From positions 5,704,001 through 5,768,000 of the forward strand of contig NZ_CP075691.1 in the NCBI RefSeq assembly GCF_020026305.1: a stretch of 64,000 nucleotides of DNA, in the 5' to 3' direction. Made by a program: the position numbers and the translations under genes. Shown here piece after piece: positions 1-64,000 of this stretch (positions within the stretch are counted from its first letter, which is position 1; each line of letters begins with the position of its first letter). Source of the DNA: Streptomyces sp. 135 (lineage in GTDB: Bacteria > Actinomycetota > Actinomycetes > Streptomycetales > Streptomycetaceae). The notes beneath the pieces were generated by a model that worked only from the letters and a program-made list of their open reading frames with translations, did not search any database and had not been told where the DNA came from.

Positions 1-143
1 TGCAGGTCACGCTCACCTGGCAGCTGGACAGGCGCGACGCCCAGGGCCGGCCGGACAGCGAACCCGACGGCACGCGGTCCGCCGCCCGCACCGACGGAGC
101 CCCCGGCGCCCGCCCCGCCGCGGATCCGGCCCCGCATGCCTGA
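1..143 (+). CDS. C-terminal tail of probable trypsin-co-occurring (TCO1/CU044_2847-type) protein
   Basis: Only the last 46 or so codons are inside the window, read in the frame that ends with TGA at 141-143. The visible start of the tail, VTLTWQLDRR, looks like the terminal beta strand I remember for CU044_2847 family proteins. The rest is a low-complexity Ala/Pro/Asp-rich tail. The next gene starts inside this one (ATG at 136, 8-base overlap), so the two are translationally coupled. TCO1 domains are known next to trypsin-like VMAP proteins in vWA-MoxR conflict systems, which matches the next four genes. The call rests on a very short stretch plus context, and the true start lies upstream. 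Confidence 0.5.
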   Translation, partial: QVTLTWQLDRRDAQGRPDSEPDGTRSAARTDGAPGARPAADPAPHA

Positions 144-2154
144 GCCCGCCCCCCGGCTCGACGCCCTCGCGCAGGCCGCCACCGTGCACCTCCTGGCGGC
201 CGACCACGACGGCGCCGGCGAGGCGCCGATGTGGGGCAGCGGGTTCTTCGTCGCGCCCGGGTGGGTGCTGACCTGCGCCCACGTGCTGCGGCCGCACCTC
301 GTCAGGGACCGCGAGCGGCCGTTCGCGGTGCGCGGCGCCGACCTCAACGACGGCATCCCCGTCGAAGCCCGCCTCGCGCACTGGCTGCTCAGCGACCACG
401 AGCGGTCCCTGGTGCCGCCCGACGAGGACCTCGCGCTGGTCCGGCTCCTCGGCGACCCCGCCGACCACGAGCACGAGTGCGTGTGGCTCGCCGACCGCGC
501 CGTACGCCCCTTCGGTGCCGTCGTGGCGTACGGCTACCGGCCGGACGAGAACGAGGCGAGTGCGGGGGCCAAGCCCTGGAGTGCCGACGCGGAGATCAAC
601 GTCCGCGACGACGGCGCCGGGCTGCGCTTCAAGCCCGACATCGCCTTCCCCAAGGGCGTCTCCGGCGGCCCGCTGCTCGATCCGCGCACCGGCGCCGTGG
701 TCGGCCTGATCAAGTCGCGCCGCAGGGACCGGGACGGCGGCATGGCCGTCGCGACGCTCGCGCTGCGGCGGTTCGGCGCCGCCTACCGCGAGGTGACGGC
801 CGCCCACGACCGCTGGCACGGCACGGCCCCGCGCGTCATCACCGGCGACAACTGGATCGACGAACAGCAGCGGCTGCTCGGCGCCGGCCGCCATGCCGGC
901 CCCGAGCTGTGGACCCCCAAGGACCGCCGCACCGCCCTCGCCCTCCTCGCCCGGCTGCCCGACCCGGGCGCCGCGCCCTCCGTGGCGAAGATCGTCCGCA
1001 AGGTCCGGGGCCGCAGGCCGGCCGGTGCCGCGCCCGCGCTGCTGACCTGGCGCGACGGCCATGGGCTGCTCTACGACGGGGCCCTGCCCGAGGACGCGCT
1101 GACGTTCCTGCACTACCTGCGGCTGGTCGCCGCGTACGTACGCAGCCGCGGCGGCGACGCCGAGCGGCTGGAGGCCTGGATCGCCGAGCGGCTCGGCGAG
1201 GACGACCGCACGCATCTGCACGCCCTGATCACCGACGCCCGGCTGCCCGACGAGCTGCGCCCCGAGCCCGGCGGCCCGGACCGCGTGGCCGTGCCCTATC
1301 CGGGGCCCGGCGAGGGGCCGACGGTGACCGTGCTGCTCGACCCGGTGATCAGCGTGACGCCCGCCCGCTTCCACTGGCAGATCTGGGTCAACCACAGCGG
1401 TCAGGAGGGCGAGTTCGAGCACGGCGACACGGAGATGGCCGCGGAGGACTACTCCGGAGAGGGCTTCCTGCCCGCCGAGCTCGTCCAGGCGCTGCGTGCC
1501 CCGCTCGGCCGCACCCTGCACCGGCTGGACGGCGAGGGCGCCCCGGTGCCGCTGGAATTCGCCCTGCCCGCCGAGCACTTCGACACCCAGGTGCACCGCT
1601 GGCAGTTCGACGACATGGCGAAGCTGTACGCCGCCGAGCACCTCGGCACCCAGCGGCGCGTCGTCCTGCGCGACCTCGCGCGCCGCGCGGATCCGGACAA
1701 CCCCGACTGGCACGAGCGCTGGAAGGCGATCGCCGCGGCGCGCGAGCTGGCGCCCGCCCGGGTCCCCGAGCGGGACAGCAGGCCGCAGGCCCGGCACTTC
1801 CAGAAGCTGCCGCACACCGTGATCCCGGTGATGTGCCGCCCCGCCGGACGCGGCGCGGGCCGCGACGCCATGCGGCTCGCCCTCGGCAGCGGCCACGGCG
1901 TCATGCTCTGGCACATCGAGGGACACGCCACGCGCGGCTGCCAGGAGTCCTGCGAGGACCTGCACGCGGGCGTGGAGCGACTGCTCGGCGCGGTGGGCTC
2001 GGTGGCCGAACTCCCGGACGTACTGCGGCACATACGGCAGGACATCAGCAGCGGCCGGAGCGACCGGCGCTGGGCGGAACCGCTCGCCCTCCTGTACGAC
2101 GACCCGCGCAGGCCGCTGCCGCCCGAGGACACGATGCCGGCGGACTCGCCGTGA
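136..2154 (+). CDS. Trypsin-like serine protease with C-terminal VMAP-C domain
   Basis: 672 aa. Residues 15-200 form a trypsin-like fold with a complete apparent triad: His49 (TCAHV), Asp98 (DEDLALV) and Ser176 (GVSGGPL). No signal peptide is visible, so it should act in the cytoplasm. Residues about 270-350 form a helical middle region resembling a small effector-associated or VMAP-M segment. From about residue 390 the pattern (a VTVLLDP strand, then PLEFALP, then several Trp-rich strands) matches the VMAP-C domain of vWA-MoxR associated proteins. In that family the protease is thought to be the effector, released or activated when the MoxR/vWA pair senses a trigger. The gene overlaps its upstream neighbour by 8 bases and precedes the MoxR gene by 289 bases. 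Protease identity is firm; the VMAP-C call is by remembered pattern. Confidence 0.82.
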   Translation: MPEPAPRLDALAQAATVHLLAADHDGAGEAPMWGSGFFVAPGWVLTCAHVLRPHLVRDRERPFAVRGADLNDGIPVEARLAHWLLSDHERSLVPPDEDLALVRLLGDPADHEHECVWLADRAVRPFGAVVAYGYRPDENEASAGAKPWSADAEINVRDDGAGLRFKPDIAFPKGVSGGPLLDPRTGAVVGLIKSRRRDRDGGMAVATLALRRFGAAYREVTAAHDRWHGTAPRVITGDNWIDEQQRLLGAGRHAGPELWTPKDRRTALALLARLPDPGAAPSVAKIVRKVRGRRPAGAAPALLTWRDGHGLLYDGALPEDALTFLHYLRLVAAYVRSRGGDAERLEAWIAERLGEDDRTHLHALITDARLPDELRPEPGGPDRVAVPYPGPGEGPTVTVLLDPVISVTPARFHWQIWVNHSGQEGEFEHGDTEMAAEDYSGEGFLPAELVQALRAPLGRTLHRLDGEGAPVPLEFALPAEHFDTQVHRWQFDDMAKLYAAEHLGTQRRVVLRDLARRADPDNPDWHERWKAIAAARELAPARVPERDSRPQARHFQKLPHTVIPVMCRPAGRGAGRDAMRLALGSGHGVMLWHIEGHATRGCQESCEDLHAGVERLLGAVGSVAELPDVLRHIRQDISSGRSDRRWAEPLALLYDDPRRPLPPEDTMPADSP

Positions 2155-2167
2155 GGGCGCGGCACGC

Positions 2168-2216
2168 GCGCGGGGGCGCCGACAGCGCCACGTCGCCACC
2201 CGCCCCGCCCCCGCGC
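2168..2216. terminator. Possible long-loop hairpin after the protease gene
   Basis: An 11-bp perfect inverted repeat (GCGCGGGGGCG / CGCCCCCGCGC) with a 27-base loop lies 14 bases after the protease stop. The loop is long and there is no T tract, so it may be an attenuator or chance pairing in GC-rich DNA. Confidence 0.25.
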
Positions 2217-2222
2217 ACACCT

Positions 2223-2306
2223 GTCGACGGCCCGGGCGCACCCGCCGACGGCCCGTGGGCAGCCGCCGACAGCCCGCGGACAGCCGCCGACAGCGGCGCA
2301 CCGCCA
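2223..2306. repeat. Imperfect 21-bp tandem repeat, four units
   Basis: The unit core G(C/T)CGAC(G/A)GCCC recurs at 2223, 2244, 2265 and 2286, a strict 21-base period, in the gap between the protease and MoxR genes. No supported gene covers it. The period equals two DNA turns, so phased protein binding is conceivable. Confidence 0.5.
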
Positions 2307-2443
2307 ACTCCCTGGCCGAAACCCGCTCTTGAGCGCCCCGTGCGTGGGTACATTCCCAAGGGCCCGTTGTGGGCGCGTACCGCCCCCGTCGGCCAGGACG
2401 TGGTCAGCCACCGAAGCCACCGACCGTCGACGAGGAGTACGCA

Positions 2444-3445
2444 GTGAGCGGATGGTTCATCTACGAGGGCGTCGGTGGTCCGGATCCGGACAGGATCGGG
2501 CGGCTGCCGGACCCGCCGCCCTGGCGAGCGTTCGACGCCACGCCGGTGGCGTACGAGGTCCCGGACATCGACTCGGCGACCCGCCGCCGCCTCGGTGACA
2601 GCAACGTCCCGATGTCCGTGCAGGGCTCCGAGGCGCTCGAACTCATCAACGCCGCCCTGTACTTGCGGCGCCCCCTCCTCGTCACCGGCGAGCCGGGCTC
2701 CGGCAAGAGCACCCTCGCGCACTCCCTCGCGTACGAACTGGGCCTCGGCCGGGTCCTCCAGTGGGCGATCGTCAGCCGCAGCGAGCTCAAGGACGGCCTC
2801 TACACCTACGACGCGATCGGCCGGCTCCAGGACAACCAGCTCGGCCGCGACCAAGCCGAGGACATCGGGCGCTATCTGCGGCTCGGGCCGCTCGGCACCG
2901 CGCTCATCGCCTCCGACCGGCCGCGCGTCCTGCTCATCGACGAGCTCGACAAGAGCGACATAGACCTGCCCAACGACCTCCTGAACGTCCTGGAGGAGGG
3001 CGAGTTCGGCATCCCCGAGCTGGAGCGGATCGCCGACCGGCCCGGGCAGGAGACCGTGCACGTCCTCACCGACGACGGCCGTCGCGTGCCGGTCACCCGG
3101 GGCCGGGTGCGCTGCCGCGCCTTCCCCGTCGTTGTTTTGACCAGCAACCGCGAGCGCGAGTTCCCCGGCCCGCTGCTGCGCCGCTGCGTCCCCCTCGACC
3201 TCGAACCGCCGCGCGACCAGCGCCTCGCCGCGATGGTCCTCGCGCACTTCGGGGCCGGTTCCTACGACACCAACCTCGACCTCGTCGACCAGTTCACGGA
3301 CGCCGAGTCGGACGGCGCGCTGCGCCCCACCGACCAGCTCCTGAACGCCATCTTCCTCGCCCAGCACGCCGCGCGGCAGCAGCCGGAGCGGCGCGAGGAG
3401 ATCGCCGGACTGCTGATGCGCCCACTCGACCGAGGGCCGCGGTGA
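2444..3445 (+). CDS. MoxR-family AAA+ ATPase
   Basis: 333 aa from the GTG at 2444, which has GAGGAG 6 bases upstream; a longer in-frame opening from 2369 lacks a ribosome site. Visible motifs are Walker A GEPGSGKST, Walker B VLLIDELDK, sensor-1 VVLTSN, and an Arg pair in LLRRCVPLDL typical of an arginine finger. MoxR ATPases work as ring chaperones together with a vWA-domain partner, loading metal or remodelling a client. Here the partner is the next gene, 4 bases downstream, whose N-terminal half carries a MIDAS motif. In ternary vWA-MoxR-VMAP systems the ATPase is proposed to hold the effector in check until a signal arrives. Function in this strain is inferred. Confidence 0.9.
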   Translation: MSGWFIYEGVGGPDPDRIGRLPDPPPWRAFDATPVAYEVPDIDSATRRRLGDSNVPMSVQGSEALELINAALYLRRPLLVTGEPGSGKSTLAHSLAYELGLGRVLQWAIVSRSELKDGLYTYDAIGRLQDNQLGRDQAEDIGRYLRLGPLGTALIASDRPRVLLIDELDKSDIDLPNDLLNVLEEGEFGIPELERIADRPGQETVHVLTDDGRRVPVTRGRVRCRAFPVVVLTSNREREFPGPLLRRCVPLDLEPPRDQRLAAMVLAHFGAGSYDTNLDLVDQFTDAESDGALRPTDQLLNAIFLAQHAARQQPERREEIAGLLMRPLDRGPR

Positions 3446-3449
3446 CGGC

Positions 3450-6400
3450 ATGACCTCCGCCCCGCACCGTGCCGACGCCGTGAGCGAAGCGCTCGCGGCG
3501 CTCGTCGCGCGCCTGCGGGACGCGGAACTCGACCCCACGGTCCAGGAACTGGCCGACTCCTTGTGGCTCGCCCGGCAGGTCACCGCGGGCGGCGGCGCCG
3601 AAGAGGGATCCGCCGTCGACCCGCCGCCGCCCGTACGGCCCGGCGGCGGCGCGCACGACGACGCCGGGCTGCCCCACCGCACACCCGCCCGCCCCGCGCC
3701 GAGGGCGGCGCCCGGCCGTGCCCCGCGCCCGGCTGGTCGTACCAGGGAGGGCGGTGACGGTGAGCGGCGCGACGGCGTCCCCGTGCAGGTCCCGACCGCC
3801 GCCGTCCTGCCCGACCCGCTGGCCCTCCAGCGCGCCCTGCGGCCCTTGCAGCGCTACCGGCCGCCCGTGCGCCCCGTACCGCGCGACCTCGACGAACAGG
3901 CCACCGCGGAGCGGGCCGCCGACACCGGGCTCGTGGTCCCCGTCCTGCGGCACGCCCGGCGGCGCGAGGCCCGACTCCTGCTCGTCATGGACCTCTCCAC
4001 GTCCACGGTCGTGTGGGAGCAGGCGCTCGGCGAGCTGCGGCACGTGTGCGAGCGGGCGGGTGCCTTCCGCGAGGTGCAGGTGCAGTTCCTGCACGAGGGC
4101 GAGGACGGCCGCCCCGGATACGCGGCGACGGCCCGCCCCGGCGCCGCCCTCCAGGACCCCGAGCGCCTCAGCGACCCCACCGGCAGCAGGCTGGCCCTCG
4201 TCCTGAGCGACTGCGCGGGCCCGATGTGGCGCAGCGGCCGGATGCAGCGGCTGCTGTACCGCTGGGGCTCGCTCGCGCCGGTCGCCGTGGTGCAGCCCCT
4301 GCCGCAGCGCATGTGGCGGCGTACGCACTTACCCGCGCGGCGAGGTCACCTGCACCGCCGGGAGGGCCCCGCCGGACGCCTGGAGTTCGAGCCCGCGAGC
4401 GGGGGCGGGCCGCGGCGGCGGGGCATCCCCGTGCCGGTGCTCGCGCTGCGGAGGTCCTCCGTGGAGGGCTGGGCCAAGCTGGTGTCCGGCGCCACCGGGC
4501 AGTGCCTGGAGGCGGCCGCGGGCCACGCGGAGGCCGGGCACGGGCCGTCCGGGGCGCCGGTGCGGGCCCGTCAGGAGGTCGGCGGCCGGGAGCGGGTGCG
4601 GGCGTTCCGGCGCACGGCGTCGCCCGCGGCCTGGCAGCTCGCCGTGTACCTCTCGGCGGTGCCGACGATCCTGCCCGTGATGCAGCTCGTGCAGCGCGCC
4701 ATGCTGGCGGGCAGCGGGCCCGAGGTCCTCGCGGAGGTGCTGCTCGGCGGACTTCTCAAGCGCCGCGAGCGCGACGAGGACCCCGAGGTGCTGGGCTACG
4801 AGTTCCTGGAGGGCGTGGAGGAGGAGCTGCTCGGCCATCTGGAGCGTGACGACGCGCTGCTGTTGCAGAAGCACTGCTCGGACTATCTGGAGCGGCGGTT
4901 CGGGCGCAGCGTGCACAACTTCCCCGCCACCGCCGTGGCCCTGCTCGGCGACACCGGGGAGCCCGCGGGCCCGCCGGGCGCGGGGACCGGCGCCGACCAC
5001 CCCGGGCTGCGCGCCTTCGCCGAGGTCTCCGGAGAGGTCCTGCGGCGCTTCCTGCCGAGTACGCGCGCGCAGGGGCGCGAGCCCGACAGGAACGACCCCG
5101 AGGCGCTGCGGGAGGCCGCCGCGGAAGCCCGCGAGCGGTACGGGCGGGAGCGCCGGGCACGGGAACTGGACTACGCGGTGGAGCTGCTGGAGACGGCGGC
5201 CGCGCGGTGCGGCGGCGCTCTCCTCGACGGGGTGCTGACCGACCTCGGCGAGACGCTGTTCCTGCGCTGGGGCGCGCGGCACGGCGTGGCGGATCTGCAC
5301 GAGGCGCTGCGGGTCGCCGCCGGGGTCGGGGACCGGTCGGCGCGGGCACGGCTGCTGCTCGGCGGGACGCTCATCGCGGTCGCCGAGGAGGTGGAGCGCT
5401 CCGGCCCGGCGTCGGCCGCGCTGCCGGACGCGGTGCGGGAGCACGCGGAGCGCCTGGGCGGACAGGGCCACCTGGCGGGGTTCTGGGCGGAGTACCTCCT
5501 GTTGAACAACGTGACGGACGTGCTCTCGTCGGTCAGGGCCCACGTGGGCGACGACGCCGCCCATCCGGGCTGGCCGGCGCAGCGGGCCCTCGCGGGCGTG
5601 CTCGACCGCCTCGCGGTGGTGGCGGCGCGGCTGGTGGCGGCGGGAGTCGAGGTGGCGGGGACGGGCACGCGGACCCGGAGCCGGAGCGGCGCGCAGCGCG
5701 GGTCGCGCGGCGGTTCCCCGGCCGCGTACGCGCGAAGCGGCCCGGACGCGCTCTCCGTGAAACTGGTGCGGCAGCTCACGGACGAGGCCGCTCACCGCGT
5801 CGTCGAGCAGCGCCGCATCGACCGGGGCCTCGGCGTCACCCCGATGTCGGACGAGGACGAGCGGCAGTACGCCCGCGCCGTCATCGCGCAGCTCCTGGAG
5901 GAGCACGCGCGTGCCCGACCGGACGCCGGGCGCACGCCGTTGGACGCGGAGACCGAGAGGCGGTACGCGGACGCCGTGTACGCGGCGCTGTACGACGCGC
6001 GGGGCACGGAGGGCGGGGAGGGCGGAAAGACGGACGGCTCCGTCACGGAGGCCCACCTGAGGGGCGTGAGCATCACCGGCCCCGGCGGCTACGCCCCACC
6101 GGAGAGCCCCGGCCCCCGCGCGGGCCGCCTCGACCTCGCGGACGCCGCCTTCCACGGCAGCACGCTCGGCAGGGCCCGCGCCGACGCGGGGGAGCACGGC
6201 TCGCGGGACGCCGGCCGGGGCGCGGACGCGGGACGGGACCGCTCCGCCGCGGAGCCCCGCCCCCAGGACGTCTACGTCGACTTCATGCGCCGCGCCATCA
6301 GCACCACCGGCGTCCTCACCCTCGGCCCGGAGCAGGCCGCCGGGTACCTCCAGCGCGGACGGCTGCGCAAGCGGCTGGCGCGGCACTACACCGGGCGCGG

Positions 6401-7382
6401 CGAGATCCCCAGGGACGACCTCGCGGGCCGGTCCGTGCCGGACGCCAGCGGCGTCGCCGTCGACGCCTGCGACGACTTCCGCGAGGCCCTGGCGCGCGAC
6501 GGCTTCGACGCGGCCGAGCGGACCCGCGCCTGGCTCGACCTGGCCGACGCCCTGCAACTGGCCCGCGCCGACGACCCGGACGAGGGCGGGCAGCGGCTCA
6601 TCCTCTCCGCCGTGGACGAGGCGCTCGCGGCGGCCGACGGCGACCACGCCCTGATCCTGGAGTGCCACGCGCGCGGCGCGGACGTGCACTGGGCGCGGTA
6701 TGTCAGCTCGGGCCGCGACGAGTACCGCCACCTGGCGGTCGAGCGCTGGGAGATGGCGCTCCCCCTGGCCCCGAGGGACGATCCGGCCAGGGCGCTCCTG
6801 CTGCACCGCCTGGGCGCCGCCCTCGCGCAGCGCGGCGTCGACACGCACTCGGCGGCCGACACCGACGCCGCCGTGCGCCATATGCGCGAGGCGGTCGAGG
6901 CGACCCCGACGGCGGACCCGGAGTTCGACGGGCGGCGCATGCACCTGGCGACCGCCTACCTCGCCCGTTTCGAGGTGCAGGAGGTCCTCGCCGACCTCTA
7001 CGAGGCGGACTGGCTGCTCGGCGCCGTGACCCGCTCCCTCGCCGCCCCGGACCTCGCCGCGTACAGCTGGCTGCGGCGCGGCGACGTGGCGACCCGGCTC
7101 GCCGAGCGCACCGACGCCCTCGCGCAGCTGCGCCGTGCCGACGAGTACTACCGCCGCGCAGCCGAGACCGCCGCCGAGGCGGGGTACGCCGACCTCGCCG
7201 CCGAGGCCCACCACTCGCGCGGCGAGACGCTGGAGCAGCTGGAGGAGCCCGAGCTGGCGCTCCTGGAGTACCGCAAGGCCGAGCCGCACCTCCCGGAATC
7301 CCCGCCCCCCGCGGTCGCCGTCCGCGCCGAGGAGCTGCGCGCCGCCATCGCCCGCCTAGAGTCCCGCCCGGGCGAGGCGTGA
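3450..7382 (+). CDS. SAV_2336-type vWA-like protein with long TPR-rich C-terminus
   Basis: 1310 aa. After a poorly conserved N-terminus (1-110), residues 120-470 match the SAV_2336 N-terminal-domain pattern. They contain a vWA-like MIDAS sequence, D181-L-S-T-S185, at the end of a hydrophobic strand (RLLLVMD). The domain probably pairs with the MoxR ATPase encoded 4 bases upstream. Residues 550-1310 are helical and Ala/Arg/Glu-rich. The stretch from about 1010 to the end has TPR-like spacing (A-L-R-Y-A patterns), suggesting a peptide-binding scaffold. A TTA leucine codon at 4329-4331 (residue 294) is in frame; such codons make translation depend on the bldA tRNA. The stop overlaps the start of the 61-aa peptide gene (GTGA). 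Confidence 0.8.
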   Translation: MTSAPHRADAVSEALAALVARLRDAELDPTVQELADSLWLARQVTAGGGAEEGSAVDPPPPVRPGGGAHDDAGLPHRTPARPAPRAAPGRAPRPAGRTREGGDGERRDGVPVQVPTAAVLPDPLALQRALRPLQRYRPPVRPVPRDLDEQATAERAADTGLVVPVLRHARRREARLLLVMDLSTSTVVWEQALGELRHVCERAGAFREVQVQFLHEGEDGRPGYAATARPGAALQDPERLSDPTGSRLALVLSDCAGPMWRSGRMQRLLYRWGSLAPVAVVQPLPQRMWRRTHLPARRGHLHRREGPAGRLEFEPASGGGPRRRGIPVPVLALRRSSVEGWAKLVSGATGQCLEAAAGHAEAGHGPSGAPVRARQEVGGRERVRAFRRTASPAAWQLAVYLSAVPTILPVMQLVQRAMLAGSGPEVLAEVLLGGLLKRRERDEDPEVLGYEFLEGVEEELLGHLERDDALLLQKHCSDYLERRFGRSVHNFPATAVALLGDTGEPAGPPGAGTGADHPGLRAFAEVSGEVLRRFLPSTRAQGREPDRNDPEALREAAAEARERYGRERRARELDYAVELLETAAARCGGALLDGVLTDLGETLFLRWGARHGVADLHEALRVAAGVGDRSARARLLLGGTLIAVAEEVERSGPASAALPDAVREHAERLGGQGHLAGFWAEYLLLNNVTDVLSSVRAHVGDDAAHPGWPAQRALAGVLDRLAVVAARLVAAGVEVAGTGTRTRSRSGAQRGSRGGSPAAYARSGPDALSVKLVRQLTDEAAHRVVEQRRIDRGLGVTPMSDEDERQYARAVIAQLLEEHARARPDAGRTPLDAETERRYADAVYAALYDARGTEGGEGGKTDGSVTEAHLRGVSITGPGGYAPPESPGPRAGRLDLADAAFHGSTLGRARADAGEHGSRDAGRGADAGRDRSAAEPRPQDVYVDFMRRAISTTGVLTLGPEQAAGYLQRGRLRKRLARHYTGRGEIPRDDLAGRSVPDASGVAVDACDDFREALARDGFDAAERTRAWLDLADALQLARADDPDEGGQRLILSAVDEALAAADGDHALILECHARGADVHWARYVSSGRDEYRHLAVERWEMALPLAPRDDPARALLLHRLGAALAQRGVDTHSAADTDAAVRHMREAVEATPTADPEFDGRRMHLATAYLARFEVQEVLADLYEADWLLGAVTRSLAAPDLAAYSWLRRGDVATRLAERTDALAQLRRADEYYRRAAETAAEAGYADLAAEAHHSRGETLEQLEEPELALLEYRKAEPHLPESPPPAVAVRAEELRAAIARLESRPGEA

Positions 7383-7564
7383 GCGCCCCCGCCGCCGCGA
7401 GCGGCATACCCCTGCCCGAGCTGCCGCCCCTCGCCGCCCTCGCGCCCCACGCGGACCGCTCCGGCCACCCCGTGTACGCCGCCCTGGTCGCCGACCTCGT
7501 CGAGGGCGCGGCGGCGGCAGCCGCCGACGGCCCGGTCGTCGCCCGGTACGAGGACGCGCCATGA
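7379..7564 (+). CDS. 61-aa peptide, candidate precursor for the FxsB-type enzyme
   Basis: The GTG at 7379 overlaps the stop of the vWA gene (GTGA) and the TGA at 7562-7564 overlaps the ATG of the radical SAM gene (ATGA), so all three are coupled. The product starts with a Pro/Leu-rich stretch (IPLPELPPLAALAP), continues with an amphipathic helix-like core (HPVYAALVADLVEGAAAA) and ends VVARYEDAP. FxsB enzymes are named for partners ending in FxSxx-COOH; this peptide does not. Its only C-terminal aromatic is Tyr57, in a Tyr-Glu-Asp triplet, a plausible crosslink site. Size and position fit a ribosomal precursor (RiPP). The role is inferred from context only, and it could instead be a small partner protein. 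Confidence 0.6.
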   Translation: MSAPAAASGIPLPELPPLAALAPHADRSGHPVYAALVADLVEGAAAAAADGPVVARYEDAP

Positions 7565-8778
7565 GCCACCCCGCCTGGCCGCACGCCACCCTGGACCCGG
7601 CCGCCCACCGGCCCGTCCCCTTCCGCCAGTTCGTCCTGAAGGTCCACGGCCGCTGCAACCTCGACTGCTCGTACTGCTACGTCTACCGCTCCCCGGACGC
7701 CAGTTGGCGCGAGCGCCCGGCCCGCGCCGACGCCACCGTCATGCGCCGCGCAGCGGCTCGCGTCGCCGAACACGTCACCCGGCACCGGCTGACCGCCATA
7801 CGCGTCGAACTGCACGGCGGGGAACCGCTGTTGACCGGTCCCGACGCCGTCATCGCGTACGCCCGTGAGATACGGGACGCCGTGCCCGCGGGCTGCGAGG
7901 TCACCGCCACCGTCCAGACCAACGGCACCCTGCTCACCCGCGCCGCCCTCGACCGCGTCGCCGCCGCCGGGATCCGTGTCGGCCTCAGCCTCGACGGCGG
8001 CCGCGCCGCCCACAACGCCCGCCGCACCGACCACGCGGGCCGCCCGGCCTGGCCCGCCGCACGCCACGCGGCGCGACTGCTCGCCGCGCGCCCCCGGACG
8101 TACGCCGGGATCCTCTGCACCATCGACCTCGCCGCCGACCCCGTCGACGTGTACGAGTCGCTGCTCGGCCTCGGCCCGCCGGGCGTCGACTTCCTGCTGC
8201 CGCACGGCAATTGGGCCGCCCCGCCGCCCGGCGTCGCGGCCGAGGAGCGCCCGGGCAGGCACCGGCCGCGCCCCACCCCGTACGGCGACTGGCTCGCCAC
8301 GCTCTTCGACGCCTGGTGGGATGCCGGACGGCTGCGCACCCGCGTCCGCCTCTTCCGGGAGATCGCCGCGCTCCTGCTCGGCCTGCCCAGCACCGCCGAG
8401 GCCGTCGGGCTCTCACCGCTCGCCGCGGTCGTCGTCGACACGGACGGCGCGATCGAGCAGGTCGACTCGTTGAAGTCGGCGTACGCGGGAGCCCCCGCCA
8501 CCGGCCTCGACGTCTTCCGGCACGGCTTCGACGAAGCCCTGCGCCACCCCGGCGTCGCCGCCCGCCAGCTGGGCCTGGAGGGCCGCTCCGAGGAGTGCCG
8601 CGCCTGCCCCGTGGTGCGTGTCTGCGGCGGCGGCAACTACGTCCACCGCTACGCCCCAGGGAGCGGCTTCCTGCACCCCAGCGTCTACTGCGCCGACCTG
8701 GAACGGCTGATTCGGCACATAGCCGACCGCCTTTCCACCGCAGCGGCCGCTTCCGATGCCCCAAGTCGTCTATTCTGA
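7561..8778 (+). CDS. fxsB: FxsB-family radical SAM/SPASM peptide maturase
   Basis: 405 aa. The radical SAM cluster motif C32-x3-C36-x2-C39 (RCNLDCSYCY) follows a typical FRQFVLKVHG lead-in. A SPASM-type C-terminus has Cys346, Cys349, Cys355 and Cys377 (ECRACPVVRVCGGGNYVHRY, then VYCADL). The ELHGGEP motif for SAM binding is present. Length and motifs match FxsB-type enzymes, which install carbon-carbon crosslinks (cyclophanes) in short peptides using three Fe-S clusters and SAM. The likely substrate is the 61-aa peptide encoded immediately upstream with a 4-base overlap. Enzyme class is seen directly; the exact crosslink is unknown. It lacks the C-terminal beta-hydroxylase extension found in some homologues. 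Confidence 0.88.
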   Translation: MSHPAWPHATLDPAAHRPVPFRQFVLKVHGRCNLDCSYCYVYRSPDASWRERPARADATVMRRAAARVAEHVTRHRLTAIRVELHGGEPLLTGPDAVIAYAREIRDAVPAGCEVTATVQTNGTLLTRAALDRVAAAGIRVGLSLDGGRAAHNARRTDHAGRPAWPAARHAARLLAARPRTYAGILCTIDLAADPVDVYESLLGLGPPGVDFLLPHGNWAAPPPGVAAEERPGRHRPRPTPYGDWLATLFDAWWDAGRLRTRVRLFREIAALLLGLPSTAEAVGLSPLAAVVVDTDGAIEQVDSLKSAYAGAPATGLDVFRHGFDEALRHPGVAARQLGLEGRSEECRACPVVRVCGGGNYVHRYAPGSGFLHPSVYCADLERLIRHIADRLSTAAAASDAPSRLF

Positions 8779-8872
8779 CGCCCCTTTGACGCACAATTGG
8801 ATTCCCTGTGCACACACGTGACCGTTTCGCCGTGGCGGGACCCGCCGGCGTCACCGGAGAAGGAGGCCGCGC

Positions 8873-11761
8873 ATGACCGGACAACCCGGGGGTGACCGGC
8901 CGCACGTCACCGTGGTCTTCGCCGGCCAGAGCGAGTCCTGGGCCAAGTGGATCGAGCACCAGATCCGCGCCGCGGGACGCGCCACCACCCTGGTCCGCTG
9001 GAACCCGCTGCTGCGCCCGCCCGCCGCCGACGCCGTCACCGGCCTCCTCGAAGCCCCCGGCCGCATCCTGCTCCTCATCGACGACTGGTACGAGAGGCTC
9101 GGCGCCGACCGCTTCGAGGCCTGGGCCGCGGCCCTGCGCGAGGTGCTGCCCGCCCACCGCGACCGCATCGCCGCCGTCAGCATCACCGCGCAGCCGCTGC
9201 CCGAGGCCGTCATAGCCCTGGCCCCCGTCGAACTGCGCGGACTGCGTCCCGAGGCCGCCCGCTCCCGCGTCCTGGAGTGCGCGGGCATCGCCGCCCCGGC
9301 CGCCCTCGTCGCCCTCGCCCGCGGCCCCCGCTTCCCCGACGACCTGCCCGAGGTGTGGAACGCGCAGCGCCGCAACCGCCGCTTCACCGGCCGCACCGGC
9401 CTCCTGGAGAAGGTCCACGACACCTTCGCGGCGGCGGGCCCCGGGGGCTGCTCCGTCGCCCTGCACGGCCCCGGCGGCATCGGCAAGACCCAGCTCGCCC
9501 TCGAATACGTCCACCGGTTCGCGGGCGACTACGACATCGTGTGGTGGGTCACCGCGGGCAGCCGGGTGACCGCGCGCGAGCAGTTCGCCGCCCTCGCGCC
9601 ACAGCTCGGCATCGAGGCCTCCGGACAGCTCGAACCCGTCATCGACGCCGTACGGCGCGAACTGGCCGGCACCGCACGCCCCTGGCTGCTCGTCCTGGAC
9701 GGCGCGGACGCCCCCGAGAAGGTGCTCGACCTCCTGCCCGAGGGACGCGGCCACGTCCTGATCACCACCCTGCGCGCGGAGTGGGCGGCCCACACCGAGG
9801 AAGCCGTCCTCGTACCGCCCTTCCGGCGCAGCGAGAGCGTCGCCTTCGTCGGCCGCAGGGCGGCCCGGCTCACCGAGAACGAGGCGGACGGGCTCGCCGA
9901 GGCCGTCGAGGACATGCCGCTGCTCCTCGACCAGATGGCGGCCTGGCTCGACGTCACGCCCACCGCCGACGTGCCGGGCTACATCAAGGACATCCGGGGC
10001 GGCAAGCCCGACCGGTTCGGCATCGTGGAGTCCCGCGACTACCCCGAGTCCTTCCAGGTCGCCTGGGCCAAGACCCTCAACACCCTGCGCGACGGCGCCG
10101 CCCCCGCCTGGCAGCTCCTGAACCTCCTCGCCTGCTTCTCCCCGGACGTCGTGCCGGTCCGGCTCCTGCAGACCTCGCGCCACGGAGACCTGCCGCGCCC
10201 GCTCGCCGAGCTGGTCTCCGAGCCGAGCAGCTGGAACACCGCGCTGCGCAGACTCTCCGAGATCACCTCGATGCGCGTCGAGTACGAACCGGGGCGCATG
10301 GACATCCAGCGCGTCAGCACCCTGCGCATGCACCGCCTCTTCCACCGGTACGTCGTCGGCATCCAGTCCCCCAAGGACCGCGAGCGCTACTCCGAGGCGG
10401 CCCGCAAGGTCCTCGTCACCGCCGACCCGCGCGACCCCGCGTCCCCCGCGAACTGGGCACGCTACGCCGAGCTCATCCCGCACCTCGGGCCGTCGGGCGC
10501 GCTGGAGTCCGAGGACGACGACGTCCGCGACCTCGTCCTCAACTGCATCGACTACCTCCGTATGCGCGGCGAGTACCGCGACGGCTGGTGGCTCAGCCGG
10601 CAGGCCGTCGAGCACTGGCGCGCCACCTCGGGCGCCACGCACCGCTCGGTGCTCGTCGCGGTCCACCAGCAGGCCAACATGCTGCGCCGCCTCGGCCGTT
10701 ACGCCGAGGCGGAGGCCGTCGGCCGCGAGACCCTGGACCGGCTCACGGCCGAGGAGGACACCCGCCCCATCGAGGTGATCCGCGCCAGGGACGGCCTCGG
10801 CGGCACGCTCATGGCCCTCGGGCGGTACGAGGAGGCGCGCGGGCTCTTCGAAGCCGCCGCCGACCGGGCGGCGGCGGAGCTGGGCGGCGAGAACGTACCG
10901 CGCACCCTGACGATCCGCAGCAACCTCGCCGTCTCCCTCGGCCTCCAGGGCCGCTACACCGACGCCCTCGCCCTGCACCGCAGGATCCTGGAGGCCCGCG
11001 TCGAACTCCTCGGCGGCAAGAACCCGCTGACCCTGTACTCCGCGCTGCGCACCGCCTGGATGCTGCGGCTCCTCGGCAACTACACCGAGGCCATGGACAT
11101 CCAGGGCCACAACTCCCGGCTGCACAGCCAGGTCCTGGACCGCAACCACAGCCAGACCCTGCACGCCGAGCACAACCTCGCCCTGTGCGCCCGCCGGACG
11201 GGCGACCTCCAGTTCGCCCTGGCCATGATGCGCAAGGTCCGCGAGAAGCTGCTGCGCCGACGGGGCACCCAGGACCCCGACGCGCTCATGGTCTCCTGCG
11301 ACTACGCCATGCTCCTGCGCCAGCTCGACCGCCCCGACGAGGCCCGCACGCTGGCCGAGACCACCGCCTCGCTGTACGAGGCACAGCTGGGCGACAGCCA
11401 TCCGTACGCCATAGGGGCGCGGGCCAACGTCGGCATGCTGCTGCGGGACGCGGGCGAGCTGAGGGCGGCGCTCGCCGTGACCCTGCGGGCCCGCGGCCAG
11501 ATGGCACGGGCGGTGGGCCCGGACCACCCCTGGACGCTGGGGTGCGCCCTGAACGCCGCCGCGACGCTCGCCCTCACCGGCGACACCGAGGCCGCCGCGC
11601 AGCTCGGCCAGGACGCGGCGGAGCGCTCCGCCCGCACGCTGGGCGACTCGCACGGCCTGACCCGCGACCTCAGGACGGGCCTCGCCCTGGACCGTGCCGA
11701 GCCGCCGGAGGCCTCCGAACGCGGCCGCCTGTACTGGGACTTCGAGCCCCAGCCCATCTGA
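8873..11761 (+). CDS. TIR-like / NB-ARC / TPR protein (FxSxx-COOH system TPR protein type)
   Basis: 962 aa from ATG 8873, preceded by GAGAAGGAGG. Residues 8-135 have a TIR-like alternating pattern (HVTVVFAGQSES, then ILLLIDDWYE). Residues 165-500 are an STAND/NB-ARC ATPase: P-loop GPGGIGKT (199-206), Walker B WLLVLDGAD, a GLPL-like turn (DMPLLLDQMAAWL), and an MH-type motif (LRMHRLFHRYV) near 485. Residues 540-950 are roughly ten tetratricopeptide repeats (GRYAEAEAVGRETLD and similar). This architecture resembles plant and animal NLR receptors and the FxSxx-COOH system TPR protein. It starts 94 bases after fxsB; a TTGACG hexamer at 8786 hints at its own promoter. TPRs would bind the trigger or the modified peptide. 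Whether the TIR-like domain is an active NADase cannot be judged by eye. Confidence 0.85.
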   Translation: MTGQPGGDRPHVTVVFAGQSESWAKWIEHQIRAAGRATTLVRWNPLLRPPAADAVTGLLEAPGRILLLIDDWYERLGADRFEAWAAALREVLPAHRDRIAAVSITAQPLPEAVIALAPVELRGLRPEAARSRVLECAGIAAPAALVALARGPRFPDDLPEVWNAQRRNRRFTGRTGLLEKVHDTFAAAGPGGCSVALHGPGGIGKTQLALEYVHRFAGDYDIVWWVTAGSRVTAREQFAALAPQLGIEASGQLEPVIDAVRRELAGTARPWLLVLDGADAPEKVLDLLPEGRGHVLITTLRAEWAAHTEEAVLVPPFRRSESVAFVGRRAARLTENEADGLAEAVEDMPLLLDQMAAWLDVTPTADVPGYIKDIRGGKPDRFGIVESRDYPESFQVAWAKTLNTLRDGAAPAWQLLNLLACFSPDVVPVRLLQTSRHGDLPRPLAELVSEPSSWNTALRRLSEITSMRVEYEPGRMDIQRVSTLRMHRLFHRYVVGIQSPKDRERYSEAARKVLVTADPRDPASPANWARYAELIPHLGPSGALESEDDDVRDLVLNCIDYLRMRGEYRDGWWLSRQAVEHWRATSGATHRSVLVAVHQQANMLRRLGRYAEAEAVGRETLDRLTAEEDTRPIEVIRARDGLGGTLMALGRYEEARGLFEAAADRAAAELGGENVPRTLTIRSNLAVSLGLQGRYTDALALHRRILEARVELLGGKNPLTLYSALRTAWMLRLLGNYTEAMDIQGHNSRLHSQVLDRNHSQTLHAEHNLALCARRTGDLQFALAMMRKVREKLLRRRGTQDPDALMVSCDYAMLLRQLDRPDEARTLAETTASLYEAQLGDSHPYAIGARANVGMLLRDAGELRAALAVTLRARGQMARAVGPDHPWTLGCALNAAATLALTGDTEAAAQLGQDAAERSARTLGDSHGLTRDLRTGLALDRAEPPEASERGRLYWDFEPQPI

Positions 11762-11777
11762 GACGCTCGCATACGCC

Positions 11778-11822
11778 GGTGGGCCCGGCCCCGAGCGACA
11801 AGCACTCTGGGCCGGGCCCACC
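11778..11822. terminator. Bidirectional terminator hairpin between convergent genes
   Basis: A perfect 14-bp inverted repeat (GGTGGGCCCGGCCC at 11778-11791, GGGCCGGGCCCACC at 11809-11822, 17-base loop) sits between the stop of the TPR protein and the stop of kgd. It can serve both strands. Confidence 0.85.
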
Positions 11823-11841
11823 TTCGTACGACCGCTGAGGC

Positions 11842-14800
11842 CTAGGCCTCGAAGACCTCGTTCAGGAGCTGTGCCTGCTCCTGCTCGTGGCGCTTCTTCG
11901 AGCCGACCGCCGGGGACGAGCCGTGCGGGCGCGAGATGCGCCGCAGCCGCTCGCCGTGCGGGATGTCGGCGCCGACCGCCAGGTCCAGGTGGTCGATGAG
12001 GTTGAGGGCGATGAAGGGCCACGCGCCCTGGTTCGCCGGCTCCTCCTGTGCCCACAGGTACTTCTCGGCGTTCGGGTACTTGGAGATCTCCTCCTGGAGC
12101 TCCGCACCCGGCAGCGGGTACAGGCGCTCGATGCGGATGATCGCCGTGTCCGTGATGCCGCGCTTCTGCCGCTCGGCGTCCAGCTCGTAGTAGAGCTTGC
12201 CCGCGCAGAAGACGACCTTGCGGACCGCCTCCGCCTGCACGGACGCGTCGCCGATGACGGGGCGGAAGCTGCCCGAGGTGAACTCCTCCGTCTTGGACGC
12301 GGCGGCCTTCAGGCGCAGCATCCACTTCGGGGTGAAGACCACCAGCGGCTTGTGGTGCGGGTTGTGCACCTGCCACCGCAGGAGGTGGAAGTAGTTCGAC
12401 GGCAGGGTCGGCATGGCGACCGTCATGTTGTTCTGCGCGCACAGCTGGAGGAAGCGCTCCGGGCGGGCGGACGAGTGGTCCGGGCCCTGGCCCTCGTAGC
12501 CGTGCGGCAGGAGCAGGGTGACGCCGGAGGTCTGGCCCCACTTCTGCTCGGCCGAGGAGATGAACTCGTCGACGACGGTCTGCGCGCCGTTGACGAAGTC
12601 ACCGAACTGGGCCTCCCACATCACGAGGGACTCGGGACGGGCCAGCGAGTAGCCGTACTCGAAGCCCATCGCCGCGTACTCCGACAGGAGCGAGTCGTAG
12701 GCGTTGAAGCGCGCCTGGTCCTCGGAGAGGTACAGCAGCGGCGTGTAGTCGTCCCCCGTCTCGCGGTCGATGAGAACCGCGTGGCGCTGGCCGAACGTGC
12801 CGCGGCGCGAGTCCTGGCCCGCGAGGCGCACCGGGGTGCCCTCCATGAGCAGCGAGCCGATGGCGAGGGTCTCGCCCATGCCCCAGTCGATCATGCCGTC
12901 CTCGACCATGGCCGCGCGGCGCTGGAGCTGCGGCAGCAGGCGCGGGTGCACGGTGATGCGGTCGGGGATGTTGACCTGGGACTCGGCGATGCGCTTGACG
13001 ACCTCCTGGGAGATCGCGGTGTTCACCGCCACGGGGAACTCGGCCTCCGGGCCCGTGACCTCCATCGGCGAGGGCTGCGAGGTGGCCTCGCGGACCTCGG
13101 TGAAGACCTTCTCCAGCTGGCCCTGGTAGTCCTGGAGCGCCTGCTCGGCCTCTTCCAGGGTGATGTCGCCGCGACCGATGAGGGACTCGGTGTAGAGCTT
13201 GCGCACCGAGCGCTTCTTGTCGATCAGGTCGTACATCAGCGGCTGGGTGAACGCCGGGTTGTCCGTCTCGTTGTGCCCGCGGCGGCGGTAGCAGATGAGG
13301 TCGATCACGACGTCCTTGTTGAACGCCTGACGGAACTCGAAGGCCAGGCGGGCCACGCGGACCACGGCCTCCGGGTCGTCGCCGTTCACGTGGAAGATCG
13401 GCGCCTCGATCATGCGCGCCACGTCCGTCGAGTACATCGACGAGCGGGACGACTCCGGGGCGGCGGTGAAGCCGACCTGGTTGTTGATGACGACGTGGAC
13501 CGTGCCGCCCGTGCGGTAGCCGCGCAGCTGCGACATGTTCAGGGTCTCGGCCACCACGCCCTGGCCCGCGAAGGCCGCGTCGCCGTGGAGCGCGACGGGC
13601 AGGACCGTGAAGTCCGTGCCGCCCTTGTTGATGATGTCCTGCTTGGCGCGGACGATGCCTTCCAGGACCGGGTCGACCGCCTCCAGGTGGGAGGGGTTGG
13701 CGGCCAGCGAGACCTTGATCTGCTCGCCGTCCAGGCCGGTGAAGGTGCCCTCGGCGCCCAGGTGGTACTTCACGTCGCCGGAGCCGTGCATCGACTTCGG
13801 GTCGAGGTTGCCCTCGAACTCGCGGAAGATCTGCGCGTACGACTTGCCGACGATGTTGGCGAGGACGTTCAGGCGGCCGCGGTGGGCCATGCCGATGACG
13901 ACCTCGTCCAGGCGCGACTCGGCCGCGGAGTCGATGACCGCGTCGAGCAGCGGGATGACCGACTCGCCGCCCTCGAGGGAGAAGCGCTTCTGACCGACGT
14001 ACTTGGTCTGGAGGAACGTCTCGAACGCCTCGGCGGCGTTCAGCCGGCGCAGGATGCGCAGCTGCTCCTCGCGCTCCGGCTTGGTGGCGTGCTGGCGCTC
14101 GATGCGGTCCTGGAGCCACTTGCGCTGCTTGGGGTCCTGGATGTGCATGAACTCGACGCCGGTGGTGCGGCAGTACGAGTCGCGCAGCACGCCGAGGACG
14201 TCGCGCAGCTTCATCATCGACTTGCCGGCGAAGCCGCCGACCGCGAACTCCCGCTCCAGGTCCCACAGGGTGAGGCCGTGCTCGGTGATGTCCAGGTCGG
14301 GGTGCTTGCGCTGCTTGTACTCCAGCGGGTCCGTGTCGGCCATGACGTGGCCGCGCACCCGGTAGGAGTGGATCAGCTCGAAGACGCGGGCGGCCTTCGT
14401 GACGTCGTCGTCGTGCGAGGCGTCGATGTCCTTGAGCCAGCGGACCGGCTCGTAGGGGATCCGCAGCGCCTCGAAGATCTCATCGTAGAAGCCGTTCTCG
14501 CCGAGGAGGAGGTTCGCGACGATCCGCAGGAACTCGCCGGAGGCGGCGCCCTGGATGACCCGGTGGTCGTAGGTCGACGTGAGCGTCATGACCTTCGAGA
14601 TGCCGAGCTTGTTCAGGGTGTCCTGGGAGGTGCCCTGGAACTCCGCGGGGTAGTCCATGGAGCCGACGCCCATGATGACCGACTGGCCGGGCATCAGACG
14701 CGGGACCGAGTGGACGGTGCCGAGGCCACCGGGGTTGGTCAGGGAGACCGTCACGCCGGTGAAGTCGTCCATGCCGAGCTTGCCGTCGCGGGCGCGGCGG

Positions 14801-15665
14801 ACGATGTCCTCGTAGGCCTGCCAGAACTCGAAGAAGTTCAGGGTCTCGGCCTTCTTGATGCCCGCGACCACGAGCTGGCGGTCGCCGTTGGGCTTCACCA
14901 GGTCGATGGCGAGGCCGAAGTTGATGTGCTCCGGCTTGACCAGGGTCGGCTTGCCGTCCTTCTCCTGGAAGGAGTAGTTCATCGACGGCATGGCCTTGAT
15001 GGCCTGCACCATGGCGTACCCGATGAGGTGCGTGAAGGAGATCTTCCCGCCGCGGGCGCGCTTGAGGTGGTTGTTGATGACGATGCGGTTGTCGAAGAGC
15101 AGCTTCACCGGGACCGCGCGGACCGACGTCGCCGTCGGGACCTCGATCGAGGCGTTCATGTTCTTCGCGACCGCGGCGGCGGGGCCGCGCAGCGTCACGT
15201 ACTCGGGGCCGGCCGGGGCCTCCGTCGCGGGCTCCGCCTTCGCGGGCTCCGCCTTGGCGGCGGGCTTCGCGGCGGCGGGCTTGGCGGCGGGGCCGGAGCG
15301 GCGGCCGCGGGCTTCGCCGCGGGGCGGCGGGCTTCTCGGCGGCCGGGGCCGCCGGTGCGGCGGGCTTGGCGGCGGGAGCCGGTGCGGCAGGCGCGGCCGG
15401 AGTGGCGGGAGCACTGGTGGCCGCGGCCCCGCGGCCGCGTCACCGCCGGCTGCGCCGGGGCGGCGGCTACGGAAGCGCCCACCCCTGGCTTGTAGTCGGC
15501 GAAGAAGTCCCACCAGGCTCGGTCGACCGAATTCGGGTCCTGGAGGTACTGCTGATAGATCTCGTCGACGAGCCACTCATTGGGACCGAAGGCAGCGGCA
15601 GGGTCCTTGCCCTGCGCGTCTTGGTCGGTCGAGATGCTCGAGTTACTGGGGGACTCTGGCGACAC
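11842..15665 (-). CDS. kgd: Multifunctional 2-oxoglutarate decarboxylase/dehydrogenase E1o (with E2-like domain), frame breaks in linker
   Basis: Large actinobacterial KGD/SucA enzyme of the TCA cycle, linking 2-oxoglutarate to succinyl-CoA or succinic semialdehyde with thiamine diphosphate. The order is an N-terminal segment ([25 protein letters not shown]), an Ala/Pro linker, an E2-like acyltransferase domain ([17 protein letters not shown], with His) and the E1 domain ([25 protein letters not shown]). I start it at GTG 15665 ([10 protein letters not shown]), as I remember from other streptomycetes. The reading frame is not continuous. The N-terminus is in one frame, the linker about 15320-15440 reads best in a second, and everything below about 15300 is in the third. 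At least two single-base indels lie in the repetitive GC-rich linker. The domains on both sides look intact, so sequencing error is likely. Confidence 0.9.
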
Positions 15666-15940
15666 GGCGGTAACCGCCCTCTTCCGCTTCACAAGGTGAT
15701 GGACAGCGGAAATAAAGGCTACGCCTCCATCGGCGTGAGGTGCAGACCGGGCCCGTGATCCGTCGCGTAAGTCACACTGGAGGAAGGGTTTCGGGGGTGT
15801 AAATGGCGGGAAACAAGCGAGGTTCCGCAACGCGAGATGGCCGCGCGGGTACGCCAGAGGGGCGTCTACGCGCGGCGGCGGCTCCCGAGTGCCCACGAGG
15901 ACGCCGGTGAATCGCTTCCGCTTCGAACCCTACGTCAACT

Positions 15941-17029
15941 TCACGCTTCGGACAGGCCCGGAAGAGTGACCTGGATGCGACAGCCGCGCGGGGATTCGGC
16001 CACCCCGATGTGGCCGCCGTGCAGATCGACGGCCCAGCGCGCGATGGCGAGGCCGAGGCCGGTGCCGCCGTCGATGGCCGAGCCCTTGGCGGGGGCGCCC
16101 GCGTGGCCGCCCCGGTTGAACCGCTCGAAGACCCGGTGCCACTCGGACTGAGGGATTCCGGGGCCCTCGTCGAGCACCTCCAGGTCCAGGGACTCGGGGT
16201 AGGGGCCGCGCCGGGCCCGCACCGTCACCCGGCCGTGCGGCGGGCTGTGCTTGACCGCGTTGTCGATGAGGTTCGCCACGACCTGGTGCAGGCGCTCCGC
16301 GTCCGCGTGCGCCGTCAGCTCCGGGGGCGAGACGTCCAGGTGCAGGTGGACGTCCGTACGCGTGTGGCTGCCGGAGCCCGAGGCCATGGCCGCGCGCGCG
16401 GAGGCCACCATGTTGGCCTCCTTCAGTACGCCCGACAGATACGGCCAGACCTCGAAGCGGCGGGCCTTCAGCGGTACGACGCCGTTGTCGAGGCGGGAGA
16501 GGTCAAGGAGCGTCTCCACCAGGCGGCCGAGGCGCTCGGTCTGCTTCAGGGCGGTGCGCATCGTCTCGGGGTCGGCGGCGGAGACCCCGTCCACGACGTT
16601 CTCCAGGACGGCGCGCAGGGCCGCGATGGGGGTGCGCAGCTCATGGCTGACGTTGGCCACGAGCTCCTTGCGCTGGGTGTCCTGGGCCTCCAGGTCGTCT
16701 GCCATGGCGTTGATCGTGGTGGCCACGTCGCCCAGCTCGTCGCGCCGGTCGGCGCCGCGCACCCGGCGCGTGTAGTCGCCGTGGCTCACGGCGCGGGCCA
16801 CCGCGTTCATCTCGTCCAGCGGCGCGGTGAGGCTGTGCGCCACGAACTGCGTGATCAGCAGCGTGGCGATCACCGAGAAGACGGTGATGAAGCGCAGCTC
16901 GGTCTGGGTCTTCATGGCCACCAGGAGCAGGCCCGTGGTGATGAAGACGGAGACGACCACGAGGGCCCCGAGCTTCGTCTTGATGGAGAACGGCCGCAGC
17001 CCCTGAAAAGACCCGAAAGGCCCGCTCAT
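15941..17029 (-). CDS. HAMP-domain sensor histidine kinase
   Basis: 362 aa membrane kinase. Two TM helices (about 20-40 and 46-66) are separated by a very short loop, so there is almost no extracellular sensor. A HAMP domain follows (67-120), then the phospho-acceptor His129 in VANVSHELRTP, an N box NLIDNAVKHSPP, and G boxes DEGPGIP and GTGLGLAI. It lies 13 bases after the response regulator gene and is surely co-transcribed with it. The pair sits beside kgd, as I remember in S. coelicolor, but the stimulus is unknown. The lack of an outside domain suggests it senses the membrane or an internal cue. Confidence 0.93.
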   Translation of the reverse strand: MSGPFGSFQGLRPFSIKTKLGALVVVSVFITTGLLLVAMKTQTELRFITVFSVIATLLITQFVAHSLTAPLDEMNAVARAVSHGDYTRRVRGADRRDELGDVATTINAMADDLEAQDTQRKELVANVSHELRTPIAALRAVLENVVDGVSAADPETMRTALKQTERLGRLVETLLDLSRLDNGVVPLKARRFEVWPYLSGVLKEANMVASARAAMASGSGSHTRTDVHLHLDVSPPELTAHADAERLHQVVANLIDNAVKHSPPHGRVTVRARRGPYPESLDLEVLDEGPGIPQSEWHRVFERFNRGGHAGAPAKGSAIDGGTGLGLAIARWAVDLHGGHIGVAESPRGCRIQVTLPGLSEA

Positions 17030-17042
17030 GGCAGGACCGGCC

Positions 17043-17783
17043 TCACGGTGCCGGGGTCTCTAGGGCGTAGCCCACGCCGTGCACCGTCCGGATCCGCTCG
17101 GCGCCGATCTTGCGGCGCAGCGCCTTGATGTGGCTGTCGACGGTGCGGGTGCCGGAGGCGTCGGCCCAGTCCCAGACCTCGGCGAGCAGCTGCTCGCGGG
17201 AGAGGACGGCGCGCGGGGTGTTGGCCAGGCAGACCAGCAGGTCGAACTCGGTGGGCGTCAGATGGACGTCCTCGCTGCGCACGCGCACACGCCGCTGGGC
17301 GTGGTCGATCTCCAGTTCGCCCAGGCGCAGGATGCCGCTGCGGGGCGTGGTCGCGGCGAGTGCGGCCCGCTCGACCCTGCGGAGCAGGACGTGCACGCGG
17401 GCCGCGAGCTCCCGCATGGAGAACGGTTTGGTCATGTAGTCGTCGGCGCCCACGCCGAGTCCGACCAGCATGTCCGTCTCGTCGTCACGTGCGGTGAGCA
17501 TGAGGACCGGGACGGGCCGCTGGGCCTGGACCCGGCGGCACACCTCCAGGCCGTCGAAGCCCGGCAGCATGATGTCGAGGATGAGCAGGTCGGGCTGCCA
17601 GGCCTGGGCCGTGTCGACCGCCGAAGGGCCGTCCCCGGCCGTTTGCACAACAAAACCCTCGGCACGCAGCCGGGCGGCGATGGCGTCGACGATCGTCGGG
17701 TCGTCCTCGACCACCAGGACCCGCCGCTGGGCGCCGGGTGTCGCCGCCGTCGCGCCGTTGTGGGAGGTGTGTGTCTGCTCCAT
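17043..17783 (-). CDS. OmpR/PhoB-family response regulator
   Basis: 246 aa. The receiver domain (20-135) has the acidic pair VVEDD, phospho-acceptor Asp70 (LLILDIMLPG), the Thr/Ala switch (LTARDD) and Lys in YMTKPFS. The DNA-binding winged helix (about 155-243) has the usual LTPTEFDLL, LSREQLL, TVDSHIKALRRKI and VHGVGYAL. A 20-residue Thr/Gly/Ala-rich N-terminal extension precedes the receiver. It is the first gene of a two-gene operon with the histidine kinase. Targets are unknown; kgd or the operon itself are possible given the location. Confidence 0.94.
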   Translation of the reverse strand: MEQTHTSHNGATAATPGAQRRVLVVEDDPTIVDAIAARLRAEGFVVQTAGDGPSAVDTAQAWQPDLLILDIMLPGFDGLEVCRRVQAQRPVPVLMLTARDDETDMLVGLGVGADDYMTKPFSMRELAARVHVLLRRVERAALAATTPRSGILRLGELEIDHAQRRVRVRSEDVHLTPTEFDLLVCLANTPRAVLSREQLLAEVWDWADASGTRTVDSHIKALRRKIGAERIRTVHGVGYALETPAP

Positions 17784-17848
17784 CGCCCGCCCCTGACACT
17801 GATCGCTTGTGTTCGGTCAGCAGGGTACGGGTCGCGAAGGCACCTCGG

Positions 17849-18547
17849 CTACGCAGCCCTTACGCCGAGATGCACGACGTCGGGGACGCCTCGGGCAACG
17901 GCGATCTCTTCGGTGCGTACCTGATGGAATCCGGCATTCCGTAGAGCGTCGTCGAAAGCGGACGAGGGCTTGGCGGACCACACGGCGAGCACTCCGCCGG
18001 GGGTGAGACGGGCTTTGCAGGCTGCCAGACCGGCAGGTGAGTAAAGGGAGTTGTTGCCCTCCGTCACCGTCCAGTCGGGTCCGTTGTCGATGTCCAGACA
18101 GAGCGCGTCGTACGTCTCCGGGGTGCCGGAGAGCGGTTCCGCCGCCCCGTTGATGTAGGTGACGAGATCGGTGTGAAGAATTCGCGTACGCGGATCCGCG
18201 AGCGCGGCGGCGGACAGCTCGGCGAGCGGTCCCGACCGGTGCCAGTCGATGATGGCGGCCTCGCGCTCGACCACGGTGATGCGGCCCCAGCGGGGGTCGG
18301 CGGCGGCGTGCGCGAGGGAGAAGCCGACGCCGAGGCCGCCGATCAGCACGGCGGGTCCCGGACGGCCGTCGAGGGAGTCCCGCGCCGCGTCGACGAGCAG
18401 CCGCTCGGAGCGGCCGTCGGAGGTGTCCATCAGGAAGCAGCCGTTGGCGATGATCTGGAGCAGCTCACCGTGGCGCCGCAGTACGACCTCGCCGCACGGG
18501 CCCTCGCGCCGGTCGAGGACGACGGGGGCGGTGGTGTGGGTGCGCAT
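17849..18547 (-). CDS. Spermidine synthase-like (aminopropyltransferase-fold) protein
   Basis: 232 aa with a Rossmann SAM-binding pattern: LIGGLGVGFSL glycine-rich loop, acidic VVEREAAIIDW after strand 2, and YDALCLDIDNGPDWT. It is shorter than true spermidine synthases, and the polyamine-site acidic residues are not obvious. An aminopropyl- or methyl-transfer role on another substrate is equally possible. Transcribed minus, it ends 65 bases before the response regulator start and is probably a separate unit. It is divergent from the rhomboid-like gene across a 182-base gap. Confidence 0.75.
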   Translation of the reverse strand: MRTHTTAPVVLDRREGPCGEVVLRRHGELLQIIANGCFLMDTSDGRSERLLVDAARDSLDGRPGPAVLIGGLGVGFSLAHAAADPRWGRITVVEREAAIIDWHRSGPLAELSAAALADPRTRILHTDLVTYINGAAEPLSGTPETYDALCLDIDNGPDWTVTEGNNSLYSPAGLAACKARLTPGGVLAVWSAKPSSAFDDALRNAGFHQVRTEEIAVARGVPDVVHLGVRAA

Positions 18548-18729
18548 GGGCCACAGCGTAGGAGCGGCGGGACGGGGCGCGGGCGGCTTTTCGGCGGCTC
18601 GGGAGGCCGCCGGTGACGCGGAAGTGACCCCTGGGGTTGCTGTGAATCGCGTCCCACGTGGCGCCGGTCAATGGACAGCAGTCGAAAAATGGGCAGAGGG
18701 TAGGGCGGGACGGAAGGAGCGCCTCACCC

Positions 18730-19629
18730 GTGAACCAGAGCGTCGAGCCCCTGGACACCGCCGGCACCACCGACGTCGCCCGTGCGCCGGGGGACCGTGA
18801 GCCGCCCGCCCTGAACGCGATCCCCCGACAGCCGGACCCGCACCCCCGGGCCGAGGCCGGGCCCGCGGCCACCGCCTCCGCGCCCGCTGGCATGACCGCC
18901 ACGCCGATTGCCGACCGGCCTGTGCCCGCTGTCACCGGATCCGCGCCCGCTGCCAAGGCCGCCGCGCCCGCCGTCACACGCCCCCGGCCCCGCCTCTGGC
19001 GGCTGTTGCCCGGCCCGCGTCGTACGCCCTTCACCTTCGGGTACGCGCTCGTTCTCACCGCCACCTCGTTGCTCGGGCGCTACGCCGACCCGCAGCTGGT
19101 CGACGCGTTGCTGCGCGGCTCGAGCACCGACGTCGCGCACCTCGCGCACAACCCCCTCCTGGTCCTCGTCGCCAGTGCCCTGTGGGTCGCGGGCGGCATC
19201 ACCTCGCCGTACGCCGTCGCCTTCCTGCTGGTCCTCACCGCGCTGGAGCGCCGCATCGGCGGCCTGCGCACCGCCGGGGTCTTCCTGCTCGGGCACGTCG
19301 TCGCCACCCTCGCGACGGAGGTCCCGGTCGGTCTGTCCGTCCTCGCGGGCCATCTGCCCGGCAGCTCGCTGCACCGCCTCGACTACGGGATCAGCTTCGG
19401 CGTGGCCGCCAGTATCGGCGCCCTCGCGGGACTGCTCACGCCGTGGCTGCGGTGGGCCGTCCTCGCCGGCTTCGGCTGGATGCTGGTGGAGGACCTGATC
19501 GCGTTCACCGACCCCATGACGAACTGGGGGCACCTGCTCGCGCTCGCGGTCGGCGTCTGCACCTGGCCCCTGCTCAGGCGCGGCCGTCCGTTCCTGGCTC
19601 CCGCTCGGCCGGCCCCGCGCCGCCGCTGA
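18730..19629 (+). CDS. Rhomboid-like integral membrane protein
   Basis: 299 aa from GTG 18730, with GGAAGGAG 10 bases upstream; an in-frame ATG at 18658 has no good ribosome site. The first 100 residues are a Pro/Ala-rich cytoplasmic tail. Residues 105-295 hold about six TM helices in the rhomboid order, including an ERRIGG loop after helix 2, GISFGVAASIG in helix 4 and a late His (WGHLLALAVGV). The canonical GxSG serine is in a GISFG context, so protease activity is uncertain. The substrate is unknown. The 3' end overlaps the convergent methyltransferase gene by 56 bases. Confidence 0.72.
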   Translation: MNQSVEPLDTAGTTDVARAPGDREPPALNAIPRQPDPHPRAEAGPAATASAPAGMTATPIADRPVPAVTGSAPAAKAAAPAVTRPRPRLWRLLPGPRRTPFTFGYALVLTATSLLGRYADPQLVDALLRGSSTDVAHLAHNPLLVLVASALWVAGGITSPYAVAFLLVLTALERRIGGLRTAGVFLLGHVVATLATEVPVGLSVLAGHLPGSSLHRLDYGISFGVAASIGALAGLLTPWLRWAVLAGFGWMLVEDLIAFTDPMTNWGHLLALAVGVCTWPLLRRGRPFLAPARPAPRRR

Positions 19630-20638
19630 GCCCGGCGGGCACCGCCTCCAGCACGGAAGGCCACGTCGCCGTCGGCACGATCCGGGCCAGCGTGAACCCC
19701 GCCGCCGAGAGCAGCGCGGTGAACTCGGCCTCCGTCCGCTCCCGGCCGTCCACGATCGCCGCCATGGCGACGTCCAGCGTCTTGCCGGGGTGCGGACCGT
19801 TGCCCTCGGGCAGCACCGCTTCGACGATCAGGAGGCGGGCGCCGGGCGCCATCGCCGCCCGGCAGTTGCGCAGGATCCGCAGACAGGCGTCGTCCGGCCA
19901 GTCGTGCAGGACGTGCTTGAGGACGTAGAGGTCACCCCCCTTGGGGACCTCCGTGAAGAAGTCCCCGGACTCGGCGCTCCAGCGGCCCCGCACGGCCTCG
20001 TCCCCGCTCAGCAGGTGCGTGCTGATCGCCGGGGTCTGGTCGAAGAGGACCCCGGTCAGGCCGGGCCGCCCGCGCAGCAGCGTCCTCAGGAGGTTGCCGC
20101 GCCCGCCGCCGACGTCCACCACCGTGCCCTGCTCGGGAAAGGGGTACGTCCCCGCGACCGCCGCGTCGATCGGCCCCGAGAGCGACGTCATGCCGGCGTC
20201 GAACAGCTCCCGCAGCGCCGGGTCCCCGGCCAGATACGCGAAGAACGGCTGCCCGAAGGTCCGCTCGAAGGACGGCCCCTCCTTGCGCACCGTCTCCTCC
20301 AGGCCCGCCGAGGTCCGCTGGAACGCCTCGTCGGTCAGCATCACGACCGCCGCGTGCTGCGAGTGCGGCACGTCCGTGCGCAGCGGTTCCGCGAGCGGCG
20401 TGAGGTGGAAGGCGCCCGCCTCGTCCTCGCGGAAGACGTCGCGCGTGGCGAGATAGCGCAGGACGCGGCGCAGATGCCCGGCGTGGGTGTCGGTCAGCTC
20501 CGCCAGCTCCTCGGCGGTGCGCGGCCCGGCCGCCAGGTGGTCGGCGACGCGGCAGCGGGCCGCCGTACGCAGCGCCGCGGAGAACAGGTGACCGAGGGCG
20601 TTCTCCATGAGCTGTCCGGCGAGGTCGGGTCCGTCCAC
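19574..20638 (-). CDS. O-methyltransferase (SAM-dependent, dimerising class)
   Basis: 354 aa from GTG 20638, preceded by GGAGGAG; in-frame codons further upstream lack a ribosome site. The N-terminal winged-helix dimerisation domain (ALGHLFSAALRTAARCRVADHL, TAEELAELT, HLRRVLRYLA) is followed by a SAM-binding Rossmann domain with VVDVGGGRGNLL (motif I), KHVLHDWPDDACLRILRN and a catalytic-region EAVLPEG. This is the acetylserotonin/antibiotic O-methyltransferase fold (PF00891 type). No biosynthetic genes surround it, so the substrate cannot be named. It is divergent from lon across 189 bases. Confidence 0.88.
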   Translation of the reverse strand: MDGPDLAGQLMENALGHLFSAALRTAARCRVADHLAAGPRTAEELAELTDTHAGHLRRVLRYLATRDVFREDEAGAFHLTPLAEPLRTDVPHSQHAAVVMLTDEAFQRTSAGLEETVRKEGPSFERTFGQPFFAYLAGDPALRELFDAGMTSLSGPIDAAVAGTYPFPEQGTVVDVGGGRGNLLRTLLRGRPGLTGVLFDQTPAISTHLLSGDEAVRGRWSAESGDFFTEVPKGGDLYVLKHVLHDWPDDACLRILRNCRAAMAPGARLLIVEAVLPEGNGPHPGKTLDVAMAAIVDGRERTEAEFTALLSAAGFTLARIVPTATWPSVLEAVPAGLSGGAGPAEREPGTDGRA

Positions 20639-20785
20639 CGTGGGTCTCCTCCGTGAGAGTCGGCAAGCCTCCACGGTCCCGAGGGAACGCCGGTCCGTAC
20701 AGAGGGCGATCCGGGCGGGGCGCTGTGTGGCGCCCTGATCGCTGAGAGCGAACAACGCTTGGGGAACATTGCGGCGCTCATAAGC

Positions 20786-20806
20786 ATTGAGTCGGTACAG
20801 CTCAAC
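20786..20806. promoter_or_regulatory. HspR operator (HAIR element) upstream of lon
   Basis: TTGAG (20787-20791), 9 bases, CTCAA (20801-20805) matches the HAIR consensus CTTGAGT-N7-ACTCAAG in spacing and in all but the outermost or central-edge bases. It lies 22 bases before the lon start. HspR is known to repress lon in S. lividans; the match here is seen directly. Confidence 0.85.
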
Positions 20807-20827
20807 TTGAATGCCGAAAGGGAGATC

Positions 20828-23266
<2,439 letters not shown>

Positions 23267-23274
23267 CGCGGCAC

Positions 23275-23311
23275 AACGGCGGCCGTCCCGGTCCACGGGG
23301 CGGCCGCCGTT
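23275..23311. terminator. Terminator hairpin between convergent lon and muramidase genes
   Basis: A 15-bp stem with one G-T pair (AACGGCGGCCGTCCC / GGGGCGGCCGCCGTT) and a 7-base loop starts 8 bases after the lon stop and ends 29 bases before the stop of the convergent GH25 gene. It can serve both strands. Confidence 0.85.
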
Positions 23312-23340
23312 CGCGTGCTCGGGCATGGGCTCTTGCGGGC

Positions 23341-24183
23341 TCAGCCGTTGGCGAGCGCCTGGACCCTGTCGTAGGCGCCGTTGAACTTGTTGTGGTCACC
23401 GACCGTCGGCCCGGAGGAGGTGTACTGCCACATGGTGTGGAAGCCCCAGCCGGCGGGGAGTTCGCCCGGGCTGGTGTCGTAGCGGGCGATCCACAGCGGG
23501 TTGCTGGCGCCGAAGCCGCCGTAGTTGCCGGTGCACTGCTTCCACCAGCTGGTGGCGGTGTAGATCACGGCATCGCGGCCCGTGCGCGCCTTGTACGTGT
23601 TCAAGAAGTCCCGGATCCAGCTGACCATGCCGGACTGCGTCTTGCCGAAGCAGGCCGCCCCGTACGGGTTCCACTCGATGTCCAGCGCGCCGGGGAGCGT
23701 CCTGCCGTCGCGGGACCAGCCGCCGCCGTTGTCCACGAAGTAGTTGGCCTGGGCGGCGCCGCTCGCGGTGTCGGGCGTCGCGAAGTGGTACGCGCCGCGG
23801 ATCATGCCCACGTTGTACGAACCGTTGTACTGCTGGGCGAAGTAGGGGTTCTTGTAGTACGTGCCCTCGGTGGCCTTCACGTAGGCCCACTTCACGCCGC
23901 TGTTCCAGAGCGTGGACCAGGCGACGTTGCCCTGGTGGCTGCTGACGTCGACGCCCTCGGTCTGGGTGGCGCCGCCGCCGGTGGGCAGACCGCCCTGGCC
24001 GTCGTGTTCGATGACGCCCTGGCCGAGGCGGGCGGAGCCGCGCGGGGGGACGTCGTCCGCCTGGGCCGCCGTGGGGAGCGTCAGGAGGAGGGAGAGGGCG
24101 GACAGGACTGCGAGGAGGACCGCCGCCGGCGAGAAGCGGGCGGGGCGGGAGCGGCGGGAGGGGCCGGGTCTGTGCACGGACAT
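23341..24183 (-). CDS. Secreted GH25 muramidase (lysozyme M1-like)
   Basis: 280 aa from ATG 24183 with GGAGG upstream. A signal peptide (charged RRSRPAR, hydrophobic 18-38, cleavage near TAAQA-DD) directs export. The GH25 barrel (76-280) has catalytic-type acids Asp79 in EGVDVSSHQG and Asp168/Glu170 in ALDIEWNP, plus the conserved YVKATEGTYY and AYHFA segments. It hydrolyses the beta-1,4 bond after N-acetylmuramic acid in peptidoglycan. Length is typical for a single-domain enzyme without wall-binding repeats. Probable roles are wall turnover or predation on other bacteria. Confidence 0.93.
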   Translation of the reverse strand: MSVHRPGPSRRSRPARFSPAAVLLAVLSALSLLLTLPTAAQADDVPPRGSARLGQGVIEHDGQGGLPTGGGATQTEGVDVSSHQGNVAWSTLWNSGVKWAYVKATEGTYYKNPYFAQQYNGSYNVGMIRGAYHFATPDTASGAAQANYFVDNGGGWSRDGRTLPGALDIEWNPYGAACFGKTQSGMVSWIRDFLNTYKARTGRDAVIYTATSWWKQCTGNYGGFGASNPLWIARYDTSPGELPAGWGFHTMWQYTSSGPTVGDHNKFNGAYDRVQALANG

Positions 24184-24233
24184 CTGCGTGCCTCCGAAGG
24201 CCTCGGTGGTGCTCTGGGGGGACCTTGCGACAG

Positions 24234-24248
24234 GTTCATGGTGTGAAC
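24234..24248. promoter_or_regulatory. Candidate operator, GTTCA-N5-TGAAC
   Basis: A 5+5 inverted repeat (GTTCATGGTGTGAAC) lies 51 bases upstream of the muramidase start. The GTTCA halves recall PhoP-box units, but the arrangement is inverted rather than direct, so the regulator is not identified. Confidence 0.3.
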
Positions 24249-24351
24249 ATGTCACTTGAAAAGCTACGCACGTAGACCGCCGCGGGGGAAGGGGGTCAGA
24301 GTGGTGCCGTTGGTCCACTCCTGTGGCGGTGCCGTGGGAGCGGCACGGTTT

Positions 24352-24373
24352 TGACCTTGCGAAATACTGGTCA
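24352..24373. promoter_or_regulatory. Candidate MarR operator, TGACC-N12-GGTCA
   Basis: An inverted repeat about 70 bases before the marR-type gene with an AT-richer centre (TTGCGAAATACT). The position is right for autoregulation; only 5-base arms match. Confidence 0.35.
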
Positions 24374-24442
24374 GGCCGCTGGCGCCGCGCCCGCGGCGCG
24401 AGAGTCTTCCGGCGATAACTTTCAGAATCGGGAAAGCGGGAC

Positions 24443-24931
24443 ATGGGTGCTGCAAAGAAGGGCGTGAAGGACGGGGCGTACGGTGACGCCGAACCGGGGG
24501 TGGACCGCGAGTTCCTCTCCCTGGAACGGGAGTTGTCGCTCCTGATGCGCCGCGCGCGGGCCTCCTCCGGCGAGATGGCGCGCCAGGTACACCCCGACCT
24601 GGAGCCCGCCGCGTACGGCCTCCTCGTCTGCCTGGACGACTCGGGGCCGCAGCGGGCCACCGACCTCGCCGCGTACATCGGGGTCGGCAAGGCGACGATG
24701 AGCCGTCAGCTGCGGGCCATGGAGGAACTCGGCCTGGTCTCCCGCGAACCCGACCCCGCCGACGGCCGCGCCTGGCTCATCCGGCTCACGCCCGACGGCC
24801 GCACCCGCTTCCGCACGGTGCGCGCCGCCCGCCGCGCGCGGTACGTGCGCCAACTCCAGGGCTGGGACCGGTCGGAGGTCGCCGAACTGGCCCGGCTGCT
24901 CGGCCAGCTGAACGCGAGCGCCGAGTCATGA
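24443..24931 (+). CDS. MarR-family transcriptional regulator
   Basis: 162 aa. The winged-helix core runs from about residue 40 to 125: HPDLEPAAYGLLVCLDD, RATDLAAYIGVGKATMSRQLRAMEELGLVSRE and a wing DPADGRAWLIRLTPDG. Flanking helices form the dimer interface. Regulators of this type usually respond to small phenolic ligands or oxidants and control a neighbouring gene. The divergent neighbour is the GH25 muramidase, across 259 bases holding two inverted repeats. The start ATG 24443 has a GGGAAAGCGGG stretch upstream. Confidence 0.9.
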   Translation: MGAAKKGVKDGAYGDAEPGVDREFLSLERELSLLMRRARASSGEMARQVHPDLEPAAYGLLVCLDDSGPQRATDLAAYIGVGKATMSRQLRAMEELGLVSREPDPADGRAWLIRLTPDGRTRFRTVRAARRARYVRQLQGWDRSEVAELARLLGQLNASAES

Positions 24932-24944
24932 GCCGGGGGCGCCC

Positions 24945-24967
24945 GTGACCGGGTGAGCGCCGGTCAC
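24945..24967. terminator. Short hairpin between convergent marR-type and phosphatase genes
   Basis: GTGACCGG (24945-24952), 7-base loop, CCGGTCAC (24960-24967). It overlaps the stop of the minus-strand phosphatase gene. Small, but placed where a shared terminator is expected. Confidence 0.45.
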
Positions 24968-25809
24968 AGCTCCACGTACACCGCCGCGGCGTCGTCGTGG
25001 CGCTTGCCGCGCGGGAAGGCGAGGCGGTCGGGATCGGCGTGCTCCAACTCGCGCACCCGGTCGAGGAGGTGCTGCGGGCCCTCCTTGCGCAGCAGCGCGA
25101 AGCACTCCGCCCAGTCGCCCTCGCGGAAGGTCTCGACCCAGCGCGCCGCCCCGTCGGTGAGCGCCGCCACCGCCGTCACGTCCGCCCGCGGCGTCTCGCC
25201 GGTGACCGCGCGCGCCGCGGCCGAGGGGTCCGCCGCGGCCGTGAAGAAGCCGTCCTCGGCGTTGCGCAGCGCCTCGACCGCCGCCCCGTAGGCCCGGCCC
25301 GCCACCTCCCGCTCCGCCGAGCCGCGCGGCAGGGCGCGCACCTGGTCGCGCAGGGCCTGGACGGCGGGCGGCAGTTCGGCGAGGCGGCGGTCGAGGATGG
25401 CGGTCACGTCGCCGCCCTCGCCCGTCATGAGGAGCGCCGAGTCGGACAGGACCAGATGCTCGACGCGCTCGGCGTCCCACCGCATGAGCACCACCGTTGC
25501 CTGAGGTGTGCGCGGGTGAGAAAGGTCACAGGTTGAACTATGGGCGTCGGCGGTACGCGTGATGGCGGCCGACAGGACCTCAGGGAGCGTCATATCCCGT
25601 CGCGAAACGGACAGTTCGCCCAGTGCGCCGCCGAGTCGCGCCGTGAACCAGGGAACGGAATGCAGACAGCCCATGGACCCCTCCGGTGGGGTCACGCCGT
25701 CCAGGAGGACGAGCGATCCGCCCTGTCCGGAAGCGGGAAGCGCGACCGACGCGTAGTCCTCGTTGGGGCGTGCGGGGTCTCCGGGCTCAGTGGCGAGTTC
25801 GATACGCAT
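24964..25809 (-). CDS. PP2C-like serine/threonine phosphatase
   Basis: 281 aa. PP2C motifs are in order: RPNEDYA (metal-binding Asp), LVLLDGVTPPEG (metal site), VLSDSALLM, AALTDGAARW and the C-terminal KRHDDAAAVYVEL, where the paired Asp normally completes the metal centre. The second motif has Gly but lacks the usual DG-x-GG run, so it is a divergent member. No sensor domain or membrane segment is seen, so it would be a soluble phosphatase. It is transcribed away from the conservon. The target is unknown. Confidence 0.78.
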   Translation of the reverse strand: MRIELATEPGDPARPNEDYASVALPASGQGGSLVLLDGVTPPEGSMGCLHSVPWFTARLGGALGELSVSRRDMTLPEVLSAAITRTADAHSSTCDLSHPRTPQATVVLMRWDAERVEHLVLSDSALLMTGEGGDVTAILDRRLAELPPAVQALRDQVRALPRGSAEREVAGRAYGAAVEALRNAEDGFFTAAADPSAAARAVTGETPRADVTAVAALTDGAARWVETFREGDWAECFALLRKEGPQHLLDRVRELEHADPDRLAFPRGKRHDDAAAVYVEL

Positions 25810-26168
25810 TCAGCCAGTCTGCACGAGCCCTTCACGGGGGCAGGTGAGAACCGGAAACGGGCCCGGCATTGGCCCGGACCAGCAGGTCACGCGCCGGAAT
25901 TGGGCCGGAATGATCAACTCCGCCGGGGTGTGGCGGCGCATCCTGCCAAAGACCGGTCGGCGACGTCCAACCGGCGCACCGCATATGCCCCGTGATCCGC
26001 ACACCGGGACTTGCCCGCCAACTCCCCGCCGATGTTCACTCCTTCGGGTGGCCAGGCATGCGATGCGCGACCGCCACTCACCGGCACTGGAAGGGTCAGG
26101 GGCCGTACCGGGGGCGCGCTCGTGTTGACGGATCGTCACCCGGGCACATGGGCAGACGAAAAACAGGA
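25810..26168. other. 359-base intergenic region upstream of the conservon
   Basis: No supported gene. It holds the promoter of the phosphatase gene on one side. Near the right end it has a TTGACG hexamer (26125-26130), a possible -35 for the conservon with no clear -10. The left part is less GC-rich than its surroundings. Confidence 0.5.
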
Positions 26169-29100
26169 ATGCGAGCACCGGTGCAGAAGATGCGGCCTCG
26201 GCGCAAAGGCAAGCAGACGGCCCCGGAAGGGGCCACGCCGGGCGCGCCCCATCCGACCGAGCGTGCCAAGGGCCCCGGAGGGTCTGACATGACGGTGCCC
26301 ACGACGCCCGACGGGCAGGCTTCGGCGCCCGGCGCCTCCGCGGGGTCCGGCGGGCTGCCGGGAGTGTCCGGTGCGTCCGCGGGGCAAGCGACGACCCACG
26401 GAACCCTCGCGGGGCAAGCGGGGGAGCCCGGCGCCTCCGCGGGGCGGACGGCGGGGTCCGGTGCGTCCACGGCGTCCGGTGGGCTGCCGGGTATGGAGTC
26501 CGGTGCGTCCGGCGGGCGGCCAGGAATGTCCGGCGCCCCCGGGGAGCAAGCGGCGGCCCAGGGAACCCTCGCGGGGCACACTGCGCGGCCCGGTGCCTCC
26601 GGCGGGCGGGCCGCGACGCCGTCGGCCGAGCAGGCCACCCCCGCCGGGGACGCCGCCAAGGCCGCTGCCGCGGCTGCCGCCGGCGTGCACAAGAAGCCCA
26701 CCGCCCGCGTGCGCAACCGGCTGATCGTCGCCGTGGCGGTGGTGGCCGCCGCCATCGCCGGAGCGGGTGCGCCCGCCATCGTCGCCGCCTCCGGCCGGCT
26801 GAACGACACGCAGAGCCTCGTCACCCTCGCCGAGCAGACCCAGCAGGCCGTCTCCCTCGGCCACTCGCTGGCCGACGAGCGCGACGAGGTCACCTCCTTC
26901 ATCGCCGCGGGCCGCCCTGGGGGCAAGGGCCTGTCCGAGAGCCGCAGCGCCCGCGTGGACCGGCAGATCGACGAGCTGCGCGGCGCCGACGCCCCCGCCG
27001 GGCTGCGCGACGACCTCGCCGACATCGCCGGCGTCCGCCGCGCCGCGCTCACCGGCAAGAGCACCGCCCTCGAAGCGCACGAGGCGTACACGAAGGTCAT
27101 CACCGAACTCCACGGCCTTACCCGCGACCTGGCCGAGCAGCTGCCGCCCGAGGCCAACAAGGGCGCCCTCGCCCTCGCCGACCTCGACCACGCCGTCGAG
27201 CAGGCCGCCGCCGCCCGTGGCCTCCTCCTCGCCGCCCTCGCCGTACGGCCCTCCACGTCCACGTCCACCACCGTCGACCCGGTCACGGGACTGCCGACCA
27301 CCGGCACGGGCGAATCGCCGGCCGACGGAAAGCGCCGCGACGGCCTGAGCGCCGCCGCCCAGCAGGCCCACCTCCGGGAGAAGGCCGCCCTCGCGGACTT
27401 CCGCGACGCCGCCGACGACCCGGCCCGCGTCACGTACGAGTCGACCGTCACGGGCGCCGAGGTCACCGCCGCCGAGAAGTACCTCGCCCGGCTCACCGAC
27501 CAGGCCACGCTCTCCGCCGCCGAACGGGACCTCGACCCCAAGAAGGTCGACGCCGCGCTCTCCGCCCGCATCGAGACGATGCGCGGCGCCGAGTCCGCGC
27601 TCGGCGTCGAGCGCACCAAGCACCTCGCCCAGCTGCGCGACGACGACGTCACGGCGCTGGAGATCCGCATCGCGCTCGTCGGCGTCTGCCTGCTCGTCGC
27701 GGTCGGCGTCTCCATGGCGATGGCCCGTTCGCTGACCCGTCCGCTGGCCGTCCTGCGCCTCGGCTCGGCCCGCCTCGCCACCGAGCCGGCACCCCAGGAG
27801 CCGATCCGCTTCACCGGCCGCGACGACGAGTTCGCCCAGGTCGTCCGCTCCGTCAACGCCCTGCACGGCCACGCCGCCGCCCTGACCGAGCGTCTGACGA
27901 CCCTCGAAGCGGACCGCAAGCACCTCATCGGCAAGCGCCAGGCCATGGCCGACGAGCGCGAGGCCCTGCGCGCCGAACTGGCCGAGGCCTCGGCGCACCT
28001 GGACCGCGTACGCCAGTCCATCCACGGCACCTTCGTCAACCTGGCCCTGCGCACCCTCGGTCTCGTCGAGCGCCAGCTCGCCGTCATCGAGAACCTGGAG
28101 GACCGCGAGCAGGACCCCGAGCGTCTCGCCACGCTCTTCAAGCTCGACCACTTCGCCACGGTCATGCGCCGCCACAGCGAGAACCTCCTGGTCCTCGCGG
28201 GCGCCGAGCACGGCCACCAGCACCCGGGGCCGGTCCCGCTCGTCGACGTCGTGCGTGCCGCCGTCTCCGAGATCGAGCGGTACGAGCGGGTACGCATCGC
28301 CACGCTGCCGCCGCACGCGCACGTCGCCGGTTTCGCCGCGGACGACATCAGTCACCTCACCGCCGAACTCCTGGAGAACGCCACGTCGTTCTCGCCGCCG
28401 GACGCCTCCGTCGAGGTCTCCGGGTGGCTCCTGGAGAGCGGCGAGGTCATGCTCTCCGTCCAGGACGAGGGCATCGGTGTCACCAAGGACCGCATGGAGG
28501 AGCTGAACGCGCGCCTCGCGGACTTCGACCCCGACGCGGCGTACGACCAGGAGAGCGGGGACGGCCTCGGCCTCGGTCTGTACGTCGTCGCCCGGCTCGC
28601 GGCGCGGCACGGCGTGCGGGTGCGGCTGCGGGAGCAGAAGCAGGGCGGTGTCGCGGCGGTCGTGGTGCTGCCCAAGCCGATCCTGGCGCAGGCGCCCTCG
28701 ACGACCGCGGTGGTCCCGCCGCCGCGGGGCGGCGAGCCCGTGACGCACCTGCCCGGCTCGGAGGCCGAGGCCAACTCCAACGTCCTGCCGGGCCGGTCGG
28801 CCGCCGCCCCCGGCGAGGACCCGCTGATCGCGGCGGCCGAGCGCACCGTGGAGTCGGCCCTGCCGAAGCTCCAGGAAGCGTCGGCGACCGGGGCCGCCCC
28901 CGAGACCGAGCCGCAGCCCGACGCCCATGCCGACGCCGAGCCGCAGTCCGAGACCGAGCCCCGGTCCGAGACCGAGCCCCGGCCCGGCGCCGACTCCGAG
29001 CCCACGCCGCCGCCGTCCGCGGAGACGACCATGGAGCTCATGGTCCCCGCCGCCCCGGAGGCGGACGGGGACGCCGGCCCGGAAGCCAAGGCCGGATCCG

Positions 29101-29600
29101 CCCCGGAGCCCGCCCCCGAGGCGGGGCCGCAGGCCGGAAGCGAGCCCCGGTCCGAGGCCGGCCGCAGGCTCGGAGCCGAAGCCACAGCCCCGGCCGGGCG
29201 GCAGCCCGGAAGCGTGCCCGAGGCCGCAGCCGAGGCTGGGCCGCAGCCCGGAAGCGAGACCCACACCGACGCCGGGCGGCAGGCCGAAGCCGTGCCCGCG
29301 CCGCCCAAGTGGGAACGCGTCACCGACAAGGGCCTGCCCAAGCGCACGCCGAAGATCACCGCGCCCGCGAGCACCGCGCCCAAGCCGCGCGGTTCCGTGG
29401 ACGCCGAAGCACTCCGACGCCGCCTCGGCGGCTTCCACCAGGGCGCGCAGAGCGGCCGACGGGACGTGGAGGCCGAGATCGCCGGGGAGGCGAACCCGTC
29501 GGACCCGAAGGACCAGCCGGGTCCATCTGACGAACGTAACGAAAAGACGACAAACGCCGCAGACGTAATGGGGGACTCAGTCGAGGAGGCAAGCAGTTGA
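26169..29600 (+). CDS. cvnA: Conservon histidine kinase-like protein CvnA (nitrate/sulphate-sensing domain type)
   Basis: About 1143 aa. The start is uncertain among ATG 26148, ATG 26169, GTG 26181 and ATG 26190; none has a strong ribosome site. Order: basic tail, a Gly/Ser/Ala repeat region (residues 45-165), TM1 (RLIVAVAVVAAAIAGAGAPAIV), a NIT-type sensor (SLADERDEVTSFIA, HAVEQAAAARGLLLAAL), TM2 (IALVGVCLLVAVGVSMAMA), HAMP, a dimerisation helix (LDHFATVMRRHSENLLVLAG), and an ATPase domain with ELLENATSFSPP, QDEGIGV and GDGLGLGLYVV. A long Glu/Pro/Gly-rich repetitive tail closes it. In conservons, CvnA recruits CvnB, C and D to the membrane like an activated receptor with a small G protein; phosphotransfer is not proven. 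The stop overlaps cvnB. Confidence 0.9.
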   Translation: MRAPVQKMRPRRKGKQTAPEGATPGAPHPTERAKGPGGSDMTVPTTPDGQASAPGASAGSGGLPGVSGASAGQATTHGTLAGQAGEPGASAGRTAGSGASTASGGLPGMESGASGGRPGMSGAPGEQAAAQGTLAGHTARPGASGGRAATPSAEQATPAGDAAKAAAAAAAGVHKKPTARVRNRLIVAVAVVAAAIAGAGAPAIVAASGRLNDTQSLVTLAEQTQQAVSLGHSLADERDEVTSFIAAGRPGGKGLSESRSARVDRQIDELRGADAPAGLRDDLADIAGVRRAALTGKSTALEAHEAYTKVITELHGLTRDLAEQLPPEANKGALALADLDHAVEQAAAARGLLLAALAVRPSTSTSTTVDPVTGLPTTGTGESPADGKRRDGLSAAAQQAHLREKAALADFRDAADDPARVTYESTVTGAEVTAAEKYLARLTDQATLSAAERDLDPKKVDAALSARIETMRGAESALGVERTKHLAQLRDDDVTALEIRIALVGVCLLVAVGVSMAMARSLTRPLAVLRLGSARLATEPAPQEPIRFTGRDDEFAQVVRSVNALHGHAAALTERLTTLEADRKHLIGKRQAMADEREALRAELAEASAHLDRVRQSIHGTFVNLALRTLGLVERQLAVIENLEDREQDPERLATLFKLDHFATVMRRHSENLLVLAGAEHGHQHPGPVPLVDVVRAAVSEIERYERVRIATLPPHAHVAGFAADDISHLTAELLENATSFSPPDASVEVSGWLLESGEVMLSVQDEGIGVTKDRMEELNARLADFDPDAAYDQESGDGLGLGLYVVARLAARHGVRVRLREQKQGGVAAVVVLPKPILAQAPSTTAVVPPPRGGEPVTHLPGSEAEANSNVLPGRSAAAPGEDPLIAAAERTVESALPKLQEASATGAAPETEPQPDAHADAEPQSETEPRSETEPRPGADSEPTPPPSAETTMELMVPAAPEADGDAGPEAKAGSAPEPAPEAGPQAGSEPRSEAGRRLGAEATAPAGRQPGSVPEAAAEAGPQPGSETHTDAGRQAEAVPAPPKWERVTDKGLPKRTPKITAPASTAPKPRGSVDAEALRRRLGGFHQGAQSGRRDVEAEIAGEANPSDPKDQPGPSDERNEKTTNAADVMGDSVEEASS

Positions 29601-30115
29601 CTGCGCCCATGCGCACGCCCAGTTCTTCCGCCGCACCCGCCACGCCCGCTCCATACGGCCTGAGCAGCGAAGCCCGCAATCTGCACTGGCTGCTGACGAA
29701 CCTCGTGGAGGAGGTGCCCGGAATCCTCTCCGTCGCGGTGGTCTCCTCCGACGGACTGCTGCTGCTCTCCTCCGACCCCGGGCGCAACGCCGAGCGCCCG
29801 GCGACGGCCCCCAGCGGTCCCAAGGGGTCCAGCGCCGACCTGGCCACCATCGTCTCGGGGCTCGGCTCCCTCACCATCGGCGCCGCCAAGCTGATGGACG
29901 GCGGAGGGGTCAAGCAGACCGTGGTCGCGATGGCGGAGGGCAGCCTCTTCGTCATGTCGATCAGCGACGGCTCGCTGCTCGGCGTGCATGCCACCCCGGA
30001 CTGCGACATGAGCGTCGTCGCGTACCACATGGCGCTCTTCGTCGGCCGCGCCGGGCACGTCCTCACCCCCGAACTCCGCAGCGAGCTGCGCCAGTCGATG
30101 GAGAGCGCCCGATGA
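29597..30115 (+). CDS. cvnB: Roadblock/LC7-domain protein CvnB
   Basis: 172 aa. The roadblock/LC7 fold (MglB-like) spans about 28-150: LHWLLTNLVEEVPGILSVAVVSSDGLLLLSS, TIVSGLGSLTIGAAKLMDGGGV and LFVMSISDGSLLGVHATPDCDMSVVAYHMALF. MglB-type proteins act as GTPase-activating partners for small Ras-like proteins, here presumably CvnD two genes downstream. The start overlaps the cvnA stop by 4 bases and the stop overlaps cvnC by 4 bases, so the products are made in step. Confidence 0.94.
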   Translation: MTAPMRTPSSSAAPATPAPYGLSSEARNLHWLLTNLVEEVPGILSVAVVSSDGLLLLSSDPGRNAERPATAPSGPKGSSADLATIVSGLGSLTIGAAKLMDGGGVKQTVVAMAEGSLFVMSISDGSLLGVHATPDCDMSVVAYHMALFVGRAGHVLTPELRSELRQSMESAR

Positions 30116-30537
30116 GCAGCAGCCGCAGCAGCAAGACGCCGAAGCTGCCGCAGCGCGGCGGCGACCGAAAACCCGCTCGCGTACGCCCCTACTCGCTGAC
30201 CGGCGGCCGGACCCGGTTCGGTCACGTCCTGCTCGTCGAGACCTTCGTGGCGAGCAACCCCGAGCTGGAAGCGGCCGAGGAGCGCCTGCAACTGCCCAAG
30301 GGCGACCTCTCCACCCGTGTCATGCCGGAGATGCGCGCGATCGTCGAGATCTGCCGCCGCATGCGCACGGTCGCGGAGATCTCGGCCCTCCTCAAGATGC
30401 CGCTCGGCGTGGTCCGCGTACTCCTCAGCGACCTCGCCGATCAGGGAAAGATCCGCGTGTACGGTACGGGCCACGGCCCGGGACAGCCCGACCGCGCACT
30501 GCTGGAAAGGGTGCTGAGTGGACTCCGCCGTCTCTGA
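30112..30537 (+). CDS. cvnC: DUF742 protein CvnC
   Basis: 141 aa, the usual DUF742 length. Recognisable segments are VRPYSLTGGRTR near the N-terminus and a winged-helix-like C-terminal half (EMRAIVEICRRMRTVAEISALLKMPLGVVRVLLSDLADQGKIRVY). The biochemical role in the conservon is unknown; in S. coelicolor CvnC is reported to interact with the other conservon proteins. It overlaps cvnB by 4 bases and cvnD by 20 bases. Confidence 0.93.
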   Translation: MSSSRSSKTPKLPQRGGDRKPARVRPYSLTGGRTRFGHVLLVETFVASNPELEAAEERLQLPKGDLSTRVMPEMRAIVEICRRMRTVAEISALLKMPLGVVRVLLSDLADQGKIRVYGTGHGPGQPDRALLERVLSGLRRL

Positions 30538-31138
30538 ACTCCTCGTCGAGGACGAGAGTCAGTTGCAGGCCTGGCAGACGGACAGGTCACGCGCCCCGAT
30601 CGCCACGAAGATAGTGGTGGCGGGCGGCTTCGGCGTCGGCAAGACGACACTGGTGACCGCCGTCTCCGAGATCACGCCCCTCCAGACGGAGGCGCTGATG
30701 ACGCAGGCGAGCGCCGACACCGACGACCTGAGCGGCACGCCGGACAAGACGACCACCACGGTCGCCATGGACTTCGGCCGCATCACGCTCGACGACGACC
30801 TGGTGCTGTACCTCTTCGGCACGCCGGGGCAGCAGCGCTTCTGGTTCATGTGGGACGACCTGGTGCGCGGCGCGATCGGCGCCGTCGTGCTCGCCGACAC
30901 CCGCCGCCTGTCCGACTGCTTCCCCGCGCTCGACTACTTCGAGAGCTGCGGGCTGCCGTACATCGTGGCCGTCAACCACTTCGACGGCAGCGAGAGGTTC
31001 GAGGTGCCCGATGTGCGCGAGGCCCTGACCGTGCCGCCGCACATACCCGTACTGATCATGGACGCGCGGCAGCGGATCTCGGTCATCGAATCGCTGCTCG
31101 CCCTGGTGGGCCACGCGCTGGACGCCACCCCCGAGTAG
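30518..31138 (+). CDS. cvnD: Conservon small GTPase CvnD (MglA-like)
   Basis: 206 aa. P-loop G36-GFGVGKT-43, switch/G2 region (DKTTTTVAMDFG), G3-like LFGTPGQQRFWFMWDDL and an NHFDG in the NKxD position give a Ras-like GTP-binding protein with altered motifs. GTP hydrolysis would be controlled by CvnB. The start GTG 30518 lies 20 bases inside cvnC. Conservons modulate development and secondary metabolism in streptomycetes; the particular output of this copy is not evident, but the flavin monooxygenase 59 bases downstream is an obvious candidate effector. Confidence 0.94.
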   Translation: MDSAVSELLVEDESQLQAWQTDRSRAPIATKIVVAGGFGVGKTTLVTAVSEITPLQTEALMTQASADTDDLSGTPDKTTTTVAMDFGRITLDDDLVLYLFGTPGQQRFWFMWDDLVRGAIGAVVLADTRRLSDCFPALDYFESCGLPYIVAVNHFDGSERFEVPDVREALTVPPHIPVLIMDARQRISVIESLLALVGHALDATPE

Positions 31139-31197
31139 CCGACGCCACCCCCCACAGCCTCAGCCTCTTTGAGAACGTACGTAGGAGAAGTACCCCC

Positions 31198-32436
31198 ATG
31201 CGGAAGATACTTGTCGTAGGAGCCGGTCAGTCCGGGCTCCAGATCGCCCTCGGGCTCCAGGCACAGGGGTACGAGGTCACCCTGATGTCCAACCGGACGG
31301 CGGACGAGATCCGGTCCGGTCGGGTCATGTCCACCCAGTGCATGTTCCACACGGCCCTCCAGCACGAGCGCGACATCCAGGCGAACTTCTGGGAGTCGCA
31401 GGCCCCGAGGATCGAGGGCCTCGGCGTCTCGGTCGCCGGACCCGACGGCTCCCGCCTCATCGACTGGGTCGGCAAGCTCGACGGGTACGCCCAGTCCGTC
31501 GACCAGCGCGTGAAGATGGCCGGCTGGATGGAGACGTTCGCCCAGCGCGGCGGCCAGCTCGTCATCCACGGTGCGGCCGTCTCCGACCTCGACTACTTCT
31601 CCCGCGCCTACGACCTGGTGCTCGTCTCGGCGGGCAAGGGCGAACTGGTGTCGATGTTCGAGCGCGACGCGTCCCGCTCGCCGTTCACCGAGCCGCAGCG
31701 CGCGCTGTCGGTCGCGTACGTCCACGGGCTCGGCCCGCGCCCCGAGCACCCGGAGTTCGACGCGGTGCGCTGCAACCTCGTGCCCGGCGTCGGCGAGCTC
31801 TTCGTCATGCCGACGCTCACCACCTCCGGCCGCGCCGACATCCTCTTCTGGGAGGGCGTCCCCGGCGGCCCCCTCGACGTCTTCCAGGGCGTCAAGGACC
31901 CGAGCGAGCACCTGGCGCTGACCCTCGAACTCCTGGAGAAGTTCCTGCCCTGGGAGTACGCGCGCGCCACGAAGGTCGAGCTGACCGACGCGGGCGGCAC
32001 CCTGGCCGGGCGGTACGCCCCCACCGTCCGCAAGCCCATCGGGCGGCTGCCCGGCGGCGGCCTGGTCCTCGGTGTCGCGGACGTCGTCGTCGCCAACGAC
32101 CCGATCACCGGGCAGGGCTCCAACTCGGCGTCCAAGTGCGCCGCCTCGTACATCTCCTCCATCGTCGAGCACGGCGACAAGCCGTTCGACGAGGCGTGGA
32201 TGCAGTCGGCGTTCGACCGCTACTGGGACACCGCGCAGTGGGTCACCAAGTGGACCAACGCCATGCTGGGCGCCCCGCCGGAGCACGTCCTGAACATCCT
32301 CGGTGCGGCCGGGCAGCTCCAGCCGGTCGCCGACCGGTTCGCCAACGGCTTCAACGACCCGTCCGACTTCGAGAACTTCTTCTACGACCCGGACAAGGCC
32401 GCCGCCTACCTGGAGTCGGTCGCCACCGGCGCCTGA
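31198..32436 (+). CDS. StyA-type FAD-dependent styrene/indole monooxygenase
   Basis: 412 aa from ATG 31198 with TAGGAGAAG upstream. The N-terminal dinucleotide fold ILVVGAGQSGLQIALGLQ binds FAD. The following MSTQCMFHTALQHER and the C-terminal VVVANDPITGQGSNSASKCA match styrene monooxygenase StyA family proteins. Such enzymes take reduced FAD from a separate reductase and epoxidise styrene or indole, or hydroxylate related aromatics. No StyB-type reductase is adjacent. The gene follows cvnD by 59 bases and probably belongs to the conservon operon. Its terminator lies inside the convergent neighbour, with which it overlaps by 31 bases. Confidence 0.88.
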   Translation: MRKILVVGAGQSGLQIALGLQAQGYEVTLMSNRTADEIRSGRVMSTQCMFHTALQHERDIQANFWESQAPRIEGLGVSVAGPDGSRLIDWVGKLDGYAQSVDQRVKMAGWMETFAQRGGQLVIHGAAVSDLDYFSRAYDLVLVSAGKGELVSMFERDASRSPFTEPQRALSVAYVHGLGPRPEHPEFDAVRCNLVPGVGELFVMPTLTTSGRADILFWEGVPGGPLDVFQGVKDPSEHLALTLELLEKFLPWEYARATKVELTDAGGTLAGRYAPTVRKPIGRLPGGGLVLGVADVVVANDPITGQGSNSASKCAASYISSIVEHGDKPFDEAWMQSAFDRYWDTAQWVTKWTNAMLGAPPEHVLNILGAAGQLQPVADRFANGFNDPSDFENFFYDPDKAAAYLESVATGA

Positions 32437-33557
32437 TCGCCGCCGTACCCCAGATCGCTGCCCGAGGTCGCCCCCTCGGGCAGCTTCGGCGGGGTGTAGC
32501 GGCGCAGGGGCCGGCTCTCGAGGTCGGGCCGCACCGCGCCGAGTACGGGGTTCGCCGCGACCGGTGACACCTTGACGCGGGCGCCGGGGCGCGGCGCCTG
32601 CACAACCATCCCGTCCCCGAGGTACAGCGCTACGTGCGTGGCCTTCGGGAAGTAGACGACGAGGTCGCCGGGGCGCAGCTTCGACAGCGGGACGCGGTGC
32701 AGCTTCGCCCACTGCTCCTGGCTGGTCCGGGGGATGTCGCGGCCCGCGTGCCGCCAGGCCTTCGACGTCAGCCCCGAGCAGTCGTACGCGTCCGGGCCCT
32801 CGGCGCCCCACTTGTAGGGCCGTCCGATCTGGCGCACCGCGAAGTCGAGGGCCTTGTCGCCCCGCCGGGAGGGCGCGCGCGTGGCCGGGCTGCCGCCGAG
32901 GGCGCCGGACGCCACGAACTCCTCCTGGGCGCGGGCCGTCCCCGCGTCCTCCGCCTCCCGCAGTGCGGCGAGCTGGTCCGGGGTGAGCGCGGAGAGCAGT
33001 TCGTGGACCTCCTTGAGCTGCCCGCCGACCTTGTCCCGCTGCTCCTTCTGCCGGGCGGCCAGGGCGCTCTGGGCGTCCAGGGCCCGCTGTGCCGCGCCCG
33101 CCAGCTCCTCGGCCCTCTTCTCGCCGCCGGTCAGCCGCTCGATGGCCGCGGCCCGCCCGGCGGCCACGCGCTGGATGACGTGGCTCTGGTCGAGGGCGCG
33201 CTGCGGGTCTCGGGCGAGCAGCAGGCGTACGTAGGGGGAGAGCCCGGTGGCGTCCTGGTACTGCTGGCGGGCGAAGCGGCCGGCGTCGCCGCGGCTGTCG
33301 CTCAGCGAGGCGCGGGCCCGGCTCAGCCTCCGGTTCAGGTCGGCGGCCTTGGCGCGTTGTTCCTTGAGCTGTTCCTCGGTGGCGTTGTAGGTCTCCGTGG
33401 CCTCTTCGGCCAAGCGGTAGCGCTGCTGAAGGTCTGTCAGCAGGGCGGCCACGGAGTGGCCTTCCGGCCCCGGGGCCGCGTGGGCGGGGGGTGCGGTCGT
33501 GCACAGGGTGCCCAGGGCGGCGCCCGTACAGATCCAGCGCAGCAGCCTTGCTGACAC
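32406..33557 (-). CDS. Secreted NlpC/P60 peptidoglycan endopeptidase
   Basis: 383 aa from GTG 33557, preceded by an excellent GGAGGTGAT. A signal peptide (1-28, cleavage near AHA-AP) is followed by a coiled-coil region (35-215, Gln/Lys/Glu-rich) and a C-terminal NlpC/P60 domain with Cys260 (DAYDCSGLTSKAW) and His308 (KATHVALYLG). It cleaves peptide stems of peptidoglycan, as RipA-type and Streptomyces SwlA-C enzymes do in growth and sporulation; the coiled coil may hold the enzyme or recruit an activator. The last 31 bases overlap the convergent monooxygenase gene. Confidence 0.93.
   Translation of the reverse strand: MSARLLRWICTGAALGTLCTTAPPAHAAPGPEGHSVAALLTDLQQRYRLAEEATETYNATEEQLKEQRAKAADLNRRLSRARASLSDSRGDAGRFARQQYQDATGLSPYVRLLLARDPQRALDQSHVIQRVAAGRAAAIERLTGGEKRAEELAGAAQRALDAQSALAARQKEQRDKVGGQLKEVHELLSALTPDQLAALREAEDAGTARAQEEFVASGALGGSPATRAPSRRGDKALDFAVRQIGRPYKWGAEGPDAYDCSGLTSKAWRHAGRDIPRTSQEQWAKLHRVPLSKLRPGDLVVYFPKATHVALYLGDGMVVQAPRPGARVKVSPVAANPVLGAVRPDLESRPLRRYTPPKLPEGATSGSDLGYGGDQAPVATDSR
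32457..32484 (+). terminator. Terminator for the monooxygenase/conservon unit, inside the NlpC/P60 gene
   Basis: A perfect 11-bp stem GCTGCCCGAGG / CCTCGGGCAGC with a 6-base loop starts 20 bases after the monooxygenase stop. It also encodes part of the C-terminal tail (LPEGATSGSD) of the opposite-strand hydrolase. Confidence 0.75.
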
Positions 33558-33715
33558 GTCATCACCTCCGGTGCGGGGGCGGGACTTCCGCCGCGCATCG
33601 TGAGCGTGGAGGGTCAGCGGGGGGTGCGCCTCCCGGGGGTGGGCGGTCGGCGTAATCGCGTCCCTCGTCCAGGGGAGGGCGGCGCGGGATGTTGCGTTTC
33701 GGCTGCGGGTGCGTC

Positions 33716-33747
33716 GTGGCTGGTCGCGCAGTTCCCCGCGCCCCTTA
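33716..33747. repeat. Interspersed Streptomyces repeat (GTCGCGCAGTTCCCCGCGCC type)
   Basis: The core GCTGGTCGCGCAGTTCCCCG, continuing CGCCCCT, is a short element I remember as scattered in many copies between Streptomyces genes, usually near gene ends. Here it runs into the stop codon of the 91-aa gene. Only one copy was noticed in this window. Confidence 0.6.
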
Positions 33748-34020
33748 CGGTCGGCTGCTCGGCTTTGACCACGGCCACTTCAGGCCGCCGTCCTTGTCGC
33801 CATCGGGGTCGTACTCGTACCGCCACTTCGGGGTGAGGGCGAGGCGGCGGCCGGGCTCCGCGGGGGTTCGGCGGTAGACAAAGACCTTCGGGGGGCCGCC
33901 GGTGTCGTCCGGCACGGGCACGCGGTAGACCTTCGGCGGGTGCCCGGTCGGCCCGAGCAGGACCGGGAGGACACGGCCGTCCAGGGGGCCACCCACGAAG
34001 GGGGTCTCTTCGCTCTTCAC
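33745..34020 (-). CDS. Conserved small hypothetical protein (91 aa)
   Basis: 91 aa, hydrophilic, no signal or membrane segment. It opens with [19 protein letters not shown], a pattern seen in small actinobacterial proteins that begin with a GGPLDG motif. A beta-rich middle follows ([17 protein letters not shown]) and it ends in a charged Asp/Lys/Trp stretch. No function can be assigned. It is 24 bases downstream of the TetR gene on the same strand and may be co-transcribed with it. Confidence 0.6.
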
Positions 34021-34044
34021 GCCACCAGTGTCACACCGAAGCCG

Positions 34045-34770
34045 TCACAGCAGGTGGGCCGCGTCGGCGACCACCGGCAGCACGCGCCGCGCGAGGCCGC
34101 CCACGGGGCCCTCCGGCGTCTCCAGGCCCAGGGCCCACCGCACGACCTGCGCCGTCTGCGGGTCACGCCCCGCAGTCGTCACGAGGACCGACATGAACTG
34201 TTCGACGAGCATGTCCCGCAGCTCGTCCAGCGGCGGCTGCTTCTCCTCGTCGAGCCAGATCAGCGAGGCCGCCTCCACCGCGGTGATCCACATCCGTACG
34301 GTCATCCGCAGCCGGGGCCCCGGCTGCGGCACGTCCAGGTGGGCGAGGATGTGCTCGGCGGCGGCCCTGCGCACGCCGTCCACTATGGCGGTGGTCCGGG
34401 AGGTCTCCACCACGCTGCCGCCCTGGAGCAGCGCGCTGAACCCCGCGTCGTGCTCGTCGACGAAGGCCAGGTACCGGTCGAGCGCCCGGGAGAGCCGCTG
34501 GGTGAGCGGGCCTTCCGGGGGCTCGGCGAAGCACTGCTCGAGCTCGTCCGCGGCGGACCGCAGCGCGGCCTCGTACAACTGCTGCTTGCCGCCCGGGAAG
34601 TAGCGGTAGACGAGCGGCCGGGAGACACCGGCGGCCTCGGCCACGTCGTCGAGGTTGACCTCCTCGGGCGCGCGGTGCGCGAAGAGGGAGAGCGCGGACT
34701 CCAGGAGCTGCCGCCGCCGCGCCTCAACGCTCAGGCGGCGGTACGCGGGGGCGGTGGCAGGCGAGGTCAT
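34045..34770 (-). CDS. TetR-family transcriptional regulator
   Basis: 241 aa. The N-terminal helix-turn-helix is clear: RRQLLESALSLFAHRAPEEVNLDDVAEAAGVSRPLVYRYFPGGKQQLYEAA. The C-terminal helices (about 75-230) form the ligand and dimer domain and are unrecognised by eye. It lies directly upstream, on the same strand side, of the AurF-like gene's 3' end and probably controls the pair of divergent diiron-protein genes beyond it. A CTTG-N4-CAAG palindrome in their shared promoter region is a candidate operator. Confidence 0.92.
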   Translation of the reverse strand: MTSPATAPAYRRLSVEARRRQLLESALSLFAHRAPEEVNLDDVAEAAGVSRPLVYRYFPGGKQQLYEAALRSAADELEQCFAEPPEGPLTQRLSRALDRYLAFVDEHDAGFSALLQGGSVVETSRTTAIVDGVRRAAAEHILAHLDVPQPGPRLRMTVRMWITAVEAASLIWLDEEKQPPLDELRDMLVEQFMSVLVTTAGRDPQTAQVVRWALGLETPEGPVGGLARRVLPVVADAAHLL

Positions 34771-34825
34771 GCCTCGCAGGGTATCCGCCGTGCGCCCCCG
34801 AGGGGCGTGGGCTGCGGCCGGGGAG

Positions 34826-35764
34826 CTATGCCAGCAGCCCCGAGGACCTCCACAGCCGCCGCCCGGCCCCCCGCATCACCCCTATGTCGTCCAGGAAATC
34901 CGTCAGCCGCTTCGCCCCGGTCTGCATGACCTCCCTGCGGTGTCCGCTCGCCTTCACCTGCGCGACGGCCTCGCGGCGGTCGAGGCCCACATCCGAGTAC
35001 ACCTTGGGGTTGACGAAGGCGAGCGAGAAGACCCGCGCGGCCTCGCCGCAGCTCAGCCGCGTCAACTCCCGCTCCCAGCGCGGCGCGGTCACCATCTGGC
35101 GCCGCAGCTCCTCGCGGGCGTACCGGACGTGGCGGGCCTCCTCGACGACGTGGATGCGGGTCACGCCGCGGACGATGGTCTGCACGCGCTCGTCCGGGAA
35201 GGTGAGCCGCTGCATCCAGTCCAGGATCTCCTCGCCGAGCAGCGTGCAGGCGAAGGAACCGGGTGTGGTGGAGACCGTCTTCAGGATGCGCGCGAGGTTG
35301 TGGTTGAGGCGCGTGACGGGGTACGTCGGGGCCCCGCCCTTCTGGATCATGCGCGCGAACATCATCGAGTGCCGGCACTCGTCGGCTATCTCGGTCAGCG
35401 CGTAGCGTACGTGCGCGCTGGTCACCGACTTGTCGTAGATGTGCCGCACGAGCAGCTGCATGAGGATGATCTCGAACCAGATGCCGAGCGAGGCGAGGGA
35501 GGCGGCCTCGTGCCGGGCGAGGTCCATCCGCTGTTCCTCGGACATCTTCTCCCACAGCGGGGTGCCGTAGAGCGAGACGAGCTCCGGCGGCCAGAACCAC
35601 TTGCCCTCCTCGACGGGGGCGTCCCAGTCGAGTTCCCTGTCGGGGTCGAAGGAGTGCTTGGCGGAGGACTCCAGGAGCCGGACGGCCACCTGCTCCCGGT
35701 CCTTGAGCAGGCCGAGCGCGTCCCGCAGACCCTGGAGCGAAGCGTCTTCCGTCACGGTCGTCAT
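34826..35764 (-). CDS. AurF-like diiron oxygenase
   Basis: 312 aa from ATG 35764 with AGGAA upstream. Two carboxylate/His metal motifs, EIADECRHSMMFARM and HVVEEARHVRYAREEL, within a helical bundle match the p-aminobenzoate N-oxygenase (AurF, PF11583) family. Members oxidise aryl amines or other substrates with O2 and two iron or manganese ions. No nitro-aromatic pathway is nearby, so the substrate is open. It is divergent from another diiron protein gene across 138 bases; shared regulation is likely. Confidence 0.85.
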   Translation of the reverse strand: MTTVTEDASLQGLRDALGLLKDREQVAVRLLESSAKHSFDPDRELDWDAPVEEGKWFWPPELVSLYGTPLWEKMSEEQRMDLARHEAASLASLGIWFEIILMQLLVRHIYDKSVTSAHVRYALTEIADECRHSMMFARMIQKGGAPTYPVTRLNHNLARILKTVSTTPGSFACTLLGEEILDWMQRLTFPDERVQTIVRGVTRIHVVEEARHVRYAREELRRQMVTAPRWERELTRLSCGEAARVFSLAFVNPKVYSDVGLDRREAVAQVKASGHRREVMQTGAKRLTDFLDDIGVMRGAGRRLWRSSGLLA

Positions 35765-35827
35765 GACTGTTCCTGCCTTGTCGCGGGTTACCGGCGGTAC
35801 TGACGGGCGGTCATCACTTATGAGACT

Positions 35828-35839
35828 GCTTGTCAGCAA
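35828..35839. promoter_or_regulatory. Candidate TetR operator CTTGTCAGCAAG
   Basis: CTTG-N4-CAAG inverted repeat in the middle of the 138-base divergent promoter region between the two diiron-protein genes. Short and only suggestive. Confidence 0.35.
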
Positions 35840-35902
35840 GGCCGTCAATCCCTTGCGCACGACTTGTTGACCCCTTGTCCAGCAGCGTGTGAGCCTGCCC
35901 CC

Positions 35903-37009
35903 ATGTCGACGCACGAGCTTTACACCACGCCCCCTGGCGAGCCCAACTGGCAGGTACCGTCGGCCGGTTCGGCACGCTTCAGCTGGGAGTACGACGAAGG
36001 GCGCGACCGCCTCCTCGCTCTCTACCAGAAGGGCAAGGACAAGCAGTGGGACGGCGCGAGGCGCATCGACTGGGAGCTGGAGGTCGACCCGCTCGACCCG
36101 CTCGGCACCCCCGACGAGTCGCTGTCGCTGTACGGCACGCCCCACTGGGCGAAGCTGACCGAGAAGGACAAGGGAGAGCTGCGCAAGCACTACGCCTCGT
36201 GGCAGTTCAGCCAGTTCCTCCACGGCGAGCAGGGCGCGATGGTGTGCGCGGCGCGCATCGTCGAGTCGGTGCCCGACCTGGACGCGAAGTTCTACTCCGC
36301 GACCCAGACCATGGACGAGGCGCGGCACGCCGAAATCTACGGCCGCTTCCTGCACGAGAAAGTCGGGATGCTCTACCCGATCAACGACAACCTCCAGTCG
36401 CTCCTCGGCGACACCCTCCGCGACTCCCGCTGGGACATGCCCTACCTCGGCATGCAGGTCCTCATCGAGGGCCTGGCGCTGGCCGCCTTCGGCATGATCC
36501 GCGACACCACCGACAAGCCCCTGCCGAAGCAGATCCTCGCGTACGTCATGCAGGACGAGGCCCGCCATGTCGCCTTCGGACGAATGGCCCTGCGCGACTA
36601 CTACAAACAGCTCACCGACGCCGAGCTGCGCGAGCGCGAGGAATTCGTCATCGAGGGCTGCTACCTGATGCGCGACCGGCTCCGCGGCGTCGAGGTCCTG
36701 GAGAACTTCGGCTTCCCCAAGGCACAGGCCGAGGAGTACAGCGAACAGTCCGAGTTCCTCGCCCTCTTCCGGCAGCTGCTCTTCAGCCGCATCGTCCCCT
36801 GCGTGAAGGACATCGGCCTGTGGGGCAAGCGGCTCCAGCAGGCCTATGTCGACATGGGCGTCTTCGAGATGGGCGACGCCAACCTCGACCAGCTGATGGC
36901 CCAGGACGAGGAGATCGCCGAGAAACTGGACGCGGAGCGCTTCGCGGCCGAGGAGCGGGAGCGCGTGTCGGAGGTGAAGGACGCGATCGCGGCTGGCGAG
37001 AGGACCTGA
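35903..37009 (+). CDS. Ferritin-like diiron protein (R2-like fold)
   Basis: 368 aa from ATG 35903. It has two DExRH motifs (QTMDEARHAEIYGRF and VMQDEARHVAFGRM), HGEQGAM as the first metal-ligand helix and EGLALAAFGMIRD as the third, giving a full four-helix di-metal site like R2 ribonucleotide reductase or R2-like oxidases. No radical Tyr can be assigned by eye, and no R1 gene is adjacent. A long charged C-terminal helix (EEIAEKLDAERFAAEERERV) closes the protein. Probable oxidase or desaturase-type activity; it is paired with the AurF-like enzyme across a shared promoter. Confidence 0.8.
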   Translation: MSTHELYTTPPGEPNWQVPSAGSARFSWEYDEGRDRLLALYQKGKDKQWDGARRIDWELEVDPLDPLGTPDESLSLYGTPHWAKLTEKDKGELRKHYASWQFSQFLHGEQGAMVCAARIVESVPDLDAKFYSATQTMDEARHAEIYGRFLHEKVGMLYPINDNLQSLLGDTLRDSRWDMPYLGMQVLIEGLALAAFGMIRDTTDKPLPKQILAYVMQDEARHVAFGRMALRDYYKQLTDAELREREEFVIEGCYLMRDRLRGVEVLENFGFPKAQAEEYSEQSEFLALFRQLLFSRIVPCVKDIGLWGKRLQQAYVDMGVFEMGDANLDQLMAQDEEIAEKLDAERFAAEERERVSEVKDAIAAGERT

Positions 37010-37020
37010 TCCGGCCGGGG

Positions 37021-38496
37021 TCAGAGCCCGTTCCGCCGCGGGGACTTCAGCACCGCCTCCATCACCGCCTTCGCGACCGGTGCCGCGCTGCCGCCTCCGC
37101 TGATGTCGCCGCGGTCCGCCGACGCGTTCTCGACGACCACCGCTACCGCCACCGAGGGCTCGGGGTCCTTCGGGGCCTGGGCCCAGGAGACGAACCAGGC
37201 GTACGGCGTGCCGGCGTTGTCGATGCCGTGCTGGGCGGTGCCCGTCTTGCCGCCCACCGTCGCTCCCGGCACGGCGGCGTTGGCGCCGGTGCCCTTCTCG
37301 ACGACCTCCCTCATCATCTCGCGCAGCCGCGCCGCCGTGCCCGGACTGATCGCCTGGCGCACGGTCCGCGGGCCCGTGGCGGCCACCACGTCGCCGTCGT
37401 CCGTGGTCGTCCTCTCCACCAGGTAGGGCGTCTTGAGGGAGCCGCCGTTGGCGACGGCCGCCGCGACCATCGCCATCTGGAGGGGCGTCGCCCGGGTCTC
37501 GTACTGGCCGATGGCGGAGAGCGCGAGCTGCGCCTTGTCCAGGGACGTGTCGAAGTAGCTGGCGGATACGGGCGAGGGGATGCGCAGCCCGCTGTCGTTG
37601 AAGCCGAACTTCCGCGCGGTGTCCGCCATCGGGCCCAGCCCCGTGTCGACGCCGAGCTTCGCGAAGACCGTGTTGCAGGACCACTTGAAGGCGTGCCGCA
37701 GGGAGGCGTCGGTACAGCCCTTTACCTCGTTGTTCAGCTTCGTGTTCGTGCCCGGCAGGGTGTACGGGGCGGGGGACTTCGTCGGCGCGTCCGGATCCGT
37801 CACCGTCCCCGAGTCCAGCGCGGCGGCCGCCGTGACCACCTTGAACGTCGAGCCGGGCGGGTACGTCCGGCGGATCGCGCGGTTCAGCATCGGCTTGTCG
37901 CGCCCGCCGTTCAGCGTCGTCCACGCCTTCGCCACCGAACGGCCCGTCCCGGAGAGCCGCTCGGGGTCGTAACTGGGCGTGCTGACCAGGGCGAGGATCT
38001 TCCCGGTGGCCGGCTCGACCGCCGCCACGGCCCCCCGCTTGCCGCCGAGAGCGGAGTAGGCGGCCCGCTGCGCCGCCCCCTCGATGGTCGTCTCCACCTT
38101 GCCGCCGGGATTCCGCGAGCGCGTGAAGTCGTTCCACAGGGGGAGCGGGGCGAGCATCGGGTCGGAGCCGGAGAGGACGCCGTCCTCGGCGTTCTCCAGG
38201 AAGGTCGTGCCGTAGAGCTGTGAGGCGAAGCCGGTCACCGGGGCGTACAACGGCCCGTTGTGGTACGTACGTTCATACCGCAGCTGCTCCCCCGTGTCCT
38301 TGGAGCCGGTGACCGGACGGCCGTCGACCAGGATGTCGCCGCGCGGCTGTGCGTAGCGGGCGATGGCGTCCCGCCGGTTGGCGGGGTTGCCGTCGAGGGC
38401 CGCGGAGTCGACGACCTGCACGCGGGCGGCGTTGACGAGCAGCGCCAGCAGCAACAGCGCGCAGAAGGCGGAGGCGTGCCTGATGTACCGGGTCAC
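37021..38496 (-). CDS. Penicillin-binding transpeptidase (PbpA-type)
   Basis: 491 aa from GTG 38496, whose TGA-overlapping start (GTGA) couples it to the SEDS gene upstream. One N-terminal TM (ASAFCALLLLALLVNA) anchors a periplasmic protein. A dimerisation domain (about 45-150) precedes the transpeptidase with SxxK in PPGSTFKVV, SCN in KWSCNTVF and KTG in VGGKTGTAQ. It crosslinks peptidoglycan peptides. The length is that of monofunctional class B PBPs without PASTA domains. The SEDS-PBP pair works as a glycan polymerase plus crosslinker. I remember the S. coelicolor pair SCO5301/5302 at the same relative place. Confidence 0.93.
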   Translation of the reverse strand: MTRYIRHASAFCALLLLALLVNAARVQVVDSAALDGNPANRRDAIARYAQPRGDILVDGRPVTGSKDTGEQLRYERTYHNGPLYAPVTGFASQLYGTTFLENAEDGVLSGSDPMLAPLPLWNDFTRSRNPGGKVETTIEGAAQRAAYSALGGKRGAVAAVEPATGKILALVSTPSYDPERLSGTGRSVAKAWTTLNGGRDKPMLNRAIRRTYPPGSTFKVVTAAAALDSGTVTDPDAPTKSPAPYTLPGTNTKLNNEVKGCTDASLRHAFKWSCNTVFAKLGVDTGLGPMADTARKFGFNDSGLRIPSPVSASYFDTSLDKAQLALSAIGQYETRATPLQMAMVAAAVANGGSLKTPYLVERTTTDDGDVVAATGPRTVRQAISPGTAARLREMMREVVEKGTGANAAVPGATVGGKTGTAQHGIDNAGTPYAWFVSWAQAPKDPEPSVAVAVVVENASADRGDISGGGSAAPVAKAVMEAVLKSPRRNGL

Positions 38497-39863
38497 CGGG
38501 AGGCCTCGCCGGCGGCGAGCGGGGCGCGGGCCGAGCCGCTGAGCCGGATGAGCAGCGCCACGATGATCCAGTTGGTGACGACCGACGAACCGCCCTGCGC
38601 GAGGAACGGCATCGCCATGCCGGTGAGCGGGATGAGCCCCGTGACACCGCCGGCGATCACGAAGACCTGGAGCGCGATGATCGAGGCGAGCCCGATCGCG
38701 AGCAGCCGCCCGAAGGGGTCCCGCAGCGCGAGGCCCGCGCGGTAGCCGCGCTCGACGAGGAGGGCGTAGAGCAGGAAGATCGCGCAGAGCCCGGCGAGGC
38801 CGAGCTCCTCGCCCGCCGTCGCCAGGATGAAGTCGGACTTCGCGGCGAACCCGATGAGGATGGAGTGCCCGAGCCCGAGCCCGGTGCCGAGCAGCCCGCC
38901 CTCCGCGAAGGCGAAGAGGGACTGGGCGAGTTGGTTCGGGCCCTGGCCCGCGTCGATGGAGGCGAAGGGGTGCAGCCAGTCCTGGACGCGGCCGTGCACA
39001 TGCGGTTCGAGCGAGCCGACCGCGTAGGCGCCGAGCACGGCGAGGAGCAGGCCGACCGCGATCCAGCCGATGCGGCCCGTGGCGACGTACAGCAGGATCA
39101 CGAAGAGCCCGAAGAAGAGCAGCGAGGTGCCGAGGTCGCGCTCCAGGACGAGGACGCCGACGCTCAGCAGCCAGATCGTGACGATGGGGCCGAGGACGCG
39201 GCCGGTGGGCAGCTGGAGGCTCCTGAACCGCCCCAGGGTGCGGCCCGTGCAGGCCAGCGCGTTGCGGTTGGCGGCGAGATAGCTGGCGAAGAAGACCGCG
39301 AGCAGGACCTTGGCGAACTCGCCCGGCTGGATGGACAGCCCGCCGAACCTGATCCAGATCCGGGCGCCGTTCACGGCAGGGAAGAAGACCGGCACGATCA
39401 TCAGGAGCAGCGCGGTGACCACCGAGAGGTAGGCGTACCGCTGGAGCACGCGGTGGTCGCGCAGGGCGAGCACGGCGGCGATGAACAGCGCCACGCCGAT
39501 GGTCGACCAGATCAGCTGGGCGGGCGCCGCCTCGTCGTGCGGGGTCTGCAGGTCGAGGCGGTAGATGAGCACCAGGCCGAGGCCGTTGAGGAGGACCGCG
39601 ATGGGCAGCAGCAGCGGATCGGCGTACGGGGCGCGGAAGCGGACGGCGAGGTGCGCGAGGAGGGCGAGCACGCCGAGCCCGGCGCCGTAACCGGCGGCGC
39701 CGGGCGGGACGGTGCCGTTCTTCGCGAGGCCGACATCGCAGTAGCCGTACACGCAGAGCAGTACGGCGACGACGAGCAGGGCGAGCTCGGTGCCGCGGCG
39801 CCGGGGGGCGCGGACGGCGGGGACCGCGGGAGGTGCGGCGGCGACCGCTCTTGTTCCGGTCAT
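38493..39863 (-). CDS. FtsW/RodA/SpoVE (SEDS) peptidoglycan polymerase
   Basis: 456 aa with about 12 TM helices. SEDS hallmarks are visible: GARIWIRFGGLSIQPGEFAKVLLAVFFASYL, the catalytic-loop region LHPFASIDAGQGPNQLAQSLFAFAEGGLLGTGLG, and FILATAGEELGL with GLIPLTGMAMPFLAQGGSS. It polymerises lipid II and partners with the class B PBP encoded 4 bases downstream in overlap. Probably a paralogue of the main division or elongation pair, perhaps used in sporulation. Confidence 0.93.
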   Translation of the reverse strand: MTGTRAVAAAPPAVPAVRAPRRRGTELALLVVAVLLCVYGYCDVGLAKNGTVPPGAAGYGAGLGVLALLAHLAVRFRAPYADPLLLPIAVLLNGLGLVLIYRLDLQTPHDEAAPAQLIWSTIGVALFIAAVLALRDHRVLQRYAYLSVVTALLLMIVPVFFPAVNGARIWIRFGGLSIQPGEFAKVLLAVFFASYLAANRNALACTGRTLGRFRSLQLPTGRVLGPIVTIWLLSVGVLVLERDLGTSLLFFGLFVILLYVATGRIGWIAVGLLLAVLGAYAVGSLEPHVHGRVQDWLHPFASIDAGQGPNQLAQSLFAFAEGGLLGTGLGLGHSILIGFAAKSDFILATAGEELGLAGLCAIFLLYALLVERGYRAGLALRDPFGRLLAIGLASIIALQVFVIAGGVTGLIPLTGMAMPFLAQGGSSVVTNWIIVALLIRLSGSARAPLAAGEASR

Positions 39864-39907
39864 GCCGGGAACGTAGCAAGCAACCTGCTCTGAAGTCTGC
39901 TTATGCC

Positions 39908-39926
39908 GTATATGTCGGCTATATCG
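39908..39926. promoter_or_regulatory. AT-rich inverted repeat upstream of the SEDS gene
   Basis: GTATAT-GTCGGCT-ATATCG lies 45 bases before the SEDS start in a locally AT-rich stretch. ATAT arms with a 7-base spacer suggest an operator or a promoter element; the regulator is unknown. Confidence 0.3.
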
Positions 39927-39956
39927 ACGATGTGGGCCATGCGGGGTAATGCGGCG

Positions 39957-40433
39957 TCAGCACCAGCGCGGTGCCTTTCCGATGGTGGCGATGTAGTTCG
40001 CGGAGCCCCAGGCCCAGGTCCCGTCGGTGAGGAGGTACCAGTGGTTGGTGCGGCCCACCCGGTCACCCTTGGTCTTGCAGTAGATGGTGACGACCTTGCC
40101 GTGGGGCTCGCTGCGGACCACGCGGCTGCCGCGGTGGGGCGAGTCGCGCAGCAGGAGTCCGCTCTTGGCGGTCACACGGCCCTTGTAGACGGGTGCCTTG
40201 TAGTCGGTGACGGGTGTCTTGTGGCCGACAGCAGGCGTCTTGTGGCCGGTGGTGGGTTTCTTGTGGCCGGTAACCGGTGTCTTGTGGCCGGTGGCGGGTT
40301 TCTTGTGGCCGGTGGCGGGTGCCTTGGGGTCGGGGTCGTCGTACGCCGCGGCGGGGCCGGTGAGGCCGAGCGTGGCGAGGGCGCCGACGGCGGCGAGTAC
40401 GCCGAGCCGGGTGGTGGTGGTCCGCAGGGACAT
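39957..40433 (-). CDS. Secreted SH3-type protein with KxPxTGH heptad repeats
   Basis: 158 aa from ATG 40433 with GGAGG upstream. A signal peptide (LGVLAAVGALATLGLTGPAAA-YD) is followed by six heptads of the form xTGHKxP (about 40-85), then a bacterial SH3-like domain (VTAKSGLLLRDSPHRGSRVVR, VVTIYCKTKGD, NHWYLLTDGTWAWGSANYI). The repeats form a Lys/Pro/His-rich flexible stalk that could bind the wall, teichoic polymers or metal. The SH3 domain probably binds peptidoglycan peptides. Confidence 0.82.
   Translation of the reverse strand: MSLRTTTTRLGVLAAVGALATLGLTGPAAAYDDPDPKAPATGHKKPATGHKTPVTGHKKPTTGHKTPAVGHKTPVTDYKAPVYKGRVTAKSGLLLRDSPHRGSRVVRSEPHGKVVTIYCKTKGDRVGRTNHWYLLTDGTWAWGSANYIATIGKAPRWC
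40196..40330. repeat. 21-bp tandem repeat inside the SH3 protein gene
   Basis: About six imperfect 21-base units with core TCTTGTGGCCGGT encode the xTGHKxP heptads. Unit number may vary between strains. Confidence 0.75.
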
Positions 40434-40529
40434 GGGGCCTCCTCGGAGGAAAGGGGGGACGCGCGGCTTCTGACGAGTGCTCAAAGGCCGCAAGTCACAG
40501 TAAAAGCGGCACAGTGCGTACGCGAAAGC

Positions 40530-41834
40530 TCACGTGGTGCTTTCGGGTCCCTCCGCCGCGTCCCGGCCGGGCGCCTCCGTGAAGGGCAGCCGCAGCGTCG
40601 CCACCGCCCCGCCGTCCGGGGCGTTGGCGAACGTCAGCCGGGCGCCGAGGACCGCCGCCTGGCCGAGCGCGATGGTCAGCCCGAGGCCGTGCCCCTTGCT
40701 GGTGCCCTCGGTGCGAAAGCGCTGCGGGCCGTGCTCCACCAGGTAACCGGGGTAGCCGTCGCCGTGGTCCCGCACGGCCACGACCGGCCCGTCGACCGTC
40801 ACCACCACCGGCGCCCGCCCGTGCTTGAGCGCGTTGGCGACCAGATTGCCGAGCACCCGCTCCAGGCGCCGCCGGTCGGTCTCCACGCACACGTCGCGGA
40901 CGACGACCAGCTCCACGCCCTCGCCGCAGCCCCGCACCACCCGCTCCGCCAGTGGAGCGAGCCGGTGGGCGTCCAGGTCCACCCGTTCGCTCCTCGCGTC
41001 GAGCCGGGAGATCTCCAGGAGGTCCTCGGTCAGCGTGCGCAGCGCGGCCACCCGGTCCCGCACCAGCTCGGTGGGGCGCCCCGGTTCGAGGAGCTCGGCC
41101 GCCGCGTGCAGCCCGGTCAGCGGGGTGCGCAGCTCGTGCGCCACGTCGGCGGTGAACCGCTGCTCGCTCAGCAGCTTGCCCTGGAGCGAGGACGCCATGG
41201 TGTCCAGCGCCCCGGCGACGGCGGCCACCTCGTCCTGGCGGCGGGCGGGACCCTTGGTGCGCGGGTCGTTGACGCGCGCGTCGAGGTCGCCCGCGCTGAT
41301 CCGCCGGGCGACCTGCGCCGTCTGGTGCAGCCGCCGCGTCACCCGCGTCACGGCGAACGCCCCGACCAGCAGCGTCGCCCCGATCGCGAGGACGGAGGAG
41401 CCGAGGATTGCCCGGTCGAGCCCGTCGATGGTGCGGGCGCCCTGCGCGTAGTCGACCTGGACGGCGATGGCGCGGCCCCCGTCGGCGGGCCCCGCCGCCC
41501 ACATCGTCGGCCGTGACTCGTGGGCGGCGACCATCGTGCCGCGCTCGCCGCTCAGCGCCAGCTCGCGCAGCGGCCCGGGCAGGCCCTTGGGGTCGACGCC
41601 CGCGCCGTACCCGAGGCGGTCGCCCGCCTCGTAGCGCTCGGTGGCCTCCGCCAGCCGGTCGAGGGCCCGCTCGCGGGCCTGGCCGACGGTCTGGTTGGTC
41701 ACCGAGACATGGACGAGCATGCCGAGCAGCGCGGCCAGCGCACAGCACATGACCGTGATGAAGACGGCCGCCTTCCAGGTGAGCGTCGCCGTCCAGGCGG
41801 GAAGCCGCGGTCCGCGCGGCCGGTGCCGGCTCAT
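40530..41834 (-). CDS. CseC-like sensor histidine kinase without adjacent regulator
   Basis: 434 aa. TM1 (23-44) and TM2 (about 143-163) enclose a 100-residue extracellular sensor. Then HAMP (164-220), His233 in TADVAHELRTPLTG, a weak N box NLVANALKHG, and VRDHGDGYPGYL with GHGLGLTIA. The kinase core resembles CseC of the SigE cell-envelope stress system as I remember it. Its start overlaps the stop of a lipoprotein gene (ATGA). No response regulator gene is present on either side; the neighbours are a lipoprotein, a sortase and a surface protein, so a cell-surface signal is likely. Confidence 0.9.
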   Translation of the reverse strand: MSRHRPRGPRLPAWTATLTWKAAVFITVMCCALAALLGMLVHVSVTNQTVGQARERALDRLAEATERYEAGDRLGYGAGVDPKGLPGPLRELALSGERGTMVAAHESRPTMWAAGPADGGRAIAVQVDYAQGARTIDGLDRAILGSSVLAIGATLLVGAFAVTRVTRRLHQTAQVARRISAGDLDARVNDPRTKGPARRQDEVAAVAGALDTMASSLQGKLLSEQRFTADVAHELRTPLTGLHAAAELLEPGRPTELVRDRVAALRTLTEDLLEISRLDARSERVDLDAHRLAPLAERVVRGCGEGVELVVVRDVCVETDRRRLERVLGNLVANALKHGRAPVVVTVDGPVVAVRDHGDGYPGYLVEHGPQRFRTEGTSKGHGLGLTIALGQAAVLGARLTFANAPDGGAVATLRLPFTEAPGRDAAEGPESTT

Positions 41835-42577
41835 CGGCCGTCACTCTCGGAGGGCGTGCCGGACCCGCTCGCGGAGGGCGAGGGCCGGGGCGTCTTGAGG
41901 CGCGGCGCGTTCGCGGAGCGGACGATCTCGTCGCGCGTCGGCAGCATCGTCTTCTGGTGGGAGTCCCAGGACCAGACCGTGTGGTACTCGTACCCCGGCA
42001 GGCTGGAGACGGCGCGGATGATCAGGTCGCGCCCGGCCAGCTCGACGCCGAGCACCGCGTCGCTCATCTCCATGATCTGCGTCAGCCGCCGCTTCTGCTG
42101 GGCGTAGACCCGGATGTCGAGGTTGTCGTCGGGCGTCGAGACGCCGACGATCAGGTCCTCCTCGCCGTCGCCGGTCAGATCGCGGTAGTACGCCTTGAGG
42201 ACCGGGCACCGTTCCCGCGCGCCGGAGTCGTCGTCGGCGCAGTCGTCGAGCCGCTCCACGGTCTTCTCGTACACGGAGTCCGAGGTGTCGTACGTCCCCG
42301 GGTTCTGTTCGAAGTCCGCGCGGACCACGTCGGCCGGGTCCACCTTGCGCAGGTCGTCGCCGGGGACCTTGACGCCGGTGACCCGCACGCTCTCTATGGC
42401 GCCGTAGTCCTCGGCGGGCGCGGACGGGGGCGGCAGGTCGGGCCAGAGGTGCGTGGGGCCCTGGGCGCTGGGTGTCGCGCCGGCGCCGCGCAGCCCGCCG
42501 GGGTCGCCGCAGCCGCCGGCCAGCGCCGTGGCGAGTGCGGCGAAGACGGCGGTGAGCGCGAGCCGGCTGCGGTTCAC
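41831..42577 (-). CDS. Secreted lipoprotein, partner of the CseC-like kinase
   Basis: 248 aa from GTG 42577 with AGGAG 5 bases upstream. The signal peptide ends in a lipobox-like ALAGGC. The mature part has segments such as YRDLTGDGEEDLIVGVSTP, which resemble the Asp-rich repeat of integrin-type or VCBS proteins, then YEYHTVWSWDSHQKTMLP. It ends in a Pro/Ser tail. Coupled to the kinase by a 4-base overlap, it probably modulates the sensor, as CseA does for CseC; sequence similarity to CseA was not checked. Confidence 0.82.
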   Translation of the reverse strand: MNRSRLALTAVFAALATALAGGCGDPGGLRGAGATPSAQGPTHLWPDLPPPSAPAEDYGAIESVRVTGVKVPGDDLRKVDPADVVRADFEQNPGTYDTSDSVYEKTVERLDDCADDDSGARERCPVLKAYYRDLTGDGEEDLIVGVSTPDDNLDIRVYAQQKRRLTQIMEMSDAVLGVELAGRDLIIRAVSSLPGYEYHTVWSWDSHQKTMLPTRDEIVRSANAPRLKTPRPSPSASGSGTPSESDGR

Positions 42578-42629
42578 TGCACTCCTGCCTGCCGCGGGTG
42601 CGGCCTGTCGTACGGCGGCCGGCCGTACG

Positions 42630-43301
42630 TCATGAGACCAGGTCGGCGTAGAGGATGATGTTGTCAGACCGGTGGCCGCCGACGATCGGCCCGCCACAGG
42701 TCACCAGGCGCAACTCGGGCCGCCCGGTCGCCCCGTACACCTTATGGGTGGGGAAGTCGTCCTTGTCCACCTGCTGGATCTCGCGCACCTCGAACCTCGC
42801 CGTGCCGCCGTCCGCACGGGGCACCTCGACGGCGTCGCCGACGCCGATCCTCGCGACGTCCCGCATCAGCGCGGGACCGTTCACCGTGTCGTAGTGCGCG
42901 ACGATCACGGCGGCTCCCTTCTCGCCGGGCGTGACCGAGCCGGTCCACCAGCCGGGCTCCGCCGCCTCTTCCACCGGCGGCACCTGGAGCTCCCGGTCCG
43001 CGTCCAGGCCGAGGCGGAGCATCGATGAGGTGTCGACGCCCGCCGCCGGGACGCGCAAGCCGGTCGGCTCGGAGGGCTTCAGCGGGGCGGCGGCCCGGCC
43101 GGTGCGGGGCATGGCGGCGTCGTCGGCCATCTCGACGTCGGGCGCCGGGTGGACCGTGCCGCCGCCGCCCTGGCCGCAGGCGATCAGGGCGACACCGACG
43201 GCGGCCGTCACGGCGGAGGCGAGCGCGACGCGGGGGCTGTGCCGACGCGGGCGGTCCGGGCAGGACTCGGCTGTGGGGGAGGTCGGCACGGGGCTCCTCA
43301 T
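42630..43301 (-). CDS. Class F sortase with lipobox-like N-terminus
   Basis: 223 aa. The sortase core has the catalytic trio His136 (VIVAHYDT), Cys202 (RLVTCGG) and Arg211 (GGHRSDN), as in class F enzymes of actinobacteria. The N-terminal hydrophobic segment ends LIAC-GQGGGG, which fits a lipobox at Cys42 rather than a plain anchor, so the enzyme may be lipid-anchored. Class F sortases join or anchor surface proteins. The gene just upstream (43337-43824) encodes a small protein with a C-terminal TM and Arg tail but no LPxTG. Confidence 0.92.
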   Translation of the reverse strand: MRSPVPTSPTAESCPDRPRRHSPRVALASAVTAAVGVALIACGQGGGGTVHPAPDVEMADDAAMPRTGRAAAPLKPSEPTGLRVPAAGVDTSSMLRLGLDADRELQVPPVEEAAEPGWWTGSVTPGEKGAAVIVAHYDTVNGPALMRDVARIGVGDAVEVPRADGGTARFEVREIQQVDKDDFPTHKVYGATGRPELRLVTCGGPIVGGHRSDNIILYADLVS

Positions 43302-43336
43302 GAGAGCGGGGGAAGGACGGGAGAGCGTGGCCCCGG

Positions 43337-43824
43337 TCAGGCGTCCGTGCGGCCGCGGCGCAGCATCGCGAAGCCGAGCCCCGCGGCGTAAGCCGCCGCC
43401 ATGCCGCCGCCCGCCACGAGGAACGCCGGGCTGCCGGCGTCCCGCACCCCTCGGCGCCGGCTCCGACGCCGCCGCGCGGCGTGGCGGTCACGGCGTCCTG
43501 CCCGCCGTCCAGGCGGGTGACGCCGATGTGTCCGTTGGACGGGTACAGCTCGTACCGCACGCCGCTCTCGGTCACCGTGGGGTGCCTGGCGGAGAGGGTG
43601 GCGATCTGCTGGTCCCGCACCGAGAGCGTCGCGACGTAGGAGCCGTCGCGGTTGCGGACCTCGGCCTTCGCGCCGTGGCCCAGCGTGACCTCGTGGACCG
43701 CGGCTCGCGGCGTCCGGCCCGGCGCCGGTGCGCCCGCGAAGGCCCCGGCGGTAAGCGCGAGCAGCGCACCGCCGACGAGCGCGGTGACGGCGGCGGCGTG
43801 CAGGGCGTGGCGGCGGGTGCTCAC
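43337..43824 (-). CDS. Secreted surface protein with C-terminal TM anchor, 1-base frameshift
   Basis: About 162 aa if the frame is restored. GTG 43824 has AAGGAA upstream. A signal peptide (HAAAVTALVGGALLALTAGAFA) is followed by a beta-rich domain (VTLGHGAKAEVRNRDGSYVA, LYPSNGHIGVTRLDGGQ). The frame then runs into unrelated sequence after GAGAEG. Shifting by one base at the G run (C run on plus, 43447-43450) gives VRDAGSPAFLVAGGG, a TM helix and the tail LRRGRTDA with a TGA at 43339. This looks like a lost base in a homopolymer. The TM-plus-Arg tail and the sortase next door suggest a sortase substrate, but no sorting motif is visible. Confidence 0.72.
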
Positions 43825-44038
43825 GGGGCGTTCCTTCGGGTCGGTCTGCCGGTCGGGTCGGTCTGCCGGTCCGGTCTCGCTGGTCCGGGTGGATGCCACC
43901 GAAGCTAGACGTCCGTCATTGCGGCCCACCCTCAGCCGTGTAACAGCGCGCCATACCTGAGCGTGCGGTGTGGTTACGGAACCGGGTTCTTGCCCCGGCG
44001 GCCCACGGGCTGTTCCCATGGTCGGGGGGTGATGCGGC

Positions 44039-44848
44039 ATGAGCGGCCTGCGCGTCGTACCGGCCCGGCGGCACGGGAAGGAGCGGCTGTACGTCTGCCG
44101 CGCGGACGGCGGGAACGTGGCCTGGTACGACCGGGACTCCGCCCGGGTGAACCTCCTCAGCGAGGACCGCGAGGCAGAGGTCCTGCGTGTCCTCGCGCCG
44201 TTCCTCGCCGGTGACGTCACGGTGGGCCCGCCGCCCGTCCCCACCCCCGCCGAGCTGTCCCGGCTCGCCCTGCACCCCGACGACGACCTCGCCCCGAGCC
44301 GCCCCGGCGAGGCCCTCCACATCGCCCTGGAGCGCGACCCGGCGCCCCCGCGCAGGCTGCGCGCCGACCCCCGGCACCGCGCGCTCGCCGCGGAACAGGC
44401 GGTCGGGGAGGCCCTGGACGCCCTGGAGGGCGCGGGCTGGCGCGCGCTGCACTCCCTGCCGCTGCCCGGCGGCGGCCGCATCCAACATCTGCTGATCGGG
44501 CCCGGCGGCCTGTTCTGCGTGGCAGCCCTCGCCGTCCGCAAGCAGCGCGTGCGCATCGCCGACCCGATGGTGACCGTGGGCCGCCGCGACCCCGTCCCGC
44601 TGCTGCGCACGCTCCGCTCCGACGCGAGCCGCGCCTCGTTCGCGCTCACGGCGGAGGTCCGCCCCGTCCTGGCGCTGGCCGGGCCCGGGGCGGCGGACCT
44701 GGCCGCGGCGGAGCACCCGCGCGACGTACGGGTGCTGCGCGCGGAGGGCCTGGCGGCCCTGGCCCGGCTGGGCGGCGTACTGAAACCGGCCGATGTGGAG
44801 GCCCTGCACGCGCTGGCCAGGGACCGCCACACCTGGCGGCGGGTCTGA
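44039..44848 (+). CDS. NERD-like protein, probably without nuclease activity
   Basis: 269 aa. The central region (about 115-185: AEQAVGEALDALEGAGWRAL, LIGPGGLFCVAALAV) follows the nuclease-related domain (NERD) pattern: strand, 'dhl-vGP-G-f-v' and a Lys-containing strand. The catalytic-type Asp is replaced by Gln (IQHLLIGPGG) and the partner residues differ, so it may be a binding rather than a cleaving protein. The N-terminus (YVCRADGGNVAWYDRDSARVNLL) resembles small zinc-finger-less DNA or nucleotide-binding modules. Divergent from the surface-protein operon. Function unassigned. Confidence 0.65.
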   Translation: MSGLRVVPARRHGKERLYVCRADGGNVAWYDRDSARVNLLSEDREAEVLRVLAPFLAGDVTVGPPPVPTPAELSRLALHPDDDLAPSRPGEALHIALERDPAPPRRLRADPRHRALAAEQAVGEALDALEGAGWRALHSLPLPGGGRIQHLLIGPGGLFCVAALAVRKQRVRIADPMVTVGRRDPVPLLRTLRSDASRASFALTAEVRPVLALAGPGAADLAAAEHPRDVRVLRAEGLAALARLGGVLKPADVEALHALARDRHTWRRV

Positions 44849-44875
44849 GCCGCCGCCGGCCGGCCTGAGGACGCG

Positions 44876-45304
44876 TCAGAGGTTGTCCCCCCAACCGCCC
44901 TGGATCATGGTCTGGAAGGCCCACGATCCACCGCGCCTGATCAGGATGTCGGCGTAGCGCAGCCGCTGGGTCTCGCCGCCCGCCGTCATCACCGAGTCGG
45001 TGAAGACGACGGCCATCGCGGGGGAGAGGAAGACGGGCGTACGCGTGGACTCGAAGCCGATGTCCTCGCCGCCCTCTCCCATCACGTGGGTCATCGTCGC
45101 GACGAACCGCTCACGGTCCCACTGCGCGGCCCGTCCGTCGCCCGCGGAGTCGTCGCTGACCAGGTTGAGCGGGAAGACGGCCAGGTCGGCCATGCGCTCC
45201 ACATCGCGCTTCGCGCTGTGCGCGTCGTACTCGGCGAACCACGTGTCCAGGCTCGCGCGGTCCTCTTCGGTCGGCACGTATCCGGTCTCGGGCAGGAAGG
45301 TCAC
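44876..45304 (-). CDS. NTF2/SnoaL-like small protein
   Basis: 142 aa from GTG 45304 with GAGGAG upstream. Pattern: first helix TWFAEYDAHSAKRDVERMADLAVFPL, then beta strands around VVFTDSVM and RLRYADILIRRGGSWAFQTMI, typical of the cone-shaped NTF2/SnoaL fold. Members range from ketosteroid isomerases to polyketide cyclases and small stress proteins; no catalytic residue is certain. The promoter holds two TCAANNTTGA palindromes, so it is under a specific regulator not present in this window. Confidence 0.82.
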   Translation of the reverse strand: MTFLPETGYVPTEEDRASLDTWFAEYDAHSAKRDVERMADLAVFPLNLVSDDSAGDGRAAQWDRERFVATMTHVMGEGGEDIGFESTRTPVFLSPAMAVVFTDSVMTAGGETQRLRYADILIRRGGSWAFQTMIQGGWGDNL

Positions 45305-45327
45305 TCGGTCTCCTCGTCGGAAGGCTC

Positions 45328-45386
45328 ATCAATTTTGACTACTGACGGAGAGGGTATGCCTCGGAGGCTCGCTAGTCAAACTTGAT
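45328..45386. promoter_or_regulatory. Paired operators TCAANNTTGA upstream of the NTF2-like gene
   Basis: TCAATTTTGA (45329-45338) and TCAAACTTGA (45376-45385) are each palindromic and also form a 14-base inverted repeat with each other (13 of 14 bases match). Centres are 47 bases apart. Such sites suit MarR, PadR or HxlR-type repressors. Confidence 0.65.
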
Positions 45387-45390
45387 TACA

Positions 45391-45406
45391 CGTGACGCCG
45401 GTCACG
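45391..45406. terminator. Hairpin after the ligase gene
   Basis: CGTGAC-GCCG-GTCACG lies 5 bases past the ligase stop on the minus strand. A compact stem in the right place, with no T run. Confidence 0.5.
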
Positions 45407-45411
45407 CGTGG

Positions 45412-46299
45412 TCAGCGGAACCGGACCACGACCGCCGTCGCGTGCCGCGTCGTGTTCTGCCGCACCTCGACCATCACCACCGGCTCAGCGGGCAGCGCCG
45501 CGTACGTCAGGTCGCCGATGCCGATCGCGGTCGCCACCCCCTCGCCCACCGGCTCCGGCAGCGCCCGCGCGGCCGCCGACCGCACCGCGGGGGACAGCGG
45601 TGACGACACCACCGGGGTGCCGTCACCGGGCAGGGCGAGGACCAGCGCCTGAGGGCGGGCGGGGTTTCCGGTGCAGCCGACCACGACGGCGTCCCGGGTG
45701 TCGCTGTGCCGCAGCTTCAGCCACGCGCGCGTGCCGCCCCGGTACGCCGAGTCGAGCCGCTTGATCACCAGGCCCTCGACGCCGGTCGCGGGCAGCGTCT
45801 CGTACCAGGTCAGGGCCAGGTCCCGGTCGGTCGTCGACGGCACCGCCTGGAGCGGCGGCCCCCAGGGCGCGAGCAGCCGTACGAGGCGCGCGCGCCGCTC
45901 CGTGTACGGCAGTCGGCGGCAGTCCTCGCCGCCCTCCGTGAGCAGGTCGAAGGCGGCGTACGAGGCGGGCAGGGTGCGCGCGAGGACGCCGGCACGCGCG
46001 CGGGTGGCCGCCGCCCGCTGCTGCACGGCGGCGAAGTCGATGCGGCCGCCGGACCACACCACGACCTCGCCGTCGAGCGCGGTGCCCTCGGGCAGCTCGG
46101 CCGCGGCCTCGGCGAGGTCGGGGAAGGCGCTGGTGACGGTCCTTCCCGAACGGGCCTGGAGCGTCACCTCGCCCCGCTCGCCCCGGAGCACGACCATGCG
46201 GTGCCCGTCGAACTTGGGCTCGTACGCCCAGCCGCCGCCCTCCGGCAGCGCGCTCACCGCCTCCGCGAGGGCGACCCGTACGGGCCGCGTCAGGATCAT
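45412..46299 (-). CDS. ATP-dependent DNA ligase (NHEJ type)
   Basis: 295 aa. Adenylation motif I is YEPKFDGHRM with nucleophile Lys29. Further nucleotidyltransferase motifs are ALDGEVVVW (III), GVEGLVIKRLDS (IV) and AWLKLRHSD (V), followed by a short OB fold. It is smaller than multidomain LigD ligase and resembles stand-alone LigC-type repair ligases. Its start overlaps the stop of the polymerase gene by 4 bases, and both face ku across a shared promoter. Together they would perform non-homologous end joining: end binding, gap filling and sealing. Confidence 0.93.
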   Translation of the reverse strand: MILTRPVRVALAEAVSALPEGGGWAYEPKFDGHRMVVLRGERGEVTLQARSGRTVTSAFPDLAEAAAELPEGTALDGEVVVWSGGRIDFAAVQQRAAATRARAGVLARTLPASYAAFDLLTEGGEDCRRLPYTERRARLVRLLAPWGPPLQAVPSTTDRDLALTWYETLPATGVEGLVIKRLDSAYRGGTRAWLKLRHSDTRDAVVVGCTGNPARPQALVLALPGDGTPVVSSPLSPAVRSAAARALPEPVGEGVATAIGIGDLTYAALPAEPVVMVEVRQNTTRHATAVVVRFR

Positions 46300-47192
46300 C
46301 GCGCGGCCCGGGCGGGCAGGGGTCTGGCCCCGTCGTGGGTGACGAGGGGGTCGAGCAGGTCGCCGTGGCCCCGCAGCCGGGGCGCGATGTCGTCCGCGGT
46401 GAAGACGAGCTGCTCAGGGTCCTCGCAGGTCTCGACCTCCTCCCAGGTCACGGGGGTGGAGACGGTCGGCTCGGCGCGGGCCCGCAGGGTGTAGGGCGCG
46501 GCGGTGGTCTTCGCGGCGGCGTTCTGGCTGAAGTCGACGAACACCTTGCCCGGCCGCAGGCTCCGCGTCATCCGGTGCACGATGAGCGCGGGCAGCTCCT
46601 GCTCGGCCTCGACGGCCAGGGACTTCGCGTACGCGCTGACGCGTTCCGAGGGCGTCGGCTCCAGCGGGACGAGCAGGTGCAGGCCCTTGCTCCCGGACGT
46701 CTTCGCGTACACGTGGAAGCCGTCGGCCGCCAGCCGCTCGCGCAGCCACAGGGCGGCGTGGCAGCACTCCACGACGGTGGCGGGCGGGCCGGGGTCCAGG
46801 TCGAACACCAGCCGGTCGGCCCGCGCCGGGGCGTCGGCCCGCCACTGCGGCGTGTGGAACTCGGTCACCAGATTGGCCGACCACATCAGCGACGGCAGGT
46901 CCTGTACGAGGATCTGGCGCGTCGGCCCGTCGGAGCGGGGCACCTCGGCGGTCCGCACCCATTCGGGGGTGCCCGGCAGCACGTTCTTGGTGAAGAAGCG
47001 CTGGCCGTCGGGCCCGTCGGGGTAGCGCAGGAAGGACAGGGGCCGGTCCACGAGGTGCGGCAGGAGGGCGTCGGCCGTGCTGGCGTAGTAGTGCAGCACC
47101 TCGCCCTTGGTGAAGCCGCTCGCGGGATAGATGACCTTGTCCAGGTTGCTGAGCGAGATCCGTCGCCCCTCCACCTCTGTGATCGGCGTCAT
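46296..47192 (-). CDS. LigD-type polymerase (AEP primase/polymerase domain)
   Basis: 298 aa from ATG 47192. Family signatures are SNLDKVIYPASGFTKGEVLHYY, the metal-binding FDLDPGP (Asp131, Asp133), TSGSKGLHLLVPL and KVFVDFSQNAAAKTT. This archaeo-eukaryotic primase-type polymerase fills gaps and adds ribonucleotides during end joining. In mycobacteria the domain is fused in LigD; here it is a separate protein encoded with the ligase and divergent from ku. I remember the same arrangement in S. coelicolor (SCO5308/5309). Confidence 0.95.
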   Translation of the reverse strand: MTPITEVEGRRISLSNLDKVIYPASGFTKGEVLHYYASTADALLPHLVDRPLSFLRYPDGPDGQRFFTKNVLPGTPEWVRTAEVPRSDGPTRQILVQDLPSLMWSANLVTEFHTPQWRADAPARADRLVFDLDPGPPATVVECCHAALWLRERLAADGFHVYAKTSGSKGLHLLVPLEPTPSERVSAYAKSLAVEAEQELPALIVHRMTRSLRPGKVFVDFSQNAAAKTTAAPYTLRARAEPTVSTPVTWEEVETCEDPEQLVFTADDIAPRLRGHGDLLDPLVTHDGARPLPARAAR

Positions 47193-47251
47193 ACGATGAG
47201 ACTCCCATAAAACGCCCATAACGCCATAAACCCCAGTGAGAGGTACCGGAC

Positions 47252-48478
47252 GTGCGATCCATATGGAACGGTGCGATCTCCTTCGGCCTGGTCAGCATCC
47301 CGATCAAGCTCGTGAACGCCACCGAGAACCACTCGGTCTCCTTCCGCCAGATCCACACGGAGGACGGCGGCAGGATCCGCTACCGCAAGGTGTGCGAGCT
47401 GGAGGACCGCGAGGTGACCTCGGCGGAGATCGGCAAGGGGTACGAGGACGCGGACGGGTCGATCATCCCGATCACGGACCAGGACCTTGCGGCGCTGCCC
47501 ATCCCGACGGCCAAGACGATCGAGATCGTGGCCTTCGTCCCGGCCGACCGCATCGACCCGCTCCAGATCGACGCGGCGTACTACCTCGGGGCCAATGGCG
47601 TCCCGGCCGCCAAGCCGTACACGCTGCTGCGCGAGGCCCTCAAGCGGAGCCGGAAGGTGGCCATCGCGAAGTACGCGCTCCGGGGCCGGGAGCGGCTCGG
47701 CATGCTGCGCGTGGTCGACGACGTGATCGCCATGCACGGGCTGCTGTGGCCGGACGAGATCCGCGTGCCCGAGGGGGTGGCCCCCGACTCCCATGTCACG
47801 GTCCGCGACGCCGAACTCGACCTGGCCGACGCCCTGATGGACACCCTGGGCGAGGTCGACATGTCCACACTCCATGACGACTACCGCGCGGCGGTCGAGG
47901 AACTCATCGCCGCGAAGGTCGAGGGCGGGGCTCCCGCCGAGAAGGCCCCGGCCGGCGAGGCGGGCGGCGGCAAGGTCATCGACCTGATGGCCGCCCTGGA
48001 GAACAGCGTCCGGGCGGCCCGCACGGCCCGGGGCGGGTCCGCCGGGGCCGGGGAGTCCGCCGAGTCCGGTGAGGGGGTCGGGGAGGCGGAGGTCACCCGG
48101 CTGGGGGACCGCCGCGCCAAGACGGCCTCCGCGTCCCCGCGCAGGACGGCGTCGGCGCGCAGGTCGGCCCCCGCGGCCCCCAAGGAGGTCGGCGGCAAGA
48201 AGTCGACGTCGACCGCGGCGAAGAAGAAGGACGCGCCCGCCAAGAAGACGGCGACGAAGTCCACGGCGACGGCCCGTAGATCGACGGCGGGCAAGGCGGA
48301 CGCGGGCAAGGCGAGCGCGAGCAGGGCGACCACGGCCAAGACGGCGGCCAAGACGGCGACCAGGACCGCAGCCAAGAAGACGACTGAGAAGACGCCCAAG
48401 AAGACGGCGCAGAAGGCGGCCGGGGAGAAGACGGCGTCGGCGCAGAAGACCACGGCCAGGCGCCGCGCCTCGGCGTGA
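47252..48478 (+). CDS. ku: Ku protein with histone H1-like tail
   Basis: 408 aa from GTG 47252. The Ku core (1-255: RSIWNGAISFGLVSIPIKLVNATE, VCELEDREV, YYLGANG, KYALRGRERLGMLRV) forms the homodimeric ring that binds broken DNA ends and recruits the ligase and polymerase. Residues about 280-408 are an extended Lys/Ala/Thr-rich tail (repeats such as AKKTATK and AKTAAKTA), like histone H1 C-termini. Bacterial Ku tails bind DNA and control threading onto it; this tail is long for the family. The divergent promoter (47193-47251) shows three CCATAA repeats. Confidence 0.97.
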   Translation: MRSIWNGAISFGLVSIPIKLVNATENHSVSFRQIHTEDGGRIRYRKVCELEDREVTSAEIGKGYEDADGSIIPITDQDLAALPIPTAKTIEIVAFVPADRIDPLQIDAAYYLGANGVPAAKPYTLLREALKRSRKVAIAKYALRGRERLGMLRVVDDVIAMHGLLWPDEIRVPEGVAPDSHVTVRDAELDLADALMDTLGEVDMSTLHDDYRAAVEELIAAKVEGGAPAEKAPAGEAGGGKVIDLMAALENSVRAARTARGGSAGAGESAESGEGVGEAEVTRLGDRRAKTASASPRRTASARRSAPAAPKEVGGKKSTSTAAKKKDAPAKKTATKSTATARRSTAGKADAGKASASRATTAKTAAKTATRTAAKKTTEKTPKKTAQKAAGEKTASAQKTTARRRASA

Positions 48479-48587
48479 AGAAGCGAGCGGCAGTTCCGGA
48501 TTCCGTCCGCGGTTGACGCGGAAGGGAAAATTGCAAAGTTCGTCCGCCGGACGGGCCAAACCGCACCCTCTTGCCCCTTTTGCGGTC

Positions 48588-48603
48588 TGTGATCTATATC
48601 ACA
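48588..48603. promoter_or_regulatory. CRP-type palindrome TGTGATCTATATCACA
   Basis: A perfect TGTGA-N6-TCACA site with six-base palindromic arms sits 85 bases before the MbtH gene, in an AT-rich pocket between ku and the NRPS cluster. Streptomyces Crp recognises related GTG-N8-CAC sites and is known to control antibiotic clusters. A TTGATG hexamer (48609) and AATGAT (48633) just downstream could be -35 and -10. Confidence 0.65.
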
Positions 48604-48688
48604 ATCGCTTGATGGAATTAGATCTTCCGCGCAATGATCCCTGCGGACACAATGGGATTCTTTGGGATTTCCGGGGGGTTTAAGGTAT

Positions 48689-48895
48689 ATGGCAAGTAAT
48701 CCATTCGAAGATGATGGTGCGGAATACCTGGTACTCGTGAACGACGAGAATCAGCACACCCTCTGGCCCGTCGGGCCCGATATCCCGGCCGGCTGGACCG
48801 TCGTACAAGAGGCGAGTTCACGGGCGGATTCCCTGGCCTACGTCGAAGAGCACTGGACCGATATGCGTCCGGCGAGCCTGATATCCGGCTCCTGA
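48689..48895 (+). CDS. MbtH-like NRPS chaperone
   Basis: 68 aa from ATG 48689; an upstream in-frame opening at 48662 adds nine residues without a ribosome site. The family signature is intact: NPFEDDGAEYLVLVNDENQHTLWP, IPAGWTVV and SLAYVEEHWTDMRP with the three conserved Trp. MbtH-like proteins bind and stabilise adenylation domains. It opens the NRPS cluster, is followed by an MFS exporter gene 1 base later, and its 5' half is less GC-rich than average, consistent with acquired DNA. Confidence 0.97.
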   Translation: MASNPFEDDGAEYLVLVNDENQHTLWPVGPDIPAGWTVVQEASSRADSLAYVEEHWTDMRPASLISGS

Positions 48896-48896
48896 C

Positions 48897-50327
48897 GTGA
48901 CCGGTCGCGAAAAAGCGGCGGGGAAAGCGGAGCCGCCGGGGAAAGCGGCGCCGCGGGGTGGGCAAAAGCAGCGGACGGGCCGCTTCAGCGATACGGGGCC
49001 CTTGCTGCTCGTCTGGTCGGGGCAGGCCGTCTCACTGGTCGGAAGCGCCGTTCTCAGATTCGCTTTCATCATCGAGGTGTGGTCCACCGGAGAGCAGGCG
49101 TCCGCCGTCACCGCGCTGTCGCTGTGCGCCGTGCTTCCGCAGGCACTGTTCAGCCCATTCGCGGGCGCGATTATCGACCGCATTCGTAAACGTTCGGCGC
49201 TCCAGATCGCGGACGCCGGCGGAATCCTGGCCGTCGGCCTGCTGGCCCTCGTGCACTTCTTCGGCGGCGGCCTGGAACCGTGGCAGGTCTATCCCGCCAC
49301 CGTGCTGCTCGGCATCTCCGCCGCGTTCCAGCTGCCCGCGCTCACCGCCGCCGTCCCGCTGCTGGTGCGCAAGGACCAGCTGGGCCGCGCCAACGGCCTG
49401 CTGGCGGGCGCCCGCAGCGCCGCGGGGATCTGCGGCCCGGCGCTCGGCGGCATCATGATCGCCCTCACCGGGATCGGCGCCATCCTCGTCATCGACCTGG
49501 CCAGTTACGCCTTCGCGCTGATCGGTATCCGCATCGTGCGGATGCGGGGCGACAAGGTCCCCGAGGGGGCCGGCGCCCCGCGCACGAAGATCACGGCCGA
49601 GGCCGTCGAGGGCATGCGCTACCTCTTCCGGCAGGCGAGCCTGCGCGACATGACCGTGAACTTCTGCGTGGTCAACCTGGTGATGGTCTTCGGCTTCGCC
49701 GTCGTCCAGCCCATGGTCCTGCTCAAGTCGGGCAACGGCGCGCTCGCCGCGGTGAACAGCGCGATCGGCATCGGCGGGGTCCTCGGCGGCCTGGTGATGG
49801 CCGCGTGGGGCGGCCCGAAGAACCGCGGCCGGGGCATGATGCTCGGCATCCTCGGCATGTGCCTGGCGGCGCAGCTCGGCACGTCCCTGGTCGGCGGCGT
49901 CGTCGGCTGGTGCGCGGCCATGCTGGCCGGCGCGGTGCTCATGACGGTCGTCAACACCTCGATGCAGTCGATCGTGCAGACCAAGGTGCCCCATGAATGG
50001 CAGGGCCGGGTCTTCGGCGCGGTGATGTTCCTGTCGCAGATCTCCGGGCCGCTGGCCATGGCGTTCTCCGGGCCGCTCGCCGACGGCGTCTTCGAGCCGC
50101 AGGCCGCCGAGGGGAGCGGCGTCTTCGTGGTCCTCGGCCCGCTGTTCGGCGACGCCCCGGGCAGCGGCATGGCGGCGATGCTCTTCCTCGCCGGCGTCGC
50201 GGGCATCGCGGTCGCGCTCTGGGGTCTGGCGAGCCGGTCGATCAGGGACATCGACGTGCTGCTGCCGGACATCGACGACGAGACCGAGCGCGAGGGCGGT
50301 GAGAAGGATGACGCGGTGCGTGCATGA
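48897..50327 (+). CDS. MFS exporter of the NRPS cluster
   Basis: 476 aa from GTG 48897, 1 base after the MbtH stop. About 40 residues of Lys/Gly/Pro-rich N-terminus precede 12 TM helices ([22 protein letters not shown] and onward) with the MFS motif A-type loop [11 protein letters not shown] and the helix 7-8 region [21 protein letters not shown]. The family includes enterobactin-exporter-like (MFS_3) proteins. It probably exports the peptide product or gives self-resistance. The stop lies 29 bases inside the first NRPS gene. Confidence 0.9.
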
Positions 50328-53300
50328 ACTCTTCGAGGAGCAGGCGTCACGGGCGCCCGACGCGACCGCCCTCGTGTACGAGGACGAACGGCTGACGTAC
50401 GCCGAACTCGACGCCCGCGCCGACCGGTTGGCGGGGCTCCTCACGGCGCGCGGAGTGCGGCGCGGCGACACCGTCGGGGTGTACCTGGAGCGCTCCGCCG
50501 AGCTGGTCGTGGCGGTCCTCGGCACGCTCAAGGCCGGTGCCGGGTACGTGCCGCTCGACCCCGGCTTCCCTGCCGGGCGGCTGCGCGGCATGGCGGGGGA
50601 CGCGGGCATCACGGCGGTGCTCGCGCGGCACGGGGCGGAACCGGAGCCGCTGGGGGCCGAGGCCGCGCCGGTGCTGCACGTCGAGGACGCCGTACGCGCA
50701 CGGCCGTTGCCGCGCGGCGCGGTACGGGTGGCGGCGGACGACGTGGCCTGCGTGATGTTCACCTCCGGGTCGACGGGGCGGCCGAAGGGCATCGTGGCCC
50801 CGCACCGCGCCGTCACCGAGACGCTGACCGGCCAGGACTACGCCTCCTTCGGGCCGGGCGCGGTGTGGTTGCAGTGCGCGCCCGTGTCGTGGGACGCCTT
50901 CGCGCTGGAGCTGTGGGGGCCGCTGCTGGGCGGCGGGACGTGCGTCCTGCATCCGGGGCGGCGCCCCGACCCGGTCGTGATCGCGCGGCTCGTCGCCGCG
51001 CACGGGGTCACGTCCATGTACCTGTCCGGTTCCCTCTTCGACGTCATCGTCGACGAGTACCCGCGCGCCCTCACCGGGCTGCGCGAACTGATCGTCGGCG
51101 GCGAGGCGTTGTCGCCCCCGCACGTGGCCCGCGCCCTGGAGCGCCGGCCGGGCCTACGGCTCAGCAACGGCTATGGCCCCGTCGAGTGCATGGTCTTCCT
51201 CACCGTCCACCGCGTCACTCCGCAGGACGTACGCGACGGCCGTCCGGTACCGATCGGCCGTCCGCTGGCGGGTAAACGGCTTTACGTCCTCGACGACCGC
51301 CTGCGGCCGGTCGCGGACGGCGTCACCGGCGAGCTGTACGCCGCCGGGGCGGGCGTCGCGCGCGGCTACTGCGACGCGAGGCTGACGGCGGAGCGGTTCG
51401 TGGCGTCGCCGTTCGGTGATGCGGCGGGGCGTGCGGGCGGCTCCGCCGGCGGCGCACGCATGTACCGCACCGGTGACCTGGCGCTCCGACGCCCCGACGG
51501 CACCTTCGAGTACCGGGGCCGGGCCGACGACCAGGTGAAGATCCGCGGCTTCCGGGTGGAACCGGCGGAGGTCGAGGCGGCCCTGACCCGCCACCCGGGG
51601 GTCGACCGCGCCGCGGTGGTGGCCACCCGCGCGGAGCGGGACGGTGAGCGGCAGCTGGTGGCGTATGTGGTTCCGGGGGTGCGGGCGGCTCGAGACGGCC
51701 AAGACGCTCACCGCAGCCGGGCCACGCCGGTGCGATCCGCCCTCTCCGAAGCCGACCTGCGTGCCCACGCCGAGCGGGAGCTCGCCGACTTCCTCGTGCC
51801 CGCCGCCTTCGTCCTCCTGGACGCGCTCCCGCTGACGGCCGGCGGCAAACTGGACCGGGCCGCGCTGCCGGTGCCGTCGCCGCGGGGCGGGGCGCAGCGA
51901 GGGGCGGGCGGTGCCTCGCCGGGGGAGGACGGTGAGACGGTTCGCGCGCTGTGCGGGCTGTTCGCCGATGTGCTCGGGGGCGGCCCGGTCGGCGCTGACG
52001 ACGACTTCTTCGCCCTGGGCGGCCACTCGTTGCTGGCCGCGCGTCTGCTCGGCCGCGTGCACGCCCGGCTGGGCGCCGAGCTCGACCTGCGGACGCTCTT
52101 CGCGGCGGCCACCCCGGCCCGGCTGGCCCCGTACGTCGACCAGGCCGCCAAGTCCCCGGTGCCGCGCGCGGAACCGGCGTACGGGAACACCGCCCTCCTC
52201 CCCGTCTCGCCCGCCCAGCACCGCCTGTGGTTCCTCGACCGGCTCGGCGCGGGAGTCGCGTACAACCTGCCCATGCTGGTGCGGCTGCGCGGCGCGGTCG
52301 ACCCGGACGCGCTGGCCGACGCCCTCGGGGACGTCGTGACCCGGCACGAAGTGCTCCGTACCGTCTTCGACGAGGTGGACGGCGCACCCGTGCGGCGCGT
52401 GCTGGACGGGGCCGAGGCCCGGCCGCCGTTCCGTCACGTCACCGTCGCCGAAGCCGAGGTGACGGACGCCGTGGAGGCCGCCGCCCGGCACCGCTTCGAG
52501 CTGAGCCGTGAACTGCCCCTCCGCGCCGTCCTGTTCAGCGTCCGCGAGCGGCCCGGCGAGCACGCCCTGCTCGTCCTGGTCCACCACATCGCCGGGGACG
52601 GCTGGTCCCTCGCCCCGTTCTTCCGCGACCTGTCACGCGCCTACGCCGCGCGGGCCGAGCACGGAAGGCGGGCGGCGCAGCCGCCCCTGCCCGTCACCTA
52701 CGCCGAGCACGCCCGCCGCCACGCGGCACGCCTCGGCCCACCCGAAGACCCCGACTCGCTCACCGCCCGCCAACTCGCCTACTGGAGGCGGAGACTGCAC
52801 GGAGCCGACCCCGAGGGGCCGCTGCTTCCGCGCCGCCCGGACCGGCCCGCCGTACCGGGGCCGACCGCCGCGACCGTGGTGCGCCGCCTCGACGCGATGG
52901 CCCACGCCCGCCTCCTCGACGCCGCCCGCGCCGAGGGCGCCACCCTCTTCATGGCCCTGCACGCCGCGCTCGCTGCCGCCCTCACGCGGGCGGGCGCGGG
53001 GGAGGACCTCACGATCGGCGCACCCGTGGCCGGGCGCGCGGGGGACGGCAGCGTCGAGGACGCCGTCGGGTTCTTCGTGAACATGCTCGCGCTGCGCACC
53101 GACGTGTCCGGCGACCCGAGCGCGCGGGAACTGCTCGCCCGGGTCCGCGGATGCGACCTCGGCGCCTTCGCCCACCAGGACGTGCCGTTCGAGCAGGTCG
53201 TGAGCGAGCTGAACCCGCCGCGCGCGCGGGGGCGGCAGCCGTTCACCGACGTCGTCCTCGCCCTGCAGAACAACGCGCGCGCCGAGGTGGACCTGCCCGG

Positions 53301-53943
53301 CGCCGAATCCGGCGTCGAGGTGGTGCGCACCGGCGAGGCCCGCTTCGAACTGCTCGTCGACGTCACCGAGGCGACCGGACCCGGCGGCGCCCCCGAGGGC
53401 CTCACGCTCACCTTCGAGTACCGCGCGGAGTCCCTGGAGGAGCGCTTCGTGACGTGGCTCGCCGACGCGCTGCCGCACGCCCTGCTCACGGCGGCCGAGA
53501 TCCCGGACGCCCGCCTCGGCGACCTCGTCCCCACCGGGCCCCCGCGCCGCGCGGACGAGAGCGACAGGGTCGCCGTCCCGGCCCCGGCCGAGGTCGCCGC
53601 GGGCCCGGTGACCCCGCTGGAGCGGGAGGTCGCCGCCGTGTGGGCCGACGTCCTCGGCGTTCCGGACGTCGCGCGGGACGACGACTTCTTCGCCCTCGGC
53701 GGCAACTCGCTGCGCGCGGTGCGGGTCGCCGCCCGCCTCACCACCGACGCCAGGACCGTGACGGCCGCGCAGCTCTTCGCCGCCCCGACCGTCGCCGCCC
53801 TCGCCGCAGGACTGGCCAGGGCACCCGTCACCGCCGGCCCGGCGCCCGCCCCCATCCCGAGGCGGCCGCGCGTACCCCGTCAGCAGGATCAGCAGAGCCA
53901 CCCCGGCAGAGAGCAGGAGGAGAGGCCGTGGACCTCAGCGTGA
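50299..53943 (+). CDS. NRPS, A-T-C-T (loading module plus a C-T without adenylation domain)
   Basis: 1214 aa from GTG 50299 (alternatives ATG 50308, GTG 50320). Adenylation domain 8-520 has [12 protein letters not shown] near 155, YRTGDL, and A10 [10 protein letters not shown] near 512. My eye alignment to GrsA gives specificity residues D-A-L-Y-I-G-G-V-F-K, a hydrophobic, valine-like pocket. T1 has Ser577 (LGGHSLLA). Condensation domain 610-1050 has an intact HHIAGDG (762-768). T2 has Ser1137 (LGGNSLRA). There is no adenylation domain for T2, so it must be loaded in trans or stay unloaded. The stop lies 16 bases inside the luciferase-like gene. Confidence 0.94.
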
Positions 53944-55049
53944 TGTTCTTCGGCGCGGACAGCGCCACGGCGGCCAGGAGCGACGGCGGTACGGGCGACA
54001 GCGCCACGGCCGCCGGCGGCGGCGCCACGGGCGGCAGCCCCGCGTCGCACGCCCGGACCTATGACGACATCCTCACCGTCGCCCGCACCGCAGACCGCCT
54101 CGGCTTCCACGCCGTCTGGACCCCCGAGCGCCACTTCCAGCAGGTCGGCCAGGTCTTCCCCAGCCCGCCCGTGCTCAGCGCGGCCCTCGCCGTCGCCACC
54201 GAGCGCATCAGGATCCGCGCGGGCAGCGTCGTCCTGCCCCTGCACCACCCGCTGAAGGTCGCCGAGGACTGGGCGGTCGTCGACAACCTCTCGCACGGCC
54301 GCGCCGGCCTCTCCGTCGCCACCGGCTGGCACTCCGCCGACTTCACCCTCGCCCCCGGCCACTACGAGGACCGCAGGCGGCGCACCCTCGAAGCCGTGCC
54401 GGAACTGCGGCGGCTGTGGGCGGGCGAAGCCGTCACCTACCCGGACGGCACCGGGCGGCCCGTCGCCGTCGTCCCCCAACCACGTCCCGTACAGCGGGAG
54501 CTGCCGCTGTGGATCACCACCTCCGGCAACCCCGAGACCTGGGAGACCGCCGGGCGGCTGCGCGCCGGGGTGCTCGGCGCGACCGTCGGGCAGAGCAGGG
54601 ACGAACTGGCCGACAAGATCGACCGCTACCGCAGGGCCTGCGCCGCCGCCCCCGACCAGGCGGGCACCGACGCGCACGGGCGCGTGACGCTGATGGCGCA
54701 CACCTACGTCGGCGCGGACGACGCGGAGGTGCGGCGCCTGGCCGCCGCGCCCCTCAAGGCGTACCTCGGCTCGTACCTGCGCCAGACCGCCGCCAACCGC
54801 GCGGCGGACGCCCGCGGGGGCGCCGAGCTGACCGGCGAACAGACCGCGATGCTCACCGAGTTCGCCTTCCAGCGCTATCTGAACTGGGGCAGCCTGCTCG
54901 GCTCGCCCGGCACCTGCGCCAAGATGCTCGCCGACCTGCGCGACCTGGGCTGTGACGAGGTGGCCTGCTTCATCGACTTCGGCATCGGACGGGACGAGGT
55001 ACTCGCGGGGCTGCACCGCCTCGCCGAGCTGAGAGAGGCCGCACTGTGA
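53928..55049 (+). CDS. MupA/Atu3671-type luciferase-like FMN monooxygenase
   Basis: 373 aa from GTG 53928 with an excellent AGGAGGAGAGG. It has the TIM-barrel bacterial-luciferase fold with [12 protein letters not shown] at the start, [67 protein letters not shown] and [15 protein letters not shown]. This subfamily is found in or beside NRPS/PKS genes and is usually embedded between modules. Here it is a separate protein between two NRPS genes and overlaps both. It probably hydroxylates a carrier-bound residue using FMNH2 from an external reductase. About 30 extra Gly/Ala/Ser residues after position 10 are unusual. Confidence 0.9.
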
Positions 55050-58000
55050 CCCCGAACCAGCCTTCCATGGCCGACCGCTTCAGCGCCCTTGGCAGCGAGC
55101 AGCGCGTGCGCCTGATGCGCCGCCTCGTCGAAGCCGGCCGCACCCGGGAGATCCCCCAGGTCGTCCCGCCCCGGGACGCCGGCGGACCCGTGCCGCTCAG
55201 CCCCGCCCAGCGGGACCTGTGGGTGTACGAGTCGCTGTATCCCGGCACCCCGGCCCTCAACCTCTGCTGCGCCTACCACTTCGACGCCGCCGAGGGCCCC
55301 GTGGACCCTGCCCGCCTGGAGGCCGCGCTCACCGTCGTCCAGAGCCACCACGACATCCTGCGCACCCGGATCTCCGGCACGGCGGACGACCCGCGCGTCG
55401 ACTTCCCCGACGAGGGCCCCTTCGTCCTGGAGCGCGAGGACCTGCGCGGCACGAGCACCACCATCGGACAGGCCTTCCGCGCCTTCCGCCGCCGCCCCTT
55501 CGACCTCACCGCCGACCGGCTCATCCGAGGCCGCTTCGTCCGCGTCGACGACACCCGTACGACGCTGATGCTGAGCCTGCACCACATCATCACCGACTGG
55601 TGGTCCTTCGACGTGTTGCAGAGCGAGTTCGCCGAGGCGTACCGCGCCGTGCGCGAGGGCACCGAGCCGAAGCTCACCCGCCCCGCGATCCAGTACGCCG
55701 ACTTCGCGTCCTGGCAGGGCGAACTGGAGGCCGCCGGGGTCTTCGACGACCGCCTCGGCTTCTGGCGCCGCTACCTCGCCGACCCACCGGGCCCGCTGAC
55801 CGTGCCGGGCCATGGGGACCCCGAGGCGGGTGGCGAGGACGGCATCGTCCAGATCCGCTTCCGCGTCGACGCGGACACCACCCGCGCCGTCTGCGCGCTG
55901 GCCCGCGAGCGCGGCGCCTCCGTGTACGTCGTCCTCATGACGGCCTTCGCGGTCCTCGCGCACCGCGTCACCGGCGCCGACGACCTGGTGCTCGGCACCC
56001 CGGTCGCCAACCGCTCCGCCAAGGGCCTGGAACACGTCATCGGCTACGTGATGAACGCCGTGCCGACCCGCTGGCGCATCGCCGAGGACGACTCCTTCGC
56101 CGACGTCCTCGCCCGCTTCGGCGCCGACTTCCCCGCCCTCATGGCGGGCGCCGACCTGCCGGTGGGCCGCATCGTCTCGGCCGCCGCGCCCGAACGCAGC
56201 GCGGGCCGCTCCCCCCTCTTCCAGTGGGTGTTCATGCACCTGACGGAGCAGCCGAGCGTCTCCGCCGTACGGGAGTTCGCCGAGCCCGAGCGCATCCACA
56301 CCGGCGGCGAACACGACCTGGTGGGCGTCGTGCGGGACAACGGCGACGGCATGGACGGCAGCTTCGAGATCCGCACCGACCTGTTCGCCCCTGACGCGGT
56401 GACGCGCTGGGCGGACAGTTATCTGACCCTGCTCACGCGCGTCATCGCCGACCCGACCGCGCCCCTGCGGGACCTCGACGTGCTGCCGGGTGCCGAGCGC
56501 CGCCGCCTGCTCGCCCTCGCGCGCGGACCGGCCGCCCCGGAGCCCGAGTCGCTGCCGGACATGGTGGCCCGGCACGCCGCCCGCACCCCCGACGCCCCCG
56601 CCCTCGAAGCCGACGGGCTGCGTCTCTCGTACGCCCAACTGACAAACCGGGTCGAGCGATTGGCGGGCGTCCTGGTCCGCCACGGCGCGGGGCCCGAGCG
56701 GACCGTCGCCCTCGCCCTCGGGCGCGGCGCGGACATCCCGGTGGCCGCGCTGGCCGTGCAGCGGGCCGGGGCCGCGTATCTGCCGGTCGACCCCGACTAC
56801 CCGGCCGAGCGTGTCCGCCGCGTCCTCGACGACGCGGCGCCCGCGCTCCTCGTCACCGACGCGCGCACGGCCGCCGCCGGTGTCCTGCCGCCGACGGACG
56901 TGCCCCGCCTCGTCCTGGACGACGACGCGTACGACAACGCGTATGCGGGCGCGCCCCTGACCCCCGCGCCCCTGGACCCGGCGCACGCCGCCTACGTCAT
57001 CCACACCTCGGGCTCCACCGGCACCCCCAAGGGCGTCGTCGTCACCCACGCCGGGGTCGCCGCGCTCACCCGCGGCCTCGTGGACCGTTTCGCCCTGGAC
57101 GCCGGCGCGCGGGTCCTCCAGCTCGGCTCACCGGCGTTCGACATCTCCGTCGCCGAGATGTGCATGGCCTTCGGACCAGGCGCCACCCTCGTCGTGCCGC
57201 CGCCGGGGCCCCTCGCGGGGGATGGCCTCGGCGCGGTCCTCGCCGAGCGGCGGATCTCCTGCGCCATGGTGCCGCCGTCCGTCCTCGCGACCGTGCCCGA
57301 CGCCCCCTACCCGGCGCTGCGCGCGCTCGCCGTCGGCGCCGAGGCCTGCCCGCCCGGCCTCGTGGCCCGCTGGGCCGTCGCCGGGCGCCGCCTCCACAAC
57401 GCGTACGGCCCCACCGAGGCCACCGTCGCCGCCACCCTGTCCGGCCCCCTGACCGGCGACGGCACCGCGCCGCCCCTCGGCACCCCGGTCCCGGGCACCG
57501 CCGCCCACGTCCTCGACGCACGGCTGCGGCCCGTCCCCACCGGGGTCGCGGGCGAGCTGTACCTCTCCTCGGCGGGCCTGGCCCGCGGCTACCTCAACCG
57601 GCCGGGCGCCACCGCCGAACGCTTCGTCGCCGACCCCTACGGACCGCCCGGTTCCCGCATGTACCGCACGGGCGACCTGGCGTACCGCGACGACGACGGC
57701 ACCCTCCACTACCTGGGCCGCACCGACGACCAGATCAAGCTGCGCGGCCTGCGCATCGAACCCGGCGAGATCGCCGACGCCCTCACCCGGCACCCCTCGG
57801 TGGCGCGGGCGACCGCGGCCGTACGCGAGGACGCCGACGGCCGCCCCCAGCTGACCGGCTACGCCGTGCCCGCCCCCGGCCACACCGTCGACCCGACCGC
57901 CCTCCTCGCGTACGCCGCCACGCTGCTGCCCGCGCACATGGTGCCCTCGGACGTCGTGGAGCTGCCCGAACTGCCCCTGACCCGCAGCGGGAAGCTCGAC

Positions 58001-59787
58001 CGGGCCGCCCTGCCCGCACCCCGGGCGGCCGCGGCGACGCGGGCCCCGGCCTCCGCCCGCGAGAAGGAGCTGTGCGGCCTCTACGCGCGCGTCCTCGGTG
58101 TCGACGAGGTGGGCGCCGACGACGACTTCTTCCGGCTCGGCGGCGACAGCATCATGGCCATCCAGCTCGCGGGCCAGGCCTCGGCGGCCGGCCTCGTCCT
58201 CGCACCGCGCGACGTGTTCACCCTCCGTACGCCCGCACAACTGGCCCTCCACGCGCGGTCCTCGGACGGCAGCGGCCCGGACGCGTCGGACACCGGTGTC
58301 GGCCGCTTCCCGCTCACGCCCGTCATGCGGTGGTGGCGTGAACTCGGCGGCGACCCTTGGGCGTTCACGCAGTCGATGGCGTTCCCCGTGCCGCCCGGCA
58401 CGGACCGGGAGCGGATCGAGGCCGCGGTGCGCGGGCTCACGCGGCGCCATGGCGCGCTCCGGATGCGGCTGCTGGCACCGGAGGCCGAGATGGAGGTGGC
58501 CGATGAGGTGCCGCCGGGCGTCGGCATCGAACGCGTAGAAGTGGCCGACGAGGCCGAAGCACGCGCCAGAGCCGGGAAGTTGGCGGCCGCGATCCGTCTC
58601 GCCCCGGAGGACGGCGAGATGTTGCGCGCCGTCTGGCTGGACGCCGGTCCTGTGCGGCGGGGCCTGCTGCTCCTGACCCTGCACCACCTGGCCGTCGACG
58701 GCGTCTCGTGGCGGGTCATCGGGCCGGAAGTGGCGGCCGCGCTCAGCGGCGTCCCCTCCGACGCGGCAGCCGCCCCGGCGACCTCCTTCCACCGGTGGGC
58801 CGGGCTGCTCGCCGAGGAGGCCGTGCGCCCCGAACGCGTGGCGGAGGCGGCGTGGTGGCAGGACCGGCTGGCGGCGGCGGACGACGCGCGGTTCGCCGCG
58901 GGCCGGGCGCCGGATCCCGCCGGGCGGCCGTCACCGTCGAGCTGCCCGCGGCCCTCACCGAGGCCGCGCTCACCACGCTGCCCGCCGCGTTCAACTGCGG
59001 ACCCGACGCGGTGCTCCTCACCGCGCTTGCCTCGGCGGCCGTACGCCACCGGGGCACCGGCACCCGTCTGCTCGTGCACCTCGAAGGGCACGGCCGGGAA
59101 GCGCTGTCGGCACCGGCGGACGTGTCGCGGACGGTCGGCTGGTTCACGACGCAGTACCCGGTCCTCCTGTACACGGCCGCACCCGGCGCCGACCGAACGG
59201 GCAAGGGCGCGGCCGTCGAGGCGCTCAAGGCGGTGAAGGAGCAGCTGCGGTCCGTGCCCGACGGCGGCATCGGCTGGGGTCTCCTGCGCCACCTCAACCC
59301 GGACACCGCCCCGCTCCTCGCCGAACTCCCCGTCCCGGACGTGCGGTTCAACTACCTCGGCCGGCTCAACGCCCGGGACGCGGGCGGCGGTGAACTGCTC
59401 GACGCGGGCCCCGGCGCCGTACCGCTCGGCCACGCGGTCGAGATCGACGCCCTCGCCATGGAGGGCCCGGACGGGCTGCGCCTCGAAGCGACGTTCTCGT
59501 ACGCCGAAGGGGTCATCGCGGAGGGTGAGGTGCGGGAGCTGGCCCGGCTGTGGCGCGAGGCCGTCGCCGTACTCGTCCGGGAGACGGAGGAGGGCGGCCC
59601 GGTCGGCGCCACGCCGTCGGACTTCCCGCTGGTGGACCTGTCGGCGGACCAACTGGCCATGCTGGAGGGCGGCTTGGCCGACCTCCCCGAGCTGGAGGCG
59701 GAACCGGCGGACGGTCTCCCTGCACCGGGGGCAAAACCGGCGGACGGTCTCCCCGCGCCGGGGGCGGAATCGGAGGATGGCCGATGA
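55046..59787 (+). CDS. NRPS, C-A-T-E with a frameshift in the epimerisation domain
   Basis: About 1580 aa if read through. Condensation domain (45-470) has HHIITDW (179-185), with Trp where Gly is usual. Adenylation domain has HTSGSTGTPKG near 655 and A10 PLTRSGKLDR near 978; my eye-aligned code is D-I-A-M-A-G-A-V-A-K, without a confident substrate. T has Ser1035 in LGGDSIMA, the form seen before epimerisation domains. E starts near 1085 with HHLAVDG (1213). The frame breaks near 58915-58930; shifting by one missing base restores VTVELPAALTEA through VGWFTTQYPVLL and FNYLGRL to TGA 59787. The residue would be converted to the D form if the break is a sequence error. Confidence 0.9.
59704..59769. 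repeat. 33-bp direct repeat near the 3' end of the C-A-T-E gene
   Basis: Two adjacent 33-base units (59704-59736, 59737-59769) encode the tail repeat PADGLPAPGAK / PADGLPAPGAE. It lengthens the C-terminus that faces the next synthetase and could affect docking. Confidence 0.75.
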
Positions 59788-62700
59788 GCGGGCGCATCGC
59801 CGACGTCCTGCCGCTCACCCCGGTCCAGGAAGGGCTGCTCTTCCACGCCGTACGTGACGGCGAGGGCCCCGACCCGTACCTGGTCCAGGCCCGCTTCCGC
59901 ATCGGCCCCGGGCTCACCGCCGAGACGGTACGGGGCGCGCTCGCCGCGCTCCTGGACCGGCACCCCAACCTGCGCGCCTGCTTCCGGCACGAACGCCTCG
60001 ACCGCCCCGTGCAGGTGATCCCGCACAAGGTCGCGCTGCCCTGGAAGGAGGCCGACCTGACCGGGCGCGCGGCGGCCGAAGTGGCGTCCGCTACGGAGGA
60101 GTTGCTGGCCGAGGACCGTGCGGGCCGCTTCGACCTGGCACGTCCGCCGGCCGTCCGCGCCCTGTTCGTGCGGCACGACACCGGAGGCGAACTCGTCCTC
60201 TCCTTCCACCACATCCTGCTCGACGGCTGGTCCGTCCCGGTCCTGGAGCGGGACCTCGCGGCACTGGTCACCGGCAGGCCCCTGCCGCCCGCCGTGCCCT
60301 ACCGGCAGTACGCGCTGTGGCTGAGCCGCCAGGACCAGGGCCTCGCGGAGGTGGCCTGGCGCGAGGCGCTCGCGGACCTGGAACGGCCGGCACCGCTCGT
60401 GCCGCCGCAGTCAACGCAGTCACCGGAGCCGCCGGAGCCGCCGGATACCGGTGGCGAGGAAGGAGCACCGGACACCGCACGGCTGCACCTCACCGCCGAG
60501 CTGACCGCCGCGCTCTCCCGGCGCGCCGCCGAGGCGGGCGTCACCCTCAACACCGTCACGCAGGCCGCCTGGGCCCTGGTGCTCGCCCGGCTGACCGGCG
60601 GCCGGGACCTGGTCTTCGGCGGCGTCGTCGCGGGCCGCCCGCACGACCTGCCCGGGGCGGGGGAGATGGTGGGCCTGTTCATCAACACGCTGCCGGTACG
60701 GGTGCGGCTGCGCGACGGCGAGACGGTCGGGGAGCTGCTGACCCGGATCCAGGACGAGCAGGCGCGCCTGGCGCCCTACCACCACGTGCGGCTCGCGGAC
60801 GTGCGGCGGATGGCGGAGGCGGCTGCGTCCGGGGAACTCTTCGACTCGGTCCTCGCCTTCGAGAACTTCCCGCGCGGATCGCGGGAGCCGGGGGACGACG
60901 GCCCCGACACCGTGCGCGTCACGGACGTACGCGATGCCACGCACTACCCCGTGACGCTCGCCGTCGTCGCGGGGGAGCGGCTGTTCCTGTCGGTGGGCTG
61001 CCGGCACGGCCTCGACGCGGCGGTGGTCGCCGCACGCGTCGTACGGGCCTTCGAACAGCTGGCGGGGGACCTCGCGACGCCGGTGGACCGGATCGACGTA
61101 CTCCCCGAGGAGGAGCACCGGCGGCTGCTCGCGCGGTCCGCGGGCGCCCCGGCGGCGCCACTGCCCGGCCCCGCCACCGTGACCGGGCGGTTCGCCGCGC
61201 AGGCGGCCCGTACGCCGGACGCGCCCGCCGTGGAGAGCGGCGACGACGTCCTCACGTACGCCGCGCTCGCCGCGGAATCGGACCGCCTGGCGCGCCGCCT
61301 CACCGCCGCGGGCGTGGCACCGGGCTCCACGGTGGCCCTGCTGCTGAGCCGTTCGCCGTCGCTGGTCGTGGCGCAGCTGGCGGTGCTCAAGGCGGGGGCG
61401 TGCTGGCTGCCGCTGGACCCGGCCCAGCCGGCGGAGCGGCTCGCGCGTCTGCTGGACGGGGCGTCGGCGGGGCTGGTCCTGACGGAGGGGGAGCCGTCCG
61501 TGCCGCTGCCCGCCGGGGTGCGCCCCATGGCCGTACGCGGCCGCTCGCCGGAGTCCGCGGAGTCCGCGGCACCCCCGGCCGTCGCGCCGCATCCCGAGGC
61601 CCCGGCGTGCGTGATGTACACGTCCGGGTCGAGCGGTGAGCCCAAGGCGGTCGTGGTCCCGCAGCGGGCCATCGCGGACCTGGCCGCGGACAGGTGCTTC
61701 GGGGGCGCGGACGGCTCGGGAGCGCACCACCGGGTGCTGCTGCACAGCCCGCATACGTTCGACGCCGCCACCTACGAGATATGGGTGCCGCTCCTGAACG
61801 GCGGCACGGTCGTGGTCTGCCCCGCCGGGCCGGTGACCCCCGCCCTGCTGGCGCGGGTGCTGCCCGAGCGGCGCGTGACGGCGCTGTGGCTCACGGCGGA
61901 GCTGTTCCGCACGGTCGCGGAGCTGGCACCCGGGTCGTTGCGCGGGCTGCGCGAGGTGTGGACCGGCGGTGACGTCGTGGACGCCGAAGCGGTGCGCCGC
62001 GTCAGGCGCCACTGCCCCGGCACGGTGGTCGTGAACGGCTACGGCCCCACCGAGGCCACGGTGTTCGCGACGGCCCACCGCGTGACCGGGCCCGCCCCGA
62101 GCGGCGCGCCGCCCATCGGCCGCCCGCTGGACGGCACCCGCGTCCACCTCCTCGACGCCCGGCTGCGCCCGGTGCCGGACGGCTGCGCGGGGGAGGTGTA
62201 CCTCGCGGGAGCCGGACTCGCCCACGGCTACCTCGGACGCGCGGCCGCCACCGCCGAACGCTTCGTGCCCGACCCTCACGGCGCGCCCGGCACCCGCATG
62301 TACCGCACGGGCGACCTGGCCCGCAGAACCCCCGAGGGCACCCTCGTCTTCGCGGGCCGCGCGGACGACCAGCTCAAGATCCGCGGCTTCCGCGTCGAAC
62401 CGGCGGAGGTGGAGGCGGCACTGACGTCCTGCCCCAGACCCGCCTGGTCGCCGCGAGACGCCGGGCCGGCTGGCCCCCGGCGGCGGCCGACCGGCCGCGC
62501 TTGCCCGGCCCCGGCCGGCCCCACCCTGCGGCGGACCGCCGCCCGCACCTGCCCCCACGCCTGGGCCCGCGGGCCGTGCGCCCTCCGGCAGGCCGGCGGC
62601 GCTACGGAGCCGGCCCGCACCGACTTCTTCGCGTCCGGCGGCCACTCGCTGAGCGCGCTGCGCCTGGCCGGGCGGATCGAAGAGGCCTGGGGCGTACGGG

Positions 62701-63578
62701 TCCCCGTGGCCGCCCTCTTCGCGGCTCCGACGCCCGCGCGGCTCATCGCCCGCCTGGACACGGCCGGGCCCGGCGATTCCGCACGCGGGCGCCTCGCACC
62801 CGGCGGCGCGGAGAGCCTGGCCCCGCTGCTCGCCCTTCGCGCGGACGGCGACCGCGCCCCCCTCTTCTGCGTGCACCCGGGGCTCGGCGTGAGCTGGGCG
62901 TACACGGCCCTGCTGCCCCACCTCGCCCCGGACCGCCCGGTCTACGCCCTCCAGACCCCGGCCCTCTCGGCAGCCGGGGAGGGCGGCCCAGCACAACTCC
63001 CGGATTCCGTTGCCGAGTTGGCGGACCAGTACCTGACCCGCATCCGTACCGTACGGCCCCGCGGCCCCTACCTCCTCCTCGGCACATCCTTCGGCGGCCC
63101 CGTGGCCCACGAGATGGCGGTGCGGCTGCGCGCGTCCGGCGAGGAGGTCGCGCTGCTCGCCGTGGTGGACGCCATGCCGAAGCCGCCGGAGGCAGTCCGC
63201 ACCCCGCTCGCACCGGCCGTCGTCGAGGCGGAGGCCCGGCGCATCCTCCGCGAGGACGGAGCCGCGCTGGCGGGCATCGGCGACCACCGCCTCGCCGCGC
63301 TCGCCGAAGCGATCGCCCACCACGTGGTCATCGGCAGGAGTTGGGTCCCGTCCTCCTACGACGGCACCGTGACCCTCTTCGCCGCCACCCGCGACCCCGA
63401 GGCCATCCCCACGGAGGAGAAGGCCGCGGCCTGGCGCCGCGCCGCCACGGCGGTCGACGTCCACGAACTGGCCTGCGCCCACGCCGAAGTACTCCACGCG
63501 GCCCCGGCCGCACACATCGCCGCCACCCTCGAATCCACCCTCACCGGCCGCCCCCAAGCCCCCCTCCAGGGAGAGTGA
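59784..63578 (+). CDS. NRPS, C-A-(degenerate)-T-TE
   Basis: 1264 aa from ATG 59784, overlapping the previous stop (ATGA). Condensation domain has HHILLDG (142-148), the form seen after epimerising modules. Adenylation domain has YTSGSSGEPKA near 612; my eye-aligned code is D-A-Y-W-W-G-G-V-F plus the A10 Lys, which is missing, again valine-like. After VEAALTSC (62432) the sequence becomes Arg/Pro/Ala noise until FFASGGHSL. About 60-80 residues, including A10 and the first T helix, are lost. T Ser955 and a type I thioesterase with Ser1102 (GTSFGG), VVDAMP and a late His are intact. Either a real deletion or a mis-assembled GC-rich stretch. Confidence 0.88.
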   Translation: MSGRIADVLPLTPVQEGLLFHAVRDGEGPDPYLVQARFRIGPGLTAETVRGALAALLDRHPNLRACFRHERLDRPVQVIPHKVALPWKEADLTGRAAAEVASATEELLAEDRAGRFDLARPPAVRALFVRHDTGGELVLSFHHILLDGWSVPVLERDLAALVTGRPLPPAVPYRQYALWLSRQDQGLAEVAWREALADLERPAPLVPPQSTQSPEPPEPPDTGGEEGAPDTARLHLTAELTAALSRRAAEAGVTLNTVTQAAWALVLARLTGGRDLVFGGVVAGRPHDLPGAGEMVGLFINTLPVRVRLRDGETVGELLTRIQDEQARLAPYHHVRLADVRRMAEAAASGELFDSVLAFENFPRGSREPGDDGPDTVRVTDVRDATHYPVTLAVVAGERLFLSVGCRHGLDAAVVAARVVRAFEQLAGDLATPVDRIDVLPEEEHRRLLARSAGAPAAPLPGPATVTGRFAAQAARTPDAPAVESGDDVLTYAALAAESDRLARRLTAAGVAPGSTVALLLSRSPSLVVAQLAVLKAGACWLPLDPAQPAERLARLLDGASAGLVLTEGEPSVPLPAGVRPMAVRGRSPESAESAAPPAVAPHPEAPACVMYTSGSSGEPKAVVVPQRAIADLAADRCFGGADGSGAHHRVLLHSPHTFDAATYEIWVPLLNGGTVVVCPAGPVTPALLARVLPERRVTALWLTAELFRTVAELAPGSLRGLREVWTGGDVVDAEAVRRVRRHCPGTVVVNGYGPTEATVFATAHRVTGPAPSGAPPIGRPLDGTRVHLLDARLRPVPDGCAGEVYLAGAGLAHGYLGRAAATAERFVPDPHGAPGTRMYRTGDLARRTPEGTLVFAGRADDQLKIRGFRVEPAEVEAALTSCPRPAWSPRDAGPAGPRRRPTGRACPAPAGPTLRRTAARTCPHAWARGPCALRQAGGATEPARTDFFASGGHSLSALRLAGRIEEAWGVRVPVAALFAAPTPARLIARLDTAGPGDSARGRLAPGGAESLAPLLALRADGDRAPLFCVHPGLGVSWAYTALLPHLAPDRPVYALQTPALSAAGEGGPAQLPDSVAELADQYLTRIRTVRPRGPYLLLGTSFGGPVAHEMAVRLRASGEEVALLAVVDAMPKPPEAVRTPLAPAVVEAEARRILREDGAALAGIGDHRLAALAEAIAHHVVIGRSWVPSSYDGTVTLFAATRDPEAIPTEEKAAAWRRAATAVDVHELACAHAEVLHAAPAAHIAATLESTLTGRPQAPLQGE

Positions 63579-64000
63579 ACCCAGTGGACGCACCGCACCC
63601 GGCCGACACCACCCCCGAGCCCGTCCCGACGGCCTCCACCGGCGAGGAGTACGAGTTCCCCCTCTCCGACGCCCAGAGCCGCCTCCTCGTCCTGGACCGG
63701 ATGAACCCCGGCACCGCCCAGTACAACGTCCCCGCCGCCTTCACCGTGCACGGCCCCTTCGACCTCGGCGCCCTCACCCGCGCCCTGGACGCCGTCGTGG
63801 CCCGCCACGAAGCCCTGCGCACCGTCTTCCGCATCGCCGCCGACGGCACGCGGGCGCAGATCGTCTCCGCCACCGGCCGCGCGCACCTCACGGTCGAGAA
63901 GGACGTACCGGCATCCGAGGCGGACGCACGGATGCGTACCGACGCGGCCCGCCCCTTCGACCCGGCGACAGGACCGCTGCTGCGCTGCACGGTGTACACC
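63575..64000 (+). CDS. NRPS, start of another condensation-type domain (partial)
   Basis: The GTG at 63575 overlaps the previous stop (GTGA); GTG 63584 has a better-spaced AGGGAG and is equally possible. The visible 142 codons show a condensation-domain beginning: EFPLSDAQSRLLVLDRMNPGTAQYNVP, then LTRALDAVVARHEALRTVF and FDPATGPLLRC. The HHxxxDG motif would lie beyond the window. It shows that the assembly line continues after a gene carrying a thioesterase. Confidence 0.9.
   Translation, partial: MNPVDAPHPADTTPEPVPTASTGEEYEFPLSDAQSRLLVLDRMNPGTAQYNVPAAFTVHGPFDLGALTRALDAVVARHEALRTVFRIAADGTRAQIVSATGRAHLTVEKDVPASEADARMRTDAARPFDPATGPLLRCTVYT

What the first reader, a model, noticed from the sequence alone, without database searches (positions are those of the whole stretch)
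7379..7564. Unannotated 61-aa candidate RiPP precursor without the FxSxx terminus
A GTG-started reading frame fits exactly between two genes with 4-base overlaps on both sides, which is hard to get by chance. FxsB partners normally end FxSxx; this one ends VVARYEDAP, with Tyr57 and Asp59 as the only C-terminal aromatic/acidic pair. It could define a divergent substrate class and a different crosslink.
Basis: partly seen in the sequence, partly recalled or inferred. Interest (0 to 1): 0.8.

Follow-up and report, generated by a model that had tools for sequence, protein, structure and literature searches.

The report
YxD cyclophane peptide precursor in Streptomyces
A tiny, conserved Streptomyces gene wedged between two larger ones almost certainly encodes a peptide whose tail (Tyr-Glu-Asp) is closed into a small ring by the radical enzyme next door; this tail type and this cross-link are already known, so it is a divergent member of a known class sitting in a predicted anti-invader operon.

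Summary
In detail: a GTG-started 61-aa frame lies at 7379-7564 with 4-base overlaps on both sides. The overlaps alone prove little, since the same geometry occurs at five places in the window. Conservation settles it. The same peptide, in the same place, precedes the same radical SAM gene in dozens of Streptomyces genomes. Its last residues [VA]A[HRYQ]YEDAP are the most conserved part, and substitutions show coding constraint only in this frame. It is a RiPP precursor, but not a new class. It matches NCBIfam NF041709 "YxD-tail cyclophane-containing RiPP peptide" over the whole profile, though below the curated cut-off, while close clade-mates pass it. The enzyme is an FxsB-family maturase inside a well-supported clade whose partners nearly all end in (Tyr/His/Phe)-x-Asp. 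For a YxD enzyme, YxdB, a C3(Tyr)-Cβ(Asp) cross-link has been published, which predicts Tyr57-Asp59 here. The operon (trypsin-VMAP, MoxR, SAV_2336/vWA-TPR, peptide, rSAM, TIR-AP-ATPase-TPR) matches the peptide-processing VMAP conflict systems described in 2020, except that the peptide is YxD instead of FxSxx. Cross-link and biological role are inferred. Interest is modest; the less explored points are the His-x-Asp, Phe-x-Asp and multi-core relatives.

The parts
7379..7564 (+). YxD-class precursor peptide gene, 61 aa, GTG start (MSAPAAASGIPLPELPPLAALAPHADRSGHPVYAALVADLVEGAAAAAADGPVVARYEDAP)
7406..7504 (+). predicted leader: P-L-P-E near the start and the conserved HPV[LY]xAxLAxL segment (approximate bounds)
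   Evidence: alignment of 26 homologues, (near-invariant L12, P13, P31, plus the HPV-L pattern); shared with FxN/FxS precursors
7535..7561 (+). predicted core VVARYEDAP; Tyr57-Glu58-Asp59 (7547-7555) the predicted three-residue cyclophane
   Evidence: last 10 codons pN 0.075 vs pS 0.289; motif statistics; chemistry by analogy with YxdB
7561..8778 (+). radical SAM/SPASM maturase of the FxsB family (YxD clade), CX3CX2C at residues 32-39
   Evidence: TIGR04269 431 bits against a cut-off of 370; tree; motif; nearest solved sequence ChlB 9gm3, E=8.7e-72
136..2154 (+). VMAP: trypsin-like peptidase domain plus VMAP-C
   Evidence: PF20028 E=6e-37, PF13365 E=8e-14
2313..2437 (+). conserved non-coding leader before MoxR: TGGCCGAAA (2313), GGGTACATT (2346), GAGGAG ribosome-binding site (2432); promoter reading is inferred
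   Evidence: DNA alignment, coordinates
2444..3445 (+). MoxR-type AAA+ ATPase, probable start GTG 2444; WFIYEG and PPWRAF motifs of VMAP-system MoxR proteins, Walker A GEPGSGKS
3450..7382 (+). SAV_2336 N-terminal-domain protein (vWA-like, DLSTS at residue 181) with a C-terminal helical/TPR-like region
   Evidence: NF041121 432 bits; MIDAS-like motif; weak Pfam VWA_CoxE; weak fold matches to vWA domains
8873..11761 (+). TIR - AP-ATPase (NB-ARC) - TPR protein, FxSxx-COOH system TPR family
   Evidence: NF040586 745 bits; TIR_2, NB-ARC and TPR_12; P-loop GPGGIGKT

Best explanation
The 7379-7564 frame encodes the precursor of a YxD-type triceptide. Its N-terminal ~50 residues are a leader recognised by the FxsB-family radical SAM/SPASM enzyme encoded immediately downstream. 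That enzyme abstracts a hydrogen from Cβ of Asp59 and joins that carbon to the ring (C3) of Tyr57, giving a three-residue cyclophane (-2 Da) at the C-terminus. The gene sits in a translationally coupled operon of a VMAP/MoxR/vWA conflict system with a TIR-AP-ATPase-TPR protein. The finished peptide probably serves as a signal or effector ligand of that system after leader removal by an unidentified peptidase. Shown: the gene, its conservation, the enzyme family, the clade-motif match and the operon. Inferred: the cross-link, leader cleavage and role.
For: Full-profile match to the YxD-tail RiPP family; all 26 aligned homologues match it, and clade-mates G019 and G173 pass its cut-off. The homologous peptide precedes the homologous enzyme throughout the clade. 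Among found partners [YHF]-x-D is nearly universal, with A at -2 and [AGS]P after (the D is part of the selection pattern). The enzyme clade (71 rows, SH-aLRT 98) holds 68 such partners and is sister to an FxN/FxS clade. Purifying selection is strongest on the last 10 codons. This is the only FxsB over the cut-off and the only YxD hit in the genome, and no FxSxx peptide passes its cut-off. The operon is conserved and matches the published description. YxdB makes C3(Tyr)-Cβ(Asp).
Against: The peptide scores 24.8 bits, under the curated 55 for NF041709, because of an Ala-rich linker and divergent leader. In the closest relative, S. huasconensis (L039), the frame is broken by indels in that linker; the gene upstream has indels too, so an assembly fault is likely but not proved. 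No chemistry was measured. No zincin peptidase, part of the published system, was found near.
Confidence: 0.85

Rival explanations
1. Precursor and enzyme are real, but the modification differs: for example a link to Glu58, a Tyr C-O link, or epimerisation/oxidation elsewhere in VVARYEDAP.
For: No chemistry can be read from sequence; FxsB-type enzymes are diverse, and relatives replace Tyr with His or Phe and Glu with Asp, Ser or Gly.
Against: The X2 position varies (E/D/S/G) while Asp at +2 and an aromatic at 0 are kept, as expected for an i to i+2 cyclophane; the characterised YxdB makes Tyr-Asp.
Confidence: 0.12
2. The short frame is not a gene; it is a by-product of G+C-rich sequence and the spacing of two coupled genes.
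For: The frame is open far upstream, and the same overlap geometry occurs at four other places in the window; the frame is broken in L039.
Against: Homologous peptide in the same place across the clade, pN/pS below 1 only in this frame, family profile match.
Confidence: 0.02
3. The enzyme's true substrate lies elsewhere (an FxSxx peptide) and this peptide is a relic or decoy.
For: The enzyme scores as FxsB, above its cut-off.
Against: No FxSxx-COOH peptide over the cut-off in the complete genome; YxD clade enzymes, including those with peptides above the NF041709 cut-off, score the same way; tree by motif.
Confidence: 0.03

Closest known systems
YxD triceptides (YxdA/YxdB; NCBIfam NF041709)
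   Same: Tail [Y]-x-D near the C-terminus, FxsB-family radical SAM/SPASM partner next door, full-length profile match
   Different: Scores below the curated cut-off; Ala-rich linker; ends exactly at YEDAP. YxdB's own sequence (WP_226048651.1) could not be fetched for a direct comparison.
FxSxx-COOH peptides and FxsB (TIGR04268/TIGR04269; MscB-type Phe-Ser triceptides)
   Same: Same enzyme family; homologous leader with LPD/LPE and HPVL in the FxN/FxS sister group; same TPR gene downstream
   Different: Tail is Tyr-x-Asp instead of Phe-x-Ser; 12 of 26 aligned homologues also hit TIGR04268, but the window peptide does not
Actinobacterial VMAP-ternary conflict systems with peptide-processing genes (Kaur et al. 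2020, PMC7159879)
   Same: Order VMAP, MoxR, vWA-TPR, peptide, radical SAM-SPASM, TIR-AP-ATPase-TPR; MoxR motifs WxhapG and PsWRxa
   Different: Peptide types named there are FxSxx, RxD, acidic and FtsH-type, not YxD; no zincin peptidase near
YhhB / HaaB triceptide maturases
   Same: Related radical SAM/SPASM enzymes acting on Tyr or His
   Different: YhhB model scores 313 bits under a cut-off of 445; products link to Arg or Ala, not Asp

Membership tests
YxD-tail cyclophane RiPP peptide (NF041709) | match across the whole profile | tested here: met
   1-47 of 47, E=1.6e-5
YxD-tail cyclophane RiPP peptide (NF041709) | score above curated cut-off (55 bits) | tested here: not met
   24.8 bits; clade-mates G019 62.6 and G173 68.2 pass. 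So not an NF041709 equivalog by NCBI's rule, though it works like one.
YxD-tail cyclophane RiPP peptide (NF041709) | Y-x-D tail | tested here: met
   RYEDAP-COOH
Triceptide (three-residue cyclophane RiPP) | aromatic-x-residue motif in a conserved core with a radical SAM/SPASM gene adjacent | tested here: met
Triceptide (three-residue cyclophane RiPP) | aryl-Cβ cross-link in the product | not testable with these tools
   needs co-expression, MS and NMR
FxSxx-COOH peptide (TIGR04268) | C-terminal FxSxx and score over the cut-off | tested here: not met
   tail YEDAP; no TIGR04268 hit for this peptide and none over the cut-off in the genome
FxsB-family maturase (TIGR04269) | score over the cut-off (370) and radical SAM CX3CX2C | tested here: met
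   431 bits; CNLDCSYC at residue 32
YhhB maturase (NF041707) | score over the cut-off (445) | tested here: not met
   312.7 bits
VMAP-ternary conflict system | VMAP-C protein, then MoxR with WxhapG and PsWRxa, in that order | tested here: met
   PF20028 E=6e-37; WFIYEG, PPWRAF
VMAP-ternary conflict system | vWA third component | tested here: inconclusive
   SAV_2336 domain 432 bits, DLSTS motif, VWA_CoxE E=0.009; Foldseek best vWA match E=0.04, none under 0.001
VMAP-ternary conflict system | with radical SAM type: separate downstream TIR-AP-ATPase-TPR gene | tested here: met
   NF040586 and TIR_2/NB-ARC/TPR; conserved in relatives
VMAP-ternary conflict system | zincin-like peptidase in the peptide-processing module | tested here: not met
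   no HExxH in a plausible gene in the first 24 kb; divergent zincins would be missed

The most novel reading that the evidence does not exclude
The YxD peptides are a further, unlisted ligand type of VMAP conflict systems, and within their enzyme clade the aromatic partner has switched (Tyr, His, Phe, all to Asp) and cores have been multiplied (FSD, FAD, HED in one precursor), so the clade would make His-Asp and Phe-Asp cyclophanes that have not been characterised and would use the cyclised tail as the trigger of a TIR-AP-ATPase.
Probability: 0.25. Interest if true: 0.6.

Novelty: new member of a known kind. Interest (0 to 1): 0.32.

Why it matters
It corrects a naming gap: FxsB-family enzymes in Streptomyces often serve YxD peptides that automated models miss or score low. 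It ties the YxD triceptides to VMAP/MoxR/vWA-TIR-STAND conflict operons, which makes the unknown biological role of triceptides testable by genetics.

Tried and rejected
A chance frame was rejected by conservation and codon-phased substitution, although the overlap geometry itself proved uninformative. A YhhB-type system was rejected because the score is under the cut-off. An FxSxx partner elsewhere in the genome was searched for; none passes the cut-off. A 98-aa frame between VMAP and MoxR with the same double overlap was followed as a possible second peptide and set aside: its conservation is not codon-phased and looks like a leader/promoter element. The vWA assignment by fold search was only suggestive. 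PADLOC gave only superficial hits (pVip, mad8). The key paper (Sugiyama 2022, 10.1021/jacs.2c00521) is not held, so its result is taken from the review PMC11002830.

Full report
OBSERVATION. The frame is as described: GTG 7379, stop 7562-7564, 61 residues, GTGA shared with the end of the 3450-7382 gene and ATGA shared with the start of the 7561-8778 gene. The argument from the overlaps alone is weak. Scanning the window for a 40-120-codon frame with such an overlap at both ends between long open frames gave five places on the two strands, one of them this one, and the frame stays open for more than 700 codons because the sequence is G+C-rich. One of the look-alikes (2151-2447) is conserved, but its changes are not codon-phased (2076, 2030, 1695 over 100 nt). 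It serves as a control showing that geometry is not evidence.

CONSERVATION. The maturase found relatives in 228 of 393 Streptomyces genomes at E<=1e-60 and 67 named loci. Upstream of them lies a homologous peptide. Among 48 near-clade rows including the window (some genomes fetched twice) every one has the upstream 4-base overlap, and 45 the downstream one. The exceptions are L012/L091 (one genome, an 11-base overlap with a longer enzyme frame) and L069. Nineteen distinct 50-codon precursors give pS 0.309 and pN 0.156 in the annotated frame, and ratios above 1 in the other two frames. In the last ten codons pN is 0.075 and pS 0.289. Differences by codon position are 1433, 1098 and 2392. The tail is the constrained part.

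WHAT IT IS. The peptide matches one family only, NF041709 (YxD-tail cyclophane-containing RiPP peptide), positions 1-47 of 47, E=1.6e-5, 24.8 bits against a cut-off of 55. All 26 aligned homologues match the same model, the best at 3e-23. In a genus sample 9 of 150 genomes pass the cut-off, including clade-mates G019 and G173 that end AYYEDAP. The window's peptide is thus a low-scoring outlier of that group. Around the motif, position -2 is Ala in 66 of 67, position 0 Tyr 60, His 5, Phe 2, position +1 Glu/Asp/Ser/Gly, and Pro follows at +4 in 62 (Asp at +2 was required by the search pattern, so its 67/67 is not independent; L077 FDD and L121 FEN were found by profile only).

THE ENZYME. It is a TIGR04269 FxsB-family radical SAM/SPASM protein (431 bits, cut-off 370), below the YhhB cut-off, with CNLDCSYC. 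In a tree of 124 maturases the window lies in a clade of 71 (SH-aLRT 98) in which 68 have an aromatic-x-Asp partner and none an FxS or FxN partner by the automatic label. The sister group has partners ending WGF[NTDQ][NS][AS]F or NAFDSG. Maturases with canonical ...FNSAL peptides lie outside both. The tree used a quick search, and the placement of long branches is unsure. The complete genome has a single FxsB over the cut-off, one YxD peptide and no FxSxx-COOH peptide over the cut-off.

MECHANISM. Triceptide enzymes join an aromatic ring carbon to Cβ of the residue two positions on. YxdB makes C3(Tyr)-Cβ(Asp) and MscB makes C4(Phe)-Cβ(Ser) (PMC11002830). By that analogy the product here is a Tyr57-Asp59 cyclophane with loss of two hydrogens. 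The variable X2 and fixed ends of the motif fit this. It was not measured.

CONTEXT. Upstream are a trypsin-VMAP-C protein (136-2154), a MoxR ATPase carrying the WFIYEG and PPWRAF motifs said to mark VMAP-system MoxR proteins, and a SAV_2336-domain protein with a DLSTS motif. Downstream is a TIR-NB-ARC-TPR protein. The order is conserved in YxD relatives. Kaur et al. [quoted passage not shown] YxD is not among their listed peptide types. Their zincin peptidase was not found here; the VMAP trypsin-like domain is a possible substitute (inference). The vWA assignment is plausible but inconclusive.

VERDICT. Observation confirmed; interpretation right about a precursor and about Tyr57/Asp59, wrong about a new class or new cross-link. 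New member of a known kind, divergent in sequence.

Noticed in passing
window 2151-2447: A 98-codon frame between VMAP and MoxR also has 4-base overlaps on both sides, but conservation is not codon-phased; it looks like a conserved leader/promoter (TGGCCGAAA 2313, GGGTACATT 2346, GAGGAG 2432). MoxR probably starts at GTG 2444, not at the longer ORF's 2369.
   Followed up: yes
L023 and L027, just upstream of the maturase: Precursors with several cores after one leader: AYFSDAP ... AYFADTP, and in L023 also SHEDVP; Phe and His in place of Tyr.
   Followed up: partly
L029 and L037, upstream of the maturase: Precursor frame with the whole leader-plus-core unit duplicated in tandem (two YHED units in L029; YMD/YGD units in L037).
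   Followed up: partly
L029, L060, L062, L069, L086, L102 (His-Glu-Asp); L065 (Phe-Glu-Asp): Natural His-x-Asp and Phe-x-Asp variants in the same enzyme clade, candidates for uncharacterised cyclophanes.
   Followed up: partly
L032, L034, L036, L038, L107, L111-L139 group: Sister group of FxsB-family enzymes whose peptides mostly end WGFxNAF (Phe-x-Asn), not FxSxx.
   Followed up: partly
L039:3690-3876: In S. huasconensis HST28 the precursor linker and the gene upstream carry several small indels that break the frames, while the maturase is intact; draft assembly fault or decay.
   Followed up: partly
L083 and L166 (same locus): Maturase with 92% identity from about residue 172 on, but its first ~155 residues and the precursor region do not align; assembly fault or degraded copy.
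   Followed up: no
L012 and L091, between precursor and maturase: The maturase frame is open for a further ~750 bases upstream to an ATG overlapping the precursor end: an N-terminal extension or an insertion.
   Followed up: no
G000:C1:7404211-7404879: A second VMAP-C gene elsewhere in the same genome; its neighbours were not examined.
   Followed up: no

Follow-up and report, generated by a model that had tools for sequence, protein, structure and literature searches.

A conserved carrier domain without its own adenylation domain in the starter synthetase of ichizinone-type gene clusters

The window analysed here, a 64-kb stretch of DNA, holds an ichizinone-type NRPS/PKS cluster in which the starter synthetase, the IchC equivalent, ends in a condensation domain and a second carrier (C1-T2) that has no adenylation (A) domain in cis. 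This A1-T1-C1-T2 architecture is conserved in 19 clusters, with T2 as their best-conserved carrier, and an A domain in the second module (A2) and an acyltransferase (AT) in the partner PKS IchH are jointly present or absent across clusters. Both observations are new, as is a set of condensation domain types that fit a transfer from IchE to IchF and place IchG after an L-carrier. The reading that we favour, tentatively and as slightly short of probable, is that C1-T2 was an ordinary C-A-T module that lost A2 along with the AT of IchH, that T2 would still be charged in trans in every cycle and that a luciferase-like oxygenase (LLM) would oxidise a carrier-bound thioester.

The cluster type was assigned by gene order and gene kinds, comparing Pfam and NCBIfam matches along the locus with Table 2 of the ichizinone paper (PMC12144821), and a block of MbtH, MFS, NRPS, LLM, three further NRPS, KS-ACP, TE and cyclase genes was found beside Ku/LigD (Table 1). 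The ichizinone cluster of Streptomyces sp. LV45-129 (ichA-ichP, PQ885478), which was compared by order and kinds only, is tabulated in that 2025 paper with the same succession from Ku/LigD to the polyketide cyclase: Ku/LigD, MbtH, MFS, IchC (A-T-C-T), IchD (LLM), IchE (C-A-T-E), IchF (C-A-T-TE), IchG (C-A-T), IchH (KS-ACP), IchI and IchJ. Its products are described there as trisubstituted pyrazinone tetrapeptides of four residues, ichizinone B being C26H36N4O5. The window strain's own IchE and IchF copies look broken at the DNA level: the E domain of IchE is split by a frameshift near 58905 (compared with G093 and G247), while the C-terminal part of the A domain and the start of the T domain of IchF are eroded at about 62440-62640 (compared with G247), and IchF has no AMP-binding_C match in Pfam. 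These lesions make it doubtful that this strain produces ichizinones.

Table 1. Genes of the ichizinone-type locus, in positions of the window
Feature	Position	Strand	Basis
Two LigD-type DNA-repair genes (ligase 45412-46299; primase-polymerase 46296-47192)	45412..47192	-	Pfam PF01068, PF21686; left border as in PMC12144821, Table 2
Ku protein gene, left border	47252..48478	+	Pfam PF02735
MbtH-like protein, IchA equivalent	48692..48895	+	Assigned by eye; relatives have a similar small gene; start at internal ATG of ORF 48662-48895
MFS transporter, IchB equivalent	48897..50327	+	Pfam PF07690
IchC equivalent, A1-T1-C1-T2, second module A-less	50299..53943	+	Pfam and motifs
IchD equivalent, free MupA/Atu3671-family FMN-dependent LLM	53928..55049	+	TIGR04020, 389.8 bits
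IchE equivalent, C-A-T-E	55046..59787	+	Pfam/NCBIfam
IchF equivalent, C(DCL)-A-T-TE	59784..63578	+	Pfam; C type
IchG equivalent, C(LCL-like)-A-T	63575..64000, goes on to 67003	+	Pfam; C type

In the IchC-equivalent protein (50299-53940, stop codon 53941-53943), Pfam finds AMP-binding (residues 12-357, 8e-88), AMP-binding_C (424-517), Condensation (634-1076, 1e-71) and two PP-binding stretches (the best at 1110-1170), and no second A domain. A motif check found the attachment serine in both T1 and T2 and a complete HHxxxDG in C1, making C1-T2 an A-less module with C and T domains that are competent by motif. The preliminary description of an A-T-C-T synthetase whose second carrier lacks its own A domain was therefore correct. 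A-less modules that are charged in trans are known from the last module of syringomycin SyrE and from yersiniabactin HMWP2/HMWP1, which share with IchC a competent C and T and no A domain in cis; in IchC, unlike in these systems, the A-less module is the second one on a starter protein, close relatives do have the A domain, and the partner PKS has no AT.

The 19 A-T-C-T clusters comprise 14 plus G520, G522, G344, L091 and L092, the counts leaving out G163 (a 3.7-kb contig with no full N1) and G400 (also A-T-C-T). Their mean pairwise identity is 74.1% for T2, compared with 65.1% for T1, 72.6% for IchE-T, 69.2% for IchF-T and 70.7% for IchG-T (means without G344.N1.A1 and G000.N3.T1), and T2 identity exceeds that of T1 in 149 of 171 pairs, which are non-independent, and in 18 of 21 sublineage pairs. 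An architecture kept in 19 clusters with T2 as the best-conserved carrier argues that C1-T2 is not debris. This bears on the possibility that T2 is bypassed, with IchG acting as module 2 as published and C1-T2 as a leftover. The published model indeed has no need of T2, treating IchC as an initiation module in a main text that never mentions C1 or T2 (PMC12144821), but a leftover should decay, and the T2 attachment serine is present in all 22 N1 proteins (19 A-T-C-T and three A-T-C-A-T), such that we regard a bypass as improbable. The HHxxxDG motif of C1 is likewise found in 3/3 A-T-C-A-T and 18/19 A-T-C-T proteins, the exception being L091 (Micromonospora orduensis), where HQ replaces HH; this speaks against condensation in L091 and counts against our trans-charging model.

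Three relatives, G045, G310 and G327, have the architecture A-T-C-A-T, with Phe/Tyr-like A2 codes (DAWSVAAVC, DAWTVAAVC and DASSVAAVC, respectively; positions set by motif, following GrsA numbering). The AT of IchH (KS-AT-ACP) is kept in exactly these three and is absent from 18/18 A-T-C-T clusters with the KS in the fetched region, where the KS-to-end length is 663-728 aa in contrast to 999-1007 aa with AT; it is also absent in the L091 genome (unbroken alignment). Judging from these comparisons, two loading domains seem to have disappeared jointly from the ichizinone-type line. We infer that the absences of A2 and AT are losses; it counts against this that the LLM and KS trees do not decide between loss and gain of A2: the former does not reject monophyly of A-T-C-A-T (p-AU 0.224) and the latter rejects neither grouping (p 0.328 and 0.325). 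In the A1 tree, G045 and G310 lie outside a group of G327 and the A-T-C-T proteins, the latter supported at 95/89. A2 falls with IchG's A domain in one A clade (100/99). As a probe for remnants of A2, an A10-tail profile made from 85 A-T linkers matched 9/19 C1-T2 joints with a shuffle p < 0.05, and the rest did not reach this level.

It had been proposed that T2 is either loaded in trans or receives the first residue by transfer, and both routes stay live. The conserved cluster block contains no separate A-domain gene that could be a loader dedicated to T2, and an A2 query in seven genomes returned no close separate A domain (best 50-51%); the lack of a visible dedicated loader among the cluster's genes counts against trans charging. 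IchG's A, the only cluster candidate of A2's A subfamily, may be the T2 loader. In yersiniabactin synthetase, one A domain charges several carriers, and A1 might similarly charge T2 directly in cis with no separate loader, since it is the only A domain on a protein that is intact in 19 clusters and whose T1 is less conserved than T2. We find this quite unlikely: an active C1 would then give Val-Val, which is absent from the ichizinones as published, and in the A2-bearing relatives T2 is the carrier of another A domain, one of aromatic type. The nearest solved relative of A1, SlgN1, takes 3-methyl-Asp rather than Val, another point against the trans-charging model.

Condensation domain types bear on the order of the line. 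IchF-C is of the DCL type in 17/18 clusters, the exception, G327, also lacking E in IchE, which fits an IchE to IchF order, while IchG-C is LCL-like in 21/21, which places IchG after an L-carrier (leave-one-out DCL 13/13 and LCL 18/19, after removal of four low-scoring C domains, o77 2949, 9359, 15723 and 28932, from the LCL training set). A colinear Val(T1)-X(T2)-D-Leu(IchE)-Val(IchF) line agrees with the order of the genes, yet in it the LCL-like C of IchG has no donor, and IchE-C did not group with C domains after KS-T-LLM, forming a long branch of its own. An IchC-IchG-IchH-IchE-IchF order makes the T2 residue a fifth, whereas the published ichizinones have four; this too counts against trans charging.

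Four A domains (IchC, IchG, IchE and IchF) and four residues mean that T2 need add nothing: after the loss of A2, C1 could shift Val from T1 onto T2 with no residue added, with T2 docking IchG and/or the LLM. The LCL-like IchG-C is what an L-residue on IchC would call for, T2 is a strongly conserved C-terminal carrier, C1 of L091 has HQ in place of HH, and MupA bimodules with a KS0 offer a PKS counterpart (PMC10952193), such a transfer being the NRPS equivalent of the alpha-hydroxylation bimodules with KS0 found in trans-AT PKSs. However, a KS0-like loss of the catalytic residue is not seen in C1 outside L091, and the LCL score of C1 (266 to 369 in A-T-C-T versus 300 to 392 in A-T-C-A-T) is not clearly lower; moreover, a listing-level literature search found no published carrier-to-carrier transfer by a C domain, and in mupirocin the action of MupA, on the ACP, precedes the KS0 transfer (PMC10952193). 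We thus consider this transfer unlikely, if still worth weighing. Its stricter form appears a little less likely again: C1-T2 would be a non-elongating module born by A deletion, with C1 passing the valyl group on T1 over to T2 in the absence of an amine acceptor and T2 docking the oxygenase and the next subunit, and, together with the IchH AT deletion, two modules would have turned loader-less in one lineage.

The next gene, expected to encode a free luciferase-like monooxygenase, does so: it starts at a GTG (53928) that overlaps the NRPS stop codon, encodes 373 aa and scores 389.8 bits, above the curated TIGR04020 cut-off (244.45), which makes it a MupA/Atu3671 member. A 632-aa ORF (53151-55049) is this same gene with an upstream extension that is spurious, since third-position GC changes frame near 53.9 kb. 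Of 80 related loci on genome contigs, 42 have the LLM inside an A domain, 32 have it as a free ORF (13 of them in the ichizinone-type cluster family) and six have it in another fusion. The idea that such oxygenases are usually built in is right only in part, and free genes are too common for a free LLM beside a synthetase to be called unusual. Since it is equally present in A2-bearing G045, G310 and G327, the LLM does not account for the missing A domain.

Splitting of a residue that leaves its amide nitrogen behind is the proposed role of the oxygenase domain of MtaG. The LLM, which adjoins T2 in 21/22 clusters with a full N1, might likewise split the T2 residue by alpha-hydroxylation, leaving the nitrogen on Val to become ring N1, so that five carriers could be charged for a product of only four residues; being a purely chemical argument that leaves the aromatic-type A2 code of relatives unexplained, it strikes us as very improbable. 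Under trans charging, C1 would instead join the T1-bound first residue to the T2 residue, and the LLM would act on a thioester intermediate bound to a carrier, oxidising the carbon adjacent to the thioester either ahead of IchE's C domain or at that domain. The mupirocin bimodule, too, pairs a free-standing LLM from this family, which works on thioesters bound to carriers, with an extra non-elongating step nearby, but it is a PKS with KS0 and ACP instead of C and T, and MupA is specific for beta-ketoacyl-ACP (PMC10952193).

Should T2 be charged in trans or by transfer, the cluster would show how an assembly line can go on working after shedding loading domains, a lesson relevant to engineering such lines. 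Where residue 2 is made and oxidised is not settled in the ichizinone paper, whose test, the feeding of beta-amino acids to an ichH deletion, was unsuccessful (PMC12144821). Concrete handles on this question come from T2, which has been overlooked, from the relatives that naturally carry A-T-C-A-T and from the fact that A2 and AT are missing together. Building residue 2 from an amino acid and malonate overshoots ichizinone B by one carbon, whereas the carbons fit for acyl-CoA and malonate, a route that leaves the nitrogen and IchG's A domain unexplained. The nearest solved chain to the LLM is puwainaphycin PuwE (PDB 6ket, 3.8e-81), where the oxygenase forms one domain within a PKS-aminotransferase-NRPS hybrid, while IchD is a free gene. 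The unit that PuwE would form is described as a 3-amino-2-hydroxyacyl group (PMC4219810), in which the carbons stand in the same relation as in the oxidised residue 2 of ichizinone.

The genome is a single contig of 8.83 Mb with 111 Condensation-domain matches, and we extended the annotation on both sides of the NRPS genes, including DNA past the window end at 64000. From left to right, the locus carries two LigD-type genes, Ku, a small MbtH-like gene, and genes for MFS, A-T-C-T (IchC, domains A1-T1-C1-T2), LLM (luciferase-like monooxygenase, IchD), C-A-T-E (IchE), C-A-T-TE (IchF), C-A-T (IchG) and KS-ACP (IchH), followed by a reverse-strand thioesterase gene and a short polyketide-cyclase-like gene. 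By gene order and gene kind, it resembles the ichizinone cluster described in PMC12144821, the order being the same. As the preliminary description had proposed, the A-T-C-T protein has no A domain beyond A1, and its downstream neighbour encodes an LLM, which belongs to the MupA/Atu3671 family.

According to PMC12144821, ichizinones are pyrazinone tetrapeptides, Val-X-D-Leu-Val, in which X is a 3-amino acid with an oxidised alpha carbon. The published proposal takes IchC as the initiation module, assigns X to IchG, gives IchH an off-line role with an unknown transaminase and an unknown trans-AT, and suggests IchD for the alpha-carbon oxidation. The terms PCP, thiolation and peptidyl carrier are absent from the paper's main text, and the two uses of "condensation" in it concern other matters.

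Coordinates of features at the locus and in compared regions
Feature	Location	Remark
IchC-type A-T-C-T protein	50299-53943	intact
A1	50299-51855	pocket region compared
IchD (LLM)	53928-55049	GTG start; intact
One-base gap in IchE	near 58905	splits E domain (vs G093, G247)
Small gaps in IchF	62440-62640	A C-terminal part and start of T
IchJ-like cyclase gene	70246-70602 (L009:6246-6602)	counted on from window
C1 of L091	L091:8279-9622	MHQIAADGWS replaces HHxxxDG
A-less C-T step, L193-L194	G000:C1 about 7934500-7936500	same genome
Another NRPS locus with LLMs	G000:C1 354250-361608	same genome

A search of 295 genomes of the genus gave LLM relatives (78-91% identity) in 14, not counting the window's own genome. 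The whole block from MFS to KS-ACP recurs in 13 of these 14, including G171, where some later genes have broken frames; the remaining one, G163, is a 3.7-kb contig. Adding G520, G522, G344, L091 (Micromonospora orduensis) and L092 (Streptomyces olivochromogenes, which lacks a C-A-T-TE gene) gave 19 A-T-C-T clusters, window included. Among the carriers of the assembly line, T2 shows the strongest conservation, and the C1 motif HHxxxDG is intact in 18/19, the exception, L091, having HQ. The cyclase gene lies beside the cluster only in G000 (this genome), G093 and G247 among 16 genome regions compared, and ring closure may therefore differ in the rest. In the window strain, IchE is split and IchF is about 260 bp shorter than in G247, through many small gaps; since open NRPS frames reach 8453 aa elsewhere in the assembly, poor sequence is no obvious cause of these lesions.

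An A-T-C-A-T architecture occurs in three relatives: G045 (S. sulfonofaciens JCM 5069, whose record also appears as L094), G310 and G327 (Kitasatospora sp. GP82). Their A2 pocket codes (DAWSVAAVC, DAWTVAAVC and DASSVAAVC, respectively) are presumably Phe/Tyr-like by specificity-code tables. An AT with a GHSxGE motif is present in the PKS of all three, and none was found in the 18 A-T-C-T clusters for which the compared region included the KS, several of which retain the PTYPF stretch of the post-AT linker. The simplest reading is that the two loading domains, A2 and AT, were lost jointly, a direction not proven by trees.

The A1 code DA(L/M)(S/G/A)(I/L/V)GG(V/I)F holds throughout (22/22). In an alignment read by eye, A1 shares 8 of 9 pocket positions with its nearest solved relative, SlgN1 (4gr4/4gr5, 3-methyl-Asp); the prediction for the A domain of IchC in PMC12144821 is Val.

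C domains were typed against those of this genome with E (n=13) or T (n=19 after 4 were dropped) as upstream neighbour. C1 was LCL in 22/22, IchG-C LCL-like in 21/21, and IchF-C DCL in 17/18, the exception being G327, whose IchE has no E. In G045 and G310, gene order would place IchG-C after an E domain, yet it is LCL-like. IchE-C, weakly LCL-like, forms a long branch of its own, which suggests an unusual donor, possibly the ACP of IchH. These types support an order in which IchC would pass to IchG, and later IchE to IchF. T2 would thus fall between Val and IchG, yet the product shows no extra residue, which sharpens the puzzle.

Most likely, T2 is used and would be charged in trans, the A domain of IchG being the sole in-cluster loader candidate of the A2 subfamily; its main rival is that Val would be passed through onto T2. 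The LLM most likely acts on a carrier-bound thioester. The published feeding failure fits carrier-bound rather than free intermediates, though its authors also name poor uptake as a cause (PMC12144821). A second A-less C-T step, L193-L194, lies inside the 8453-aa frame, T alone being found between two LCL-type C domains.

Across 80 loci, the LLM is inside an A domain in 42, free in 32 and otherwise fused in 6; its nearest solved relative here is PuwE. Outside the ichizinone-type family, 7 of 19 free LLMs lie in a carrier / LLM / C arrangement, six scored as following a KS-T protein and the seventh, L132, likewise with KS-T before the LLM. This pattern would put the LLM gene directly before the C domain accepting its product, here IchE-C. 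Judged by sequence, the LLM substrate may be bound either to T2 or to the IchH ACP. At a further NRPS locus in the window's genome, one LLM lies within an A domain and a second belongs to an LLM-C protein directly after a T domain, and a different cluster in Streptomyces violens (L104) has an A-T-C-T protein near KS-T and a free LLM.
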